From: a virus
DNA: 54,294 bases
Direction: 5' to 3' (one strand)
IMG/VR virus record: IMGVR_UViG_3300020438_000053
Location: 1-54,294 of that record
Positions 1 through 54,294 of this stretch are shown in pieces (the first letter of the stretch is position 1; each line of letters begins with the position of its first letter). The position numbers were made by a program, and so were the translations under genes. A model generated the notes under the pieces. It made no database searches. It had not been told where the DNA came from and worked only from the letters and a program-made list of their open reading frames with translations.

Positions 1-247
1 TGAGATAGCTTTGTTCAGCGATGAGAACGGTGACAGCGGAGTGCTTAGCGCCACCGATGTTGCCGACATATACGGCGGGGGCGCTCCCGGAGACCTCACC
101 GCATACAAGCCCCGAAATTGGTATAGAATGGGAGACGGAACGGGTGATTCAGCTACCACTGTGTACGACAGGGGTTCGGACACAGGAACAACCACCGACA
201 TGACTTTGGTCAATGCTTCATACTCTACTGACGTGCCCCAGACATGA
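1..247 (+). CDS. C-terminal end of a LamG-type (concanavalin-fold) virion protein, 5' partial
   Basis: The reading frame is open from position 2 and ends at TGA 245-247; the start lies outside the window. The first residues (EIALFS, then SATDVADIYGGGAPGDL) followed by WYRMGDG match the end of one LamG/laminin-G-like domain and the lead-in to another, an arrangement common in phage tail-fibre and decoration proteins that bind glycans. The last residues (YSTDVPQT) are a typical end for such proteins. The gene overlaps its downstream neighbour by ATGA, so they are probably co-translated. Likely exposed on the virion; partner and ligand are unknown. Confidence 0.65.
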   Translation, partial: EIALFSDENGDSGVLSATDVADIYGGGAPGDLTAYKPRNWYRMGDGTGDSATTVYDRGSDTGTTTDMTLVNASYSTDVPQT

Positions 248-480
248 AATACGTAATTATCAGTCAAGAGGAAGTCGCAAGTGTAAACTTTGGAAAAGTT
301 TTGGAGAATTCAGCCGATACCCTTCGATACAATGTCGAGGGAACTGAAACGGTTTTAAAATACTCCGGGTCTAAGCCCGGATTTCTATACGGAAAAGACA
401 CGCACACTCATTCTCAAATTTTAGAAATTATGAACACTGATGAGTGGATAATTCCTATTCCAGAGTCACCACCCGAATGA
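244..480 (+). CDS. Hypothetical 78-aa protein
   Basis: A small, mostly polar protein with no signal peptide, membrane segment or recognisable motif. The middle (RYNVEGTETVLKYSG) looks like beta strands, and the C-terminus is Pro/Glu-rich (IPIPESPPE). It starts at an ATGA overlap with the LamG-type gene and ends in an ATGA overlap with the lipoprotein gene, so it is a true member of this tightly coupled operon. Companions of tail-fibre genes are often chaperones or short virion proteins, but nothing in the sequence proves either role. Confidence 0.6.
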   Translation: MKYVIISQEEVASVNFGKVLENSADTLRYNVEGTETVLKYSGSKPGFLYGKDTHTHSQILEIMNTDEWIIPIPESPPE

Positions 481-917
481 GACTGCTCGTTATACTAATG
501 CTCATTACTTTTACAGGATGCTCGGTTAAACAATGGTACCCGATGGGCGGTGCTATTGCTGGCGGTACTGTGGGATCTCTTGGGGGTCCGATATCGGCGG
601 GAGCGGGGGCTGGTTTAGGCTATGCGGCTGGGGTTGTCGCGGAAAAAGGAGGATCGAATCTCAAGGACACCGCCGAAACCTTGGAAGCGTTGTCCGAGGG
701 AGACGTAAAAAAACTTTTAGAATTAAAAATGGAGGATCATCAATCGGGATTTGAGGAGTTTACTTCAACCATTAAGAAAATCCTGATGGCGGCTGCTTGC
801 TTTCTTGGAATCTATTTACTGGTTCCCATTTTAGTAGCTCGACGATGCTCCAAGAACGAGGCTGAGAAGCACATGACTCGGGCACCGTTTCCAACCAACA
901 CAAGAGATAAAAAATGA
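477..917 (+). CDS. Predicted lipoprotein with glycine-rich segment and C-terminal membrane helix
   Basis: The start is placed at ATG 477 because it overlaps the previous stop as ATGA and gives a clean lipoprotein signal (MRLLVILMLITFTGC, acylated Cys at residue 15). An in-frame ATG at 444 would put a charged extension before the signal. Residues about 24-55 are Gly/Ala-rich (GGAIAGGTVGSLGG), like glycine-zipper envelope proteins. Residues about 100-122 form a hydrophobic helix followed by RRC. It sits with two small membrane proteins, so a role in lysis, superinfection immunity or envelope remodelling is plausible. That role is inferred from location only. Confidence 0.65.
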   Translation: MRLLVILMLITFTGCSVKQWYPMGGAIAGGTVGSLGGPISAGAGAGLGYAAGVVAEKGGSNLKDTAETLEALSEGDVKKLLELKMEDHQSGFEEFTSTIKKILMAAACFLGIYLLVPILVARRCSKNEAEKHMTRAPFPTNTRDKK

Positions 918-1030
918 AAAATCTTAAGTTACTGAAAGAGTACTACACCGGACTTTCTCACACCGGAAAAGCATTATGTATACTAGCTGGACTAGTCGTT
1001 GTAATAGGAATTTTGGAGTTAATAACGTGA
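914..1030 (+). CDS. Small single-pass membrane protein, 38 aa
   Basis: ATG 914 overlaps the previous stop (ATGA). The 38-residue product has a basic N-terminus (MKNLKLLKEYY) and one strong transmembrane segment (ALCILAGLVVVIGILELI) and ends with TGA at 1028-1030. It lies between a lipoprotein gene and another small membrane protein, with 4-base overlaps on both sides, which argues that it is translated. A holin, antiholin or spanin-partner role is possible from size and context, but no family is recognised. Confidence 0.55.
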   Translation: MKNLKLLKEYYTGLSHTGKALCILAGLVVVIGILELIT

Positions 1031-1176
1031 GAGACGGTTTTCTAGCTGTAACAGGGACGGGCGGTACGTTCGTTCTAACTGATATGAACCCGTATCTGGC
1101 TTTCACTTGCGGAGTTCTTACACTTATACATGTCTCGTTTTCTCTTTTAAAAATGTGGAAAGATCGTAGAAAATAA
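1027..1176 (+). CDS. Small membrane protein, holin-like candidate
   Basis: The preferred start is GTG 1027, which overlaps the preceding stop as GTGA; an upstream in-frame ATG (976) would read through the previous gene with an unlikely N-terminus. The 49-aa product has a hydrophobic stretch (YLAFTCGVLTLIHVSFSLL) followed by a strongly basic tail (KMWKDRRK). One membrane helix with a cationic C-terminus is a common layout for small phage holins, but no endolysin is seen nearby to confirm this. It is the last gene of the tightly overlapped cluster; a 48-bp gap follows before the scaffold-like gene. Confidence 0.5.
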   Translation: MRDGFLAVTGTGGTFVLTDMNPYLAFTCGVLTLIHVSFSLLKMWKDRRK

Positions 1177-1224
1177 AATCCACAACCGGTTACATTAACC
1201 ATTCGAACACACTATGGTGCGGGA

Positions 1225-2214
1225 ATGGAAACCGAAACCGCGGTGGTTGATTCCCCGCAAGAACCAGTAACCAGCATCGAGGACGCGTCATCAAACGACC
1301 TCCGAGAAGCACTAGGAGTAACCGAGGAGGTCTCGCAAGAGATGTCCCCAGAACACGCTGCCGAACAGCAGCCCGAGGTCGAAGGCCCACAGCCCGAGGT
1401 CGGAGGCGAAAGTGAGGAAGATCGTCTAGCTAAAAGACGAATTCGACCGAGGAACGAGTTAGATCAGCAGGTAATTGACCTATACAGGTCAAATGCTTTT
1501 GGCGGAACTTTCGAAGACGCCTCTCGAATCATCTATAACCAGACGGGACCAGCTCCACCTAGTAATTTACCACCGCAGGAAGCCGAGGCGCCGCCGCCCG
1601 ACCCTTACGACGGACAGGTAAGTGAACTAAAGAGTCAGATCACCGAACTTGAAGAAAAGGTAGCTACAGCAGCCGAAGACCTTGAGACGACCGAAGCGCT
1701 GAGACTTCAGCGTGAGATCATGCACAAGGAACTCGAGATGAGGTCGTTAACTGATCGAAAAGAACGGGAGATGGAAGCTCTATCTCATCAAGCCTACAAC
1801 ACCCACCAAGAAAAAACGGTGGAGAGTCGAGACAAAGTATACGAACGGTTTCCCGAATTGCAGGATAAGACTCACATTATTCGCAAGCAATTCGACGAGT
1901 ACGTACGTGTAGCTCACGGAGATCCCGACTACGCAACTGTGTTCGAGTCACCTAAGTGGCCTGAACTTTTGGCTAACGAATTTGCATCTCATTTTGCCCC
2001 GCCACCGGGTCCGCAGGCTGAAACGCCGCAACCCCCACCGCATCAGGCACCTCAGATGGGAACTCAAGCCAGAGTTTTGACAACCGGCACAGCGGCACAA
2101 CCTGCTAACGCTCCGCTAACCGCGAACGGCGTGGCTGCGCAACTTCCGAATTTATCCTCTCAAGACCTTTATAAGCTCTTAGGATCCGCCGGGGGAGCCC
2201 AGCCAAACCGATAA
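1225..2214 (+). CDS. Scaffold-like capsid assembly protein
   Basis: A 329-aa acidic protein directly upstream of the major capsid gene, the usual place for a phage scaffolding protein. The N-terminal third is Glu/Pro/Gln-rich and probably disordered. Residues about 135-215 form a long charged coiled coil (SELKSQITELEEKVATAAED onwards). The C-terminal third is Pro/Gln/Ala-rich, ending in a short helix (SSQDLYKLLGSAGG) that could bind the capsid protein, as scaffold C-termini do in other phages. No protease motif is visible. The assignment rests on composition, coiled coil and position, not on family recognition. Confidence 0.6.
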   Translation: METETAVVDSPQEPVTSIEDASSNDLREALGVTEEVSQEMSPEHAAEQQPEVEGPQPEVGGESEEDRLAKRRIRPRNELDQQVIDLYRSNAFGGTFEDASRIIYNQTGPAPPSNLPPQEAEAPPPDPYDGQVSELKSQITELEEKVATAAEDLETTEALRLQREIMHKELEMRSLTDRKEREMEALSHQAYNTHQEKTVESRDKVYERFPELQDKTHIIRKQFDEYVRVAHGDPDYATVFESPKWPELLANEFASHFAPPPGPQAETPQPPPHQAPQMGTQARVLTTGTAAQPANAPLTANGVAAQLPNLSSQDLYKLLGSAGGAQPNR

Positions 2215-2224
2215 GTAGTTAGGG

Positions 2225-2248
2225 GAGTACCAACAACTAACAGTACTC
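2225..2248 (+). promoter_or_regulatory. Inverted repeat in the leader of the major capsid gene
   Basis: GAGTAC (2225-2230) and GTACTC (2243-2248) form a perfect 6-bp stem around a 12-nt loop, 34 nt before the capsid ATG. The rest of the leader is AT-rich (ACTATATTATACA just before the ATG) and has no Shine-Dalgarno sequence, which is odd for what should be the most abundant virion protein. The hairpin may stabilise the mRNA or bind a regulator. Confidence 0.35.
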
Positions 2249-2282
2249 ATAGCGTAATACATACGCATAACTATATTATACA

Positions 2283-3776
2283 ATGCCTGATAAAACATTC
2301 CCAGCAGACAACGCTGGTGCCGGTCTTTCCGGCGACAACGTTGATCTAATCCAAAACGCTACGTCCTACGCCGAACTCTTGAAAGGCGCCACAAGCGCTG
2401 ATCGAGGCAACGACGAACTGCGCACTAAAATCTGGTCTGAACTCGTAACGAGGGATGCCCGGGAAAAAAACGTGTTCGCAAAATTCATCGGCGGCGAAGG
2501 AAGTGACAAACCTATAACTGAAAAGCGCGACCTATCTGCAGGCGGTTCCGACCGTGTTGTCTTCACTACGGTAGCTCCAATTCGCGGACAAGGTGTCCGG
2601 GGAGAAGCGGTTCTGAAGAACTCTACGGATACGCTCGATTTCGATACCTTCCACATGGAAATCGATCTCGTTCGCCACGCAGTAGCTTGGACGCAAGTCT
2701 TGAAGCTTATGCGCTTCACAGGCAAAACCATCGACCAGCTTTCGGCTGAAGTCATGACTGAATGGATGGCTCGTACTGAGCAAGACCACATCATGCTTGC
2801 ACTTCGCCAAACCTGCTTGAATTCCGCTAATGTTGGAAGCAATCTGATTTCCGCTTATGGCGCTTCCGGAGATCTTAAGTACTCCGAAGGTTTGTCCACA
2901 GACATTATTCAGGAAGCCAAGCAAGCTCTTATTGCTGGTGGAGGTGAGCCCATGAATACCGGAGGAGACGTTAACCAGGAAATTCCAGGTTATTTGTTCT
3001 TCGCGGCCGATGCATGTCTTCGTCCTCTACGCAGTGACCCCGACTACTTGGAAGCAATCACACAAGCTGACGCTCGTGGTGAAAACAACAAGTTGTACAC
3101 AGGTTCATATGCCAAGTGGGACAACAACGTAATCGCAAACCACAACGTGATCATGGATTCAGCTCGCGGCCGTCAAGGCAGCCCGCTTCTTCCTTCGTTC
3201 TCGAACTTCACAGCTATAGCTGACGCTGCGACATCAATCGGTGAAGCTGGTGGAGATTACATGGCTAACTTCGTTGGTGCCGATGTAAAAATTCCTGGTG
3301 GAGGCGGTGACAATGCCGCGCTAGAAGCCGGAACTAAATACATCCTCGGCATCAAGCCAAACGGCGAGTTCCGCTTGTACAGCTACACGAACGGCCTCTT
3401 CAACGCTGACATGAGTGCAATCGAAGGTGCTACTTACGTTGACATCTCCGGTTCTATAACCGCAGGCACCCAATCCTCGGACAACGCGTTCCCAGCCGGG
3501 TCTACGTTCGTTCAAGCTAACTCGATCGGAACTCCGATTGGTTACGCTATGGCCGCCGGAAGAGACGCTCTCTACTACGCTAAAGGTAGCGTATTTGGAG
3601 AACAAATCTTCCACTACGATGACTTCGCTAACTCAGGAAACCAAGCCCACTTGTCGGCTGTAGGTGTTCAATCCGTTTACGGAATGGCCGCTCGCAAAGA
3701 CACTCGTGGCAGGATCCCCGGAGTTCAGCTTGTCGAAGTGGTGCGCCAAGTACCAGGGTTTACGTTTGCTAACTAA
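2283..3776 (+). CDS. Major capsid protein, DUF4043/N4-gp56 type
   Basis: A 497-aa protein whose central part follows the pattern of the DUF4043 (N4 gp56-like) major capsid family, which has the HK97 fold. Visible signs are KFIGGEGSDKPITEKRDLSA, then a strand-rich block, then MEIDLVRHAVAWTQVLKLMR and a helix ending MARTEQDHIMLALRQT. Later parts include an inserted beta-rich domain (about 340-400) and a conserved end (FHYDDFANSG, then GMAARKDTRGRIPGVQLVEV). It follows the scaffold-like gene and is followed by a terminator, as expected for a highly expressed capsid gene. Base composition is more balanced than in neighbours. The start at 2283 gives the expected N-terminus but has no Shine-Dalgarno. 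Confidence 0.88.
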   Translation: MPDKTFPADNAGAGLSGDNVDLIQNATSYAELLKGATSADRGNDELRTKIWSELVTRDAREKNVFAKFIGGEGSDKPITEKRDLSAGGSDRVVFTTVAPIRGQGVRGEAVLKNSTDTLDFDTFHMEIDLVRHAVAWTQVLKLMRFTGKTIDQLSAEVMTEWMARTEQDHIMLALRQTCLNSANVGSNLISAYGASGDLKYSEGLSTDIIQEAKQALIAGGGEPMNTGGDVNQEIPGYLFFAADACLRPLRSDPDYLEAITQADARGENNKLYTGSYAKWDNNVIANHNVIMDSARGRQGSPLLPSFSNFTAIADAATSIGEAGGDYMANFVGADVKIPGGGGDNAALEAGTKYILGIKPNGEFRLYSYTNGLFNADMSAIEGATYVDISGSITAGTQSSDNAFPAGSTFVQANSIGTPIGYAMAAGRDALYYAKGSVFGEQIFHYDDFANSGNQAHLSAVGVQSVYGMAARKDTRGRIPGVQLVEVVRQVPGFTFAN

Positions 3777-3791
3777 CTTCCCATCCACATC

Positions 3792-3856
3792 AGCGACTAT
3801 TTTAGTCGCTAACCGCCGGCTCTCCTCCCTATCGGGGGGAGAGCTTCGGTGTTTTT
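3792..3856 (+). terminator. Terminator after the major capsid gene (two tandem hairpins)
   Basis: A first stem AGCGACT/AGTCGCT (3792-3798 and 3804-3810) is followed by a strong hairpin with arms 3819-3829 and 3834-3844 (GCTCTCCTCCC paired with GGGGGGAGAGC, one G-U), loop TATC, and then a T-run at 3852-3856. This fits an intrinsic terminator or attenuator separating abundant capsid mRNA from the tail genes. Confidence 0.7.
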
Positions 3857-3896
3857 AGATTTTATGAAGATTATAATAATAGGTAAAAGAGATACT

Positions 3897-4187
3897 ATGG
3901 GCACTACGCCTAACATTCGCGTCAAAGGTGTTTCACGCCTTTCCTACAATTTTTTGTGGGATCCGAAAATACGGCACTATGCGTATGAACCTAAAGACCA
4001 AGCGCAAGTAAATGACATCTTTCGCTCGCAGGGCAGAGTGTATCGGCATATATTTTTCTCGGCATGGCTACCCGAACCCGAGCCGGAGCCCGAGGTTGAA
4101 GAGCCCAAGGCCGAGGTTGTAGAGCCAAAGGTCAAAAGAACCCCTAAGAAAAAAGTTAAAAAAGCGGTTGCGGTAGACAACCGATAG
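3897..4187 (+). CDS. Hypothetical protein after the capsid gene, 96 aa, with basic tail
   Basis: ATG 3897 is chosen because the alternative in-frame GTG (3849) lies inside the preceding terminator. Residues 1-55 look like a small folded domain (NIRVKGVSRLSYNFLWDPK, then RHIFFSAWLP). The rest is low complexity: an acidic PEPEPEPEVEE run followed by Lys-rich KRTPKKKVKKAV. Charge-patterned tails are seen in small capsid-associated proteins, and it sits between capsid and connector genes, so a head-completion or decoration role is reasonable but unproven. Confidence 0.6.
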   Translation: MGTTPNIRVKGVSRLSYNFLWDPKIRHYAYEPKDQAQVNDIFRSQGRVYRHIFFSAWLPEPEPEPEVEEPKAEVVEPKVKRTPKKKVKKAVAVDNR

Positions 4188-4201
4188 GCTAACGGGGCAT
4201 G

Positions 4202-4219
4202 GTAGGTTAGCGTACCTAC
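4202..4219 (+). promoter_or_regulatory. Hairpin immediately before the connector start codon
   Basis: GTAGGT (4202-4207) and ACCTAC (4214-4219) form a perfect 6-bp stem with loop TAGCGT, ending at the base before ATG 4220. The only AGG-like ribosome-binding sequence lies within the left arm, so folding could limit initiation of this gene. Confidence 0.4.
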
Positions 4220-4972
4220 ATGGCCGTAATTACTTACAAAGCGTTACAGGATCAGCTCGCCTCCATGCTAGGAGCGGACGGTGCATCTGATTTACCCCCC
4301 GTTGATCAAACGCGACTCGGGATATTTATAAACCAAGCGTATCGGGAGTGCTATCTTCCCATAGACGGCCGAAGACCTCAATGGGCATCGCGAAAACTGA
4401 CCTTAAGTTACGCTAAAGAACAAAAGTCAGCAGAACTGGGCACGGATGTAATTGACGTCGACAAAATACCTGAGCTAGACGGCCTTGGACCTTTGAGCCC
4501 CATGTCGGGACCAGAGGACGAAATCCGAATTCGCTCGCACTACAGCTCAGATTTCAAAGCCCCCGGGCTAAGAGGGCTGGGCTTCCCTAATTTCGAAGGA
4601 ATAGAGCCTGAAGTCAGCCGACCCATCTGGTATTACGTCGACACTACCGACAGCGGAACCGACAGCGAAGTGATGCCTAGACTATTTTTATACCCGATAC
4701 CCGATCAGGCATACACGGTAACTCTTCGAGCCAACGTAATGCCTGCGGAACTATCATTTGACTCCGATAAACCTAGGCTTCCCGGAGACGTTGTGTGGGA
4801 CATATTGTTCCCGCTCGCTCAAGAAAAAATGCTAGCTGATCCTAGGTACAACGGAGCAAACAAAGAACTACTCGTGCTGGCAGCTCAAAACGCTCGAAAA
4901 AGACTGTCTACGCTAGCCTCTGCCCAAAAACACAAAGGCTCTATGAGGCTGGTAAAACGCGGAGGCTGGTGA
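4220..4972 (+). CDS. Probable head-tail connector (adaptor) protein
   Basis: A 250-aa protein with a helical N-terminus (TYKALQDQLASML, then RLGIFINQAYRECY), a middle domain with beta strands (MPRLFLYPIPDQAYTVTLRA) and a helical C-terminus (PGDVVWDILFPLAQEKML, then ELLVLAAQNARKRLSTL). This helix - beta hairpin - helix pattern, with LFLYPIPDQAYTVTL in the middle, is typical of adaptor or gateway proteins that sit under the portal in short-tailed phages. Its place directly after the capsid genes agrees. It ends next to the GTG of the following structural gene. Family assignment is by pattern only. Confidence 0.55.
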   Translation: MAVITYKALQDQLASMLGADGASDLPPVDQTRLGIFINQAYRECYLPIDGRRPQWASRKLTLSYAKEQKSAELGTDVIDVDKIPELDGLGPLSPMSGPEDEIRIRSHYSSDFKAPGLRGLGFPNFEGIEPEVSRPIWYYVDTTDSGTDSEVMPRLFLYPIPDQAYTVTLRANVMPAELSFDSDKPRLPGDVVWDILFPLAQEKMLADPRYNGANKELLVLAAQNARKRLSTLASAQKHKGSMRLVKRGGW

Positions 4973-4973
4973 A

Positions 4974-6335
4974 GTGTCCCTAGACCTTAGAATACGACCT
5001 CTCGGTCGTCCGAAAATAACTAAGGACAATGCCCTTGGGTTACAGCGCCTAAGTCGACGGTATGTGGTCGAAGGCCCTAAAGTAACTAAAACCGGAATAA
5101 ACGGGACTCTTGATGGAACCGCGTTGTTTTTGGAGGTAGGTAAACCCGACGAGGAATTTACTGACCATTACTTAATCAACCAACAGATAGAGCCCGGTAA
5201 GACCGTGGACAAAGCCTACTTAACTCGGCAATACGCTCAGTTAAGAAATACGTGGCATTCTGAGCAATCGAGCCAAACTGCGTTTTTAAAAACTCTGTAC
5301 CGAAAATATACAGTGCTCCGCAAAAAAGACGACGTGTTAGGGTATGACGAAACTGCGTGGGGGATGCACCCAGTTAACTCCCTAGGAGGGTCCGACTCAC
5401 ACGATCCTTGGGACTTCCTTCCGCAAATAATAAAAAACACAAGCCCTACGACTTCGTATACCGTTGAGGACATCGTAAAAGCGGCGGAAGCATACCCAAA
5501 GCAATTCGAAGTTGACGATAACGTAATTCAACAATTTGGCGCAGACCTAGTAAACTACATACCTCTTCAAAATTTAGAGTGGATGCCCGCCAATGTTTCA
5601 ATAGACACGTCTAACCCCGGGGTCGACCTATGGGCGGTGTCGTGGAAACTCCCAAGTACCCCGAGCTGGTCTTTCGCTACGGGAAAGGGAGGGTCGTTTA
5701 AACTACCTCAGTTTGTTGATTTTGATGAATCCGGTTTTCACGTGCGAGGGTCTGCGGGGGCAGGAACTTCTTCAAAAAGCGCTTACAACTTTACGTTCTT
5801 TTACACAGGTGCCAACCCTCCCGCTATATTTACCCAAGCAGCGGGGGGAGGGCAGGGGACACCTACCGTCAGTATGGATTTTTACTTTCAAGGAGTAGAC
5901 GGCAGGGTTCAAACATTTAAGAGCACCTTTCCAAATTCCATTTTTAGCTACGGAGTGAATATGAGTGCGTATCTAAAATTCGAATCAAACACCCCAAACC
6001 CAGACGCTGGGATTGGAGTGATGGAAAAAGTCGCGATAGCGAAAAAATCGGGAGCTGCCGGCGAGCTTGTGTTTGGCTGGGACGCCGTAAACCCTTCTCC
6101 TGAGTACGTAAAGGCTAACGGCTATATCATTCCGTTAGCGGACTTTGACAAAATGCCTCACTTTCAAGGGCGTCCAATAGTCAAAGCCGGTGGTAATATA
6201 ACATGGTCTTCAGGTTACAACACCTCTGGCGGTTCCGCTGGGGTAATCCCCACTCGGATCGTGGGCTCTCAAATTAAAGCGGTGCATTCACACAAGGGCA
6301 AACGTATCTGGGTTATTCAACTGACCTTTTTATAA
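4974..6335 (+). CDS. Structural protein of unknown function, 453 aa
   Basis: Starts with GTG one base after the previous stop. The N-terminal 150 residues are charged with helices (KAYLTRQYAQLRNTWHSEQS); from about residue 200 onward it is beta- and Gly-rich (SWSFATGKGGSFKLPQFVDF, GGSAGVIPTRIV) with few charges, as in tail proteins. No catalytic motif is visible. It lies between a connector candidate and other tail genes, and its stop overlaps the next ATG (TAATGG), so translation is coupled. Probably a tail component. Confidence 0.6.
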   Translation: MSLDLRIRPLGRPKITKDNALGLQRLSRRYVVEGPKVTKTGINGTLDGTALFLEVGKPDEEFTDHYLINQQIEPGKTVDKAYLTRQYAQLRNTWHSEQSSQTAFLKTLYRKYTVLRKKDDVLGYDETAWGMHPVNSLGGSDSHDPWDFLPQIIKNTSPTTSYTVEDIVKAAEAYPKQFEVDDNVIQQFGADLVNYIPLQNLEWMPANVSIDTSNPGVDLWAVSWKLPSTPSWSFATGKGGSFKLPQFVDFDESGFHVRGSAGAGTSSKSAYNFTFFYTGANPPAIFTQAAGGGQGTPTVSMDFYFQGVDGRVQTFKSTFPNSIFSYGVNMSAYLKFESNTPNPDAGIGVMEKVAIAKKSGAAGELVFGWDAVNPSPEYVKANGYIIPLADFDKMPHFQGRPIVKAGGNITWSSGYNTSGGSAGVIPTRIVGSQIKAVHSHKGKRIWVIQLTFL

Positions 6336-7453
6336 TGGACGAAGAAATTCGCGAGGAAGAAAAGGCTCGACAGCAAGAGCTCTTGGAGGAGTTACAAGCT
6401 GAAGTAGAAGCCATAAGGGAAGAAATTTCCGACCTTAACGAGCCTACTGCTTTTACATACGACGAGCCTATAAGACCTGCCGTCACTCATTTTATGAAGG
6501 ACCTAGAGGACGGTGCCAGCGTTGACGTTGTGCAAGATGCGTTCGTAAATTTCGTAAAGGATCGGCATGCACAAAAAGCGGAGGACTTGCCCGTGTCCGT
6601 GTCCTTGCCCGACAGCACTGATCTAATCGTTGCTAAATACGGGGACTGCTTAAAGTTTTGCTACCTTTTACGAGTCGACGGTTTTAATCAGCCGAAAGTG
6701 CCGGACAGTTTAGACACTTTAATCCGGGAAGAAGACGTGGGCGGTAAAGGAGAGGCTAAGGGACCTCCCAAAATGGCTTTTATATTCTGGGATAATTGTA
6801 CAGGCGAGGAAACAGACTGCGCGTGCGAATCCATTACGTCGATCGGAGAGTATGAGTGGGACGTGGTAACACAGGAGGGATGCAAGTCTTTTAATATATT
6901 GACCTCCGTATCGAAAGAAGATTCAAGCGGAGGCACTCAGCTAAAGTTCAAAGAGCGCGAAATCCACATAGACAAATGCGGAAAGGTGCTAAAACTAGGA
7001 CCGGAAAGTGACGTGGATATAACTGTGCCGTGCTGCGACCCTACCTCCGATCTTTGCCCAGAGGAGAACAATACGTACACTCTGGTATTTAAGACGTGGA
7101 CTGAAACTGGAGCGAACCATCCACTGTGGAGTCATCTAAATTGCCGTAAGGAAGTGGATAATGTTTTATACAGACCCTACAGGGGCGGCACTTTTACATT
7201 TACGAGAGCTACTGGTTTATACACAGCGCCCGACATCAATGCAGATGCGTGGAACAGGGAGCAACCAAATTGGTGTACCTCTTTTACAGAAACAGCCACA
7301 ACTGGGGCGACTCTCTCGTACGACTCAACCAACGAGCGGTGGAATGTCGACGTAGGTAGTTTTTTTGCAGGCTCCGTACCCGGATGCTCCCCCATAATAA
7401 CCGGAAGTACAGGTACTCAAAATGTATATTATACTGAATACTCCATAGCATAA
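6335..7453 (+). CDS. Cysteine-rich virion-module protein of unknown function, 372 aa
   Basis: Begins with a coiled coil (residues about 1-36, EEIREEEKARQQELLEELQ), followed by a helical segment and then a beta-rich region with many cysteines (CLKFCYLL, CTGEETDCACES, VPCCDPTSDLCPEE). So many cysteines are unusual for a phage tail protein; they may form disulfides after release or bind metal. The coiled coil suggests a trimer. TAATG overlaps join it to the genes on both sides. No known family is recognised. Confidence 0.6.
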   Translation: MDEEIREEEKARQQELLEELQAEVEAIREEISDLNEPTAFTYDEPIRPAVTHFMKDLEDGASVDVVQDAFVNFVKDRHAQKAEDLPVSVSLPDSTDLIVAKYGDCLKFCYLLRVDGFNQPKVPDSLDTLIREEDVGGKGEAKGPPKMAFIFWDNCTGEETDCACESITSIGEYEWDVVTQEGCKSFNILTSVSKEDSSGGTQLKFKEREIHIDKCGKVLKLGPESDVDITVPCCDPTSDLCPEENNTYTLVFKTWTETGANHPLWSHLNCRKEVDNVLYRPYRGGTFTFTRATGLYTAPDINADAWNREQPNWCTSFTETATTGATLSYDSTNERWNVDVGSFFAGSVPGCSPIITGSTGTQNVYYTEYSIA

Positions 7454-7605
7454 TGACAAAAAAAGAAGAATCTAAAGGGCTAGGCGACACTGTTAAAAAG
7501 GTGACTACTAAGCTGGGCATCAAGCAATGCAACTCTTGTAAAAAGCGTCAAGAAGCTCTCAACCGGTTGGTTCCGTACAAGAAACCTAATAGAAAAGAAG
7601 GATGA
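7453..7605 (+). CDS. Small CxxCxxR protein, 50 aa
   Basis: Starts at ATG 7453 (overlapping the previous TAA) and ends at TGA 7603-7605, overlapping the next ATG as ATGA. After a Lys-rich N-terminus it carries GIKQCNSCKKRQEALNRLVPY. This Cys-x-x-Cys-x-x-Arg...Leu-Asn-Arg...Pro-Tyr pattern recurs in tiny proteins beside tail genes in several phages. A single CxxC pair could hold a metal in a dimer. Function is unknown, but the overlaps and motif make it a real gene. Confidence 0.65.
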   Translation: MTKKEESKGLGDTVKKVTTKLGIKQCNSCKKRQEALNRLVPYKKPNRKEG

Positions 7606-9809
7606 GGTTTTTCCGGATACCTAACTTCACCGGGATCGAATCGCATCGCGATGACGCCGATCGCGGTACCCTTCGCATAGCCGAAGGATGTATCCCTTCT
7701 GGGCCGGGAGGATTGCGAAGCGGTCCTGTGTGGACGGATCTGGGAAGCGTCTCGCAATATTCCACGACCGATTCAAATTGGCTATCCGGAGCTAACGACG
7801 GCAAAGGCAACTCTTTGCTATTCGCTAGTCGAAACGGAATCGTTCATGACACAAAGTGCTTTCCCTCCGCTAACACTAAATTGGGCGACCTTGGGACGTC
7901 TTTCCAAGTAGCGGTTCCAGGCGGGGATATAAACACTTTTAATACCGAAGAAGCATACATATCTTCCGTAGGGAATCAGGAAATAAGTTGGGGCGACGGG
8001 TCCGACCAAGCAATGTTTGGGGGAGCGGATATCGCAAGCTATTTGAACACCAACTCCTACCCTGAGAATACCATATATAAAATGGAATATTCTCAATTCC
8101 CGAAGTGTAAATTTTTTATAGTTGGCCCCAGTAAATGTATTTTTGCATCGGGCAACCCGTCAAAACCTTTAACTATTTATATATCGGAACCCGCAGGTCT
8201 TACGGTGCCTGAACGAGACTCCCCCTATTCCACCGAGTTAGCTACGTCAGCCAACACTCCCGGCATCTTATCTACAGTAGATATATTGATGTCGAACGCT
8301 ACGAAAATTACGGCTTTGTCAAACAGAGGTAATCAGGTAATCGTACACACCGACGCGGGCGCTTTTTTACTATACGCCCCTACGCCAGATCAAGCGGAAG
8401 ATGGTTACAGGGTAGCGCAAGCTCCGTCTACGGTTACTTCCGCAGCAGTCAACCAAAGCGTCACCGGGGGTGAGGACGGCACACAACCCTTTTATCTAGG
8501 GCACGATGGTCAAATTTACAAAGATGAAGCGTCAAGCCGAGGGTCGGAAGAGACTGACCGATATTCTGATCCCGATCAGGCTAGTTGGAAGGCCAAGGGT
8601 CGATGGGAGAAGGGTCACCCCGTAGACCTATCTAAATCATTTGCGGCGTATGACCCTGAAAGCGGTCAATACTGGGCGTATTTAGAAAACGAGGATTACG
8701 CTCGATATGCGCAACGAATCCCTCCTGCAACCCCTACTGGCTTCACCGTCGGAGAAGCCCCCTCGGCACCTACGGCTTTGGACGCCGTATTTGACTTGGG
8801 CTCAATAGCTCCCACGGCACCTACTTCTTTAGAAACTGTTCTAGACCGATCGTCCATAGAACCTTCAGCCCCATTCAATTTTAAGCTGTCCGCAGAACTG
8901 CTAGAGCCGTCAGCACCTACAAGACTGCGGCTGTCCCCGGTTTCAGATGCGCCTTCCGAACCTACGGATTTCGGGGCGGCAGTAGACGGGGCTACGTTAG
9001 CGCCGACGACTCCGACGCTACTTGAAGCCCTTGAAATAATCGCAGTTCCAGCAGGTCCGACATCTTTTCGGGCTCTAGCGTCTCTCGCCTTGCCCTCCGC
9101 TCCGACAGCTTTTGAAGCTATTCATACACTAGCCTTTCCCGCGACACCGTCCGCTTTTGGAGCTGTCGTAGACCCATCTACTATAGTTCCATCCGCTCCG
9201 ACAGCTTTTGAAGCTATTCATACACTAGCCTTTCCAGCGACACCGTCCGCTTTTGGAGCTGTCGTAGACCCTTCTACTATAGCCCCATCAGCGCCTACCA
9301 ATTTAGGTGTTGTTGTAGACCCTGCTACTATAGCTCCATCCGCTCCAACGGGTCTTGAAGCGGCAGACAGTTGCAACCTAGCCGCTCCATGCGCTGGGTA
9401 CTACGCCGGTGGGTACAGTGTATATGTAAACGTACGCACGTACGGAGCGCAACCCGGCGGGGACGGGTATTTCGAAGGCAGAATCAAGATGCTGCCTGAC
9501 AGCACGGTCAACCATGACGATGATTTTGGGCACCCCGACTACGAAGGCAAATTGCAATACCATTTTCCGGATAGACACTACCCCTACGCAAACCTTCCTG
9601 TCAGAATTTATAAGCCCATGGGAGGCCCTAAAAAAACGGAACTGCGGATTAAATACGCAGCCCCCAATAACCGCGTGTGGACGGTACAATACTTTAAATC
9701 GTGGGCTGCTTCGGGAGCGTGTAGCACCGGTAGATGTTGGGCTGCGGGCACGTATTACGCAGACACTAGCTTCCCGGGATTTGCTAATAGCTACATAGTA
9801 GTTACGTAG
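7602..9809 (+). CDS. Large tail protein with Pro-Ser-Ala-Pro repeats, 735 aa
   Basis: The N-terminal half (1-370) opens with MRFFRIPNFTGIESHRDDAD and is Gly/Ser-rich with repeated beta-strand blocks, like propeller-type tail-hub or stopper proteins of short-tailed phages (SNRGNQVIVHTDAGAFLLY, YLGHDGQIYKDEASSR). Residues about 376-588 contain about ten degenerate units of 20-25 residues built on PSAPTAFEA or PATPSAFGAVVD, probably an extended stalk. The C-terminal 145 residues form a separate Cys/Tyr/Gly-rich domain (CAGYYAGGYSVYVNV) that could bind a receptor. Two 96-bp units are almost identical, implying recent duplication. Similar repeat units occur in the protein starting at 10200. Confidence 0.65.
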   Translation: MRFFRIPNFTGIESHRDDADRGTLRIAEGCIPSGPGGLRSGPVWTDLGSVSQYSTTDSNWLSGANDGKGNSLLFASRNGIVHDTKCFPSANTKLGDLGTSFQVAVPGGDINTFNTEEAYISSVGNQEISWGDGSDQAMFGGADIASYLNTNSYPENTIYKMEYSQFPKCKFFIVGPSKCIFASGNPSKPLTIYISEPAGLTVPERDSPYSTELATSANTPGILSTVDILMSNATKITALSNRGNQVIVHTDAGAFLLYAPTPDQAEDGYRVAQAPSTVTSAAVNQSVTGGEDGTQPFYLGHDGQIYKDEASSRGSEETDRYSDPDQASWKAKGRWEKGHPVDLSKSFAAYDPESGQYWAYLENEDYARYAQRIPPATPTGFTVGEAPSAPTALDAVFDLGSIAPTAPTSLETVLDRSSIEPSAPFNFKLSAELLEPSAPTRLRLSPVSDAPSEPTDFGAAVDGATLAPTTPTLLEALEIIAVPAGPTSFRALASLALPSAPTAFEAIHTLAFPATPSAFGAVVDPSTIVPSAPTAFEAIHTLAFPATPSAFGAVVDPSTIAPSAPTNLGVVVDPATIAPSAPTGLEAADSCNLAAPCAGYYAGGYSVYVNVRTYGAQPGGDGYFEGRIKMLPDSTVNHDDDFGHPDYEGKLQYHFPDRHYPYANLPVRIYKPMGGPKKTELRIKYAAPNNRVWTVQYFKSWAASGACSTGRCWAAGTYYADTSFPGFANSYIVVT
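9096..9287 (+). repeat. Tandem 96-bp direct repeat inside the tail gene
   Basis: Units 9096-9191 and 9192-9287 differ at only a few bases and encode two copies of SAPTAFEAIHTLAFPATPSA followed by FGAVVDPSTI. Surrounding units encode the same motif at much lower nucleotide identity, so this pair is a recent duplication of a 32-residue block and probably changes stalk length. Confidence 0.9.
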
Positions 9810-9855
9810 CTCACAACCGTTTGACTTAACTAACCACAACTAGGAGAATGCACAC

Positions 9856-10176
9856 ATGTCAGTAACAGTAAATTTAAGATGGACACCCGGCAGCGGTGGA
9901 GGAACCGTAACAGGGTATGCAATATACCGAAAGACCGGGGGATCGGCTGCCGACCTCGAGAACGATGTCGTGAACGACACGACATTAAAGGACGGGATCG
10001 ACAACCTCTCAGACTTTGTCGCAGACGGTTCAGATTGGACTTACGCCGACACCGGGCTTGCACCGGCCACGACATACAGCTATGTTGTTAAGGCTAAAAA
10101 TTCCACTGGGTTTTCCGCCGCAGCGACGGCTAGCGACTCCAACGGCGGAACAGTAGCAACCGTTACGACGGTTTAA
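9856..10176 (+). CDS. Stand-alone fibronectin type III-like domain protein
   Basis: A 106-aa protein that is almost entirely one FN3-type Ig-like domain: VNLRWTPGSGGGTVTGYAIY for the first strands, then DWTYADTGLAPATTYSYVVK (the signature Tyr-x-Val strand) and AKNSTGFSA. An AGGAGA Shine-Dalgarno lies about 7 nt upstream, a clear contrast with the accessory module. FN3 domains in virion proteins usually mediate weak carbohydrate or surface contacts. A 23-bp gap separates it from the large tail-fibre candidate, so it may be a decoration protein of the tail. Confidence 0.7.
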   Translation: MSVTVNLRWTPGSGGGTVTGYAIYRKTGGSAADLENDVVNDTTLKDGIDNLSDFVADGSDWTYADTGLAPATTYSYVVKAKNSTGFSAAATASDSNGGTVATVTTV

Positions 10177-10199
10177 ACAGCCAGAAGAGCTGAATACAT

Positions 10200-12398
10200 A
10201 TGTCCGCTCCGGTTGGATGTGAAATCGTAACCGTTGCGGGACTCACCGGCGATGCGGTCGGCCTAAATGGCGAATACCAGTTTGATGACCGCACCCAAGC
10301 GTGGATTAATGCCAACAATGTAGATTATTCAATCGTCAAACAATGGTGGGACGCTAACACTATTGGGCCTGGCAATCCTCAAACGTCAGGGTACCGCTGG
10401 ACAATAGTTTTTGATCCCAAAGGCAGTGACCCCCCTGAATGGGCCACTAAAATATCACTGTTTACCCACCCTACTTTGGTGGGTTCTTACGATCTCTTCG
10501 CCACTGACGGTTGGGCTATAGGGTCAACTGCCGAGGCTTTCGACTCTATGCCTAGCTGGATGAACCCGATTGGCGGGAATATCTGGCCGTATCGACCCTC
10601 GATTAATGTTAACATAACTAGGCACAGCGGATCGAACACCGGCCCCATGGTGGACAGCGGTCATCTCTATGTTGACTTTACCGGAGTCGAGGGGTATGCG
10701 GGAGAGAATGGAGCGGCAGACGGCGTGCTGGGAGCTTTCTTCGGTAATCCTACGGAGCTTCAATGGGCGAACTATATGATTGGTCGTACGCATTTCGACC
10801 TTCAGTACAGCTCGTACCAGAATCTAGCAGACGTAGCACCCCCCAAAATCCGATTTAAAATATTAGACGACCTGCCCACTGTTGCATACAACCCGAGATG
10901 GCAAGAATACAGTTACGCTAATGGATGGGTAGACATCCCGAACGCGAACGGTTACTACGGTACGTTTTTTACCCAAGCCTCAAGGTGGGATATAAACAGA
11001 GGCAATTTTACGGATTACTGGACAGTCTCAGCAGGTGCCCCAGCGAATAGTTACGATAATCGCGAGTTCAATCACATAGCCTATCCCTACGGCCCTGCTG
11101 GCAGATATAATTTTACATATGATGATATCTCGAATGCACCTCTAAATCTTACTACCCTCCCGGAAGCGGATCAGAATGACATAGACAATAACAACGAAGA
11201 TGCGTTAGCAGGAACATGGGAAGAGGGAGGGGCGACAACGCTCCAAGATATATGCATGGGGGTGTCGTATGCGTTAGACTTAGGTTTTGCCGACGCAGGG
11301 TTAGAAGAGTGCCCAGCGGATGCCGATTGGACAGGCACGGGCATAACTATGACGAAGTCGTCTGGGACGGTAACCCCAGGTATCCTTCCGGGAACCCCCT
11401 CGACTTTTACAGCCGTGTTCGACCTCGGCTCAATTGTGCCGTCGACCCCCAGCGCTTTTGAAGCAATCGAAGAAACTGAAAACTTACTCCCAGCAGCGCC
11501 TATCTTGACCTCTATTCTGGTCGACAGCGACGCCGACGGGCCTGTCGACGAATATGACGATTTGCCACTCGACCCCACCGAGCAGGTGGACACCGACGAA
11601 GACGGCGTGGGCGACAACACGGATGAATTCCCAGCCGATTTTACTGAAACTACGGACACGGATGGTGACGGCGTAGGGGACAACGCGAGCAATATTGAAA
11701 TAGTCGGTGAAAGCATGTCCAGCTGGACGGGGTGGACAAAGCCGTCTAGGTTCAATGGCTGGGCTGTAGACAAACTATCTAACGCATTAACCGGGCCTTT
11801 TAGTTGTGAGGATGTTACCGCGCTGACATCAGTTAAAAACACGTCCGACATGGTGTGCGTGACGTCCGATCTAAAGGTAAAAAGCACTGATTTGACAGAC
11901 CTTCGCGAAGGAGGTTTTAAAGAAGTTGATATATTTGGAGGGCTTTGGAACGACCTGACCCAACCCGTCGGGAATGATTTTATCGTAGGCAATCACGACG
12001 GAGCGTTTAGCTACCGAGGACGATACCTGACCACCCCGTTCGCTAAAACTAAAGTGGGGTCGTCTACAATAACAAAACCTCTGTTTTTCTCCAACGCATA
12101 TCTGTCAATCGCCGAAACAGCGTGGATGCATTTAGGGAATGAACACGACGAAAAACAGGTACATCGAATCGACTTCGCTTTCCGAAAAAACTCCGCAGGG
12201 CACCTGTGGGCTTACGTCGAAAGCGATGAGGGGAAAGTCAGCGGTCAATACAAAGGCGAGCTGAAAGAGCACATAAAAGTGTTCACGAACGTTCGCGGTA
12301 GACGGTTTAGAATCCGTATGTTCATCGCCACTCATTCCAAATACCCATGGAATCTTAGAGAGATGGCTGTCGGCTATTTAGTAGGCAAATCATTCTAA
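10200..12398 (+). CDS. Tail-fibre-like protein with thrombospondin type 3 calcium-binding repeats
   Basis: A 732-aa protein. Residues 1-330 are a beta-rich, aromatic domain (WRDLT-type strands, many Trp/Tyr/Asn). Residues about 390-430 carry two repeat units like those of the upstream tail protein (FTAVFDLGSIVPSTPSAFEA). Residues about 440-500 contain DSDADG, DTDEDGVGDN and DTDGDGVGDN, Asp-rich calcium-binding loops of the thrombospondin type 3/OmpA-OmpF linker kind. Residues 510-732 form another mixed domain. This is a receptor-binding fibre layout: domain, stalk, calcium linker, tip. It is the last gene of the left virion module and probably acts at host adsorption. Confidence 0.65.
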   Translation: MSAPVGCEIVTVAGLTGDAVGLNGEYQFDDRTQAWINANNVDYSIVKQWWDANTIGPGNPQTSGYRWTIVFDPKGSDPPEWATKISLFTHPTLVGSYDLFATDGWAIGSTAEAFDSMPSWMNPIGGNIWPYRPSINVNITRHSGSNTGPMVDSGHLYVDFTGVEGYAGENGAADGVLGAFFGNPTELQWANYMIGRTHFDLQYSSYQNLADVAPPKIRFKILDDLPTVAYNPRWQEYSYANGWVDIPNANGYYGTFFTQASRWDINRGNFTDYWTVSAGAPANSYDNREFNHIAYPYGPAGRYNFTYDDISNAPLNLTTLPEADQNDIDNNNEDALAGTWEEGGATTLQDICMGVSYALDLGFADAGLEECPADADWTGTGITMTKSSGTVTPGILPGTPSTFTAVFDLGSIVPSTPSAFEAIEETENLLPAAPILTSILVDSDADGPVDEYDDLPLDPTEQVDTDEDGVGDNTDEFPADFTETTDTDGDGVGDNASNIEIVGESMSSWTGWTKPSRFNGWAVDKLSNALTGPFSCEDVTALTSVKNTSDMVCVTSDLKVKSTDLTDLREGGFKEVDIFGGLWNDLTQPVGNDFIVGNHDGAFSYRGRYLTTPFAKTKVGSSTITKPLFFSNAYLSIAETAWMHLGNEHDEKQVHRIDFAFRKNSAGHLWAYVESDEGKVSGQYKGELKEHIKVFTNVRGRRFRIRMFIATHSKYPWNLREMAVGYLVGKSF

Positions 12399-12412
12399 AC
12401 CATTCTCTGAAT

Positions 12413-12424
12413 CGACAATTGTCG
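12413..12424. repeat. Perfect 12-bp palindrome after the tail-fibre gene
   Basis: CGACAATTGTCG is fully self-complementary, 14 bases after the stop of the tail-fibre gene. It is not followed by a T-run, so it is more likely a protein-binding site or mRNA end-stabiliser than an intrinsic terminator. Confidence 0.4.
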
Positions 12425-12448
12425 GTGTAAGACTTGTGGCTTAACAGC

Positions 12449-12475
12449 TTGAATTTTGTGAAGCTATGTTATATT
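12449..12475 (+). promoter_or_regulatory. Candidate sigma70-type promoter for the HTH gene pair
   Basis: TTGAAT (12449-12454) and TATATT (12470-12475) are separated by 15 bp, slightly short of the 17-bp ideal. It lies upstream of the two-gene unit 12534-13063 in an otherwise empty 135-bp gap. Confidence 0.4.
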
Positions 12476-12486
12476 TTGTTACAAAA

Positions 12487-12515
12487 GAGTCAATGCACTG
12501 ACTCTGCACTGACTC
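12487..12515. promoter_or_regulatory. Operator-like repeats downstream of the promoter
   Basis: TGCACTGACTC occurs twice in tandem (12494-12504 and 12505-12515). GAGTCA at 12487-12492 forms an inverted repeat with TGACTC at 12499-12504. The cluster covers the expected start region of the transcript, a typical place for a repressor to bind; the HTH protein encoded at 12779 is the obvious candidate. Confidence 0.5.
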
Positions 12516-12533
12516 AATTAAAAAAAGGCGGTT

Positions 12534-12782
12534 ATGAAAGATTGGTTAGATCGGCAAGCGAAAATAGAAAAAGATGTGCTGGATGTAGTAAGCGCTCAAG
12601 TGCGCGGTGTAGTGGATGATCTGCTCCCGCAAATCCGCTTAGCAGCATTAGAAAACCACATGCAGTCTAACATGTCAGTTGATGTTAATTTCGATTTCGA
12701 AAACGACAAAACTGAGATTTCCTGCACAGGATTTGTTCAATTTCCCCCCAAGCATTCGGCGAGTGCTACCGTAACGATGTGA
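12534..12782 (+). CDS. Hypothetical 82-aa protein
   Basis: Preceded by AGGCGG, a usable Shine-Dalgarno. The N-terminus is helical (DWLDRQAKIEKDVLDVVSAQ) and the C-terminus is beta-like with DVNFDFENDKTEISCTGFVQ. No motif is recognised. It is translationally coupled by a GTGA overlap to a helix-turn-helix protein and shares its promoter and repeat operator, so it may work with that regulator, as a co-regulator or antagonist for example. This is context inference only. Confidence 0.6.
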   Translation: MKDWLDRQAKIEKDVLDVVSAQVRGVVDDLLPQIRLAALENHMQSNMSVDVNFDFENDKTEISCTGFVQFPPKHSASATVTM

Positions 12783-13063
12783 CCGACCCCACGCTCGCTA
12801 AACTCGGTCTTACCGCCGAGCAAGTTCGCAAAGCTTTCGGCACACCGGGACCTCCCCCATTCACCAACCGAGACCTTTCAAACAAAAACTACTTAAACGG
12901 AACCGATCAAAAACGTATCCAACGTAGACTGAAAATATATGAGTCGTTTATCTCAGTACGTTTTGTTGAAGGCTACCACCCCGGAACTATCGGTAGAATA
13001 CTAGCGTGTTCCGAAGAATCGGTTCGAGTGCGTCTCCGGAAAGCTGGGTTTTTCAGTTCTTAA
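12779..13063 (+). CDS. Helix-turn-helix DNA-binding protein, probable regulator
   Basis: Begins at GTG 12779, overlapping the previous stop. Residues about 50-90 (SFISVRFVEGYHPGTIGRILACSEESVRVRLRKAGF, read in two halves) form a helix-turn-helix of the sigma-region-4/resolvase type: GTIGRILACSEESVRVRLRK has the helix-turn-recognition-helix spacing. The N-terminal half is Pro-rich. It lies behind tandem operator-like repeats, suggesting autoregulation. It converges on the minus-strand replication operon and overlaps the stop region of the PD-(D/E)XK gene by 11 bp, so the two transcripts would be antisense at their ends. Confidence 0.65.
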   Translation: MTDPTLAKLGLTAEQVRKAFGTPGPPPFTNRDLSNKNYLNGTDQKRIQRRLKIYESFISVRFVEGYHPGTIGRILACSEESVRVRLRKAGFFSS

Positions 13064-13472
13064 ACAAGTCCCAGCGCTCACGGTATTTTTCGAATTTTGC
13101 TTTTGAATTTGGGTTGTGGGTGTAGAACCATAAACTTTTTACGTTCTCGATCTCGAGGCATGGGATTATGTAAAAAGCATCTTCAGGCTCGATGTAGGCA
13201 ACTAAAAGGTCTACTTTGGTACAATCGATAGGCGTCTTTTTTACGTTCCCGCAAACGGGCTGGATTTTAAAACGTTTAGCGCCGTGGTGTACAATTGTGG
13301 TGTGAGTTCCTTTGACCTGCACCTTGTACATTTTCCCGGCCTGATTCATAACAACGCTGTCCTGTGGTTGCCGTGGCTGCATGGGTAGAAAAGGCATAAG
13401 CCCTCGTTTCATCGCCTCTACAAAAAAAATGTGCTCGAACAAAGCACCCGGATCTACACAGGCACTATTCAC
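13053..13472 (-). CDS. PD-(D/E)XK endonuclease, possible Holliday-junction or structure-specific nuclease
   Basis: A 139-aa protein starting with GTG and overlapping the primase-helicase stop by 8 bp. It follows the small phage/intron-endonuclease PD-(D/E)XK layout: N-terminal helix (HIFFVEAMKRGLMPFLPM), the first acidic residue in PQDSVV (D38), then a strand with MYKVQVKG (Q52, K54: the Q/E-x-K part), then DLLVAYIEPEDAFYIIPCLE. Such nucleases resolve branched DNA or cut at specific structures. As last gene of the replication operon it probably acts in recombination or debranching before packaging; the window also holds a RuvC-like protein. Confidence 0.72.
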   Translation of the reverse strand: MNSACVDPGALFEHIFFVEAMKRGLMPFLPMQPRQPQDSVVMNQAGKMYKVQVKGTHTTIVHHGAKRFKIQPVCGNVKKTPIDCTKVDLLVAYIEPEDAFYIIPCLEIENVKSLWFYTHNPNSKAKFEKYRERWDLFKN

Positions 13473-15555
13473 AACCCGCTATTCGCCAAACCCTGTGCCG
13501 AGGTTTGGTCAACCACTCGTTGCCTTTAGAGAATATGTGATTGAGACCCCAACCCAATTTCCTTGGGTTCATGTCCTTCAGTAAAATTCGGTTGTTCTCG
13601 TTGGCTCCGAGTACCACCAGCAATTCGGAAGTCGTACCCTCCCAAGCATCGTCGTGGAGCGTCCGTCGAAACATCCCCAACAGCTCGGAGATGTGACTGT
13701 ATCGGCTGTCGGCTACCGCCATCATTTCGAGTGCCGGGTTTATGTACGCCTTGACGCCAAACCGAATTTCTTGAAGCTCGGTCGGAATATCGTAGTCCAA
13801 CAGCCAACGGCCAAAGGCCGGCAGTTCTTTCTCGACATTGGCTTTGGTGTCGATAGCAAATTCATATGCGTCCGAACATTTAAAAACCATAAGCTTGTCC
13901 TTGATTGACATGTCGAGGTCGGGAAGAAGCCGCATGGAAATCGGATCGTCGTTAAGAGTAATCGAAATCCGCCCGCGCCAGAAAGCCCTGCCTGATTTTT
14001 TAAACTTGCCGGTCACTAAAAAAGTATCGTTGGCCACATGCTCTTTTAGCTTCGCGGTAAACGCCGTATGCATAGCAGCTGACTCCGACGGAGCCTCATC
14101 GTCCACAAGCCACATGCCGTATTCAAACAAGTAATCCGTCCAATCGTTTTTACCGCAAAGATACTCACTAGCCTTGATTCCACCACCGAACAACCCGCCC
14201 AATACGCATTTGTTGTATAGTGTTTTGCCGCTGTTTGGTGGCCCCACTAAAAAATGAGCGTGCCCGCGCTGAGGTTTGCCGAAGTAGGCGTTCTTATAAG
14301 CGTAGGCCAGCCATGCTAATTCATGCTTGAGTTGATCCTCGCCAAGCATAGCAGTCATCCATTCAGATATGATCGGAAACCCTTCAGCCCACTTAACGGG
14401 GGTATCTAATGGGGTTAGTGGTTTTACGCGCGCTGTATTAAAATACCGCTGACCTTCGTGGACAACGATCTTGGATTTAGTGAACGCAAAAGGTATGCCG
14501 GCCTCGACTCTTTTCGAGGTGTTGATCATATGCATAGCTCGCCTAGACTCGCTAACATTTTCGTGTCTCCCGGGGCGTGCGGACAAATCATGACGGCACT
14601 GCAAATCTAACAGCACGTCTTCTTTGCTGTCGTTAAAAAACCCACCAACGCCGTCCTCAATAAAATAGTTTTTGCCGTCAAACCAGTAGCCCTCAATAGC
14701 ATCCCCAATTCTGCCCACCTCGTACTGTTGCACAAACGCCGGCGACAGCACCTCAGCCCAAGTGTAGAAACCCTTCGCCATGTTGAACACCTGCATACCG
14801 GTGTCGCGGATAATCGCGGAGTTAACCGTCTTATGTTGACCGCCCGGGTCAAAAAACGTCGGGCCTCGGTTGCCTTCCTTAAAATCGCCGGGCCACTCGT
14901 GGTCAGGCCACACCTTCTTTACTTCCTCAAACACAGCATCCAGCGGTATCGCGGGGCCTAACCCATTGAAATCACTGGATTTGGAAGTCTCGTACTGCCA
15001 GTAGTGCAGTTCAGCACTGGGGATCCGGGCCTCGGGCTTGACGGGACGCCAATCTTTTCCGTGTAATAAGTAAAACTGTTTACCAAATATTCCAGAGTCA
15101 AAGCCACGAGCAATAGCGTCCCTGCCGTCAAGCTTCAGCTCTTTCGACAACCTCTTAAGAAATCGAGCGGTGCTCTGAGGCCCGTGGCAAAACAAAGGCT
15201 CCTCGAAAAAGAACACGGCGTGTATGCCGTTGTTGTAGCTACGCGATATGTAATTTACAGGGTACTCAAGATCAAGCATTCGACGGACGATCTCTTCAAA
15301 CTCCTCGTCGTTGAAGCTCGCGTCCCAGTCGACGCAGGCGCCATGCAAAAATCGTATAGGGTTCTCGGAAGATATTCTACGTGTTGGATCCGCCCCCTCA
15401 GCAGCAGTGTATGCCAAGTACTTGGTCGTTGGTCGAGCAGCCCAATGCTTGTACTCATTGCCATTTCGAAATTCCGGTAAGTCGAATTCGCACTCCCAAG
15501 GTTTACGTTTACTGACTAGCGACGCCGACAGATTCGGCAATGTGAAAAGTTCCAT
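13465..15555 (-). CDS. Primase-helicase: AEP-like N-terminus with SF3/D5-type helicase
   Basis: A 696-aa protein. The N-terminal 200 residues have features of archaeo-eukaryotic primase/PrimPol domains (RFLHGACVDWDAS with D76-x-D78, then FGKQFYLLHGKDW). Residues about 400-600 form a superfamily 3-type helicase: Walker A GPPNSGKT (438-445), Walker B MWLVDDE (481-487) and motif C ending with Asn535 (ISITLNDD). It would prime and unwind at the replication fork for the phage PolA. A GGAG Shine-Dalgarno lies inside the end of the dNMP-kinase gene, which supports the 15555 start despite a 47-bp overlap. Confidence 0.8.
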   Translation of the reverse strand: MELFTLPNLSASLVSKRKPWECEFDLPEFRNGNEYKHWAARPTTKYLAYTAAEGADPTRRISSENPIRFLHGACVDWDASFNDEEFEEIVRRMLDLEYPVNYISRSYNNGIHAVFFFEEPLFCHGPQSTARFLKRLSKELKLDGRDAIARGFDSGIFGKQFYLLHGKDWRPVKPEARIPSAELHYWQYETSKSSDFNGLGPAIPLDAVFEEVKKVWPDHEWPGDFKEGNRGPTFFDPGGQHKTVNSAIIRDTGMQVFNMAKGFYTWAEVLSPAFVQQYEVGRIGDAIEGYWFDGKNYFIEDGVGGFFNDSKEDVLLDLQCRHDLSARPGRHENVSESRRAMHMINTSKRVEAGIPFAFTKSKIVVHEGQRYFNTARVKPLTPLDTPVKWAEGFPIISEWMTAMLGEDQLKHELAWLAYAYKNAYFGKPQRGHAHFLVGPPNSGKTLYNKCVLGGLFGGGIKASEYLCGKNDWTDYLFEYGMWLVDDEAPSESAAMHTAFTAKLKEHVANDTFLVTGKFKKSGRAFWRGRISITLNDDPISMRLLPDLDMSIKDKLMVFKCSDAYEFAIDTKANVEKELPAFGRWLLDYDIPTELQEIRFGVKAYINPALEMMAVADSRYSHISELLGMFRRTLHDDAWEGTTSELLVVLGANENNRILLKDMNPRKLGWGLNHIFSKGNEWLTKPRHRVWRIAGCE

Positions 15556-16084
15556 TGTATTTTATCTCCATGAATTCGGTTACGGCTAACTCCAGATCCG
15601 TCGAATACGGAGAAATATTTTGGAGGGTTTGATCTACGTGTGAACTGTCTAACTGCAGCTCGGATGGGTGGGTGTCTTGGTCTTTGGTGTGTGGTCTTTC
15701 AATGCGAAGTATCATCCCACCATAAGCATGGATCATGCGCGCCTCGTTGGCAAATCGAACGTCGTCAATTACAACATCTCCGTCCAAACAATCCAATTTA
15801 TTTTTCAATGCTCGGATCCATACGTCCGGATGGATAAGGTGGCGCCCAAACTCTGTGCCCAATGCCTGCATCATATACCTTGCGGATTTACCAAACCCCG
15901 GCACTGGTTTTTCTTTGTCTGCGGCATCGTATATATAGTTCTTGGGTATGCCCATAGCTACTAACATTTCCTTGATGGGCGAAGCAAAACTTCGCACTTG
16001 GAAATCGTAGTTGTGTGCCAAAATGGCACCCACAGAACTTTTGCCGCATCCCTTGCGGCCAGTAAGTCCAATTACTCGGTTCAT
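15509..16084 (-). CDS. Deoxynucleoside monophosphate kinase
   Basis: A 191-aa P-loop kinase. The start at ATG 16084 overlaps the polymerase stop (ATGA) and puts the Walker A motif GRKGCGKSS at residues 9-17, as in phage dNMP kinases; the longer frame to 16141 would overlap polymerase codons. Later features fit the family: SFASPIKEML, a GFGKSARYMMQALGTEFGR block, PDVWIRAL and the strand DVVIDDVRFANEA (Walker B-like). It phosphorylates dNMPs from degraded host DNA toward dNTPs, supplying the polymerase encoded just upstream. Confidence 0.85.
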   Translation of the reverse strand: MNRVIGLTGRKGCGKSSVGAILAHNYDFQVRSFASPIKEMLVAMGIPKNYIYDAADKEKPVPGFGKSARYMMQALGTEFGRHLIHPDVWIRALKNKLDCLDGDVVIDDVRFANEARMIHAYGGMILRIERPHTKDQDTHPSELQLDSSHVDQTLQNISPYSTDLELAVTEFMEIKYNGTFHIAESVGVASQ

Positions 16085-17988
16085 TTCGTGTACTCCTTGG
16101 TTATTATGCCTTCGGCGGAAAGAGGTACCTCTTTCGCCCACTCCGGCGACGTTGACATTATTTCTATTACTTCCTTTAAACCTTCTTTCGCACGAGCCGT
16201 CTCGATCTCAATCACAACTTCATCATGAACGTGCATGACGATATTGTAGCCAGCTTCGTCCAACTTCACCAACATGTGCGCAAAGATATCGCGAGCAGTA
16301 GCCTGAATCTTGTTTTGAAACAGATTGGCTCCGTAGGTGTATGTCCGACGAACAGACCCCTCTTGGGTGGCTACCGTTATGCCGTCGGTCTCGATGCGGC
16401 ATCGGGTGTAGCGCAACTCCCGACCGCTCGGTATCTCGAACGAGTAATCGTCGCCTGTCTTGGCGGCATCCTTCAGGGCCCAATCGTGTGCCTTCCATGC
16501 CGCTGTGATCCCCGGGTTTTTTGATCGGAAATCGGACACCTGTATGTAGGCGTTTACCCATTGCCGACGGTCGAAGGTCGACAGGGTAGGGTAAGCGGTG
16601 GCCTTGCCCGGCTGGTATGCCGCTGCAAAATCCTTGAAGCGAATCTCGTCGGATTTAGTAAAAGGTAAGTCAAGCAAGTCTTGTTGCCCGTAACTCTTAA
16701 CCGTCTCCGCAAACTTGAACCACCCACTACCGTAGCCTAACTGCAACACACGAACCTTAGCCAGCATATACAGTCCGGGGTCCTCGTCCTTGAGTTTACC
16801 GCCAGTCCATCCCATAGTGATTCTGGCGTGAGCCTCGTACGGAGACATGCCGCCACCCAGCTGTTCTAAGAATTCGTAATCCTCAGCCAACCAAGCAGTA
16901 AGCCGAGCCTCGATTTGAGCAAGGTCTACTATCAGAAGCTTTTTCCCTTTGCCTGCACAGATGCATGACCTTATGTCTACGCCGTACTGAGGTGCTCGTG
17001 GCAAATTCTGAATGTTGAACCCGCCGTCACCTGACCATCGTCCGGTAGCATCGGCGCCAAAATATTTTAAGTTGTAGCTAATGCGATCCATGGCATTCAA
17101 CCTTTCCTCCATCGCTCGCAAACCCTTTAGGTGCTTGTTAATTCTTTGTACCGCCTGCATATCTGCCGCGAATGTTATCTGCTTGCCGTATTCTGCATTC
17201 CATTGCAGAAAGTCCTCGCTGTTTTTGTCGAGAGATTTAGGTGGGGGTATGCCCAACTTCTTGCACTCGATGGCTAACGCTTTTTTAGAATAAACGGCAA
17301 AGGTTTTGCGAGTGTCGGGATCGATCTCGTCGTACCATGGAAGGCGTTGCTTAGCGTCGAACAACTGGCGCTCCAAATGATTTATGCCGTCGCGAATGGT
17401 CTTAATCGCGGGGGGTAAACCATCCCAAGCCATCGCGCGGGTCATCATGGAAAGCCTACGCTCGTACGCAGGCCAACCGCCCTCTAACTTTTCCCAAATT
17501 TCGTAGCAGTACCGAGCGTCATCCAGTGCGTACTCGAGGGTCTCTTTGGCCTTGTCTTCGGCCACCAAGTCGTCCCAAGTCTTGCCCTTCATGTTGTCAC
17601 GCACCTCTTTGGACATGTCCACACCGAGAATCGCCTTGGCGGCTCCCTTGAGGTTGCGTTGATACTGGTAGTACACGCACATGTCGGCGGTACATTCCCA
17701 CTCTACTTTTATGTCGGATGGAATAATCCCAAGTTCTTGGAGACGCTCGAACACACGTTGGTCAAAGCTAGCATTGTGTGCTACCAACGTGTAACCATCC
17801 AAGCGTCTCCAATCAAAGTTTTCCGGGTTGCCTACGAACTCTAGTTCGGACGAGTAGATCGCCACTAAGTAGGCTAAGAATTCCGGGTGATTTACGTACT
17901 GCCATGTCGACATTCTGGCGATGGAGACCAAGGTAGAATAGAAGGTCTCGAAGTCGATCGCCGCAACTTTTCTTTTATTTTTTTTCAT
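16081..17988 (-). CDS. DNA polymerase I (family A) with 3'-5' exonuclease
   Basis: A 635-aa replicative PolA. ATG 17988 gives the normal N-terminus MKKNKRKVAAIDFET; the open frame extends upstream but through an unlikely segment. Exonuclease residues are present: D12 and E14 (DFET), D76 (HNASFD), and YALDDARY around D156. Polymerase motif A is LLIVDLAQIEARL (D355), the O-helix is LAKVRVLQLGYG (K411, Y419) and motif C is MHVHDEVVIE (D589). The residue equivalent to E. coli Phe762 is Leu415, and the usual O-helix Arg754 position is Tyr407. There is no 5'-3' exonuclease domain. It is followed in the operon by the dNMP kinase and primase-helicase. Confidence 0.92.
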   Translation of the reverse strand: MKKNKRKVAAIDFETFYSTLVSIARMSTWQYVNHPEFLAYLVAIYSSELEFVGNPENFDWRRLDGYTLVAHNASFDQRVFERLQELGIIPSDIKVEWECTADMCVYYQYQRNLKGAAKAILGVDMSKEVRDNMKGKTWDDLVAEDKAKETLEYALDDARYCYEIWEKLEGGWPAYERRLSMMTRAMAWDGLPPAIKTIRDGINHLERQLFDAKQRLPWYDEIDPDTRKTFAVYSKKALAIECKKLGIPPPKSLDKNSEDFLQWNAEYGKQITFAADMQAVQRINKHLKGLRAMEERLNAMDRISYNLKYFGADATGRWSGDGGFNIQNLPRAPQYGVDIRSCICAGKGKKLLIVDLAQIEARLTAWLAEDYEFLEQLGGGMSPYEAHARITMGWTGGKLKDEDPGLYMLAKVRVLQLGYGSGWFKFAETVKSYGQQDLLDLPFTKSDEIRFKDFAAAYQPGKATAYPTLSTFDRRQWVNAYIQVSDFRSKNPGITAAWKAHDWALKDAAKTGDDYSFEIPSGRELRYTRCRIETDGITVATQEGSVRRTYTYGANLFQNKIQATARDIFAHMLVKLDEAGYNIVMHVHDEVVIEIETARAKEGLKEVIEIMSTSPEWAKEVPLSAEGIITKEYTK

Positions 17989-18006
17989 AGGACAATAGGA
18001 AAGAGT

Positions 18007-18033
18007 GGGCGACCGGGAATTTCCCGGCCACCC
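18007..18033. repeat. Strong GC-rich hairpin between two replication genes
   Basis: CCGGGAATTTCCCGG (18013-18027) is a near-perfect palindrome extended by flanking GGG...CCC bases. It lies in the 92-bp gap before the polymerase gene (minus strand). A second small stem, ATTACT/AGTAAT, sits at about 18059-18076. With no clear T-run downstream it could tune expression between the ssDNA-binding candidate and polymerase, through RNA processing for example. Confidence 0.5.
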
Positions 18034-18080
18034 ATGAACACACACCACTGAGTATTCAGATTACTAAACCAAGTAATGGA

Positions 18081-18791
18081 TTAGCTAAAATCAGCGAGCC
18101 ACTCACGAAATTCGGGAGTGTTCTTGTGCCCTCTTCGAAGATCCGGTACAACCACGGTGTTGTTGCCGAACACATCGGTACCCGTGTCGAGAGTGAACGT
18201 GCCGGCGGTAAAGCCTTCACGGTAGTACATGCGGAATGCAGTGAACATTTTTACTGCAGCACGCTTGTACGCCACTCCCTTGATACGCCACATCGCGAAA
18301 GCGTAGTTCTCCTTGCCGTAATCAAACGGGTAGATCTCAGGATCATCGCCCTTAATTGCGATCAAAGCATCCGCTATAGGCATCCAATCAGGCTTCTGCC
18401 CGTTGGAACCCCACTCGAATGATCCACCCGCCTCGTGAGCTTCTTTCTTGGTGAGAATTCGAGGAATCTCGCCGCCATCCCAATCCACGTTTTCTTCATA
18501 CATCTTGCCAATGCGAATAACCGTGAGTTCTATAGGAGCTTTTAGCACGAACTCGTTGTCTAAAACGATGTCACCCGCGTTATACTCCTTCTCTTGGGCC
18601 TTCTTACTGACCGCCTGTAATATAGAAAGCCTCGGGAACGCTATGTCGCTAGCATCTAGATCGTCGACTAACCCCCCTACGGTCAACCCCGCTGTAGCTG
18701 AGCCCTCCGTATAGGTTACCTCGCCGGACGCTTCCGCCAGTACTGTCGTTTCCGTTTCTTCTACTTCTTCACTTAGTGCTTTTTTTGCCAT
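18081..18791 (-). CDS. Putative single-stranded DNA-binding-like replication protein
   Basis: A 236-aa protein starting at ATG 18791 (MAKKALSEE), after an AAGAAG-type ribosome-binding sequence; the in-frame upstream ATG overlaps the preceding gene's spacer. It has an acidic, disordered N-terminus, then FPRLSILQAVSKKAQEKEYN and a beta-rich core (FVLKAPIELTVIRIGKMYEE, AVKMFTAFRMYY). This pattern (FPRL...Q, then GDIVL...) occurs in phage proteins beside PolA and Cas4-like nuclease genes, where an OB-type ssDNA-binding role is suspected. No catalytic residues are visible. Function is inferred from location and pattern. Confidence 0.5.
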   Translation of the reverse strand: MAKKALSEEVEETETTVLAEASGEVTYTEGSATAGLTVGGLVDDLDASDIAFPRLSILQAVSKKAQEKEYNAGDIVLDNEFVLKAPIELTVIRIGKMYEENVDWDGGEIPRILTKKEAHEAGGSFEWGSNGQKPDWMPIADALIAIKGDDPEIYPFDYGKENYAFAMWRIKGVAYKRAAVKMFTAFRMYYREGFTAGTFTLDTGTDVFGNNTVVVPDLRRGHKNTPEFREWLADFS

Positions 18792-18853
18792 CTTCTTGTT
18801 TTGTTTTTTGTGTTTCTGTTTTGTTGTCCATAACGCAAGCGCCATGGGTAAAT

Positions 18854-19963
18854 TTAAAGTTTTTTTGCTTTCTTTAGGTAAGGAGTGCGATCTCGGTCTT
18901 CCTCGGCGGCTAGCATCCCCGCCTCTTCCAAGGCTATCTCAATGGTGCCGCGAGCGTTTTTCTTCTCCCCTCGGGGAAGCTTCTTGCCCAATGCCTTAGA
19001 CAACTGGGCCAACGTTACGTTGCTCGCTTCCATGAATTCTTCGGGAGTCAGTAGGTGTGCTAGGGTGTCGTAAGCCTCTTGGGCATTCTCAATCTTAGTC
19101 GATGGAGTGCGCCAACGCAAATCGTAACCCGGTATCTCACGACCCTCTTCCTCCGCTAATTTTAACGCCTGCTTCTTGGCAGCACCCGCCCAACGATCCA
19201 AAACCGACGCCACATTGAGCATCTTTCCAATTACGTCAGGGTCTTCGACCTGAGCAGGGTCGTAGTTGTGCCACAGCACTGTCTGAAAATCATCTACGGA
19301 CTTCTCGTACTTCTTGGCGATGGGCAACAGCTTGTCGCTCAAAGCCTGACACGTCAGCCGATGCTTGCAGAAACGACAGCCCTCGGTGTTTGGTCGAAGG
19401 TCGGGGGTCTCTTCCTCGGCTTTAGTGATTATCAAATCTAAACGCATACCGACATCCTCCATGTCTTCCCGAGTATACTCGGCTTCGAGAAGCTCGTCAC
19501 GGCGAGGTATCAACAGCACCGTCGTGGCTGTTTTCAGGTCGGAAAACTTATCAAATATTCCTTTGGCGTAGGCTTGGATCTGTATGTTTATGTCGGCGTC
19601 GTCAACCTCGCCGTAGCCAAACTTGTAATCAATTATGAAGGCGTGAGTACCCACAATTATAACCAAATCGACGGTTCCAAATATGGAACTACCGTCTTCT
19701 CGATATACGACCTTTACCCGCATCTCTTTGTGAATCTCATCGGCGTCGGTGCTAATCTTTTTTACATAATCCAATACGGTGCGGACACACCGTACTTGTT
19801 CGTCATTTAACCCGTCTAGCTTTCCCGTCTCGGCGGCTGAGTGCAGCATGGTGCCCTCTTCAGCAAACTTATTTGTTTCGTTGCTTGATCGGTACCCCGG
19901 GCAAATCTCTACGTATTTGAGGGTGCTCGGGCCGAGCTCGTGATGTTCTTCGGGTGATGACAT
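18854..19963 (-). CDS. Cas4/RecB-like PD-(D/E)XK exonuclease with Cys cluster (DUF2800-like)
   Basis: A 369-aa nuclease. The catalytic core is visible: SIFGTVDLVIIVGTHAFIID with D99, then D112-Y-K114 (IDYKFGYGEVD) and Gln residues in INIQIQAYAKG. Four Cys (C22 and C196-x-x-C199...C205) match the iron-sulphur cluster positions of Cas4/AddB-type nucleases. The C-terminal third is helical and Lys/Glu-rich. Phage members of this family process DNA ends for recombination or replication. It sits in the replication operon next to the ssDNA-binding candidate; a protospacer-capture role is possible in principle, but there is no CRISPR array here. Confidence 0.8.
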   Translation of the reverse strand: MSSPEEHHELGPSTLKYVEICPGYRSSNETNKFAEEGTMLHSAAETGKLDGLNDEQVRCVRTVLDYVKKISTDADEIHKEMRVKVVYREDGSSIFGTVDLVIIVGTHAFIIDYKFGYGEVDDADINIQIQAYAKGIFDKFSDLKTATTVLLIPRRDELLEAEYTREDMEDVGMRLDLIITKAEEETPDLRPNTEGCRFCKHRLTCQALSDKLLPIAKKYEKSVDDFQTVLWHNYDPAQVEDPDVIGKMLNVASVLDRWAGAAKKQALKLAEEEGREIPGYDLRWRTPSTKIENAQEAYDTLAHLLTPEEFMEASNVTLAQLSKALGKKLPRGEKKNARGTIEIALEEAGMLAAEEDRDRTPYLKKAKKL

Positions 19964-19965
19964 AA

Positions 19966-20277
19966 TTACTTATCCTGTTTTTTATCCACTTCGATGGCTA
20001 CGGCTTCGAGAGCTTGGTATAGAACTTTTACTTCCTCTTGTAAAGAAGCAATTTGAACACTCTGAAAAGCCACGTAACTCATAACACTTTCAGCTTCGGT
20101 ACAACCTCTGTCTTGCTGAGCTTTTTTAGCAATTCCATCAGCATGGGCAAGCATCTCTGCATGCATTGTCTTGTACTCTTCCGGCAAGTCTTCAAGACCG
20201 CCTATGCTGTGAAACTTAGAGCGTATGGGGTCGGGGTCGTTGCCCTGAGAAAACCTCACTCGATAGCCCCCGAACAA
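19966..20277 (-). CDS. Hypothetical 103-aa helical protein
   Basis: A polar protein whose C-terminal half is a predicted coiled coil (SVQIASLQEEVKVLYQALEA). No known motif is recognised. It overlaps the upstream gene by 22 bp and is separated by only 2 bp from the nuclease gene, so it belongs to the replication operon. A structural or adaptor function in a replication complex would fit, without direct evidence. Confidence 0.55.
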   Translation of the reverse strand: MFGGYRVRFSQGNDPDPIRSKFHSIGGLEDLPEEYKTMHAEMLAHADGIAKKAQQDRGCTEAESVMSYVAFQSVQIASLQEEVKVLYQALEAVAIEVDKKQDK

Positions 20278-20507
20278 TGGGTGTTGAGGAAGTTTACAAA
20301 CCCCGCCTTAGTCGTTTCACACACAACCATGGAAGGCTCTAACGCCTCAGCGCCGTCTTCGTTAAAATAATCCGGGTGTCGATTGGAATTAACCCTCCGG
20401 AATTGTTTGGTAGCTTCCGTGACGCCAGTGAACCACAGGTCGTGGTGGCCCCCTAAGCTGCTGTCTACGTTAACCACACGTACTTGGTGTATTATTGTTT
20501 GTGCCAT
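20256..20507 (-). CDS. Hypothetical 83-aa protein
   Basis: Contains HHDLWFTGVTEATKQFRRVN and a Cys-bearing end (VVCETTKAGFVNFLNTHC). It is mixed alpha/beta in appearance and has no membrane segment. It lies between a small membrane protein gene and a coiled-coil protein gene in the minus-strand operon. No family is recognised. The reading frame is supported by its position and by the lack of better alternatives. Confidence 0.5.
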   Translation of the reverse strand: MAQTIIHQVRVVNVDSSLGGHHDLWFTGVTEATKQFRRVNSNRHPDYFNEDGAEALEPSMVVCETTKAGFVNFLNTHCSGAIE

Positions 20508-20537
20508 GTATCTTGTTTTTTATTGTTTTTTGTGAAG

Positions 20538-20843
20538 CTACCCGCTCACTTGAATGATTAGGTAACCTATGTAAATTAAACCTCCCGCCGACAAAGCCAG
20601 CAAGGTCATGACGGCCCACAATATCGCGTCGTTCACAGTCGCGGAGCCTTTCGTAATCCACTTTGCTTCTTTGAGGCGGTGTCGAATGTAGGCTTTCGCC
20701 TCATCAGCCGATAAACCATGCCCCGGAGTAAACTTATAATTGCCCATATTTTCTTCATATTTTTTCCTTAGTTTTAGCATTCGCTCTTGGTAGCGCTGGT
20801 TTTCGTTACGGACTTCGATGTCCTTGTTGCTCATCTTTGACAT
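20538..20843 (-). CDS. Small protein with N-terminal coiled coil and C-terminal membrane helix
   Basis: A 101-aa protein. Residues 1-35 are charged (EVRNENQRYQERMLKLRKKY), a middle segment contains GHGLSADEAKAYIRHRLKEA, and residues about 75-97 form a transmembrane helix (ILWAVMTLLALSAGGLIYIG). Such tail-anchored proteins could tether replication proteins to the membrane, which is speculative. It follows the SF2 helicase gene after 5 bp. Confidence 0.6.
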   Translation of the reverse strand: MSKMSNKDIEVRNENQRYQERMLKLRKKYEENMGNYKFTPGHGLSADEAKAYIRHRLKEAKWITKGSATVNDAILWAVMTLLALSAGGLIYIGYLIIQVSG

Positions 20844-20848
20844 AATTA

Positions 20849-22207
20849 TTAAAGTACGGGATTCAACTCGTCATCATTGATTCGGTCTAAATTCGTGAGC
20901 TTTCGACGGACGGCGCGACATACGCCCATCTCAACAGTGTCAGCCGCAAACACGATCTTTTGTACCGATGCCGTCTCACCCCCGGCACGGTGGACTCGTC
21001 CTAACGTTTGCCGCAACTCGACCGCCGAAAAACTTGGAGATATTAGACTTACACGGGGATGACCGCCATGCTCGTCATGCAAATTTAACCCTACCCCGCC
21101 CGCTTGGATCATACATACTATCACACGGGCATGATTGCTCTGAAAAGATTCTACGTTCTCCTGCCTTTCACTACCAGTCTGGTCACCGTGTACCGTGGCT
21201 ATAGGAATATCTAGGGTCAATCGACCAATGACGGCATCTAAAGTCGCCCTGAAATTTACAAACAATGCAACAGAATTTCCATCGTTAACAGCATCGCGAG
21301 CCAACTCCACGAAGACAGGCACCTTTAGCAACTCGGTCTCCTGCCGTGCACGTAGCTGTATGGTCAAGGGAGATTCCTCGTCATCACCCATAGTGACAGC
21401 CAACTGAGCCAACTCGTTGCTCATGACGGCATAAATGTCATCTATGTCCTCGCTCTCGTCTATGCGATAACCATCAGCCACCACCAAGGTGTCGGGAAAC
21501 GCACCCTCAGGCAATTCACTGATGCGTATGCGACTACCGCGACTAGGGTAAATGTGATTGTGCAAAGCACTTAGCACCTTAGCGCTGTTGTTAAATACCA
21601 ACCCACCAAAAACTCCACGCTTGCACCCAGTGCGCAAACACCAATTCCACCAACCTCGGTAGTCGTGCAAACCTAACAAATAACCAATGGATTTCATCTC
21701 CACGGGATTACTGCATACAGTAGCGGATAACATCATAGTAGGTATGCCCTCGGCCTTAGCCGTAGCCAACATTTTTGAGTTTACGGTCTTGTCGCCCTTG
21801 CAACGGTGTACCTCATCGAAAATCAGTACCACGGTGTTCTTGTCCAAGTTCCAACGAATCTTTTTGCCCTTCTTATGCAGAAAAGCGGTGTTGCCACCAC
21901 GCAGTTTGTCGTAGGTGTAGGCAAAATGAGTGGGGTCGTTCGGGCGAAATGCCTTCATCCAATCAGTCCAACTAGGTATAACCGCTTTAGGGCATACCAC
22001 GAAAGGTATACGACCCAAACGTCGACAAACTTCTAACGCCATTATCGTCTTACCCGTGCCCGTGTCACTGCCGTCCAATGCGTGGCCGTAGGTCCTCATC
22101 GCGTGGGTCAAGGCGTCAACGTGATCCTCCTGCCAGTCATGCAGGGTAGGGCAAGAAGACTGTAGAACCTTACCCGCTTTGACTTGTGCTACTGACATCG
22201 TGCTCAA
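20849..22207 (-). CDS. Superfamily 2 DEAD/DEAH-like helicase
   Basis: A 452-aa helicase with both RecA-like domains: motif I DTGTGKT (48-54), motif II DEVH (131-134), motif III SAT (161-163), and motifs V/VI near AGGVGLNLHDEHGG and QTLGRVHRAGG in the C-terminal half. The layout is close to SNF2-like and phage UvsW-type helicases. UvsW-like proteins remodel branched DNA during recombination-dependent replication, which would fit with the RuvC-like, Cas4-like and PD-(D/E)XK nucleases here. It overlaps the sigma-like gene by 38 bp; M4 is an alternative start. Confidence 0.85.
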   Translation of the reverse strand: MSTMSVAQVKAGKVLQSSCPTLHDWQEDHVDALTHAMRTYGHALDGSDTGTGKTIMALEVCRRLGRIPFVVCPKAVIPSWTDWMKAFRPNDPTHFAYTYDKLRGGNTAFLHKKGKKIRWNLDKNTVVLIFDEVHRCKGDKTVNSKMLATAKAEGIPTMMLSATVCSNPVEMKSIGYLLGLHDYRGWWNWCLRTGCKRGVFGGLVFNNSAKVLSALHNHIYPSRGSRIRISELPEGAFPDTLVVADGYRIDESEDIDDIYAVMSNELAQLAVTMGDDEESPLTIQLRARQETELLKVPVFVELARDAVNDGNSVALFVNFRATLDAVIGRLTLDIPIATVHGDQTGSERQENVESFQSNHARVIVCMIQAGGVGLNLHDEHGGHPRVSLISPSFSAVELRQTLGRVHRAGGETASVQKIVFAADTVEMGVCRAVRRKLTNLDRINDDELNPVL

Positions 22208-22688
22208 TCCCTCCTTTGCGGTTTTCTATTTCCGTGAATAACTGTCGTGACCAATCTATGGGGTTTAAACCCTCTCGGCGAGCCACTGCTGAAAAAGATG
22301 CGAACATCTTCTTTAAACCACTCTGCTCTATCTGACGAACACGCTCGCGGGTTACACCCATTACGTCCGATATCTCCTGCAAAGTGTAAGTCTGACCCGC
22401 GTCAGGATCGTAAAAATGCTCGGTGCCGTCAGGCTGAATCATCGGTAGCTCCCCCGCCATGAACTGAGCCAAACGGGTGTCGGCACTGGTAGTCTTTTCC
22501 AGAGAGTTTCCAGCTAACGGCACAAACGCGGGCTCTTTCGGCGGCTTGACCGAAGCCGTGGACGATTTCCCGGAGCTCTTGGACTTCACGTCCGAGCTTG
22601 AAGAGCTCTTCTTCTGAGTACTCTCGCGTTGTGAAACGGATGCCGCAATTAGGGCATCCACGACGGCGTCTTTTGTGTCCTTCTCCAT
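22170..22688 (-). CDS. Sigma-70 region 4-like HTH protein, possible transcription regulator
   Basis: A 172-aa protein whose C-terminal part contains YTLQEISDVMGVTRERVRQI EQSGLKKM (residues 101-128), the clear signature of sigma factor region 4.2, which binds -35 elements. No region 2 is present, so it cannot be a complete sigma factor; it may redirect host RNA polymerase or act as a repressor. The N-terminal 50 residues are Ser/Lys-rich and overlap the zinc-ribbon gene in another frame. A start at M77 (22460) would give a 96-aa version with only the folded part; which start is used is uncertain. Confidence 0.7.
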   Translation of the reverse strand: MEKDTKDAVVDALIAASVSQRESTQKKSSSSSDVKSKSSGKSSTASVKPPKEPAFVPLAGNSLEKTTSADTRLAQFMAGELPMIQPDGTEHFYDPDAGQTYTLQEISDVMGVTRERVRQIEQSGLKKMFASFSAVARREGLNPIDWSRQLFTEIENRKGGIEHDVSSTSQSG

Positions 22689-22737
22689 GTCTAGTGTCTT
22701 TTGTTTGAGTTGGGGTGTCGCATTCAGGGCACTTCAT
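22429..22737 (-). CDS. NrdR-like zinc-ribbon protein
   Basis: Starts at ATG 22737 (MKCPECDTP), overlapping the stop of the small lipoprotein gene (ATGA). C3-P-E-C6 and C28-P-N-C31 form a zinc ribbon, followed by GIRFTTREY; the whole block mirrors the N-terminal ribbon of NrdR, the repressor of ribonucleotide reductase genes. The ATP-cone domain of NrdR is absent. Residues 38-62 form a short coiled coil (SEEELFKLGREVQELREIV). The last 45 residues look random, and the gene overlaps the sigma-like frame by about 260 bp. It may be a stand-alone regulator or part of a frameshifted fusion. Confidence 0.62.
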   Translation of the reverse strand: MKCPECDTPTQTKDTRHGEGHKRRRRGCPNCGIRFTTREYSEEELFKLGREVQELREIVHGFGQAAERARVCAVSWKLSGKDYQCRHPFGSVHGGGATDDSA

Positions 22738-22880
22738 CGAAGCTCTTCCGCGTCGCACAACCAACAAGGGCCGTGGCCCTGTGCGGGACATACATGGACA
22801 TTTACCGTGTCTCTACAGACAGGGGTCGTTGGTCGACAGCCAAAGGTCGACAGGGTGAGAAGTGTTAGAATCTTAATCAT
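22734..22880 (-). CDS. Small predicted lipoprotein, 48 aa
   Basis: The ATG at 22880 follows directly on an ACCACACACCAC leader. The protein begins MIKILTLLTLSTFGC, a lipoprotein signal with lipobox STFGC, followed by 33 residues with several Cys (VCRD, VCPAQ, PCWLC). Its stop overlaps the zinc-ribbon start as ATGA, which supports both starts. Small phage lipoproteins are often o-spanins or superinfection-exclusion proteins, but location among regulators and DNA enzymes gives no clear hint. It is too short for routine gene callers. Confidence 0.6.
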   Translation of the reverse strand: MIKILTLLTLSTFGCRPTTPVCRDTVNVHVCPAQGHGPCWLCDAEELR

Positions 22881-22892
22881 GTGGTGTGTGGT
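22881..22892 (-). promoter_or_regulatory. ACCACACACCAC start-codon leader (minus strand)
   Basis: Read on the minus strand, ACCACACACCAC ends directly at the ATG of the small lipoprotein gene. The same motif precedes many plus-strand genes between 27.5 and 35.3 kb. Its presence on the other strand, outside the A/C-rich region, argues that it is a deliberate signal and not a product of base composition. Confidence 0.6.
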
Positions 22893-22938
22893 TTTTCGCA
22901 TCGGGTAATTCCGATGTGAGCCTTTAACGTCTCATTTT

Positions 22939-22968
22939 GTTATACGAAAGTCAAACAAAATTAAACAA
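22939..22968 (-). promoter_or_regulatory. Candidate promoter for the lipoprotein / zinc-ribbon / helicase genes
   Basis: On the minus strand, TTGTTT (22968-22963) and TATAAC (22944-22939) are separated by 18 bp in an AT-rich tract of the 123-bp gap after the methyltransferase gene. The -10 hexamer and following bases (TATAACAAAA) are identical to those of the stronger promoter upstream of the RHH gene. Confidence 0.45.
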
Positions 22969-23003
22969 ATATTAAAAAAAGTTACGCATCCCAGTGTTTA
23001 AGC

Positions 23004-23666
23004 CTAGTTCGAGAGCTCTTTTCGTATTTTACCCTCGCCCAAAATGTAATCCCCCCACTGCTTTGCCATCGCTTTCGCAAATCCCGGGAACGTCTTGCTC
23101 CGATAACGAGCCCGCTCGCTCGGGGGCATGCCCATACTGCGAACATGCCACATCGGATCCTTGCGCCCGTCCTTATATACGTACATGTCGGGCTCCACTA
23201 TTTCGGTAGCCTCCAACAACGGTAAATTCTTCAACCACAACCCCGTCTTCTTGCTGTGCTCGTCACCGAAGAAATAAGGATGCACGTACTGATCGGGCTT
23301 GCGCCATTCCGTAGACATTATGCCAACGGGATTTTCTATCGCTATGCTGTAGATGTCGGCATCAGCCAAGGCCAGGAAGAACTTTATCGCATCCTCCCTC
23401 TGCTGTGGACGATCAGGAAAACGATCACGAAACTCAGGCTTCATCCACTTGTTCCCCGTTACCGTCAAATAAGTGCAGGGAGGGTGGGCGATCATCAAAT
23501 CCCAATCACCCTCAACCATTACGTCCAACACATCCTCACGAATATGCCACTCGGGATGATCACCACTACACTCCACCAGATCACAGGAATAAGCATTGAA
23601 ACCCCTAGCACGAAAAGCGCAGGTCACCACCTGACTCTCCTCGCAAGCTACCAGTACTTCCCTCAC
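23004..23666 (-). CDS. DNA cytosine methyltransferase (phage Dcm-like family)
   Basis: GTG 23666 is the start: it overlaps the RuvC-like stop as GTGA and gives the family N-terminus VREVLVACEESQVV. The 220-aa protein has CSGDHPEWHI, the catalytic PPC motif in MIAHPPCTYLTVTGNKW, and the ENPVG motif (ENV equivalent), followed by QYVHPYFFGDEHSKKTGLW. These agree with small phage cytosine-C5 methyltransferases. It could protect phage DNA from host restriction. No cognate restriction enzyme is next to it, so it looks like a solitary methylase. Confidence 0.8.
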   Translation of the reverse strand: MREVLVACEESQVVTCAFRARGFNAYSCDLVECSGDHPEWHIREDVLDVMVEGDWDLMIAHPPCTYLTVTGNKWMKPEFRDRFPDRPQQREDAIKFFLALADADIYSIAIENPVGIMSTEWRKPDQYVHPYFFGDEHSKKTGLWLKNLPLLEATEIVEPDMYVYKDGRKDPMWHVRSMGMPPSERARYRSKTFPGFAKAMAKQWGDYILGEGKIRKELSN

Positions 23667-24124
23667 CGAATCGCCCAATCTAAAATCAATAAAGCATCTG
23701 CTGTAGCGTTCGTCACCTTCAACTCGGGGTACAACCTCTTGGCATTGTCCACCAGACATCGTTTACGCTCGGTGTAACCCATCTTAGGCTTCAACCCACG
23801 CAAACCCTTCTGCCATTTCTTCGGACCCACCAAGTGCAAAGGTACGCCTAGGCCCCTGATCACACCCATCTCGAATCCAAAATTTACACCCAGTTTGAAA
23901 CTGCTCGCGTTGCTGGTAGCTCTACTCACGTACGCGGGCACGTCTTCTATGTAGCATACGTTGGATTTGTCCTTACTTCCGAGCACTGATACGAAATCAA
24001 TAAACTCGCTCTCCGTCGTAAACTTACACAGCTCAATCTCGCCTGTCGTCCGCAGCATAGCCATGCCACCTCCGACCCCAGGGTCAACACCCAGGACTCT
24101 ATCGGGTCTCAGAGCACCAACCAC
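23663..24124 (-). CDS. RuvC-like Holliday junction resolvase
   Basis: A 153-aa RNase H-fold nuclease starting with GTG. RVLGVDPGVGGGMAML carries the first catalytic Asp (D14), VCYIEDVPAYV the Glu (E60), and TNATADALLILDW the final acidic pair (D143, D149). Length and motif order match phage RuvC-like resolvases, which cut four-way junctions before DNA packaging. It overlaps the RHH gene by 26 bp and the methyltransferase by 4 bp, so all three are co-transcribed from the promoter at 24.3 kb. Confidence 0.82.
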   Translation of the reverse strand: MVGALRPDRVLGVDPGVGGGMAMLRTTGEIELCKFTTESEFIDFVSVLGSKDKSNVCYIEDVPAYVSRATSNASSFKLGVNFGFEMGVIRGLGVPLHLVGPKKWQKGLRGLKPKMGYTERKRCLVDNAKRLYPELKVTNATADALLILDWAIR

Positions 24125-24308
24125 GGTAAGCGGGAGGGAGGCTGGACTTCTGCTTGGGCTGCTTGGGCCGTTTAAGCCCCTCCAAGTACCTCGAAACAGC
24201 TAAGCGAATCACTTGCGACGGGGTAGACTTGGTAGAAGAGGCTTCCGCCTTTAGCTCGTCTAGCAGTTCGTCGTCAACACGAAAATTTATTTGGTTATCT
24301 AGAGACAT
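24099..24308 (-). CDS. Ribbon-helix-helix (RHH) regulator
   Basis: A 69-aa protein with a classic RHH fold: NQINFRVDDELLDELKAEAS (ribbon and helix A) and STPSQVIRLAVSRYLEG (helix B), then a Lys/Pro-rich tail. RHH dimers bind tandem palindromes, usually in their own promoter. The region upstream holds several AACGT-AAAAA-ACGTT-type sites, so autoregulation of the whole replication operon is a reasonable inference. The start codon lies only 6 nt after the -10 hexamer, which implies a leaderless mRNA. It is the first gene of the operon. Confidence 0.8.
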   Translation of the reverse strand: MSLDNQINFRVDDELLDELKAEASSTKSTPSQVIRLAVSRYLEGLKRPKQPKQKSSLPPAYRGWCSETR

Positions 24309-24314
24309 TGTTTT

Positions 24315-24343
24315 GTTATACTAAAAGATGAGACGTGTGTCAA
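24315..24343 (-). promoter_or_regulatory. Strong sigma70-type promoter of the replication operon, leaderless
   Basis: On the minus strand TTGACA (24343-24338), a 17-bp spacer and TATAAC (24320-24315) match the bacterial consensus almost perfectly. Only AAAACA separates the -10 from ATG 24308, so transcription should begin at or within a base of the start codon. No ribosome-binding site can be present. Confidence 0.8.
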
Positions 24344-24375
24344 TGCGATACTTTGAGGTACGAAGGTGCGATTTT

Positions 24376-24672
24376 TTAACGTTTTTACGTTTCGGTGTGC
24401 GTTATTTAACGTAAAAACGTAATTCGTAAACCGTTGGAGGTGTTGCTACTTACGTACCTCTTTACATTTTTAACGTTTTTTTTATAAAAAGTATAGTAAC
24501 TGGGTATATAGCAACGGCAACGGTAACCCTGCAGCGTTTATGTAGTAATTTAACGTTCTAGGGAGGGTTTGGTACGTAAAAACGTAAAAACGTAAAATAC
24601 GCGCCTAACTCTAAGTGTATTAAAGCCTTACGACTTTACGTTTTAGGTTTTGTATCGTTATTAAACGTTAAC
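24376..24672. promoter_or_regulatory. Cluster of ACGT-rich palindromic sites, operator candidates
   Basis: The 470-bp gap between the RHH and HNH genes has no convincing gene. It holds repeated ACGT/AACGT motifs: TTAACGTTTTTACGTTT (24376-24392), TTAACGTAAAAACGTAA (24406-24422), TTAACGTTTTT (24470-24480), TAACGTT (near 24551), ACGTAAAAACGTAAAAACGT (24574-24593), TTTACGTTTTAGG (24635-24647) and TAAACGTTAA (near 24662). The common pattern is AACGT, five A/T, ACGT(T). They lie upstream of the RHH gene and are best read as its binding sites, though the tract is also AT-rich enough for a replication role. Confidence 0.6.
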
Positions 24673-24778
24673 TGGCTTTCTAAAATAGTAACCCAATCTA
24701 TTTCAGGCTTCTTTGACCACACCACAATTCGAAGACCCATCTCAGCAGACACCAAGATATGTACGTGGCCCCCCGGTA

Positions 24779-25048
24779 TCATTTCTTTTTACTGCGCCTT
24801 TTGGGCGAAGCGCTTTTGCGTTTGCGCGCGAATGATCTGTTTTTGGCCTTAGACACTACCCGAAGATTCTTTTTACGGTTGTCGGCAGTGTTTCGGTTTT
24901 TATGGTCTACGTCTTTACCGTCGCCTTTTCTCGCCTTACCTGCCTTAACCATCTTAGCCCTTGCGCTATTGCGCTGAGCCCTCCTCTTTTTTTGCTTAGG
25001 CCTCTTGTGGTATAAGTACTCTTTCTTGTAGTTTCTAGCTTTAGCCAT
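24779..25048 (-). CDS. Small HNH endonuclease
   Basis: An 89-aa, extremely basic protein. GDGKDVDHKNRNTADNRKKN carries the D48-H49 pair and N61 of the HNH motif, followed by LRVVSKAKNRSF (N70). The N-terminus MAKARNYKKEYLYHKRPKQK is typical of tiny phage HNH proteins found near terminase or replication genes. It probably nicks or cleaves DNA. It is isolated between two repeat-rich control regions, so it may act at an origin or simply be a free-standing mobile gene. Confidence 0.75.
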   Translation of the reverse strand: MAKARNYKKEYLYHKRPKQKKRRAQRNSARAKMVKAGKARKGDGKDVDHKNRNTADNRKKNLRVVSKAKNRSFARKRKSASPKRRSKKK

Positions 25049-25093
25049 GGTCTTAGGGTACCCACGGGGGGTTTCCGTTGCAATCCGTTGTGG

Positions 25094-25173
25094 ATCGGCT
25101 AGGTACTATCATGCCTGCAGAGGTGCTAAAAAGTGCTTGGTGCTTTTAAAATCCCACACATTTCCTTATTTCA
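25094..25173 (+). repeat. Composite intergenic element, copy A
   Basis: It contains ATCGGCTAGGTACTATCATG (25094-25113) followed by CCT, then GTGCTTGGTGCTT (about 25133-25145), then CATTTCCTTATTTCA (25159-25173). Related blocks occur at 37938-38034 and 38582-38646, and the first block also at 39132-39155. Non-coding here. It lies just before the iteron array and may be part of an origin or a promoter-like signal. Confidence 0.6.
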
Positions 25174-25326
25174 ATAATTGAAATTAGTCATGGTTTATTT
25201 AAAATTTTTAAAAAATTTTATAAAACCGTGTGGGAACATTTGGTGCTTAATGCTTGGTGCTTAGTGCTTAGTGCTTAGTGCTTAGTGCTTGGTGCTTGGT
25301 GCTTGGTGCTTGGTGCCTGGTGCTTA
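25174..25326. other. Origin-like region: AT-rich tract plus twelve heptamer iterons
   Basis: An AT-rich tract (about 25174-25228, including a long run of A and T only) is followed by twelve tandem copies of the heptamer GTGCTTA/GTGCTTG at 25243-25326, with one or two mismatches. The leftward replication operon and the rightward accessory module diverge around this point. Iterons next to an AT-rich unwinding tract are the classic plan of a replication origin. This has not been tested, and the array could instead bind a regulator. Confidence 0.5.
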
Positions 25327-25350
25327 GTGCGAACCGAACTAATCTCTTCA

Positions 25351-25657
25351 CGAACGTAGCAATACGTTCACACTGCAATACAAAACACAAAACAAGAAAC
25401 CGAACGTAGCAACACGTTCACACTGCAACCAAAACACAAAACAACGAACCGAACGTCGCAACACGTTCACACTGCAACTAAACACTGCAAAAAACCAAAA
25501 ACGGAAAGGAGATGCTATGGACCCATAGCTAAACTTGCCCATATCCAGACGTCGAAAGATGTCTGCACTGCAACCCAACCAACCATGAACTACGGACCTG
25601 AGTAAGTCCTAACAACTGCTCATTCTTCACGAACGTCGCAACACGTTCCTACTGCAA
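25351..25657. repeat. Array of GAACGT...ACGTTC hairpins followed by ACTGCAA
   Basis: Four units (25351-25379, 25401-25428, 25450-25477, 25630-25657) have GAACGT and ACGTTC arms around a short loop, then CACTGCAA or TACTGCAA. A fifth hairpin (AGACGTC-GAAA-GATGTCT, 25547-25564) is also followed by GCACTGCAA, and GCTATG-GACC-CATAGC (25514-25529) lies just before it. Loop bases vary while arms are kept, as expected for RNA or protein-binding structures. No gene is seen in 25049-25754 apart from these elements. Confidence 0.7.
25596..25622 (+). repeat. GAGYA-TGCTC stem-loop element, copy 1
   Basis: ACCTGAGTAAGTCCTAACAA followed by CTGCTCA. GAGTA pairs with TGCTC through one G-U pair. First of five copies sharing ACCTGAGYA, GT, TAA and ACTGCTCA; here it lies before the first gene of the accessory module. 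Confidence 0.7.
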
Positions 25658-25754
25658 TCTAAACAAAAATACATACCGGTACTAAGCGTGTTAACAGCAA
25701 ATACTTACAAACCTAACATACGTAAATACGCACGCTGAAAAGCCACTATCACTA

Positions 25755-26003
25755 ATGAAACTACTAGCTACAGTTCTACACTCCGACTACATCTCCATTT
25801 ACGAATGGGACGGCAGTCTTCACAGAATTCAATACTTCGAAATCGAAGAACAAGGTACATTCAAACGTTCCTACATTCTAAAGTACTCCGACGGCACTAC
25901 ACAAAACGTCGCATCCAGCTACTTCAACAGCTTAGAAATCTGCCCAGAACGCCTTGTCCAAGCATGGAACGGCAACAAACCGCTAATTCCACACAACTCC
26001 TAA
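25755..26003 (+). CDS. Hypothetical 82-aa protein, first gene of the accessory module
   Basis: Beta-rich in appearance (KLLATVLHSDYISIYEWDGS, then KRSYILKYSDGTTQNV), possibly a small barrel or SH3-like domain. No catalytic motif is visible. No Shine-Dalgarno sequence precedes it; the leader ends CACTATCACTAATG. It has the A/C-rich coding strand typical of this module and is followed after 1 bp by the next gene. Confidence 0.55.
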   Translation: MKLLATVLHSDYISIYEWDGSLHRIQYFEIEEQGTFKRSYILKYSDGTTQNVASSYFNSLEICPERLVQAWNGNKPLIPHNS

Positions 26004-26004
26004 C

Positions 26005-26283
26005 ATGAAACCACACATCATAGATCCCTTCGGAAAACCAGATCACCTCATTCAACTTCTCAAAGAAGAAGGTGAAGTAACCAACCTAAGCGTCGACCAA
26101 GCCGGCTTCGACACTCTGCTCGAAAGACTACTCGCCATCGGAATAGACGGCGAACTCGCTAACAACAACGAATTCATCATGCACGTCTGCGAAAGTTTCG
26201 AAGCAGGAGGCGTACTATGCTCTCGCAACACCGACGACAAAACCATCGTCGCAATCTCAAAACCAGAGGCAACCTCTTTATGA
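26005..26283 (+). CDS. Hypothetical 92-aa protein
   Basis: Helical in appearance (DHLIQLLKEEGEVTNLSVDQ, then FDTLLERLLAIGI). It overlaps the next ATG by ATGA. No family is recognised. It lies between a small beta-rich protein and the DGQHR-domain protein, all transcribed rightward. Confidence 0.55.
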   Translation: MKPHIIDPFGKPDHLIQLLKEEGEVTNLSVDQAGFDTLLERLLAIGIDGELANNNEFIMHVCESFEAGGVLCSRNTDDKTIVAISKPEATSL

Positions 26284-27107
26284 TCATGCAAAATAAAACA
26301 ACCGGAACATCACTAGAAACCATAACACCAGCTATAGCTACTCAGTACTTGAAGCTAAACAGGCACAATAGAAAGTTGTCCAACAGAACAGCAGAACGGC
26401 TTGAACAAGCCATGAAAGATCTCAACTGGAAAACCAACGGTGAGACTATAAAGTTCGGAACCGGACTTGAAGGTAAAGAAATACTACTGGACGGACAACA
26501 CAGATTAACAGCCTGCGTTACCGCAAATGTTCCATTCTCAACGTACGTCATCCGAGGGCTCGACCCCGATGTCTTCGACACTATAGACAGCGGTAAGAAA
26601 CGCAATCTAGCAGATGTCTATTCCACCATGGGATGCAAAAGCACCACCATGCTAGCCTGTTCTATTGTTCTCGTCGACAGATATACTATCGGCAAATTAG
26701 CTCATCACAACAGTTCAGACTACCCAAACGAAGTAGCTCAAACACTCATCGATCTTTACCCCGAAATCATAACAAGTGTAAACCTAATAGAACGACTCAA
26801 GAAAACGCTCCCGCTAGCCCCAGGAGCCGTTGCTGCCGCTCACTACATCTTTGCACAAATAGACGTAGAAGAAGCAGACGCCTTCGCAGTCAAACTATCT
26901 AAAGGTATCGGACTCACAGAACACTGCCCGATACGGCACTTCCGCGAACAAATGATCAAAGACAGAGCTCGCAAAAATCCTTGGACACGGTTCGAACTGC
27001 TCGGAACTATCATCAAAGTATGGAACCACGTACGCTTTGCACGGTCAATGACCAGATCAGCCACGCGATGGACGCCAGATACGGCACCACAACCTGTCGC
27101 CAAATAA
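26280..27107 (+). CDS. ParB/DGQHR-domain protein
   Basis: A 275-aa protein starting at ATG 26280, which overlaps the previous stop. It follows the phage ParB-like (DGQHR) pattern: ITPAIATQYLKLNRHNRKLS, then a helix (RTAERLEQAMKDLNWKTNGE), ILLDGQHRLTACV, and VIRGLDPDVFDTIDSGKKRN. ParB-fold domains of this type bind nucleotides or DNA; in phages their role is largely unknown (some are nucleases or regulators). The C-terminal half is helical. Near an origin-like region, a DNA-binding or partition-related job is conceivable. Confidence 0.72.
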   Translation: MIMQNKTTGTSLETITPAIATQYLKLNRHNRKLSNRTAERLEQAMKDLNWKTNGETIKFGTGLEGKEILLDGQHRLTACVTANVPFSTYVIRGLDPDVFDTIDSGKKRNLADVYSTMGCKSTTMLACSIVLVDRYTIGKLAHHNSSDYPNEVAQTLIDLYPEIITSVNLIERLKKTLPLAPGAVAAAHYIFAQIDVEEADAFAVKLSKGIGLTEHCPIRHFREQMIKDRARKNPWTRFELLGTIIKVWNHVRFARSMTRSATRWTPDTAPQPVAK

Positions 27108-27116
27108 GCAGCACAG

Positions 27117-27143
27117 ACCTGAGCATGTCTTAACAACTGCTCA
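27117..27143 (+). repeat. GAGYA-TGCTC stem-loop element, copy 2
   Basis: ACCTGAGCATGTCTTAACAA then CTGCTCA. GAGCA pairs perfectly with TGCTC. It fills most of the gap after the DGQHR-protein gene and ends 7 nt before the next ATG. Confidence 0.75.
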
Positions 27144-27150
27144 TCCCTTT

Positions 27151-27345
27151 ATGACCGAAACAAAAAAAGAAACAGAAAAGCCTAATACGCTTATACAATC
27201 GAAATACGAATACGACAGCTTCAAAGAATGGCTGGCAGAGTCCCCCTCAGACTTAGATCCTGATGTCTTACTATTCTGGCAAAATGAACTAACTAAATGG
27301 GAAAAGCTCCTGCCCCCCAGTTTACATGACCTGAGTAAGTCTTAA
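27151..27345 (+). CDS. Hypothetical 64-aa acidic protein
   Basis: Rich in Lys and Glu at the N-terminus (TETKKETEKPN) and Trp/Leu later (FKEWLAESPSDLDPDVLLFW). Its last codons (DLSKS and the stop) are themselves part of the third stem-loop element, so the gene end and RNA element overlap. No family is recognised; the coding case rests on the open frame, the composition and the spacing. Confidence 0.5.
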   Translation: MTETKKETEKPNTLIQSKYEYDSFKEWLAESPSDLDPDVLLFWQNELTKWEKLLPPSLHDLSKS

Positions 27346-27355
27346 CAACTGCTCA
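27329..27355 (+). repeat. GAGYA-TGCTC stem-loop element, copy 3
   Basis: ACCTGAGTAAGTCTTAACAA then CTGCTCA. Same as copy 1 except one base. It overlaps the stop codon of the 64-aa gene, so the element is partly translated here but not at other sites. Confidence 0.75.
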
Positions 27356-27362
27356 ATCTTTC

Positions 27363-27468
27363 TACTCGTTCGCTAGTGACACATGTGGGCGCGATTGAAC
27401 CACGGCGAGACAGAGCAACGCTAGGATTAGCTACCCTAAACTTACACTCCCTAGACTTCGAACGAGTA
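27363..27468 (+). ncRNA. Structured RNA candidate upstream of the DUF2828 gene
   Basis: The 168-bp gap before the DUF2828 gene contains a perfect 10-bp terminal stem: TACTCGTTCG (27363-27372) pairs with CGAACGAGTA (27459-27468). Inside are CTAGG (27421-27425) with CCTAG (27450-27454), and the palindrome CACATGTG (27380-27387). The roughly 106-nt fold is a closed, stem-ended RNA, as Ro60-binding Y RNAs are, and the next gene encodes a Ro60-like protein. It does not fold as a canonical tRNA. The ncRNA call is inference; a cis-acting leader is an alternative. Confidence 0.45.
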
Positions 27469-27498
27469 CGATTTATTCACCTAATCCCTTTATAACAA

Positions 27499-27509
27499 TC
27501 CACACACCA
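27499..27509 (+). promoter_or_regulatory. CCACACACCA leader before the DUF2828 start
   Basis: TCCACACACCA lies 4 nt before ATG 27514 in place of a Shine-Dalgarno. One base differs from the consensus ACCACACACCA found before other genes in this module. Confidence 0.6.
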
Positions 27510-27513
27510 TACT

Positions 27514-29040
27514 ATGAGTAATCTATTACAAAACGTAGAGAGAGCTACGAACTCAACTCTCACAGAAAACGGTGCCTTGACGCACAAAAGCACACTCAAT
27601 GAGTGCTTAAACTTATTCTCCCGCGCAGGCGGGTTACGCAACAACCCAGTAGAAGCCTTAAACCTCTTCAAGAATGCATACGCAGAAGACCCAATCGCTG
27701 CAGTCATAACCCTATTCTACATTCGTGACATCCGAGGCGGGATGGGCGAACGACTCATATTCCGAGTATGTATGGACTGGTTGCTCGACAGGCAACCAAG
27801 CATGTACCGCAACATCGTCAATTGCACTCCTGAATTCGGGCGGTGGGACGACGTAGTGCGTCACTATCACGTCAACAAGGAACTAATTAAGAACCAGATC
27901 CGAGAAGACGTCGACAACACGGACGCACTACTCCCTTGCTCACTGCTCGCCAAGTGGATGCCCAGCATCTCAGCTAGCAACGATGCTCAGAAGCTTCTCG
28001 CCAAAGAAATCGCTTCCGACATGGGAATGACCCAAAGGTTATACCGAAAGCTGCTCGCCAAACTACGAAGTCACATCGACATCGTCGAAAGGCACATGTG
28101 CTCTAAGAACTGGTATGACATCGACTTCAGCAAGGTACCAAGCCAAGCCATGCTGAAACTCAAATCAGCCTTCTGGAAGAACCAACCAGAACGTTTCAAA
28201 GCCTACATAAACTCCGTCGAGAAGGGCGAAGAGAAGATCAATGCGGGCACTATCACCCCCGACCAGCTGGTCAAAGCCTACAACAGGGAACCGCACAATC
28301 ACATATACGGAGATCCCATCGTACTCGATCCAGTAATCGAAGAGCAATGGAAAGCCCTACCAACATGGGGCGAACCACAAGACATGCTCGTCGTAGCTGA
28401 TGTAAGCGGAAGCATGTACTGGTCAGAAACTCGACCTATCGACATCGCTATCTCACTCGCTCTGTACGCTAGCGAACGTAATGCCAACCCCCTCTGGCAG
28501 AACACGTTCATGACGTTCGACTCGAAGCCACAGCTGATGAAGGTGAATCCTCACAACACTCTACTAGAGAAAGTGCAAGAGCTCCAGAATGCCCCATGGG
28601 GCGGTAAAACTAACCTCCAAAGAGCCATCGATCTAATCATCGACAGCTGTGAGGTTGAGGCAGATCTACCCGATTCGCTGGTAATCATCAGCGACATGGA
28701 GTTCGACTACGCTACGGCTGGAACCACGAACTTCGACGCTTTCAAACAAAAAGCCGAAGCAAAAGGATTCAAGCTTCCTAACATAGTCTTCTGGAACGTA
28801 GACTCTAGGAATCGCCAATCGCCCGTCACCTTCGACGAGCGAGGCGTAGCCCTCGTGTCAGGTCGCTCACCATCGATTCTGCAAATGGCATTCGACGGCA
28901 ACTTCGATCCGATGTCCTTCTACCAAGAAGCGGTACTCAACAACCGCAGGTACAAAGATGTCAAACGCGGAGCACAGTTCGGTAACTCCTGCTGGGCAGA
29001 CACGCCCGTAGCAGACCAAGCTCAAGTCGATGATGCTTGA
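27514..29040 (+). CDS. DUF2828 protein: Ro60/TROVE-like helical domain plus vWA domain
   Basis: A 508-aa protein with the DUF2828 pattern: residues 20-130 include LFYIRDIRGGMGERLIFRV and CTPEFGRWDDVVRHY, the helical repeat region comparable to TROVE/Ro60 domains. From residue 288 a von Willebrand A domain has an intact metal-binding MIDAS: D296-V-S298-G-S300, T366 (GGKTNLQ) and D394 (ISDMEFD). Ro60 proteins hold misfolded RNAs and Y RNAs in a ring of helical repeats closed by the vWA domain. A similar RNA-holding or RNA-quality role is inferred here. It is the largest gene of this sub-operon and overlaps the next small membrane protein. Confidence 0.8.
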   Translation: MSNLLQNVERATNSTLTENGALTHKSTLNECLNLFSRAGGLRNNPVEALNLFKNAYAEDPIAAVITLFYIRDIRGGMGERLIFRVCMDWLLDRQPSMYRNIVNCTPEFGRWDDVVRHYHVNKELIKNQIREDVDNTDALLPCSLLAKWMPSISASNDAQKLLAKEIASDMGMTQRLYRKLLAKLRSHIDIVERHMCSKNWYDIDFSKVPSQAMLKLKSAFWKNQPERFKAYINSVEKGEEKINAGTITPDQLVKAYNREPHNHIYGDPIVLDPVIEEQWKALPTWGEPQDMLVVADVSGSMYWSETRPIDIAISLALYASERNANPLWQNTFMTFDSKPQLMKVNPHNTLLEKVQELQNAPWGGKTNLQRAIDLIIDSCEVEADLPDSLVIISDMEFDYATAGTTNFDAFKQKAEAKGFKLPNIVFWNVDSRNRQSPVTFDERGVALVSGRSPSILQMAFDGNFDPMSFYQEAVLNNRRYKDVKRGAQFGNSCWADTPVADQAQVDDA

Positions 29041-29122
29041 TCTAATAATCCTCGGAGCAGTGATGATGCTGACTCCGATCTCCTTCGTAATGATCATGGA
29101 CTACTTGACCATGCGAAGATAA
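29033..29122 (+). CDS. Tiny membrane protein, 29 aa
   Basis: ATG 29033 overlaps the end of the DUF2828 gene by 8 bp. The product MLDLIILGAVMMLTPISFVM continues with IMDYLTMRR: one hydrophobic helix and a basic end. A similar 30-residue membrane peptide is encoded at 29592. Such micro-proteins are common but poorly annotated in phages. Translation is likely by coupling; function is unknown. Confidence 0.45.
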   Translation: MLDLIILGAVMMLTPISFVMIMDYLTMRR

Positions 29123-29130
29123 AAACTATC

Positions 29131-29165
29131 ACCACACACCAACGGACGCCGAAAGTCGTCCTTAC
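29131..29165 (+). promoter_or_regulatory. Leader-type motif and GAAA-containing hairpin after the DUF2828 operon
   Basis: ACCACACACCA (29131-29141) is here not followed by a gene but by GGACG-CCGAAAGT-CGTCC (29144-29161), a 5-bp stem with a CGAAAG loop. It resembles the hairpin at 25547-25564 (GACGTC GAAA GATGTC). Together with the terminator that follows, it may form a small stable RNA or 3' end structure. Confidence 0.45.
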
Positions 29166-29223
29166 AGCCTGTTCTAGTGAATCACATGTCTACCAACGAC
29201 ATGCACTGGAGCAGGCTTTTTTT
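29166..29223 (+). terminator. Strong intrinsic terminator after the DUF2828 operon
   Basis: AGCCTGTTCTAGTG pairs with CACTGGAGCAGGCT (two G-U pairs) and an inner stem CATGTC/GACATG extends the fold; seven T residues follow at 29217-29223. This is the clearest intrinsic terminator in the accessory module and would end the DUF2828 transcript. Confidence 0.85.
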
Positions 29224-29245
29224 CTTACACGGGTTCTTACATATA

Positions 29246-29256
29246 ACCACACACCA
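29246..29256 (+). promoter_or_regulatory. ACCACACACCA leader
   Basis: Exact ACCACACACCA ending at the base before ATG 29257. No Shine-Dalgarno is present. Confidence 0.65.
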
Positions 29257-29589
29257 ATGAACATGAAACCTCAAATGTCTAAGCAAAAACACATATCTAC
29301 TGAAATAGAATCTCACGCACTAGATGTACTAACTTACGAAGTAAACCTACAATATCTTCAACATGAACTACAACAACTTGAAAATATATATCCCACCAGC
29401 TTCGAAACAGAACACTACTACGACTTCCTAACTGACATATTCAACAACCTAAAAGGTGAATATAAAAGAATATTCTACGAAGTAACTAACTCAGAGGAAT
29501 TTAAACTAAAACAACAATTATTCCTACGCAAACACCGCAACTCAAAAACAAACAGAGAAGCCATCGAAAAAATTCTAAAAATAATCTAA
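29257..29589 (+). CDS. Hypothetical 110-aa helical protein
   Basis: Strongly helical and charged (DVLTYEVNLQYLQHELQQLE, then TDIFNNLKGEYKRIFYEV), probably a coiled-coil bundle. No catalytic motif. It begins right after an ACCACACACCA leader and lies just downstream of the terminator, so it needs its own promoter or read-through. The A/T-rich third positions differ from the virion module. Confidence 0.6.
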   Translation: MNMKPQMSKQKHISTEIESHALDVLTYEVNLQYLQHELQQLENIYPTSFETEHYYDFLTDIFNNLKGEYKRIFYEVTNSEEFKLKQQLFLRKHRNSKTNREAIEKILKII

Positions 29590-29591
29590 CC

Positions 29592-29684
29592 ATGAACGAA
29601 CACACAGCCGACTGGGGCTTCATCCTTCTAGTAATCCTAGGCGTAATGATCCTAAGCTACTGCCTAACTGAAGTTCACCTATAA
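29592..29684 (+). CDS. Tiny membrane protein, 30 aa
   Basis: ATG 29592 is 2 bp after the previous stop. The product (MNEHTADWGFILLVILGVMI followed by LSYCLTEVHL) is a single membrane helix. Its stop TAA forms the start of the next ACCACACACCA leader. Comparable in size to the 29-aa protein at 29033. Function unknown. Confidence 0.45.
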   Translation: MNEHTADWGFILLVILGVMILSYCLTEVHL

Positions 29685-29694
29685 CCACACACCA
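29684..29694 (+). promoter_or_regulatory. ACCACACACCA leader
   Basis: Exact motif, 2 nt before ATG 29697, overlapping the preceding stop codon by one base. Confidence 0.65.
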
Positions 29695-29696
29695 TA

Positions 29697-30263
29697 ATGA
29701 AACCAATAAACCAAAACAACATAACGCGTGCCAACCGCACACCAAATGAATTACTACACTTCCTTCTATGGACAACAACCGTAGCAGGAAAACGATCCGA
29801 CGTTCAGACAGAGAAGTTCAACGAGCTATTCAAGGAAGCCGACCTCAGTCTCATCGCCAAACACGGCAACAGCCTACGAGCTAAGATGAAAACAGTCGGC
29901 CTGGGTCAATACAGTCGACTAGTACAATGCTGGAAGCACATCAACCGACACATACGACCAACCAAATTGAGAACTATCACTAGAGACGAGCTAACGAAAA
30001 TACCTGGAATCGGCCCCAAGACCGCCAGCTTCTTCATAGCTCACTCACAACCGTGGCCAGAAATTGCCGTACTCGATGTACACATTCTCAAATGGCTACA
30101 AAAAGAATTCCCTAAACAAAAAATCCCTAAAGTAACTCCAAGCGACCCCGATCAGTATCGGGACATCGAAGCCCTCTTCTTGGGCAGGAGCTGTCAACTA
30201 AACACAAAACCGTCAGATCTCGACACCTTGATCTGGCAAAAAGCCACTAACCATGTGTCGTGA
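29697..30263 (+). CDS. HhH-GPD DNA glycosylase-like protein
   Basis: A 188-aa protein. Residues 98-134 contain LTKIPGIGPKTASFFIAH and AVLDVHILKWL: a helix-hairpin-helix followed by the catalytic Asp (D127). Lys108 sits where endonuclease III has its lyase Lys (GVGRKTA), so both residues of a bifunctional glycosylase/AP-lyase are present. There is no iron-sulphur Cys set. It probably removes damaged or modified bases from phage or host DNA. A second, distinct glycosylase-like gene lies 2.2 kb downstream. Confidence 0.75.
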   Translation: MKPINQNNITRANRTPNELLHFLLWTTTVAGKRSDVQTEKFNELFKEADLSLIAKHGNSLRAKMKTVGLGQYSRLVQCWKHINRHIRPTKLRTITRDELTKIPGIGPKTASFFIAHSQPWPEIAVLDVHILKWLQKEFPKQKIPKVTPSDPDQYRDIEALFLGRSCQLNTKPSDLDTLIWQKATNHVS

Positions 30264-30498
30264 AGATCCATACAGCGTTCATTACGACCCTAACTACAAC
30301 AACCAAATAGACAAAGACACAACATGCTACACCGCACAAAACTACATCAGATTATACAACGCCTTGGACACGCTATCTTCCACATTACGTGGATTAAAAA
30401 AGACGGAACCGAAAGAAAAGCAAACGTCCGATGCAAAGTCATCAAAGGAATCAACGGAAAAGGTAAACGTATCAACCGAGCCAACAACGCAAACATAA
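30253..30498 (+). CDS. Hypothetical 81-aa protein, overlapped by the next gene
   Basis: ATG 30253 overlaps the glycosylase stop by 11 bp. The N-terminal 45 residues (EDPYSVHYDPNYNNQIDKDT onward) look plausible; the rest is Lys/Thr/Ser-rich and overlaps the better-supported SH3-like gene by 175 bp in another frame. It may be a short leader protein or only a spurious frame. Confidence 0.3.
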   Translation: MCREDPYSVHYDPNYNNQIDKDTTCYTAQNYIRLYNALDTLSSTLRGLKKTEPKEKQTSDAKSSKESTEKVNVSTEPTTQT

Positions 30499-30626
30499 GT
30501 ATATACCTAATGGGAAACGAAACAGGGTATCGCACGCTAAACTTAAACACGGTACGCTCGCTCAAATGCTACGGCTACAATGCCACTATCACACCAGATC
30601 CTATTACAAATGAAAAAAAAGTATAG
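30324..30626 (+). CDS. Small phage SH3-like domain protein
   Basis: The 100-aa frame contains GHAIFHITWIKKDGTERKANV followed by RCKVIKGINGKGKR and SIYLMGNETGYRTLNLNTVR. This basic beta-barrel pattern (FxVxFxKKDGTxRxMN, then YRxxNLxxV) recurs in small phage proteins of unknown function. The true start may be later than ATG 30324, because the first 12 residues are weak. It overlaps the next gene by 17 bp. A nucleic-acid-binding role fits its charge, as inference. Confidence 0.65.
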   Translation: MLHRTKLHQIIQRLGHAIFHITWIKKDGTERKANVRCKVIKGINGKGKRINRANNANISIYLMGNETGYRTLNLNTVRSLKCYGYNATITPDPITNEKKV

Positions 30627-30819
30627 GTTCTTTTATCACTACAACAAAAATAATAGATGCTTAACAGTACACCACAGAGGTAAATGTTTACTAACTGACG
30701 CAATAAACATATCAGTACCTACCGAATCCAAAACAAACCCAAAGCAACAGCCTCACATCGTCATGCAAGGCTGGTGCACCAACCTAACTCACACAACTAA
30801 TATAACAACAATATCATGA
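30610..30819 (+). CDS. Conserved phage protein of unknown function, 69 aa
   Basis: Starts at ATG 30610. It matches a pattern seen in small proteins of many aquatic phages: YRFFYHYNK near the start, LTVHHRGKCLLTDAINISVP in the middle, and PHIVMQGWC. Basic and beta-rich. It overlaps the DUF932 gene by ATGA, so they are co-translated. No biochemical function is known for this family. Confidence 0.65.
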   Translation: MKKKYRFFYHYNKNNRCLTVHHRGKCLLTDAINISVPTESKTNPKQQPHIVMQGWCTNLTHTTNITTIS

Positions 30820-31637
30820 ACGATCATCGATTATATATGCATTGCGGAGCAACACCCGTAAACAAGACCGAGGTATACAAAACAAAAACACCGACGAATA
30901 CGAATACACACTATCCGATACCGCACGGTACGTTTCTCGACAATGTATTCAACACACTAAACGAAGTAGGGCTAGTTACCACTAACGAACACTACGGGCT
31001 AAACCACGAAGGCAACGATTTATTCGCCCTTCTCGAAATAGAACGGAGCGACAACGGTGACAACGACAATGGTACATTCACCAACGCAGTCGGAATACGT
31101 AACAGTCACATCAAACACTTCTCCGCTAGCCTAGTAGCAGGCGGTCGAGTCTTCGTATGCGACAACCTAATGATCAGCGGTGAAATCAAAATGAATCGAA
31201 AACACACTCGAAACATCCTAAAAGATCTACCAAATCTCATCGGTCACATGGTACTACAGCTCGTCGACAAATGGCTATTCCAAGAAGTACGTTACGATGC
31301 ATATCGCGACACAGAACTCACCCAAAGCCAAGCCGACGAACTACTAGCACTATCATTCCGTAAAGGATGCATACCAGGCTCGAAGTTACAAAAAGTAGTC
31401 AACCAATGGGAAACACCAACTCATGATGAGTTTCAACCACGAAACGCTTGGAGCATGTTCAACGCGTTCACGGAAGTTCACAAAGAATCTCCGTCACAAC
31501 TACCAACTCGTAGTATGCGATTACACAACACGTTCAATGGGTACTGCAAAAACGCCCTTGACGATCTTATGAACCAACGAGGTATCGCAATAGATGCTGA
31601 CATATCACAAATCGAGGACGCTGAAATAATAGTGTGA
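30816..31637 (+). CDS. DUF932 (phage/plasmid-like) protein
   Basis: A 273-aa protein with the DUF932 core: DLFALLEIERSDN, AVGIRNSHIKHFSASLVAGG and VFVCDNLMISGEIKMNRKHT. These proteins occur on phages and plasmids; their activity is unknown, with links to DNA metabolism suggested by context. The C-terminal 100 residues are helical. ATGA and GTGA overlaps join it to its neighbours. Confidence 0.78.
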   Translation: MNDHRLYMHCGATPVNKTEVYKTKTPTNTNTHYPIPHGTFLDNVFNTLNEVGLVTTNEHYGLNHEGNDLFALLEIERSDNGDNDNGTFTNAVGIRNSHIKHFSASLVAGGRVFVCDNLMISGEIKMNRKHTRNILKDLPNLIGHMVLQLVDKWLFQEVRYDAYRDTELTQSQADELLALSFRKGCIPGSKLQKVVNQWETPTHDEFQPRNAWSMFNAFTEVHKESPSQLPTRSMRLHNTFNGYCKNALDDLMNQRGIAIDADISQIEDAEIIV

Positions 31638-31846
31638 CCCTTTGGAGAGCTCTCAAAATACTCAACGCTCTGTACCAACACAGCGATGAGGACATTCGAG
31701 AAGCTATCCAAATACACCAGAGACACGTTCGCAAAATTCTTTGCCCACAATGCAAAGAACAACTTATTAGCATCGGTCTAGCCAACACAGCAGGCCAATG
31801 CTTACAATGTCACATAAGCAACGAAACTCCAACTACATATGACTAA
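31634..31846 (+). CDS. Small zinc-ribbon protein, 70 aa
   Basis: Starts at GTG 31634, overlapping the DUF932 stop (GTGA). CPQCKEQLISIG and QCLQCH provide two CxxC pairs for one zinc ion. The N-terminal half is a helix (EDIREAIQIHQRHVRKI). Probably a nucleic-acid- or protein-binding adaptor. Unknown family. Confidence 0.6.
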   Translation: MTLWRALKILNALYQHSDEDIREAIQIHQRHVRKILCPQCKEQLISIGLANTAGQCLQCHISNETPTTYD

Positions 31847-31848
31847 TC

Positions 31849-32655
31849 ATGTCAAAGAATAACTCGACTCAACTAAGATGGAACCAAGGTAATGTTAAGT
31901 TACCAGATCGAATACTTCATTTCAGCCTACCATCAGGCCACAGCTGTCCAGCAGCACTGAAGTGTTTAGCCAAGTCCGATTACCACACAGGTAAAATCAC
32001 CGACGGCAGACAACAAACCTATAGATGTTACGCAGCCATGCAAGAAGCTAGGCACTCACGCATACGTCATCAAAGATGGGATAACTTCAAAATACTCAGA
32101 CGCTTGGGGCGAAAGAAAATACTATCATTATTGAAAGCTACTCTTTGCCCCCTGCACGACGAATACTTTGCCAATCACCAACAATATCCAATCGTACGCG
32201 CTCATGTAGGCGGTGACTTCTTCAAAGAAGATTACTTTCTAGCCTGGATGGATCTAGCCAACTACTTCGATCTAACGCAGTTCTACGCTTACACTAAAAG
32301 AACCGACCTATGGATAATGCATATGGACAACATACCTCTGAACTTCGAACTCAATGCCTCACGCGGAGGTAAGTTCGACGATCTCATAGACACACATAAA
32401 CTAAAATCTGCAGAAGTCGTATTCTCCACGGAAGAAGCTAAAACTAAAGGACTAGAACTAGATCATGACGACAGCCTCGCATACACACCCGGACCCTCGT
32501 TCGGACAACTCATCCACGGATGCCAACCCGCAGGATCAGACGCCTCTAAAGCTCTTATCCAACTCAAAACAGACATCGGCTGGACAGGTTACTCGAAAAA
32601 TACCAAGGGAAGCCCAAAAGAAAATAACAACGTTCTTCTCTCAACTAAAAACTAG
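31849..32655 (+). CDS. GP88-domain phage protein
   Basis: A 268-aa protein with the GP88 pattern: LHFSLPSGHSCPAALKCLAK, GKITDGRQQTYRCYAAMQEA and VRAHVGGDFFKEDYFLAW, then LIHGCQPAGSDASKALIQL. Three conserved Cys near the N-terminus may bind a metal. GP88 proteins are known from mycobacteriophages and others without a described activity. The gene ends 190 bp inside the frame of the following glycosylase-like gene. Confidence 0.7.
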   Translation: MSKNNSTQLRWNQGNVKLPDRILHFSLPSGHSCPAALKCLAKSDYHTGKITDGRQQTYRCYAAMQEARHSRIRHQRWDNFKILRRLGRKKILSLLKATLCPLHDEYFANHQQYPIVRAHVGGDFFKEDYFLAWMDLANYFDLTQFYAYTKRTDLWIMHMDNIPLNFELNASRGGKFDDLIDTHKLKSAEVVFSTEEAKTKGLELDHDDSLAYTPGPSFGQLIHGCQPAGSDASKALIQLKTDIGWTGYSKNTKGSPKENNNVLLSTKN

Positions 32656-33253
32656 AGAAGTAAATCGTTACATCCAAGATTGGGAACGGATTCGTCCTAA
32701 AACCAATCAAGAAACCATCAATCGATGGCGATTCGCCTACTGCACCATCCACACACCGTGGGAACGCAGTTGCGATCAATACGATCAAGTAAAAGGTATA
32801 TACGGCAAAGCCAACCTAAACAGCCTCGAACGATTACTATCACGCTCAACAGGCGGAATGTGGTCGATCAAAGCTAACGGGATGTACCACTTCCAACTCG
32901 AATGGGCAACGAACAAACAATTGTTCAAACCTACCAACGATTGGCAGACTTGGCGTAACAAACTAGTCGAGACACTACCCGGCATCGGGCAAGCCAAAGT
33001 TAGTTTCGCCATCGAAATGATTCATCCGACGGAAGCTCAATGCATATGTCTCGATCGACACATGCTCAAAGCCTTCGGCTGGACACAACTAGACAGCCAA
33101 CCAGAACTAGATCAATATATGATCTATGAAGACTACTGGTTAAAGCTATCCGCTGAACGGGGCGTCCCGCCTGTAATCAGCAGAAATATATTCTGGGACA
33201 GAATACAAAAACAAAACAGCTCACTCTACTGGGCTAACTCGATAATAGACTAA
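32465..33253 (+). CDS. Second HhH-GPD glycosylase-like protein
   Basis: Residues 163-200 show a helix-hairpin-helix (LVETLPGIGQAKVSFAIEMI) followed by CICLDRHMLKAFG with the catalytic Asp (D197) and a nearby Lys (K178). The folded part starts near residue 56. The first 55 residues overlap the GP88 gene and look like out-of-frame noise, but no other ATG, GTG or TTG is available, so an ATA start near 32612, or the long overlap, must be used. Sequence differs from the glycosylase at 29697, so this is not a recent duplicate. Confidence 0.68.
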   Translation: MTTASHTHPDPRSDNSSTDANPQDQTPLKLLSNSKQTSAGQVTRKIPREAQKKITTFFSQLKTREVNRYIQDWERIRPKTNQETINRWRFAYCTIHTPWERSCDQYDQVKGIYGKANLNSLERLLSRSTGGMWSIKANGMYHFQLEWATNKQLFKPTNDWQTWRNKLVETLPGIGQAKVSFAIEMIHPTEAQCICLDRHMLKAFGWTQLDSQPELDQYMIYEDYWLKLSAERGVPPVISRNIFWDRIQKQNSSLYWANSIID

Positions 33254-34212
33254 TGCACAAAACAATAAACCACACACCACAACAACCTCCGTATTCTATT
33301 ACGGATAATTCAATAACCATCCTCTGGAACGGTGAATCACACACCGTGTCCAGTTCCGCACCTAACTATAAGGATCTCAAAGACTGCATCATCAACGGTG
33401 CATGGGATGTCATAGACGAAGCACTGACCCCATCGAAATCATTCGAAAAGATCAGTGACGGTCAGATCACTATAGAAAATAACGCCGTCCACTATCAAGG
33501 CAAACCCATCCACAACGCAGCTACCCAAAAGCTCATGGATCTACTAGCACAAGGCTTATCAGATCCAAAACCTTGGATGAAATTCATCGAGAAACTCATG
33601 GCTAATCCCAGCTACAACAGCAGGGAACAAGGCTACAAGTTCCTCGAACACCGCAACATGCCCATCACAGCGGACGGCAACGTAATCGGATACAAAGGAG
33701 TCAACAGCGAATACAAAGACATCTACTCAGGTAAATTCGACAACTCAGTCGGACAACGCTTATCAATGAATAGATCCGGCGTTGACGACAATGTAGATCA
33801 CGGATGCTCAGCCGGCTTTCACATCGGAAGCCACGAGTACGCCGACTCTTGGGGATCCAACGGCAAACTCATGGTCGTTGAATTCTCACCCGAAGACATC
33901 GTCTCAGTACCAACCTGTTCAAGCTACGCCAAATTACGAGTATGCAAATACGAAGTAATCGGCGAATGCCACAACAGAGAGAAGCTGAACGACGGTCTCT
34001 ACGGACACGAAGGCGACATCAGATACGAAGACATATTCAAGTATCTCGAGAAACGCTGGAACAAAGGCAAATCCCCACGCTTCCGCAAGCTAAGCAAGAA
34101 GTTCCCAGGCATCAGCATAGAGGAACTCAACTCAGCTACCGAAGGCTACGGAGCTCTCACCACACTTGAGTGGGACGACTCCAAGAACGATTACCTAGTA
34201 ACTTTGCATTAG
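33253..34212 (+). CDS. rIIB-like protein
   Basis: A 319-aa protein with features of the T4 rIIB family: FLEHRNMPITADGNVIGYKG, KDIYSGKFDNSVGQRLSMNR, HGCSAGFHIGSHEYADSWG and AKLRVCKYEVIGECH. rIIB and rIIA together affect phage exclusion and lysis timing in T4; their biochemical role is still debated. The rIIA-like gene lies 1.06 kb downstream, with an HNH endonuclease gene and a small gene between them. The C-terminus is helical and basic. Confidence 0.78.
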   Translation: MHKTINHTPQQPPYSITDNSITILWNGESHTVSSSAPNYKDLKDCIINGAWDVIDEALTPSKSFEKISDGQITIENNAVHYQGKPIHNAATQKLMDLLAQGLSDPKPWMKFIEKLMANPSYNSREQGYKFLEHRNMPITADGNVIGYKGVNSEYKDIYSGKFDNSVGQRLSMNRSGVDDNVDHGCSAGFHIGSHEYADSWGSNGKLMVVEFSPEDIVSVPTCSSYAKLRVCKYEVIGECHNREKLNDGLYGHEGDIRYEDIFKYLEKRWNKGKSPRFRKLSKKFPGISIEELNSATEGYGALTTLEWDDSKNDYLVTLH

Positions 34213-34233
34213 CGGTTACTAATGGTTATGGCG

Positions 34234-34259
34234 ACCTGAGCACGTCGTAAAACTGCTCA
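34234..34259 (+). repeat. GAGYA-TGCTC stem-loop element, copy 4
   Basis: ACCTGAGCACGTCGTAAAAC then TGCTCA. One nt shorter than copies 1-3. Located in the gap between rIIB and the HNH gene. Confidence 0.75.
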
Positions 34260-34267
34260 CCTATTTA

Positions 34268-34278
34268 ACCACACACCA
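34268..34278 (+). promoter_or_regulatory. ACCACACACCA leader
   Basis: Exact motif 16 nt before ATG 34295; the intervening bases end with CACTATCATG. Confidence 0.6.
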
Positions 34279-34294
34279 CTAATCGCACACTATC

Positions 34295-34999
34295 ATGAAC
34301 GATATTGATCCACAGTACATTCATCAATCGGGACGTCACAAAGGACAACTAAATCAATCTCTCCTTCAAACAAAAGGTAAATTCAGACGCGGTCAACTCC
34401 ACCCTCTATGCGCTGGCATCGTATTCCGAAGCTATAAATCAGCAATAAGGAAAAACAGACCATCAAACAGAAAAAATCTGCAATCATGGACAACTCAAGA
34501 GCAACATGAAAAAGAAAACGCGCGTCATCGCAAGTATCAAAGTAATTGGAGAAAAGAAAACCCAGAGAAAGAAAAAGCAAATAAACTCAACATGACGACC
34601 GAACAACGCGCAAGACGCTGTATTTACTTCAGAGCATACAATACAAAACGACGCGCCGAGGATCCCGAATTCAGACTGCTTAATAACTTACGAAACAGTC
34701 TTTACAAAGCGGTCACTGCCCAAAGCAGTCACCAATACAAACTAAAAACAATAAAACTAATCGGTTGCACTCCCAAACAACTCCAAATCCACATCGAATC
34801 TTTATGGACAGACGAAATGAGCTGGGAAAGCTATGGACTTCGCGGATGGCATGTCGATCACATCAAACCCTGCGCATCCTTTGATCTAAAAGACCCAAAT
34901 CAACAAAAGAAATGCTTCCATTACACTAACCTACAACCTCTTTGGGCTGAAGACAACCAGTCCAAAGGAGCAAAACTCAACTGGCAGAAAGCTGCCTAA
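34295..34999 (+). CDS. HNH homing-type endonuclease between rIIB and rIIA
   Basis: A 234-aa protein. The C-terminal part contains WHVDHIKPCASFDLKDPNQQ and FHYTNLQPLWAEDNQSKGAK: the D-H pair, then NLQPL and N of the HNH fold as seen in group I intron-type and free-standing phage endonucleases. The N-terminal half is a long basic helical DNA-binding region. Inserted between rIIB and rIIA homologues, it looks like a mobile free-standing homing gene. Confidence 0.75.
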   Translation: MNDIDPQYIHQSGRHKGQLNQSLLQTKGKFRRGQLHPLCAGIVFRSYKSAIRKNRPSNRKNLQSWTTQEQHEKENARHRKYQSNWRKENPEKEKANKLNMTTEQRARRCIYFRAYNTKRRAEDPEFRLLNNLRNSLYKAVTAQSSHQYKLKTIKLIGCTPKQLQIHIESLWTDEMSWESYGLRGWHVDHIKPCASFDLKDPNQQKKCFHYTNLQPLWAEDNQSKGAKLNWQKAA

Positions 35000-35005
35000 C
35001 CACTA

Positions 35006-35030
35006 ACCACACACCACTAACCACACACCA
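35006..35030 (+). promoter_or_regulatory. Double ACCACACACCA leader
   Basis: Two exact copies, 35006-35016 and 35020-35030, sit in tandem before ATG 35045. This duplication, with the identical CTA spacer around each copy, is strong evidence that the motif is a functional unit. Confidence 0.7.
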
Positions 35031-35044
35031 CTAATCGAACTATC

Positions 35045-35275
35045 ATGAAAATAGAATGCACAGACGGATTCACGTTCAGCATGGTCACAGGCTCAGGCAC
35101 ATATGCCATGCCAGGATGCGCTGAACTCGGATATCCATCAGAACCAGACGAACTATTGGAACCTCATCGAGAACAACTCAATGAAGATCCAACGGAATGC
35201 GTCTATCCATACACACCACTAACCGTAGTAGCACAACTACTCAAAAAGCATAACCACACACCAGATAACCAATGA
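35045..35275 (+). CDS. Hypothetical 76-aa protein
   Basis: Polar and acidic (ECTDGFTFSMVTGSGTYAMP, then GYPSEPDELLEPHREQLNED). The end overlaps the rIIA start as ATGA. No family is recognised. Leader: two ACCACACACCA copies and ACTATCATG context. Confidence 0.55.
   Translation: MKIECTDGFTFSMVTGSGTYAMPGCAELGYPSEPDELLEPHREQLNEDPTECVYPYTPLTVVAQLLKKHNHTPDNQ
35253..35263 (+). promoter_or_regulatory. ACCACACACCA leader before rIIA
   Basis: Exact motif 8 nt before ATG 35272, inside the last codons of the previous gene, so the motif can be encoded without loss of the upstream frame. Confidence 0.55.
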
Positions 35276-37521
35276 AACTAGCAACAAGTAACGCAACGCC
35301 GGCAGTGCATAATCTGTCATCACCATCTCACTTCTCGATCAAGAAGGAGAACATGTCACACATCATAGGAATACTCCGATCCAAGATCTATTCCAACAAA
35401 TGGCTGGCTGTCCTCAGAGAATACCTAACCAACGCAGTTGACGCACACGTCGAAGCAGGCCTACTAGCCTATCAAGTAGAACTAACGCTCCCGACACTAT
35501 CATCGCCTACGTTAATCATCCGTGACTTCGGTAAAGGATTAAGCGAAGAAGATGTCCGAGAGATGTACATCATGTACGGCTCATCAACCAAGCGACAATC
35601 CAATGACTACACTGGATGCTTGGGCATCGGATGCAAAGCCGCGTTCGCCTACACTGATACGTTCACCGTAACGTCATATCAGAATGGCAATCGCAGTACC
35701 TACAATGCAGTCATCACCGACGGCGGTGAAGGTAGCATCTACTGCATCGATTCATCCGACACCAATGACATGGACGGAATAGAAATCAAAGTACCAGTAC
35801 GAACGGAAGACATCGAGAACTTCAAAAGGGAAGCATTCGGAATCCTTCCATACTTCGACACGCCACCACGTCTTATCAACGAAGACATGGAGTATCCAAC
35901 GCTGGATATCATTGATGCCGGAACAAACTGGAGATTGAAAAAAGATACCAGCGGAAGCCACGGTTATCATCGTAACCACGGCAAAGCTACCGCCGTCATG
36001 GGTAACATCCCATACAAACTAGAAGTAGATAAGATGGGTAACACTGAACATTCCGACATAATCGAATGCAGTAACATCATCATCAACTTCCCCTTGGGTA
36101 GCTTGGACATCGCTGCCAACCGTGAATCGTTGGAGTACACACCACGTACAATCAGCAACATCAACATCGAAGCAGAGCGAGTAATCAAAGACTTAGCTAC
36201 CAAGCTACAAGTCAAGATATCAAACTGCAAAAACCTATGGGATGCATCACTCAAAGCTCATGAAGTAACCAAGAACTTACCGTATGGAATAGCCAACAAA
36301 GTATTCGATGCCATGCGATTCAATAACGAACGCCTGAAAAGAAAGTTCCGCTTTCCTTGTAGCGTCACAAGACATTACAGGAAGCACAGGTACAGAGCCA
36401 ACGACTACGCCAATGCGAAAGAAGACACTAGTCTCATAGGCGTCGATGAACACAGCACCGTATGCATATACGACGTCCGCGAACTATCATCGGTTCAAGC
36501 GACGATGCGGGTAAGAACACTGCAAGCCAACAGTAACTGGGACAAAGAGAAAGTATTCTATGCAATAGCATACGACTCCAAAGCTAAGTTACCCAAAGGC
36601 ACACGCATACTTACCACCGACGTGTTACCTGCAAAGTTCCTAAAGAAACTACCAAAGCCTGCGGTAAACGCTGACGGACAATCATTACCATGGGAGTCCG
36701 ATGCTCACTTACTCAAAGACAACTACATCAACCTGAATGAGGTAGAAACGTACAAGCCTGCACGTAAGAAAAAGAATGACGATGGATCTACGACACCCGT
36801 CAAGATCGATACATGCTTCTTAAAGCCAAATCATCTCGCATCAGGTAGAATCGTCCAATCGGAATACCTAGCACCATGCAATGGCATGCACATCTACATA
36901 CCGTTGGATCGCTACTCGTGGCACGACAAGAAGTACAGCTTAGAGCATGATGACTTCAAACTCATACGAACAGCACTACAAATGATGCATCGCTTGGAAG
37001 GACTACCCAAACCAACCATCCACGGAGTAAAGAAACACTTCTTAGATAAGTTAGACGACACATGGGTAGAGTTAGACGACTGGTACAACAAGCTGTACAA
37101 GAAAATAAAGAACACGCATCGCAAAAAGATCGCGCTCGCTGCAAATGAAGTATTAGGACACGGCACCCCATACACATACTCAGAACATAAAATATTCGAG
37201 AAACTACCAAAGAGTTTACGATTCCCCGAATGGGAAACATTCAAACTCATAAGGGAACAGCACGAATACAACCCGGGCAACGTCAACTATGTTACAGTAC
37301 GCGACACGTCCGACATAGATACAGACGACGAAGTCAGTCACCTTCTTCATCATGTATGGAGAATGTTTAACCCTGACTTCCAATCACCAAACACAATACA
37401 TGAAGCCTACGAAACATTCCTCAAAGCACATCCAATGATGAGGTATTTCAACACAAACTGGCAACGCAACGACAAGGAGGAAGTAAACGATGTCAAAGAA
37501 TATCTTACACGAGGAGCCTAA
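35272..37521 (+). CDS. rIIA-like protein with GHKL ATPase domain
   Basis: A 749-aa protein whose N-terminal 200 residues show the GHKL fold: N-box LREYLTNAVDAH (E50, N54, D57), G1 DFGKG (85-89) and G2 GCLGIGCKAAF (115-125). The family, including T4 rIIA, uses ATP binding in membrane-associated functions. The remaining 550 residues are charged and helical without recognised domains. In T4 rIIA precedes rIIB; here the order is rIIB, HNH, small gene, rIIA. It overlaps the next gene by 32 bp. Confidence 0.8.
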   Translation: MKLATSNATPAVHNLSSPSHFSIKKENMSHIIGILRSKIYSNKWLAVLREYLTNAVDAHVEAGLLAYQVELTLPTLSSPTLIIRDFGKGLSEEDVREMYIMYGSSTKRQSNDYTGCLGIGCKAAFAYTDTFTVTSYQNGNRSTYNAVITDGGEGSIYCIDSSDTNDMDGIEIKVPVRTEDIENFKREAFGILPYFDTPPRLINEDMEYPTLDIIDAGTNWRLKKDTSGSHGYHRNHGKATAVMGNIPYKLEVDKMGNTEHSDIIECSNIIINFPLGSLDIAANRESLEYTPRTISNINIEAERVIKDLATKLQVKISNCKNLWDASLKAHEVTKNLPYGIANKVFDAMRFNNERLKRKFRFPCSVTRHYRKHRYRANDYANAKEDTSLIGVDEHSTVCIYDVRELSSVQATMRVRTLQANSNWDKEKVFYAIAYDSKAKLPKGTRILTTDVLPAKFLKKLPKPAVNADGQSLPWESDAHLLKDNYINLNEVETYKPARKKKNDDGSTTPVKIDTCFLKPNHLASGRIVQSEYLAPCNGMHIYIPLDRYSWHDKKYSLEHDDFKLIRTALQMMHRLEGLPKPTIHGVKKHFLDKLDDTWVELDDWYNKLYKKIKNTHRKKIALAANEVLGHGTPYTYSEHKIFEKLPKSLRFPEWETFKLIREQHEYNPGNVNYVTVRDTSDIDTDDEVSHLLHHVWRMFNPDFQSPNTIHEAYETFLKAHPMMRYFNTNWQRNDKEEVNDVKEYLTRGA

Positions 37522-37882
37522 GGTAACATGGATCAGCAGTCGCAAGCTCAAACGGAACTTACAAAGTTTCGATCAAAGCTTACAACTAGCCCCAGGAAAC
37601 ACACTCAAACGTAACTTCGAAGACGGCTTATGGATATACAAAGACTGGACTTACGTAAGCTTCCGCTTCGTTCACAACCATAATCAAGCAAACGTGCATC
37701 CCAACGGTTATCACTCCAGCGCTTGGGGATGGTGGGGCGAACTCAGTGCCGTCGCAGACAAAGACAACATCATCCACATACACACCAAGACAGGATCATG
37801 GCCAAGCATCGAGCACTTCCACTGGACAGTGAGCAAAATCGATGAGCTACTTCCCACAGCCCGTCGTTTGTACGGTCTATAA
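37490..37882 (+). CDS. Hypothetical 130-aa protein
   Basis: Aromatic and mixed alpha/beta (NFEDGLWIYKDWTYVSFRFV, then HSSAWGWWGELSAVADKDNI). No motif. It overlaps the rIIA gene by 32 bp and is the last gene of the accessory module, followed by stem-loop copy 5 and a T-run. Confidence 0.6.
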   Translation: MSKNILHEEPKVTWISSRKLKRNLQSFDQSLQLAPGNTLKRNFEDGLWIYKDWTYVSFRFVHNHNQANVHPNGYHSSAWGWWGELSAVADKDNIIHIHTKTGSWPSIEHFHWTVSKIDELLPTARRLYGL

Positions 37883-37891
37883 TATCGAACC

Positions 37892-37926
37892 ACCTGAGCA
37901 CGTGGCTAAACTGCTCACCTTTTTTT
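37892..37926 (+). terminator. Stem-loop copy 5 with T-run, probable terminator
   Basis: ACCTGAGCACGTGGCTAAAC then TGCTCA (37892-37916). GAGCA pairs with TGCTC, followed by CC and seven T residues (37920-37926). Only this copy of the five elements has a run of this length, so it probably ends transcription of the accessory module. Confidence 0.65.
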
Positions 37927-37937
37927 AATCAGGGTCT

Positions 37938-38034
37938 ATCGGCTAGCACACTATCATGCCTCGGTGCGGTCTTCGACCTCATGGTGCTTTGGTGCTTAAT
38001 ACAAATACATTTTAAATACAATTTCCATATTTCA
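37938..38034 (+). repeat. Composite intergenic element, copy B
   Basis: ATCGGCTAGCACACTATCAT (37938-37957) then GCCT, two GGTGCTT units (37983-37997) and AATTTCCATATTTCA (38020-38034). Same blocks as copy A at 25.1 kb in the same order. The 230-bp gap otherwise has no gene. Confidence 0.7.
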
Positions 38035-38114
38035 TATGTTAATATAATCAAGTACTTAGTGCTTGGTTCCTTTAAACGCCGACGGTGCAGGCTAAAGCAC
38101 CAACCTTCCAAACT

Positions 38115-38465
38115 ATGAAATTGAAAGCCTTAACTGCAAAGCAGATCACAGCTCGCAACCTCAAAGTTCAAAACATGGCGGTCTCCTCAGACTCAACCGC
38201 TGGTCTGGAATTCCTCAACCAGCTTACCGATGTTGCAAACATTGGGGGATGTCGTGCGGTTCTCAACAACCTCACACAATCCAACCGCCCAATGTTCGTG
38301 CTATACGGCGACGACGGTATTCCGTTCGCCAAGCACATCCCTTACCACGGCAAGCCAGCCGACGAGCTAGAGCAGGCATTCGGCAAGCTCGACGACCTCG
38401 TAATCGGTACGGTTTACGACGCGGTTGTCACAGGCGGGAGACTCCGTTCTCTCGTTGCTACCTGA
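38115..38465 (+). CDS. Hypothetical 116-aa protein
   Basis: Start at ATG 38115 (MKLKALTAKQITARNL); a GTG at 38085 would add 10 weak residues. It has an alpha/beta appearance (TAGLEFLNQLTDVANIGGCR, then DELEQAFGKLDDLVIGTVYD). No known family. It stands alone between repeat elements, followed by an intrinsic terminator. Confidence 0.55.
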   Translation: MKLKALTAKQITARNLKVQNMAVSSDSTAGLEFLNQLTDVANIGGCRAVLNNLTQSNRPMFVLYGDDGIPFAKHIPYHGKPADELEQAFGKLDDLVIGTVYDAVVTGGRLRSLVAT

Positions 38466-38487
38466 TCACTATCATCCACGGCTTCTC

Positions 38488-38527
38488 AGCTCGTCGGCTC
38501 CCTTGCGGAGTCCGGCGGGCTTTTTTT
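38488..38527 (+). terminator. Intrinsic terminator
   Basis: AGCTCGTCGGCTCC and GGAGTCCGGCGGGCT form an imperfect GC-rich stem around CTTGC, followed by seven T (38521-38527). It closes the small gene ending at 38465. Confidence 0.75.
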
Positions 38528-38539
38528 GCCGAGGGTCAG

Positions 38540-38646
<107 letters not shown>

Positions 38647-38686
38647 TTCGGTAGTCACAAAATTCAACCTAATGGAGATACATACT

Positions 38687-38863
38687 ATGCTTGATGATGC
38701 CATCCTTCACCTACGCCTCATGATCCGCCTCAAACTGCGACCGGAAACACCAGAATTCGAATCAATGGCAAGAACCTTTCGCAAGACCTACAAGCCTTAC
38801 GTGCGAAAGCTTGCCAAGGCGGGCATGCGACGCCGAATGACTGTCTTCCTCGACAGCGTTTAA
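38687..38863 (+). CDS. Small basic protein, 58 aa
   Basis: ATG 38687 is preceded by GGAG at 9-nt spacing, which makes it better than the ATG at 38672. The product is helical and basic (MLDDAILHLRLMIRLKLRPE, then RTFRKTYKPYVRKLAKAGMR). Probably binds nucleic acid; family unknown. A terminator with a TTCG loop follows. Confidence 0.6.
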   Translation: MLDDAILHLRLMIRLKLRPETPEFESMARTFRKTYKPYVRKLAKAGMRRRMTVFLDSV

Positions 38864-38874
38864 CCACGGAGGTA

Positions 38875-38901
38875 AGTCCCGCTTCGGCGGGCTCTCTTTT
38901 T
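38875..38901 (+). terminator. Intrinsic terminator with TTCG loop
   Basis: CCCGC-TTCG-GCGGG, extended by AG...CT around one bulge, then CTCTTTTT. A textbook UUCG tetraloop terminator ending the 58-aa gene transcript. Confidence 0.85.
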
Positions 38902-38911
38902 GATTCGGGTC

Positions 38912-38941
38912 TTGACAAACCTCTACTACGATACATATCGT
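38912..38941 (+). promoter_or_regulatory. Candidate promoter toward the packaging module
   Basis: TTGACA (38912-38917), 18-bp spacer, TATCGT (38936-38941). It is the only consensus -35 in the 490-bp gap before the small terminase gene and points toward it. Confidence 0.5.
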
Positions 38942-38977
38942 GTGTCTTATAACCCTAGGGAAAGGGCAAATCCCGTC

Positions 38978-38998
38978 GACCCTCGACCCTTGACCCTC
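38978..38998. repeat. Three tandem heptamers GACCCTY
   Basis: GACCCTC, GACCCTT, GACCCTC in direct tandem within the control region upstream of the packaging module. Possible protein-binding sites. Confidence 0.6.
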
Positions 38999-39041
38999 GT
39001 TTCGACACCCGTCGGTCAACGGTAGATGGTCTCAAGCCGGC

Positions 39042-39123
39042 GGTCACGCACCCTCTCCCTTCGCTGTCTCGTCGCTAAAGCGTCGACAGCTGGTTGCCTC
39101 GCCCTTGCCGAGGGTGCGTGACC
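39042..39123. other. Nested inverted repeat (14-bp perfect outer stem)
   Basis: GGTCACGCACCCTC (39042-39055) pairs perfectly with GAGGGTGCGTGACC (39110-39123). Within the 54-nt loop, GCTGTC pairs with GACAGC and CGCT with AGCG. The whole can form an extended branched structure as DNA cruciform or RNA. It lies about 270 bp before the small terminase gene, so a packaging-initiation or structured RNA role is plausible. Confidence 0.65.
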
Positions 39124-39131
39124 TTAGATGC

Positions 39132-39155
39132 ATCGGCTCGCCGACTATCATGCCT
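39132..39155 (+). repeat. Composite element first block, copy D
   Basis: ATCGGCTCGCCGACTATCAT followed by GCCT. Same block as at 25094 and 37938, but without the GGTGCTT and AATTTCC blocks. It is followed by the palindrome TGCCTAGGCA (39151-39160). Confidence 0.6.
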
Positions 39156-39257
39156 AGGCAGTAGCCTAGTGAGTCTAGCACTCCCCCACCCCCGCCACGG
39201 TACCTCTATCACTAACAATCGTACTAGACTACCAATCACAAGAAATAAGGAAACCCT

Positions 39258-39323
39258 TAGGGGGGTCTTTTATTTCTGGGACCACACAGAACAATAGGGG
39301 GGTCTTTTATTTCTGGGACCACA
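39258..39323. repeat. Two 29-bp direct repeats upstream of the terminase genes
   Basis: Perfect copies at 39258-39286 and 39295-39323, each starting TAGGGGGGTCTTTTATTTCT, separated by 8 bp (37-bp period). Each contains GGTC...GACC arms. Close upstream of the small terminase candidate, this fits a terminase recognition (pac/cos) site or operator. A third partial GGGGGGT occurs at about 39335. Confidence 0.8.
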
Positions 39324-39389
39324 ACCGGTAGCAAGGGGGGTACCCTATAGATAAGGTTATTGGGAATAGGGAACCCATATTATAAAAAT

Positions 39390-39797
39390 ATGACTGTCAG
39401 AAAATCAGTAAAACGCCTTCGAGAAGACATCCATAAGTTCATAGCGGACGAGGACTTCGAAAACGCGATGCATGCCCTACGCGACGGCTTGCAAGCCACT
39501 TCAGTGGTTCGAAAAAACCGCGCAGACGGCCAACGTGGGGTAGAGTACGCCGAAAAAGCCGACCACACTACCCGATTACACTCCGCGCGACTATTACTAG
39601 AGTACGGATTTGGCAAACCAGCCACCCGACACGACATTTCCATCAACGACGAGACCCAAAAAACGGTGTCTCCAGCCGAAATTATGGCGAGATTGCGAAA
39701 TTCAGGCGCTCAGCTAACCGAAATTCTAGATGTTTACACCGAATCAGTACAAGAAGCTCAAATATCGCCTATAGCAGAGCTTGAAAATAGCGATTGA
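39390..39797 (+). CDS. Probable terminase small subunit
   Basis: A 135-aa protein starting at ATG 39390; the longer TTG frame is less likely. A helical DNA-binding N-terminus (TVRKSVKRLREDIHKFIADE) is followed by GVEYAEKADHTTRLHSARLL and LEYGFGKPA, a pattern seen in phage small terminase-like proteins. The C-terminal part is acidic and helical and could oligomerise or contact the large subunit. It directly follows the 29-bp direct repeats. The large subunit lies 4.8 kb downstream, not adjacent. Confidence 0.62.
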   Translation: MTVRKSVKRLREDIHKFIADEDFENAMHALRDGLQATSVVRKNRADGQRGVEYAEKADHTTRLHSARLLLEYGFGKPATRHDISINDETQKTVSPAEIMARLRNSGAQLTEILDVYTESVQEAQISPIAELENSD

Positions 39798-39822
39798 CCC
39801 TTAATAATCAGAAAAAACACTT

Positions 39823-42036
39823 ATGAGTAAATACGACGACCTATTTAACAGACAAAAACAAGAGCGAAAAGCCGCCATGAACAATAGACAAGGGGCGGGG
39901 TCTATACGCGATCAAAACCGTTCCTGGTACAACGCCCCAAAAAAAAGAAAGGGCGAACAGCAGCCGCAGCAGCCGCAAAAACCTTTTTACCACCCCCCGG
40001 CGGCCCAAACCGCTGGCCTACTCCCCCAGACCGAAGACGATACGCCCACGATAACCCCTTACACCGGAGACCCTAGGGTAACCACACCCCCCGACGGCCA
40101 AACACCCCCGAGCTCAAGACCTGTACACAACGGCACTCCCCATGTGCCCAACCAGCAGGACCGGATGTCAAAAATGACCGCAACCCAGCGGAATGACCGC
40201 ATCCGCAATAACGGTAATCCGAGGGTCAACACTCCCGATCCGCTGTTAAATCAGAAAAGCAACCCTATTCCCGATTACAAAAAAACAAATCAGCAATTAA
40301 CGGATCAAACAGCGGAGCCCAAATGGAACAAAGGCGGGGAAACCGGGTACAACCCTAAGACGGGATCTATAGACCCCCTCTCTAATCGGGGAAAAAGTAT
40401 TCGAGGTGCTCGCGAGGGGTATTCTCCGGTTGTAGAATCCGTAAACGGCAAGCCCCGAATAACTGGGTGGAAGAAGAAAGACCAAGTAAAGCAGGAAGTT
40501 GGGCAGTACGGAACTCAAGATAACGCCCAAGGCGCCTCTTACGCCCCTGGTTTCAACGTTCATCAAGACGCCAGACGGCGTGCCTTGAAAAACATGCCTC
40601 AAACCGTAAAAAACCAAGACGGCTCGGTTGCCGGTATAGGATTTGCCGAAAGACAAAAACGTGAGACCGAAGCTCATTTGAACGCCCAGCAAGACACAAA
40701 AGACGGTGTCGTGTTACCGCAGAGGCAAGGCGCGGCCGGAGCCACAGGAAAGCATGGACCTTTCGGTGGTGCTGGTGGCACAAGTCCCCAGAACAATCCT
40801 TTTGATGCCCCGCAGAATATTCGCCACAAAGACCCGAACAACCGCCCGGGATTTCGCTCCAGACCTATTCAGCCCGGTATGAACAACAAGACATCCGGAA
40901 ACTTTGATTTAGAGCGTCAAAAGCGACTAGCGGCCGCAGGCCGTCTACCGTACGCCGTAGGCACTAAGTCACCCTATCAATATAAAGACGAAAGCGACGA
41001 AGATTACGATGCTCGCGGCGGCACTGGCAACTTCGGTAAGCCTGAAGCGGACTATGCTCAGCCAGGCACCCCAGCTGCGGGTGGCGGTGTCCAGCCCGAT
41101 GATTACGAAGTGGACGACGGCCCGTTACCTGATCACGAGCTTGCCGCAGCCGATGTAGCGGCGGGCCGAACCCCAGGGGCACCCTCATTCCCAGGAGCCT
41201 CGGAAGATCCCGGAAGTAGAAACCCTCAAGATTATCCTTTAGAGAACCCCGACATCGAAAGAGAAGAGCTGCTTAACAGTAATCCAGTTGGAGAAGGAGT
41301 ACCGGCTCAAGGGGCTCAAGAACCTTTTAATCCTGTTGCTACGGATTCTTCAGCGGTTGGTTGGAATTCCGGCGGAAATATGACTTCAGGTCAACAGCAA
41401 GACCTCAAAGCTCAAATGATGGATGCCGAAAGAGAAGAGCTGCTTAACAGTAACATAGTTGGAGAAGGAGTACCGGCTCAAGGGGCTCAAGAACCTTTTA
41501 ATCCTGTTGCTACGGATTCTTCAGCGGTTGGTTGGAATCCCGGCGGAAATATGACTTCAGGTCAACAGCAAGACCTCAAGGCTCAAATGATGGATGCCGA
41601 AAGAGAAGACATGCTTAATAGTAATCCAGTTGGAGAAGGGGTGCCCGATCAAGGAGCTCAAGACCTCAAGGCTCAAATGATGGATGCCGAAAGAGAAGAC
41701 ATGCTTAACAGTAACATTGTTGGAGAAGGGGCGCCCGATCAAGGAGCTCAAAACTTCGCACCCAACAACGATCGAGGCGCTCGCGGAAGGAACTACGCAC
41801 CTAACCAAACAGGGCGAGACCCCCGCGAAGATTACTTCCAAGACGATCCCGTAGAAGGAGTGCCCGATCAAGGAGCTCAAGACGAGGGCTACGAGGTTGA
41901 TGAAGACATCACGGATCCGGACTATGACGATGGATACGGCGAGCAAGTCGGCCCTGCTTTTGGCGAAGACGAAGAGGAATGGTACAAACGCAGAAGAGCC
42001 GAAAACTTGTACCGATCCGAAGCCTGGGAGCAATAA
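39823..42036 (+). CDS. Large disordered virion-module protein with 57-residue tandem repeats
   Basis: A 737-aa protein rich in Gln, Pro, Asn, Gly and Asp with hardly any hydrophobic core. Residues 479-690 contain tandem units beginning EREELLNSNPVGEGVPAQGA, then PFNPVATDSSAVGW and NMTSGQQQDLKAQMMD; two are full length and two are shortened. No catalytic motif. Its place in the packaging module suggests an internal head, scaffold or linker protein. The acidic C-terminus (DDGYGEQVGPAFGEDEEEWY) may mediate binding. Confidence 0.6.
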   Translation: MSKYDDLFNRQKQERKAAMNNRQGAGSIRDQNRSWYNAPKKRKGEQQPQQPQKPFYHPPAAQTAGLLPQTEDDTPTITPYTGDPRVTTPPDGQTPPSSRPVHNGTPHVPNQQDRMSKMTATQRNDRIRNNGNPRVNTPDPLLNQKSNPIPDYKKTNQQLTDQTAEPKWNKGGETGYNPKTGSIDPLSNRGKSIRGAREGYSPVVESVNGKPRITGWKKKDQVKQEVGQYGTQDNAQGASYAPGFNVHQDARRRALKNMPQTVKNQDGSVAGIGFAERQKRETEAHLNAQQDTKDGVVLPQRQGAAGATGKHGPFGGAGGTSPQNNPFDAPQNIRHKDPNNRPGFRSRPIQPGMNNKTSGNFDLERQKRLAAAGRLPYAVGTKSPYQYKDESDEDYDARGGTGNFGKPEADYAQPGTPAAGGGVQPDDYEVDDGPLPDHELAAADVAAGRTPGAPSFPGASEDPGSRNPQDYPLENPDIEREELLNSNPVGEGVPAQGAQEPFNPVATDSSAVGWNSGGNMTSGQQQDLKAQMMDAEREELLNSNIVGEGVPAQGAQEPFNPVATDSSAVGWNPGGNMTSGQQQDLKAQMMDAEREDMLNSNPVGEGVPDQGAQDLKAQMMDAEREDMLNSNIVGEGAPDQGAQNFAPNNDRGARGRNYAPNQTGRDPREDYFQDDPVEGVPDQGAQDEGYEVDEDITDPDYDDGYGEQVGPAFGEDEEEWYKRRRAENLYRSEAWEQ
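41257..41800 (+). repeat. 171-bp tandem repeats in the disordered protein gene
   Basis: Repeat units begin at 41257, 41428, 41599 and 41699. The first two are nearly identical over 171 bp; the third and fourth are shorter versions, and a fragment (GVPDQGAQ) follows near 41860. The copies differ by single-base changes, consistent with recent expansion. Confidence 0.9.
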
Positions 42037-42072
42037 ACAGTACTACGGAACTGAAAACCACCCAAACAAACG

Positions 42073-42270
42073 ATGAAACCAAAAAATCAAAACAGAGACG
42101 ATTCAGCCCACCAATTTGCAAACGAGTTAATGTCAGTATTTATTCGCTGGTACGAAGAGTCGGATTTAGACGACGAAGAAATGGCAGTGGCAGCTGGTCA
42201 GGTAATTGATCAATTTTGTGGAACCGAGGTAGATTTTGATTCAGAAATCCCTTTTGACGAGGAAGACTAA
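42073..42270 (+). CDS. Hypothetical 65-aa acidic protein
   Basis: Helical and very acidic at the C-terminus (DSAHQFANELMSVFIRWYEE, then VDFDSEIPFDEED). Flanked by basic proteins; it could be their partner or chaperone. No family recognised. Confidence 0.55.
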   Translation: MKPKNQNRDDSAHQFANELMSVFIRWYEESDLDDEEMAVAAGQVIDQFCGTEVDFDSEIPFDEED

Positions 42271-42275
42271 AAACC

Positions 42276-42587
42276 ATGGATAAATCACTAGAAAAAAACA
42301 AACGAAAAGAGACTAAACGATACGCTCGCAGGAGCGCTAAAATGTCCGAAAAGGCGGAATCTATCAATGCCGACGAAGGTATGGAAGCCGCTCAACGTTT
42401 TTTAAGGAAAAAAGCCAAAAAGTTTGCTTCTAAAGAGACCCCCAGCGAGCGAAAAGCTGCTGAAGCACGAGGCGCTGAGACTAAAAGCGAGCGTATCGCA
42501 GCTGAAGTCGAATCAGGAAAACGTAAAATTGGGGGAAAGAAGAAGAAGAAAAAATTCGGTACAGGCAACCACCCCAGGAATAAGTAA
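42276..42587 (+). CDS. Lys/Arg-rich protein, 103 aa
   Basis: About one third Lys and Arg, largely helical (KNKRKETKRYARRSAKMSEK, then AERKAAEARGAETKSERIAA-like segments) and ending GGKKKKKKFGTG. Probably binds DNA or acidic partners in the virion. First of several basic small proteins before the large terminase. Its stop overlaps the next ATG (TAATG). Confidence 0.6.
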   Translation: MDKSLEKNKRKETKRYARRSAKMSEKAESINADEGMEAAQRFLRKKAKKFASKETPSERKAAEARGAETKSERIAAEVESGKRKIGGKKKKKKFGTGNHPRNK

Positions 42588-42685
42588 TGTGGGATTTAGA
42601 CACAATTAAGAAGATAAACACGGGCGTGGAAGTCCGTAAACGCGCAAAAATTGCCCGAGCTTTGAACAAAGGTCAATCAAAGTGA
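42587..42685 (+). CDS. Basic micro-protein, 32 aa
   Basis: ATG 42587 overlaps the previous TAA; the stop TGA 42683-42685 overlaps the next GTG. Product MWDLDTIKKINTGVEVRKRA continues KIARALNKGQSK. It is a single amphipathic basic helix. Coupling on both sides supports translation; function unknown. Confidence 0.5.
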   Translation: MWDLDTIKKINTGVEVRKRAKIARALNKGQSK

Positions 42686-43206
42686 ATATAATGGACGAGC
42701 CTACGATACATGTCACCCACAGGCTCATTGCGGAAGAAATACGAGATTGGTCTGAAAAGGTACTGGAAGTGCCTAGTGATGAATTCAACGGATTACCCCC
42801 CTGCCCGTATGCAAAAAAAGCATGGATGCAGAATAAAGTTAGAATGCACGTAACAGCAGGGATAAGTGACTGCATACAAATAAAAAAGGAATGCCCCGAT
42901 GATGATTCAGTGGATGTCGTGGCTTGGACGGATTACAAAAAGATGTCGGCAGAGAAGTTTGACCAGTGGTTGGATAATCTGAACGAAAGTCACAATGGCA
43001 TATGGGCTATAGGGTTTCACCCGGACCACCCGGCAGACGAATCGCTTGAGGAATTTGAGGGCAATGGCGCTCCCGAATATGCGCTAATTCTAATACAGTC
43101 GCTTAAACACCTGTCAAAATCATCAAAATCTATTTTCAACCGCGGTTACTACCGTAACTACACAAAACCAGACATTAACCATATAAAAGAAAGAAACTCA
43201 TCATGA
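42682..43206 (+). CDS. Conserved phage protein with GLPPCPYAKKAW motif
   Basis: A 174-aa protein from GTG 42682 (overlap) or ATG 42691. The block RDWSEKVLEVPSDEFNGLPP CPYAKKAW is shared by proteins of unknown function in cyanophages and other aquatic phages; the Cys-Pro-Tyr and Trp are the conserved part. The remainder includes GIWAIGFHPDHPADE with His/Asp residues that could bind metal. Its location in the packaging module is unusual for a metabolic enzyme; no role can be assigned. Confidence 0.65.
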   Translation: MNIMDEPTIHVTHRLIAEEIRDWSEKVLEVPSDEFNGLPPCPYAKKAWMQNKVRMHVTAGISDCIQIKKECPDDDSVDVVAWTDYKKMSAEKFDQWLDNLNESHNGIWAIGFHPDHPADESLEEFEGNGAPEYALILIQSLKHLSKSSKSIFNRGYYRNYTKPDINHIKERNSS

Positions 43207-43307
43207 GAGGAAGAAAAGGAATGAAGAAAAAACCTATGGCTAAGGGCCGTAAAGTAATGAAAAGCCGTATGCTTAAAAAAAATCGGGCAGGAAAAAGTAA
43301 ACGCTAA
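43203..43307 (+). CDS. Protamine-like micro-protein, 34 aa
   Basis: ATG 43203 overlaps the previous stop (ATGA). The product (MRGRKGMKKKPMAKGRKVMK then SRMLKKNRAGKSKR) is half Lys/Arg and has no acidic residue. It resembles protamine-like DNA-condensing peptides. The overlap and the separate gene only 5 bp later suggest a real, abundant product for DNA packaging. Inference from composition. Confidence 0.55.
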   Translation: MRGRKGMKKKPMAKGRKVMKSRMLKKNRAGKSKR

Positions 43308-43312
43308 TTCCG

Positions 43313-43585
43313 ATGGCGGTTAAAAGAAAGCCGAGTAAGCGAATCCCTAAAACCACCAAGGGCAAGGGTGCGAACTACCGCACCGCAAAAGCGGGTGCCG
43401 GTATGACTAAAAAGGGTGTAGCTGCGTATCGAAGAGCTAACCCCGGGTCTAAGCTCAAAACGGCGGTCACGGGCAAGGTCAAAAAAGGTAGCAAAGCAGC
43501 CAAACGTAGAAAAGCATTCTGCTCACGATCCAAAAGTTGGAAGGGTGAGCGGGGTAAAGCCGCTCGAAGACGTTGGAAGTGCTGA
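43313..43585 (+). CDS. Basic DUF6321-like phage protein, 90 aa
   Basis: MTKKGVAAYRRANPGSKLKT, VTGKVKKGSKAAKRRKAFCS and RGKAARRRWKC match a basic family found across phages (DUF6321-like: GS.LK..VT, then KRRK.FC). Cys74-like and the C-terminal Cys are conserved. Probably DNA- or capsid-associated. It overlaps the next ATG by a base (TGATG). Confidence 0.68.
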   Translation: MAVKRKPSKRIPKTTKGKGANYRTAKAGAGMTKKGVAAYRRANPGSKLKTAVTGKVKKGSKAAKRRKAFCSRSKSWKGERGKAARRRWKC

Positions 43586-44625
43586 TGACCGACCAAGAAT
43601 ACGAGCTAGAGCCTTTCGGATACGACGAAACGTCGTCCAGCTCCCGCGCGTACACCCCGCCGCCACCCGTGCCGTCCCTATTGGACCAAGCAGGCAAGAA
43701 GTATCGCAAGGGGTTTAATTACCAACCACCCTTGGGGAAGTATAGTCGCAACTACCCGGGCCCCACGACTTTGGACGAAGCGGGAAAAACCTTGAAGGAC
43801 CTTGCGGTACATACCGCAAGACCTCAAGTGGGGAGGGCGATGACCAATTTAATAGATCCCGAAAGCGGTTATTACAACTATAAGGATTTAATGAAAAACA
43901 TCGGTGAAATAGGCATCCCAAATGCCGCATGGTCGGTTTATGCGGATCAGCCTATCTACCCGGTGGCTACGCCTGAACAGGTAGCTGAATTCCCTCAAGA
44001 GTACGGAGCGCAGAAATTGTGGCGGGAAGGTTTTGATTTACCGGACAGGCCCGGCCACGAGTCCGTAAACAAAGCCTTATGGAGCCGTGTACCAGGTAAA
44101 CATAAGACATTCACCCCCAATTTGAACGAAGCCCCCGGAAAATTATATTCTCATCATATTAATCATTCTCTAGCCCGAGAAATGGACGAGAACTCTAGGG
44201 TTAACCCTAGCACCCCTGTATACACCCCGACACTAGGACAAATGTATATGTCACAAGATTCTAAAGATCAAGGGGGTCGCGTGCACACTCAAGACACCTT
44301 TGACATAATTTCGGGAGATGAGACTGTGGATAAAAAACCCCACGTACGGATGCACGGGCTTGGTCACGACTATCTTGAGGAACCTAGAGAAGGCTTACTC
44401 GAACGCGGGCTGTTTAAACTTAGACAGGGGGTGAACAACCTTATGGATCCCGCTAAAGTAGAATATTCCGTGGATCCGCAAACACTGAAACAGTATACGC
44501 GGCCGAAAGAAACCCCCGATAACCCATACGATTCGGATTGGAAACCCCCTTACAAAAGGTACTCCCCCGACTACACCATCAAAAAAGGCCCCCTTAAATC
44601 GTACCCCTTCCCTCTTTCGCGATGA
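43585..44625 (+). CDS. Hypothetical virion-module protein, 346 aa
   Basis: Begins MTDQEYELEPFGYDETSSSS; the ATG at 43585 overlaps the previous stop, and an ATG four codons earlier is possible. Pro/Tyr-rich with few long helices (PPPPVPSLLDQAGKKYRKGF, PEQVAEFPQEYGAQKLWREG). The end overlaps the large terminase start by ATGA. It may be an internal head or terminase-associated protein; no family recognised. Confidence 0.58.
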   Translation: MTDQEYELEPFGYDETSSSSRAYTPPPPVPSLLDQAGKKYRKGFNYQPPLGKYSRNYPGPTTLDEAGKTLKDLAVHTARPQVGRAMTNLIDPESGYYNYKDLMKNIGEIGIPNAAWSVYADQPIYPVATPEQVAEFPQEYGAQKLWREGFDLPDRPGHESVNKALWSRVPGKHKTFTPNLNEAPGKLYSHHINHSLAREMDENSRVNPSTPVYTPTLGQMYMSQDSKDQGGRVHTQDTFDIISGDETVDKKPHVRMHGLGHDYLEEPREGLLERGLFKLRQGVNNLMDPAKVEYSVDPQTLKQYTRPKETPDNPYDSDWKPPYKRYSPDYTIKKGPLKSYPFPLSR

Positions 44626-46373
44626 CGGACAAAGACCAGCAATTGGCTGACTTGATTCGGGTCGACCCCGAGGTTTGGTTTAGCACGTTTGCGATGATTA
44701 AAGACAAGCGTGGCCGAAACATAAAGCCTGAACCTAATGTTTTACAGAGAAAGATGTTTGCTCACTATCGCGAATGTCAGTTAGAGCAAAAACCGTGTAA
44801 AATGATCATTTTGAAGCCCCGCCAGAAGGGTGCTTCCACATGCGCGCAGGCGTTGACTTACCATCATATGCGTAAGCATGAGAACCTAAGCGGCTCTTTG
44901 ATGGGCGATATAGCCGGAACATCGGACAAAGTGTTCGAGATATACCGTCGATATGCGGAAAACGACATGTTTCCTTGGGACGAGACCGGAGTAAACTTGG
45001 AAGACGGAGGAAACTTAGCGGATTTGATCAAATTGTCCAGTTCAAGCGCCTACGGCAAGGAGACCGCAGGATCTAAGAATGCGGGTAGATCCGGCACGAT
45101 TCAGGTTGGTAACATGACTGAGGTGGCTTTTTGGCCATTGGGCGGGGAAAGAGACCCTGCACTGGGGTATTTGCAGTCTTTGTACGACGGAGACAACGTT
45201 TCTCTCGTTGTTGCCGACTCCACGCCCAACGGGCCCGCCGGTTGGTTTTACCGAACATGGGTGCAAGACAACGAATGGGCGAAGATATTTGCGGCGTGGT
45301 TCGAGTTCGAGGACTCGGTGATACCTTTTAAGAACAAAAAAGAACTGCAGGAATTTAAAGACACGATGTCCGACGACGAAAAGTCGGAGTTGGAGCGGTT
45401 TGACGTGACGTATGAGAACCTCCACTGGCGTCGCAGAGTGCTACAAGACAAATGTAACGGTGACGTAAGTAAGTTTCGCCAGGAATATCCGAGCGATCCC
45501 GAAGAATGTTTCCTCATGTCGAGCCGTCCAAGGTTTCATATGGAAAGTTTGAACGACATGGTTAAGCACTCTAAGTCCCAGGATTACCAAATTGGCGTAA
45601 TGTCGGTGCAGGAGGGGAACAAAGGGTCTTTTAGAAAGGATTTAGGTGGAAACTGGAGAGTGTATGACGAACCGGAACACGACTCGAAGTACTTAATATC
45701 GGTAGACACGTGTACGGGCGAAGACCAACAGATGCAGGGTTTGGCCGCCGACCCCGATTTTCACAGTGTGCAGGTATGGCGAGCTCCTTTCGAGGATTGG
45801 CACGGTGACTGGCACGTCGCTAGGCTGGTAGCCGTGCATCATTCTCGGCTAGATATCGGGGTTTTGGCGCAGGAGGTTGAAGGAGCTGCGCGTTGGTACG
45901 GTGGCGCATTCATCGTCCCCGAGGTTAACAACAGCGGATTAGCCTTGTTGAAGTATTTATTGGAGATGGGTTTGAGCGTATACCGCCGGAGAAAGGTCAA
46001 CGACTCCAGCGGAATGGTCGAAAAGAGTTTCGGATGGTCTACGGACAAGATAACCCGAAAGACGGTAATCGACCACATGGCTGCGGAATTAATGGAAGGA
46101 AATTTTGATATACCCGACAAGGATATCTTGCATGAGATGAAGGTTTTCGTGGTAAATGACCGGGGAAAGCCTACAGCGGCTCCCGGTCACCACGACGACC
46201 ACGTACTTGCCGCCGCCATTGCGTTATACAATTTGGATTTAGCTTCTACATACAGACTACCCAAGAAAAAGAAGCTCTCCACACGCATGCTTCGAAAGAA
46301 CCCCGGTCTTTTGTGCCCTGATGGATTTATGCGGTTACCGCTAGCCCAAATGAGGGCGCACAAGCGGTTGTAG
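44622..46373 (+). CDS. Terminase large subunit
   Basis: A 583-aa packaging ATPase/nuclease. ATPase: Walker A-like KPRQKGAST (65-73), Walker B/catalytic MTEVAFW (165-171) with E167, and coupling motif DSTPNG (199-204). C-terminal RNase H-like nuclease: D362 (YLISVDTCTG), E434 (VPEVNN) and D525-D526 (GHHDDHVLAAAIAL). All expected residues are present. It pumps DNA into the prohead through the portal and cuts it. ATGA overlap with the previous gene. The portal gene is not seen and may lie beyond the right end. Confidence 0.92.
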   Translation: MTDKDQQLADLIRVDPEVWFSTFAMIKDKRGRNIKPEPNVLQRKMFAHYRECQLEQKPCKMIILKPRQKGASTCAQALTYHHMRKHENLSGSLMGDIAGTSDKVFEIYRRYAENDMFPWDETGVNLEDGGNLADLIKLSSSSAYGKETAGSKNAGRSGTIQVGNMTEVAFWPLGGERDPALGYLQSLYDGDNVSLVVADSTPNGPAGWFYRTWVQDNEWAKIFAAWFEFEDSVIPFKNKKELQEFKDTMSDDEKSELERFDVTYENLHWRRRVLQDKCNGDVSKFRQEYPSDPEECFLMSSRPRFHMESLNDMVKHSKSQDYQIGVMSVQEGNKGSFRKDLGGNWRVYDEPEHDSKYLISVDTCTGEDQQMQGLAADPDFHSVQVWRAPFEDWHGDWHVARLVAVHHSRLDIGVLAQEVEGAARWYGGAFIVPEVNNSGLALLKYLLEMGLSVYRRRKVNDSSGMVEKSFGWSTDKITRKTVIDHMAAELMEGNFDIPDKDILHEMKVFVVNDRGKPTAAPGHHDDHVLAAAIALYNLDLASTYRLPKKKKLSTRMLRKNPGLLCPDGFMRLPLAQMRAHKRL

Positions 46374-46402
46374 CCGCAATTAACTATAACTAAGGTATCT
46401 AT

Positions 46403-48436
46403 ATGTTCGAAGAAACAATGACCCAACAGGTAAACGGAAAATGGTATCATAAGGACATGTCCCCCGCGGACATTATGGAGGCAGAGCGCATCAACGCCGC
46501 TCGTCAGGGCTCTGAGTCCGGTGACAAAACTCGCGGCGAGCAATTTAATGAGGACTGGATAGACCCGTGGTCAAAAATCGACGATGACGACAACTGGTTG
46601 CAAAGGATTGGAAAAACGGCAGCCGACTGGACTGCAGCTTCCCCCATGAAGCTCGGCAGCGCCATAGGCGACCAGATAGAGGATTTAATGGGGAATAACG
46701 ACGGGAAGGAGAAAGAGTGGCGCGTCAATCCCTTTGATTTCACGGAGGGCGGCGGCGAAGATTTCTGGAATGCTGTGTTTTCCTATCCGGCATTCAAGGC
46801 CGGCAAAATCGCGATGACGTCTTTGCCCGCGCTACTCAAAACGTTTAAGACGGGCGGAAAACCCGCGCTTGACCGCTACATGAGAGAAATAGTAGGTAAG
46901 ACGGGCTTCGGCGCACGAGGTACCACTAGCGCAAAGCAGCTTAAAAACAAATTTAATATATACCCCTCCAAAATAGGTTGGAAGGAAAGGTTGAAAGGAG
47001 CCACCTATCCCGCAACTATCGCCGGCGTCGGCATGGCGAGCGGGCCCCTGGACAACCCCTTCGATGACGAGGAAAAGTCGGAGAATGCCACGGTCGTAGA
47101 AGCCGGCCACCAACCGAGAGAACTCATGGAACTGGAGGAGAGGCTGGGCAGAATGCCCACGAAGGAAGAATTTGAGACGGTGTCGGATGGTAGCTATGAA
47201 GACTACGTACAGGCGATAGAATTGGCTCGTGCGCGGGTGACCCAAGGGGGTGGCCAAACACTCCCCGGCCAACCCCCTGAAAGCCTCGACCCAAATATCG
47301 ACCGCTTAGATTCTTGGAAAACTGCCCGAGAATTTTTAGAGGGGGGCATGGCGGACCACAAGAACTTCGACCCTTCTTTATTTCCTAACGACCCAGCCCA
47401 CGGCATTGATCAGGTCGCATTGCGTCAAGCTTTGCAAGGTGACGTAGACACTCATCAGATCGGCAAATACCACCAAAAGCTAAAAGATTTAGAAAACCGC
47501 AGCAATGTCGTAGACAGCCACCAGGATTTGATCGACGACTGGAAGGCTTCCAAAGGGATTGAGGGTGCGTGGAGCGAGCAAGACAAAATGAAATGGATCA
47601 TGGCCTACACCAGAGGCGAACTTGACGACTTCAAACTCAAAAGAACTCCATTTACCGACAAACCTCCAAGTCTAGACGACCCTAGCCCTACCCCCAAACC
47701 CGGTCCCGGCACCTCGCCCACCCCTAAGTCAGGCGATGAAAGTCTAGGCTTCGGAGGAAGCACGGCACCGTGGGCGCAAATCGGACTCACCGGCGGCGCC
47801 TTGGCCCTATGGTTGGCGAGCAGGGGCAAAGTCAAACCTAAATTTCCAAAACCCCCCGCTCAGTTAGGATTACCCAACAGAGTAGGTAATTTCACTATGC
47901 CGGGCGCGGGAAGACAATCTACACCTTTTTCTAAAGCCTCCCCCTATAATCCACCAAGGCCACCGAAACAGCTATCCAATTCCGGACCACGTCCCGGGCA
48001 GCCTCGACTAAGCAACAAACAGCCTCGTTTGGATAACGCCCGTCCTAACTTTTCCATGCCGGGAGGGCCAAATAGCCCTAGGCAAGGTATGCCCGGCGGA
48101 CCGCGCAGACCCCAGGCCGACGACGTATTCAACATGCCCGGTAGCCGGCCCAGACTCCAGAATACTAGACCGAATAACCCGTACTCCGAGGCAATGCCTT
48201 CCGCACCTCCGGGCGCCCCAGGCGTTCAAGTACCCGTTTCAAAAAACTGGCCGCAGTGGATGCAACCAAAAGGGCGAAGACAGCCCACCTTAGATGACTT
48301 CGGCGCAAACTGGTGGGACGACGCATTAGCAAAATCTAGTAATTTAAAAAAACACGGAGCAGCTTTGCCGTTTGTCCCCGCCGCTATGGTGGATGACCTA
48401 GACGAAAACTGGTGGGACGACGCATCGCGAAGATAA
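46403..48436 (+). CDS. Virion-module protein, 677 aa
   Basis: N-terminal 150 residues are polar and helical, followed by a moderately hydrophobic stretch (FKAGKIAMTSLPALLKTFKT), an Arg/Lys-rich block, and a helical middle. Residues about 450-470 include a hydrophobic segment (IGLTGGALALWLASRGK), a membrane-helix candidate. The remainder is Pro/Gly/Arg/Asn-rich disorder ending in repeated ENWWDDA-type motifs; the next protein begins MAWWDDTLD, a related motif. Probably an internal or ejected virion protein working with the polyvalent protein downstream. Confidence 0.6.
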   Translation: MFEETMTQQVNGKWYHKDMSPADIMEAERINAARQGSESGDKTRGEQFNEDWIDPWSKIDDDDNWLQRIGKTAADWTAASPMKLGSAIGDQIEDLMGNNDGKEKEWRVNPFDFTEGGGEDFWNAVFSYPAFKAGKIAMTSLPALLKTFKTGGKPALDRYMREIVGKTGFGARGTTSAKQLKNKFNIYPSKIGWKERLKGATYPATIAGVGMASGPLDNPFDDEEKSENATVVEAGHQPRELMELEERLGRMPTKEEFETVSDGSYEDYVQAIELARARVTQGGGQTLPGQPPESLDPNIDRLDSWKTAREFLEGGMADHKNFDPSLFPNDPAHGIDQVALRQALQGDVDTHQIGKYHQKLKDLENRSNVVDSHQDLIDDWKASKGIEGAWSEQDKMKWIMAYTRGELDDFKLKRTPFTDKPPSLDDPSPTPKPGPGTSPTPKSGDESLGFGGSTAPWAQIGLTGGALALWLASRGKVKPKFPKPPAQLGLPNRVGNFTMPGAGRQSTPFSKASPYNPPRPPKQLSNSGPRPGQPRLSNKQPRLDNARPNFSMPGGPNSPRQGMPGGPRRPQADDVFNMPGSRPRLQNTRPNNPYSEAMPSAPPGAPGVQVPVSKNWPQWMQPKGRRQPTLDDFGANWWDDALAKSSNLKKHGAALPFVPAAMVDDLDENWWDDASRR

Positions 48437-48448
48437 TCGGAGGTACTT

Positions 48449-51400
48449 ATGGCTTGGTGGGACGACACACTTGACCTGGGTGCCGATCGGTATCGCAAGG
48501 ACGAAGAAAACGGCATAGACGAGTTCTTGACGAAACCGTCTCAGCGGCCATATCAGCCGTTTACTCCGCAACAGCCTGCCCAACAGCAGTATCCTCAGCC
48601 TGCCCAGCAGGAGCCGGCTCAGCAGCAGCCCGCTCAACAGCAGTACCCTCAGCAGTACCCTCAGCAGTACCAATCTCCGTTAGATGAACTGGATGCTTAC
48701 GACAGCATGCAGTCCCAACAAACTATGATGGGCAAGGATGCCACGGAATTTAAAAAATCCGCAGATATATGGGAAAACCGTTACAAAAAGTTCAAAAAGG
48801 AAAAACTCGAACCCTTTTACGGTGGGCTGAATTTATTTGGGGATGTAGAAACGGATGATGATTACATCACGCACATAGACGAGGAATTCGACCGCCTTAC
48901 CAAGCTCTCAAGCGAGGAGGATGGGTTCTTTTCCTTTGGCCCTTCCGACGAGAAGATTTCGGCTAAAGAACGTCTGAAGGCCTTCGGGGGCTGGAATGCA
49001 CCTCACGGCCTCAGGGATCAGTTCCGAAAACTCAAGGAAGAGTCCGAGGGCCGAAGGTCAAGGGCCGACGAAGCCGACATAGTGAGTTCCAACATGATGG
49101 AGGCTATGTTAAACATTCCCCGCACTCAGCGCGAGGCGATGGACAGCCAGATAAAGGCTCGCAAGAAGAGCACGAGTAAAACTCCACCAAGCAAAAAGAA
49201 AACAGACGATTTGCTAGACTCGTTGCACTGGGAAAAGCCCAAGTACTGGAAAGGTGGTTTACTAAATCCGGATCGCATAGATCCCCGCACGGCACTAAAA
49301 TCTACAGGCAAAGAGTGGTGGAACGAGTACAACGCCAACGCATCCAATCAGAAGCAGAACGAACGCATGGTATCTGCCATGAAAGGCGACTTGGACGGTG
49401 TCTTAAACCGTCGTCAACAAGTTATAAAAGATCGTCGTCTACGTTCGAGAGGGGCTATGTTCTCTTACGGCAACGGCACAGTCGACGGTCATTATCCGAC
49501 GGGCTTAGCTAAAAGCGACACTGACTTGTTGGACTTGGACAGGATGCGCAAGGCCGGAATGACTGAATACAACGGTCAGCCTTTAGAAAACATGGTTGCT
49601 CAATTGGGAGGCCCTGAGCGTTTAGGAATGGCTAAAATTCTTAGTAGCGTGTATGAGGCCAAAAACAATTGGCAGGATTCCCAAATACAATTTTTAAAGT
49701 CCATTGGGAGTTCCCAATCCGATAAGCTCAAGAAAGACATGCAAGCCGCCGAAGAGCTCATGCACAAGTCGGTCTCCATAGCAGCTCAGCACGGCCTGGA
49801 CAACGAGCTATTCGAGCAGGCCGAGTCCGTCGGATGGTTGGAGAGCCTAGGCAATGCAATCACTCGCGGTGGCTTGATGAGCGAGCAGAGTAATTACACC
49901 AAGGAATTTATCACGAACACCTTGGACTTGGACGACATGCAACGTCTGATCGAGATACAGAGCGAGATCGAAGACTTGCCGGGTAGCACCGCCTTGGAGC
50001 GGTACCAAAAGATGGACAAGGGTGATACTTTGATTAAAGCGATGGGGAAGCTGGTTCTAGATGAGCCTCTAGCCGCCGTCGAAATGTTCGTGGAGTCCAT
50101 GTCCGCCTTACTCCCCACGGCCGTAAAGGTCGGTGTCCCCACGGCTGTGGGCGGTGTCATCATAGGTGCCCTGACAAAAGGCAAAGGTGGCGCGGAAATA
50201 GGTGGTCGAATTGGGGCAGCCCTCGGAATGGGACTATCATCTTTTTCTCTGGAGGCCGCCGGGAATGTCATGGAGAGCATGCAGGAGCTCAACATCAACA
50301 TTAAGGACCCCAAAGTATTTGCGGCGGCGTGGCACAACGACGTAGTTCGTAACAAGATCGTCGACAAGGCAGTTAAGAAGGGTGTACCTATAGGATTTAT
50401 GGATGCGGCTGCCGGCGGAATGGCCGGTCGTGTGTCCGCTAGCCTGGTTCATGCGAACAAAGCCATGTTCAAGGGCGGCAAGTTAATAGACGCTAAAACG
50501 TGGGCAAAATCAGTTGCGGATGTCCCGAGGTTCACCCGGTGGCAGCGCGCCAGATCCGTTGGTGCCGAGCTCGGGTTTGACGCATTCGGCGGCATGGGCG
50601 GGGAATATTTAGGTCAGGCTTGGTCCAAGGAGCCTGGCGAGGCTTGGGATTGGGATGCCATAGCAGCGGAAGGCGTGATTGGCATAGGACCCGGCGCAAT
50701 CGGGGGTGCCATAGATTATTACAACACCAGCAAGGGCCGGGTGGAATTCGAGAACGCCACCTTCAACTACTCCAATGTGCGCACTGGCCCCGAGGGCAAG
50801 AGCGGAACCATGAACCGGGCAGGGTGGATCGAGGATTTCAGAACATTCAGCAGTGCCGACGGCATGACGGACGCTCTGCTAAAGGCGGGCAATCTAAATG
50901 TTTCGACCGACCCCAACGCCCCGGCGGACAAAGCCATGTGGGTACAGGATTGGATCGCCCGTATGTGGTCAGCCAACCCCGAGAAGATGAGCAATCTCCG
51001 GGTGGTCATGAACTCCCAAAGAACCTCTGTCCGCGGTGGCGACAAATTGGGCGGGGCCTTCGAGCACGACGAGGAAGGCAATCCCGTTCTGTACATAAGC
51101 AAGGTGGGCATGAAGGACAACCCCATCGCCCACTTCATGCATGAGTCCGGGCATTTTGCTCGGGAAATGATCTTCGAGAATCCTCAGGAGATGTACGACA
51201 TGTACGACACCCTGAGCAAGCAAGATCGGCTGGAAGCTTATAGCGCGTACCACAACAAAAAGCCCGGTGTATCTTTTCACGATTTAAGCCCTGCCGAACA
51301 AAACAAAACCCAAAAGGCCTTCGACAACATGGGCCAGGAAAAGCTCGCCGAAGAGTGGTTTGCATATCAGTGGGGAGCGCTATTGGCAGGTCAAACCGTC

Positions 51401-54294
51401 GACAATACCGTGTCCGCCCCTCTAAAACAATTTTTAGATGGTCACATTAAACCGTATCTGGAAAAGTGGATAGGCGACCCTAATTTAGGAAGCAAGGAAA
51501 ATTCCGTACGACTCCAGCAAAAGGTCTTGGGGTGGATGGGGTACGACAGTTACGGCGTACCCAAGATGGGAGGAGCAGGCACCGAAGTTGATTTCGACGC
51601 CCCCAATATGCGATCCCCCGCCGGCGTCCACGTCATGGATGGGTTGAACGAGCAGGAAGGTCTCAACGCATTGGTCGATAAGCTGCGGTTGACCTACAGA
51701 ACCGAAGACGGACTTTGGGGGGAGGGCCCAGAAGGTGGGGACATGTCCGTAGAGGAGATCGTCGATGCCATGGAGGAATATATAGGCGAAGACATGTCCT
51801 CGGTTAGGGCCGCCATCCTGGATGAGCGCGAAGCACAAAACTTAGATGAGGCGGCATCCGGAATAGATCCTGAGGCACCACCACCGGCCGAACCGCTCGA
51901 CCCCGACAGACCCACGATAAAAAGTCCCTACGATTCAGATGCCGATCCTGAAGACGCCACCGCTGCCGCACCCAGCCCTGCCGAACCAACGACACGAGAC
52001 AAGGATGCCGCTCGTCGCCGCAAGCTCGGCGAATATTTCCCACAAACTTTCGTGGATTCCGCCCCCGAGGGAAAGTTCACCGTCACGGAGTCGCTACCCG
52101 GATTCCGTTCCGGCGAGCGCGGAGCCATTGGAGATCCTTCGGGCGGGGGCAAGGTCACCACCTACGACAGTCGCGAGGAAGCCGAGGCGGCAGCCAAAAA
52201 GATTCGGAAACGTCAACACGACGACATAACCGCATCCCACAAGAAGCTTACGGACGCAAAGGAAGTCCTGGAGGACGACGTTAAATTCCAGGCGGCATAT
52301 GATAAAGCCGCGGAGAAACTTGCCGATGAGTACGGGGGCGCGGAAAAGGTTCCCGACACGGCAATCGCAGCTGAGATAATCGGCTTGGAGGGCATGCGAG
52401 AAGAGTCCTACTGGGGCGACCACCACATGGGCCAAAAGCTCGCGGAAGAGGGCCTCGGAAAAACCTTGGATCACCAAGTCCTAGATCAATTGGTGTTTGA
52501 ATCCGAAGCGAAGCGCGAAGGAGCTCGAGACGCCATCCAAGGCGAGATTGACGAGCTGAAGCAGCACATGGAGAAGAACAAGGGGCTGGATCTCACCGGC
52601 GAGGAGCGCGCAGAAGGAGTGAAGCAAAAAGCTGAGTGGACTAGCCGTCTGGATGCCCTCGAGAAATACAAGGATTTGCTGATCCCTGAGGAGTATGGGG
52701 TAGACTGGAAAGACACCCCGCATCCGCTTCTAGAATGGCAATTAGTCGACAAGGATGGAAAGGCCCTTAGCAAGGCAAAGGTGTATGCCGAAACGGGAGA
52801 GCGAGGTGGCGAGGTGACCGGAAAACTTACCTTCGGTGAGATGGCACAGCAGTCCGGCAGAGTGGGAAGAACGGAAGTCAGTAAAGGCGTTTACCGCGAG
52901 ATAGGATCGTGGAACAAAACAGGTAAATGGGAGAGGAAGGACCAGCACAACCTCCAACAGAAACTACAGGAACTCGCGCGCGACCCTTCCGATGGCGGGT
53001 ATGATCCCAGCAAGCAGGCTACTGGCCCCGACGCACCGATCAGCAAGAAAAAAGAAGGCCTGACCCCCAATCAATACAGAAAACTTTTAGATGCCGTCAG
53101 AGCGGCGGAACTTTCGCCCAGTCAGTTCGACGTAGGCACGAGCCCCAAGGGCAAGATAAAAATCGATCCGAAAGGCAAGGAACTCCCCGGCGACGTTTCA
53201 GCCGGATTTTCGGCAGGCAAAGGAACACCCCTCGCGACCCTCGCCTTGGATAAGGTACAGCGACTATCCGACCAACGAGCTAAAGACGAATTCCATGCAG
53301 CTCGCGGCGGCAAGCCCGGCAAGCCCAAGGCGCCGGTACAGAAGCTTGTCATGCGCTATAAGCCGCACTCCTCGCCGGAAGCGAAGGATGGCTACGGCAT
53401 GGCACGCGACGGAATGACCGGGGAGAACACGATGGATTGGATCGAGGCGGGGCAACGTACAGCCACCACGCGACTGAAACAAAAAGGGGATTCGAAGTTC
53501 AAAGGTATCGAGGGCCTAAAGGTTGGGGACGTCGTAGAGGTCGTGGACGGAGATCGTAAACTTCTTGTAGAAGTCACGAAGGAGCCATACCCCCCAGAGA
53601 CCCTATCCGACGAAGAATGGAGCCAGTTGGAGGGCTGGGCACCGGAAGAGCACGCCAAACATGCCAAAGGAAGCCACCTACAATTTCAATATAAGCTCTA
53701 CGACCCTTCCGCCGAAGCCGCCGCATCAAGACGCCCGGATGAAAAGGTCAACCGCCGTCCACGCACATCCGAAAACACCAATCTGTCAAACCCCACCACT
53801 TACGCTTTATCCCAATACGGGGGCACGCCATACGAAAAGAGCGGTGGCTTAGTCCAAAGCCGCAAGGAATATTTGCAAGACATGTTGACCCAACGACGCT
53901 TGGATTACGTACAGGGTAAAATAGACGAGCACCTAAAGACCGGGGGTCGCACTGCGGAGGAATCCCTGAAGACCTTGAATGATTTGAAAGGGCGATTGGA
54001 CAGCATTCGCGCCAGAGGTTCCGAGGTCGACGGGTTTGGGGACTACGCTTCAGGAGTCGAAGAGGGGCCGGAATTCCCCGGCAGAACTGCGGCAAAGACC
54101 GCCCCGCCCGTTCTCGACGATCAAGGCAACGTGCTTGATCCCGGATCGCCTATGACAATCCGTTGGGATGAAGCCGTATCGGAATTTGCAGAAGGTAAGC
54201 CGAGAGAAGACGCCATAAAAGCGCTACTGGACATAATCGAGACTGACATCACGAACGACGCCAACAATCGGCGCATGCAAGTCGGCGGCCAGTT
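48449..54294 (+). CDS. Giant polyvalent virion protein with HESGH motif, 3' partial
   Basis: The frame stays open from ATG 48449 (behind GGAGG) to the window end: at least 1,948 residues. Layout: Gln/Pro-rich start (about 30-75), long helical region, Ala/Gly-rich hydrophobic segment (about 553-600, GGVIIGALTKGKGGAEIGGR), then AHFMHESGHFAREMIF at about 894-909, where H898-E899-x-x-H902 is the zincin metalloprotease signature. Later come coiled-coil, acidic linkers, and near residues 1630-1740 an ASCH/PUA-like block (WIEAGQRTATTR, then GLKVGDVVEVVDGDR). This matches phage polyvalent proteins that are carried in the head and ejected with DNA. Remaining domains are outside the window. Confidence 0.75.
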   Translation, partial: MAWWDDTLDLGADRYRKDEENGIDEFLTKPSQRPYQPFTPQQPAQQQYPQPAQQEPAQQQPAQQQYPQQYPQQYQSPLDELDAYDSMQSQQTMMGKDATEFKKSADIWENRYKKFKKEKLEPFYGGLNLFGDVETDDDYITHIDEEFDRLTKLSSEEDGFFSFGPSDEKISAKERLKAFGGWNAPHGLRDQFRKLKEESEGRRSRADEADIVSSNMMEAMLNIPRTQREAMDSQIKARKKSTSKTPPSKKKTDDLLDSLHWEKPKYWKGGLLNPDRIDPRTALKSTGKEWWNEYNANASNQKQNERMVSAMKGDLDGVLNRRQQVIKDRRLRSRGAMFSYGNGTVDGHYPTGLAKSDTDLLDLDRMRKAGMTEYNGQPLENMVAQLGGPERLGMAKILSSVYEAKNNWQDSQIQFLKSIGSSQSDKLKKDMQAAEELMHKSVSIAAQHGLDNELFEQAESVGWLESLGNAITRGGLMSEQSNYTKEFITNTLDLDDMQRLIEIQSEIEDLPGSTALERYQKMDKGDTLIKAMGKLVLDEPLAAVEMFVESMSALLPTAVKVGVPTAVGGVIIGALTKGKGGAEIGGRIGAALGMGLSSFSLEAAGNVMESMQELNINIKDPKVFAAAWHNDVVRNKIVDKAVKKGVPIGFMDAAAGGMAGRVSASLVHANKAMFKGGKLIDAKTWAKSVADVPRFTRWQRARSVGAELGFDAFGGMGGEYLGQAWSKEPGEAWDWDAIAAEGVIGIGPGAIGGAIDYYNTSKGRVEFENATFNYSNVRTGPEGKSGTMNRAGWIEDFRTFSSADGMTDALLKAGNLNVSTDPNAPADKAMWVQDWIARMWSANPEKMSNLRVVMNSQRTSVRGGDKLGGAFEHDEEGNPVLYISKVGMKDNPIAHFMHESGHFAREMIFENPQEMYDMYDTLSKQDRLEAYSAYHNKKPGVSFHDLSPAEQNKTQKAFDNMGQEKLAEEWFAYQWGALLAGQTVDNTVSAPLKQFLDGHIKPYLEKWIGDPNLGSKENSVRLQQKVLGWMGYDSYGVPKMGGAGTEVDFDAPNMRSPAGVHVMDGLNEQEGLNALVDKLRLTYRTEDGLWGEGPEGGDMSVEEIVDAMEEYIGEDMSSVRAAILDEREAQNLDEAASGIDPEAPPPAEPLDPDRPTIKSPYDSDADPEDATAAAPSPAEPTTRDKDAARRRKLGEYFPQTFVDSAPEGKFTVTESLPGFRSGERGAIGDPSGGGKVTTYDSREEAEAAAKKIRKRQHDDITASHKKLTDAKEVLEDDVKFQAAYDKAAEKLADEYGGAEKVPDTAIAAEIIGLEGMREESYWGDHHMGQKLAEEGLGKTLDHQVLDQLVFESEAKREGARDAIQGEIDELKQHMEKNKGLDLTGEERAEGVKQKAEWTSRLDALEKYKDLLIPEEYGVDWKDTPHPLLEWQLVDKDGKALSKAKVYAETGERGGEVTGKLTFGEMAQQSGRVGRTEVSKGVYREIGSWNKTGKWERKDQHNLQQKLQELARDPSDGGYDPSKQATGPDAPISKKKEGLTPNQYRKLLDAVRAAELSPSQFDVGTSPKGKIKIDPKGKELPGDVSAGFSAGKGTPLATLALDKVQRLSDQRAKDEFHAARGGKPGKPKAPVQKLVMRYKPHSSPEAKDGYGMARDGMTGENTMDWIEAGQRTATTRLKQKGDSKFKGIEGLKVGDVVEVVDGDRKLLVEVTKEPYPPETLSDEEWSQLEGWAPEEHAKHAKGSHLQFQYKLYDPSAEAAASRRPDEKVNRRPRTSENTNLSNPTTYALSQYGGTPYEKSGGLVQSRKEYLQDMLTQRRLDYVQGKIDEHLKTGGRTAEESLKTLNDLKGRLDSIRARGSEVDGFGDYASGVEEGPEFPGRTAAKTAPPVLDDQGNVLDPGSPMTIRWDEAVSEFAEGKPREDAIKALLDIIETDITNDANNRRMQVGGQ

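What the first reader, a model, noticed from the sequence alone, without database searches (positions are those of the whole stretch)
27514..29040. Phage-encoded Ro60/TROVE-like DUF2828 protein with complete vWA MIDAS
The protein has the helical-repeat plus vWA plan of Ro60, the protein that holds non-coding Y RNAs and misfolded RNAs. The MIDAS is intact (D296, S298, S300, T366, D394). The gene lies among structured-RNA candidates. A phage RNA chaperone or an RNA-decoy system would be new; DUF2828 proteins have no established function in phages.
Basis: partly seen in the sequence, partly recalled or inferred. Interest (0 to 1): 0.8.

Follow-up and report, generated by a model that had tools for sequence, protein, structure and literature searches.

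The report
Phage Ro60-like protein with Y-RNA-like array
This phage gene encodes a Ro60-like RNA-binding protein of a kind already known from hundreds of phages, and about 1.8 kb upstream the same phage carries a row of small RNA hairpins that look like the RNA partners ('Y RNAs') such proteins hold, which makes the phage Ro/Y-RNA complex testable.

Summary
ORF 27514-29040(+) encodes a 508-aa protein that matches DUF2828 plus DUF7788 (the vWA part), and its MIDAS residues D296, S298, S300, T366 and D394 are invariant in 78 of 78 homologues. The AlphaFold model (pLDDT 90) matches only Ro60/TROVE structures among its 13 best PDB hits, including a Ro60 from a Thermus phage. The claim of novelty does not hold: 677 of 50,697 phage records carry a homologue, many already annotated 'Ro-like RNA binding protein', and several papers discuss phage Ro60. 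By sequence it is not TROVE (PF05731), so I file it as DUF2828 with the Ro fold.

Loci of this family, in phages and in bacteria, carry strand-specific Y-RNA-like elements: stem, 2 nt, ACAGCAA, complementary stem. A strict version gives 175 (+) against 1 (-) in 80 bacterial loci and 113 against 4 in 82 viral loci. Some enclose tRNA-like cores. The window has no YrlA RNA and no tRNA, but its 25352-25736(+) stretch holds five hairpin-plus-ACTGCAA copies and one canonical ACAGCAA element. A model trained without the window ranks these six first in the whole 54 kb. Best reading: a phage Ro/Y-type RNP. RNA binding and function are inferred.

The parts
27514..29040 (+). DUF2828/DUF7788 Ro60-like protein, 508 aa: N-terminal helical repeats (about 1-285) and C-terminal vWA domain with complete MIDAS (D296-x-S298-x-S300, T366, D394)
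   Evidence: families; MIDAS 78/78; model; 13 best PDB matches all Ro60/TROVE
25335..25750 (+). Non-coding array of Y-RNA-like elements in the leader of the rightward gene block that holds the Ro-like gene
   Evidence: RNA fold z -3.7; 7 descriptor hits on + and 0 on - in block 24309-25754, against shuffle mean 0.036 and maximum 2 in 2000
25352..25378 (+). Y-type element 1: hairpin GAACGTAGCAATACGTTC + ACA + CTGCAA
   Evidence: 17.7 bits, best match of the window
25402..25428 (+). Y-type element 2: hairpin + ACA + CTGCAA
   Evidence: 14.0 bits
25451..25477 (+). Y-type element 3: hairpin + ACA + CTGCAA
   Evidence: 12.8 bits
25546..25573 (+). Y-type element 4: different stem CAGACGTC-GAAA-GATGTCTG (compensatory changes) + CA + CTGCAA
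   Evidence: (13.0 bits)
25631..25657 (+). Y-type element 5: hairpin + CTA + CTGCAA
   Evidence: 14.9 bits
25685..25736 (+). Canonical open Y element: AGCGTGT-TA-ACAGCAA ... GCACGCT
   Evidence: strict descriptor; one of only two hits in the window, the other also in the array; one search matches 25671-25702 at 13.2 bits
25363..25408 (+). Alternative open pairing between repeats 1 and 2 (TACGTTC-AC-ACTGCAA ... GAACGTA), exclusive with hairpins 1 and 2
29166..29217 (+). Long hairpin followed by a T run, terminator-like, 3' of the gene

Best explanation
The gene encodes a phage Ro60-like RNP protein: an array of HEAT-like helices closed by a vWA domain, of the DUF2828 family. Its RNA partners are Y-RNA-like elements encoded on the same strand: five tandem hairpins followed by ACTGCAA, plus one canonical stem-NN-ACAGCAA-stem element at 25352-25736. 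In analogy to Ro60/Rsr, the protein would bind the element on its helical ring, and the Y RNA would control access to the ring or tether a partner. The RNP would then hold or deliver structured, damaged or misfolded RNA (tRNA fragments, decay intermediates) during infection. Shown here: protein family, fold, intact MIDAS, the strand-specific association of the element with the family in phages and bacteria, and its presence in the window. Inferred: that the protein binds the element, that the array is transcribed, and what the RNP does.
For: Family and fold. MIDAS invariance. Y-side in relatives: full-length sub-threshold YrlA matches beside phage homologues; tRNA-like permuted cores with covariation 0.60 against 0.20 shuffled; strict open element 113(+)/4(-) in viral and 175(+)/1(-) in bacterial loci, shuffles 0-5; ACAGCAA is the most strand-biased heptamer of all in bacterial flanks, 225/28, and 159/19 in held-out viral flanks. 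Window: exactly five closed elements, all in 25352-25657 on +; the six best matches of a model trained only on relatives are all in 25352-25702. tRNA genes lie close to the gene in 14 of 15 sampled records. A Listeria homologue was detected in purified virions with 20 peptides (PMC12282133).
Against: No biochemistry for this protein or this array. The window's elements score low one by one (17.7-12.8 bits, E 0.3-2.4), five of the six carry ACTGCAA rather than ACAGCAA, and four of the six are near-copies, so they are not independent. The element was found by looking at relatives, then tested; only part of the viral set was held out. Not every locus shows it (22 of 82 viral loci lack it). PF05731 TROVE does not match by sequence. 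The array lies 1.8 kb from the gene, not next to it as in most relatives.
Confidence: 0.62

Rival explanations
1. The array is a cis-acting leader: the Ro-like protein (or another factor) binds the hairpins in the 5' leader of its own operon and tunes expression, and no separate Y RNA exists.
For: The array precedes the rightward gene block on the same strand, with the Ro-like gene about 1.8 kb downstream; in bacteria the elements crowd the 500 nt directly upstream of the gene.
Against: In phages the elements also lie downstream of the gene (MiniLon, Staphylococcus BE02) or enclose tRNA-like cores, which fits trans-acting RNAs better.
Confidence: 0.2
2. The array is a DNA or regulatory repeat (origin iterons, operator sites or unrelated RNA hairpins) whose likeness to Y elements is chance; the Ro-like protein works with host RNA or an RNA not in the window.
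For: The block also holds heptamer TTGGTGC repeats and an AT-rich palindrome between divergent gene blocks, as an origin or switch region might; individual scores are low.
Against: Hits on one strand only; 7 hits against shuffle mean 0.036; a compensatory stem in copy 4 with the CTGCAA kept; a canonical ACAGCAA element next to it.
Confidence: 0.15
3. The protein is a takeover factor that acts on host RNA decay or host RNPs early in infection, possibly carried in the virion, with the phage RNAs as minor cargo.
For: CKA15_055, a Listeria DUF2828 homologue, was found in purified virions with 20 peptides and 57% coverage (PMC12282133); LeBron gp53, a Ro-like protein, inhibits growth when overproduced (PMC13148394).
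Against: Virion presence can be carry-over; overproduction toxicity is unspecific; it does not explain the conserved adjacent RNA elements.
Confidence: 0.15
4. It belongs to tRNA and RNA repair: the RNP presents nicked phage or host tRNAs to ligases during attack by anticodon nucleases.
For: Neighbouring tRNA arrays, RtcB-like and RNA ligases near some homologues, and the proposal for ROT/TROVE proteins of jumbo phages in PMC7824862.
Against: The window has no tRNA gene, and no RNA ligase was found among the window proteins scanned (not every ORF was scanned); it may be a fragment.
Confidence: 0.25

Closest known systems
phrog_850 'RNA-binding protein' / DUF2828 'Ro-like RNA binding protein' of mycobacteriophages, Listeria, Felix O1-like and KVP40-like phages
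   Same: Same family over the full length (34-42% identity), same MIDAS, same strand-specific Y-like elements nearby in many
   Different: Window copy lacks tRNA neighbours and a tRNA-like Y RNA; its elements are a closed tandem array with ACTGCAA, 1.8 kb upstream
Thermus phage phiLo Ro60 (PDB 9l5y), TROVE domain structure 9kop
   Same: Best structural matches over nearly the whole length (TM 0.50-0.56)
   Different: 18-19% identity; the A3 profile does not find them by sequence
Ro60 (human, Xenopus) and Rsr of Deinococcus radiodurans (2nvo)
   Same: Helical repeats plus vWA fold; Y-RNA-like partners encoded nearby (for the family)
   Different: 12-14% identity; PF05731 does not match; the DUF2828 element is ACAGCAA-based rather than the published Y motif (the latter from memory)
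YrlA bacterial Y RNA (RF02553)
   Same: Circularly permuted tRNA-like core found beside several phage homologues
   Different: Not found in the window

Membership tests
DUF2828 / phrog_850 | Profile match over the protein | tested here: met
   PF11443 4e-40, PF25043 1.6e-38; phrog_850 5e-131 over residues 1-480
Ro60 fold (helical ring + vWA) | Overall fold | tested here: met
   Model pTM 0.90; 13 best PDB matches all Ro60/TROVE, E 2e-9 to 2e-5, TM 0.37-0.59
Ro60 fold (helical ring + vWA) | Complete MIDAS in the vWA domain | tested here: met
   D296, S298, S300, T366, D394, all 78/78
Ro60 fold (helical ring + vWA) | Closed ring with positively charged cavity | tested here: inconclusive
   Only net charge was computed: helical part +2 here, family mean +7.9; no surface calculation
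TROVE (PF05731) | Sequence profile match | tested here: not met
   No PF05731 match at E 0.1 for the protein or at E 10 in the genome; the profile search of the PDB finds no Ro60
Ro60/Y RNA system | Y RNA encoded near the gene: YrlA type | tested here: not met
   No RF02553 match at E<=1 in the window; tRNA-like core model best 11 bits
Ro60/Y RNA system | Y RNA encoded near the gene: simple Y element of the DUF2828 type | tested here: inconclusive
   Six elements at 25352-25736, top-ranked and one-stranded, but mostly the ACTGCAA variant and low single scores
Ro60/Y RNA system | Protein binds Y RNA and misfolded RNA | not testable with these tools
   Needs binding assay or CLIP

The most novel reading that the evidence does not exclude
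DUF2828, a family without assigned function in Pfam, is a second, sequence-distinct Ro60 lineage that works throughout bacteria and phages with its own Y RNAs, defined by one element (stem-NN-ACAGCAA ... stem'). That element comes in three layouts: simple, around a circularly permuted tRNA core, and set into the anticodon arm of an unpermuted tRNA. The window's phage has turned it into a tandem multivalent hairpin array without any tRNA part.
Probability: 0.4. Interest if true: 0.68.

Novelty: new member of a known kind. Interest (0 to 1): 0.45.

Why it matters
Why so many phages carry a Ro60-like protein is an open question. Here the protein comes with a definable RNA element that can be mutated, so the partner can be tested directly. 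The same element marks 69 of 80 bacterial DUF2828 loci, which gives a large unassigned family a likely role and a simple handle. The gene itself is ordinary for a tailed phage.

Tried and rejected
Sequence-only comparison with the PDB, single and profile: no Ro60 found; the relation shows only by fold. Rfam at gathering and at E<=5: three sub-threshold matches (mir-499, a plastid 3'UTR family, CRISPR-DR28), taken as chance. A search with the Y-RNA motif remembered from the literature (CGAAG ... TTGAC) gave many scattered pairs on both strands, none convincing. YrlA and permuted-tRNA-core models: nothing in the window. Many lower-scoring core-model hits in relatives are pairs of neighbouring tRNAs, not Y RNAs, so only hits of about 50 bits or more (those the model was built from, selected by the descriptor) were taken as modules. 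The upstream gap 27346-27513 folds no better than shuffles (z -0.16). The downstream z of -5.9 is mostly terminator and was not used as evidence. The closed-element counts are void (a name clash in my script); one search repeats them. I considered equating the highly transcribed region of Listeria phage CKA15 (26,236-26,727, PMC12282133) with its Y elements; the elements lie at 25,289-25,553 instead, so that link is not claimed. I could not read Chen et al. 2014, which by my memory of its abstract reports likely Y RNAs near Ro60 in over 250 bacterial and phage species.

Full report
Observation. The ORF at 27514-29040(+) is real, 508 aa. It matches Pfam DUF2828 (4.3e-40) and DUF7788 (1.6e-38), with weak vWA matches below cut-off, and PHROG phrog_850 'RNA-binding protein' at 5e-131 from residue 1 to 480. 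The surrounding record is a tailed phage: major head protein, DNA polymerase, helicase, terminase large subunit and RIIA/RIIB-like genes downstream.

Fold. An AlphaFold2 model from 78 sequences has mean pLDDT 89.9 and pTM 0.90: helices through about residue 281, then the alternating strand/helix vWA part. Foldseek against the PDB gives 13 best matches that are all Ro60/TROVE (9kop TROVE; 9l5y Ro60 of Thermus phage phiLo; Xenopus, human and Deinococcus Ro), with alignments over nearly the whole length and TM 0.37-0.59. By sequence the link is invisible: PF05731 does not match and a profile of the family finds no Ro60 in the PDB. So 'Ro60 fold' is met and 'TROVE family by sequence' is not. A positively charged cavity was not tested beyond net charge.

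How known it is. 677 of 50,697 phage records encode a homologue, 675 of them over at least 80% of the protein. Many are annotated 'Ro-like RNA binding protein' or 'RNA-binding protein'. Published: structural likeness of cluster C/AF mycobacteriophage proteins to RO60 (PMC12363180); an Rsr-like protein with supposed Y RNAs in Listeria phage CKA15, found in purified virions with 20 peptides (PMC12282133); ROT/TROVE proteins in jumbo phages with an RNA-repair proposal (PMC7824862); a Ro60-related ORF in a Vibrio jumbo phage (PMC7765460); toxicity of LeBron gp53 on overproduction (PMC13148394).

The RNA side in relatives. In 14 of 15 sampled records the gene lies nearer to a tRNA than 83-98% of the genome does (Fisher p 9e-6). 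Rfam's YrlA model gives matches below its cut-off but with E 5e-10 to 7e-7 beside four of these genes (EFDG1, KP2025, MiniLon, phiN3). They contain a circularly permuted tRNA core: T arm, acceptor stem closed by a loop, D arm. Fifteen such cores covary (score 0.60 against 0.20 in shuffles). In B23, LAh_9, L019, L023, L024 and L034 the same flanking motif sits in the anticodon arm of an unpermuted tRNA-like RNA.

The common element. All these share a stem followed by 2-4 nt and C[AT]GCAA, with the partner stem either before it (closed hairpin) or after it (open). In flanks of 95 loci the closed form occurs 44 times on the gene strand and 7 on the other, shuffles 2-14; in 73 loci not used to define it, 31 against 6, shuffle mean 4.9. 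Twenty-seven copies covary (0.59 against 0.25). A strict open form (at least 7 bp, exactly 2 nt, AC[AT]GCAA) occurs 113(+)/4(-) in viral and 175(+)/1(-) in bacterial loci, shuffles 0-5, and in 69 of 80 bacterial loci; distant stretches of the same phages give 5/1 in 300 kb. Without any descriptor, ACAGCAA is the most strand-biased heptamer in the bacterial flanks, 225 against 28, mostly within 1 kb upstream of the gene.

The window. It has no tRNA, no YrlA and no permuted core. Yet the closed descriptor finds exactly five hits in 54 kb and both strands, all at 25352-25657(+). Four share the stem GAACGT/ACGTTC; one has a compensated different stem with the CTGCAA unchanged. The strict open descriptor finds two hits, both in the same block, one of them canonical (AGCGTGT-TA-ACAGCAA ... 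GCACGCT, 25685-25736). In the non-coding block 24309-25754 there are 7 hits on + and 0 on -, shuffle mean 0.036, maximum 2 of 2000. A covariance model built only from relatives ranks the six elements first in the window with filters off (17.7-12.8 bits, next 10.4), although no single E-value is significant. Region z -3.7. Because four elements are near-copies, I count about three independent agreements.

Mechanism. Most likely the protein and the array form a Ro/Y-type RNP that holds or hands over structured RNA during infection. Shown: family, fold, MIDAS, association of element and family, presence in the window. Inferred: binding, transcription, function. Rivals are autoregulation in the operon leader, a chance or DNA-level repeat, a takeover factor carried in virions, and tRNA repair; each has a test above.

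Verdict. Observation confirmed; interpretation partly supported; the protein is a new member of a known kind. The interest lies in the element, which makes the role of phage Ro proteins testable, and whose description in earlier work I could not check.

Noticed in passing
window 27500, 29247, 29685, 34269, 35007, 35021, 35254 (+); 22891, 15694 (-): The motif (A)CCACACACC(A) stands 10-40 nt before the start codon of many genes in this phage, seemingly in place of a Shine-Dalgarno sequence.
   Followed up: partly
window 25595, 27116, 27328, 34233 (+): Four copies of GACCTGAG(Y)A(W)GTC..TAACAACTGCTCA, each able to form a TGAG-NN/NN-CTCA hairpin, near gene ends; unexplained.
   Followed up: no
window 25240-25335 (+): About a dozen head-to-tail copies of TTGGTGC/TTAGTGC directly before the hairpin array, next to an AT-rich palindrome at 25189-25230, between divergent gene blocks; possible origin or switch region.
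   Followed up: no
L004:7851-7960, L018:4895-5015 and 5025-5137, L012:1367-1483: RNAs of 110-121 nt, three of them annotated as 'tRNA' (tRNA-Ser, undetermined) and one found only by the tRNA model, carry the hairpin-plus-C[AT]GCA Y motif in the anticodon arm: apparent unpermuted counterparts of YrlA.
   Followed up: partly
L194 (OR088597.1) record 25289-25553 (-): Three Y-like elements in the unannotated gap upstream of CKA15_055 of Listeria phage CKA15; the published highly transcribed region 26,236-26,727 does not contain them.
   Followed up: yes
window 29030-29122 and 29593-29685 (+): Two reading frames of about 30 aa that look like single membrane-spanning peptides (MMLDLIILGAVMML..., MNEHTADWGFILLVILGVM...), the first overlapping the end of the Ro-like gene (read from the sequence).
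   Followed up: no
window 33253-34212 and 35272-37521 (+): RIIB-like and RIIA-like proteins (phrog_609, phrog_612) in the same gene block.
   Followed up: no
L114-L193, bacterial genomes: DUF2828 genes with tandem ACAGCAA elements are common in gut Clostridia and Synergistaceae, with several elements upstream of one gene.
   Followed up: partly
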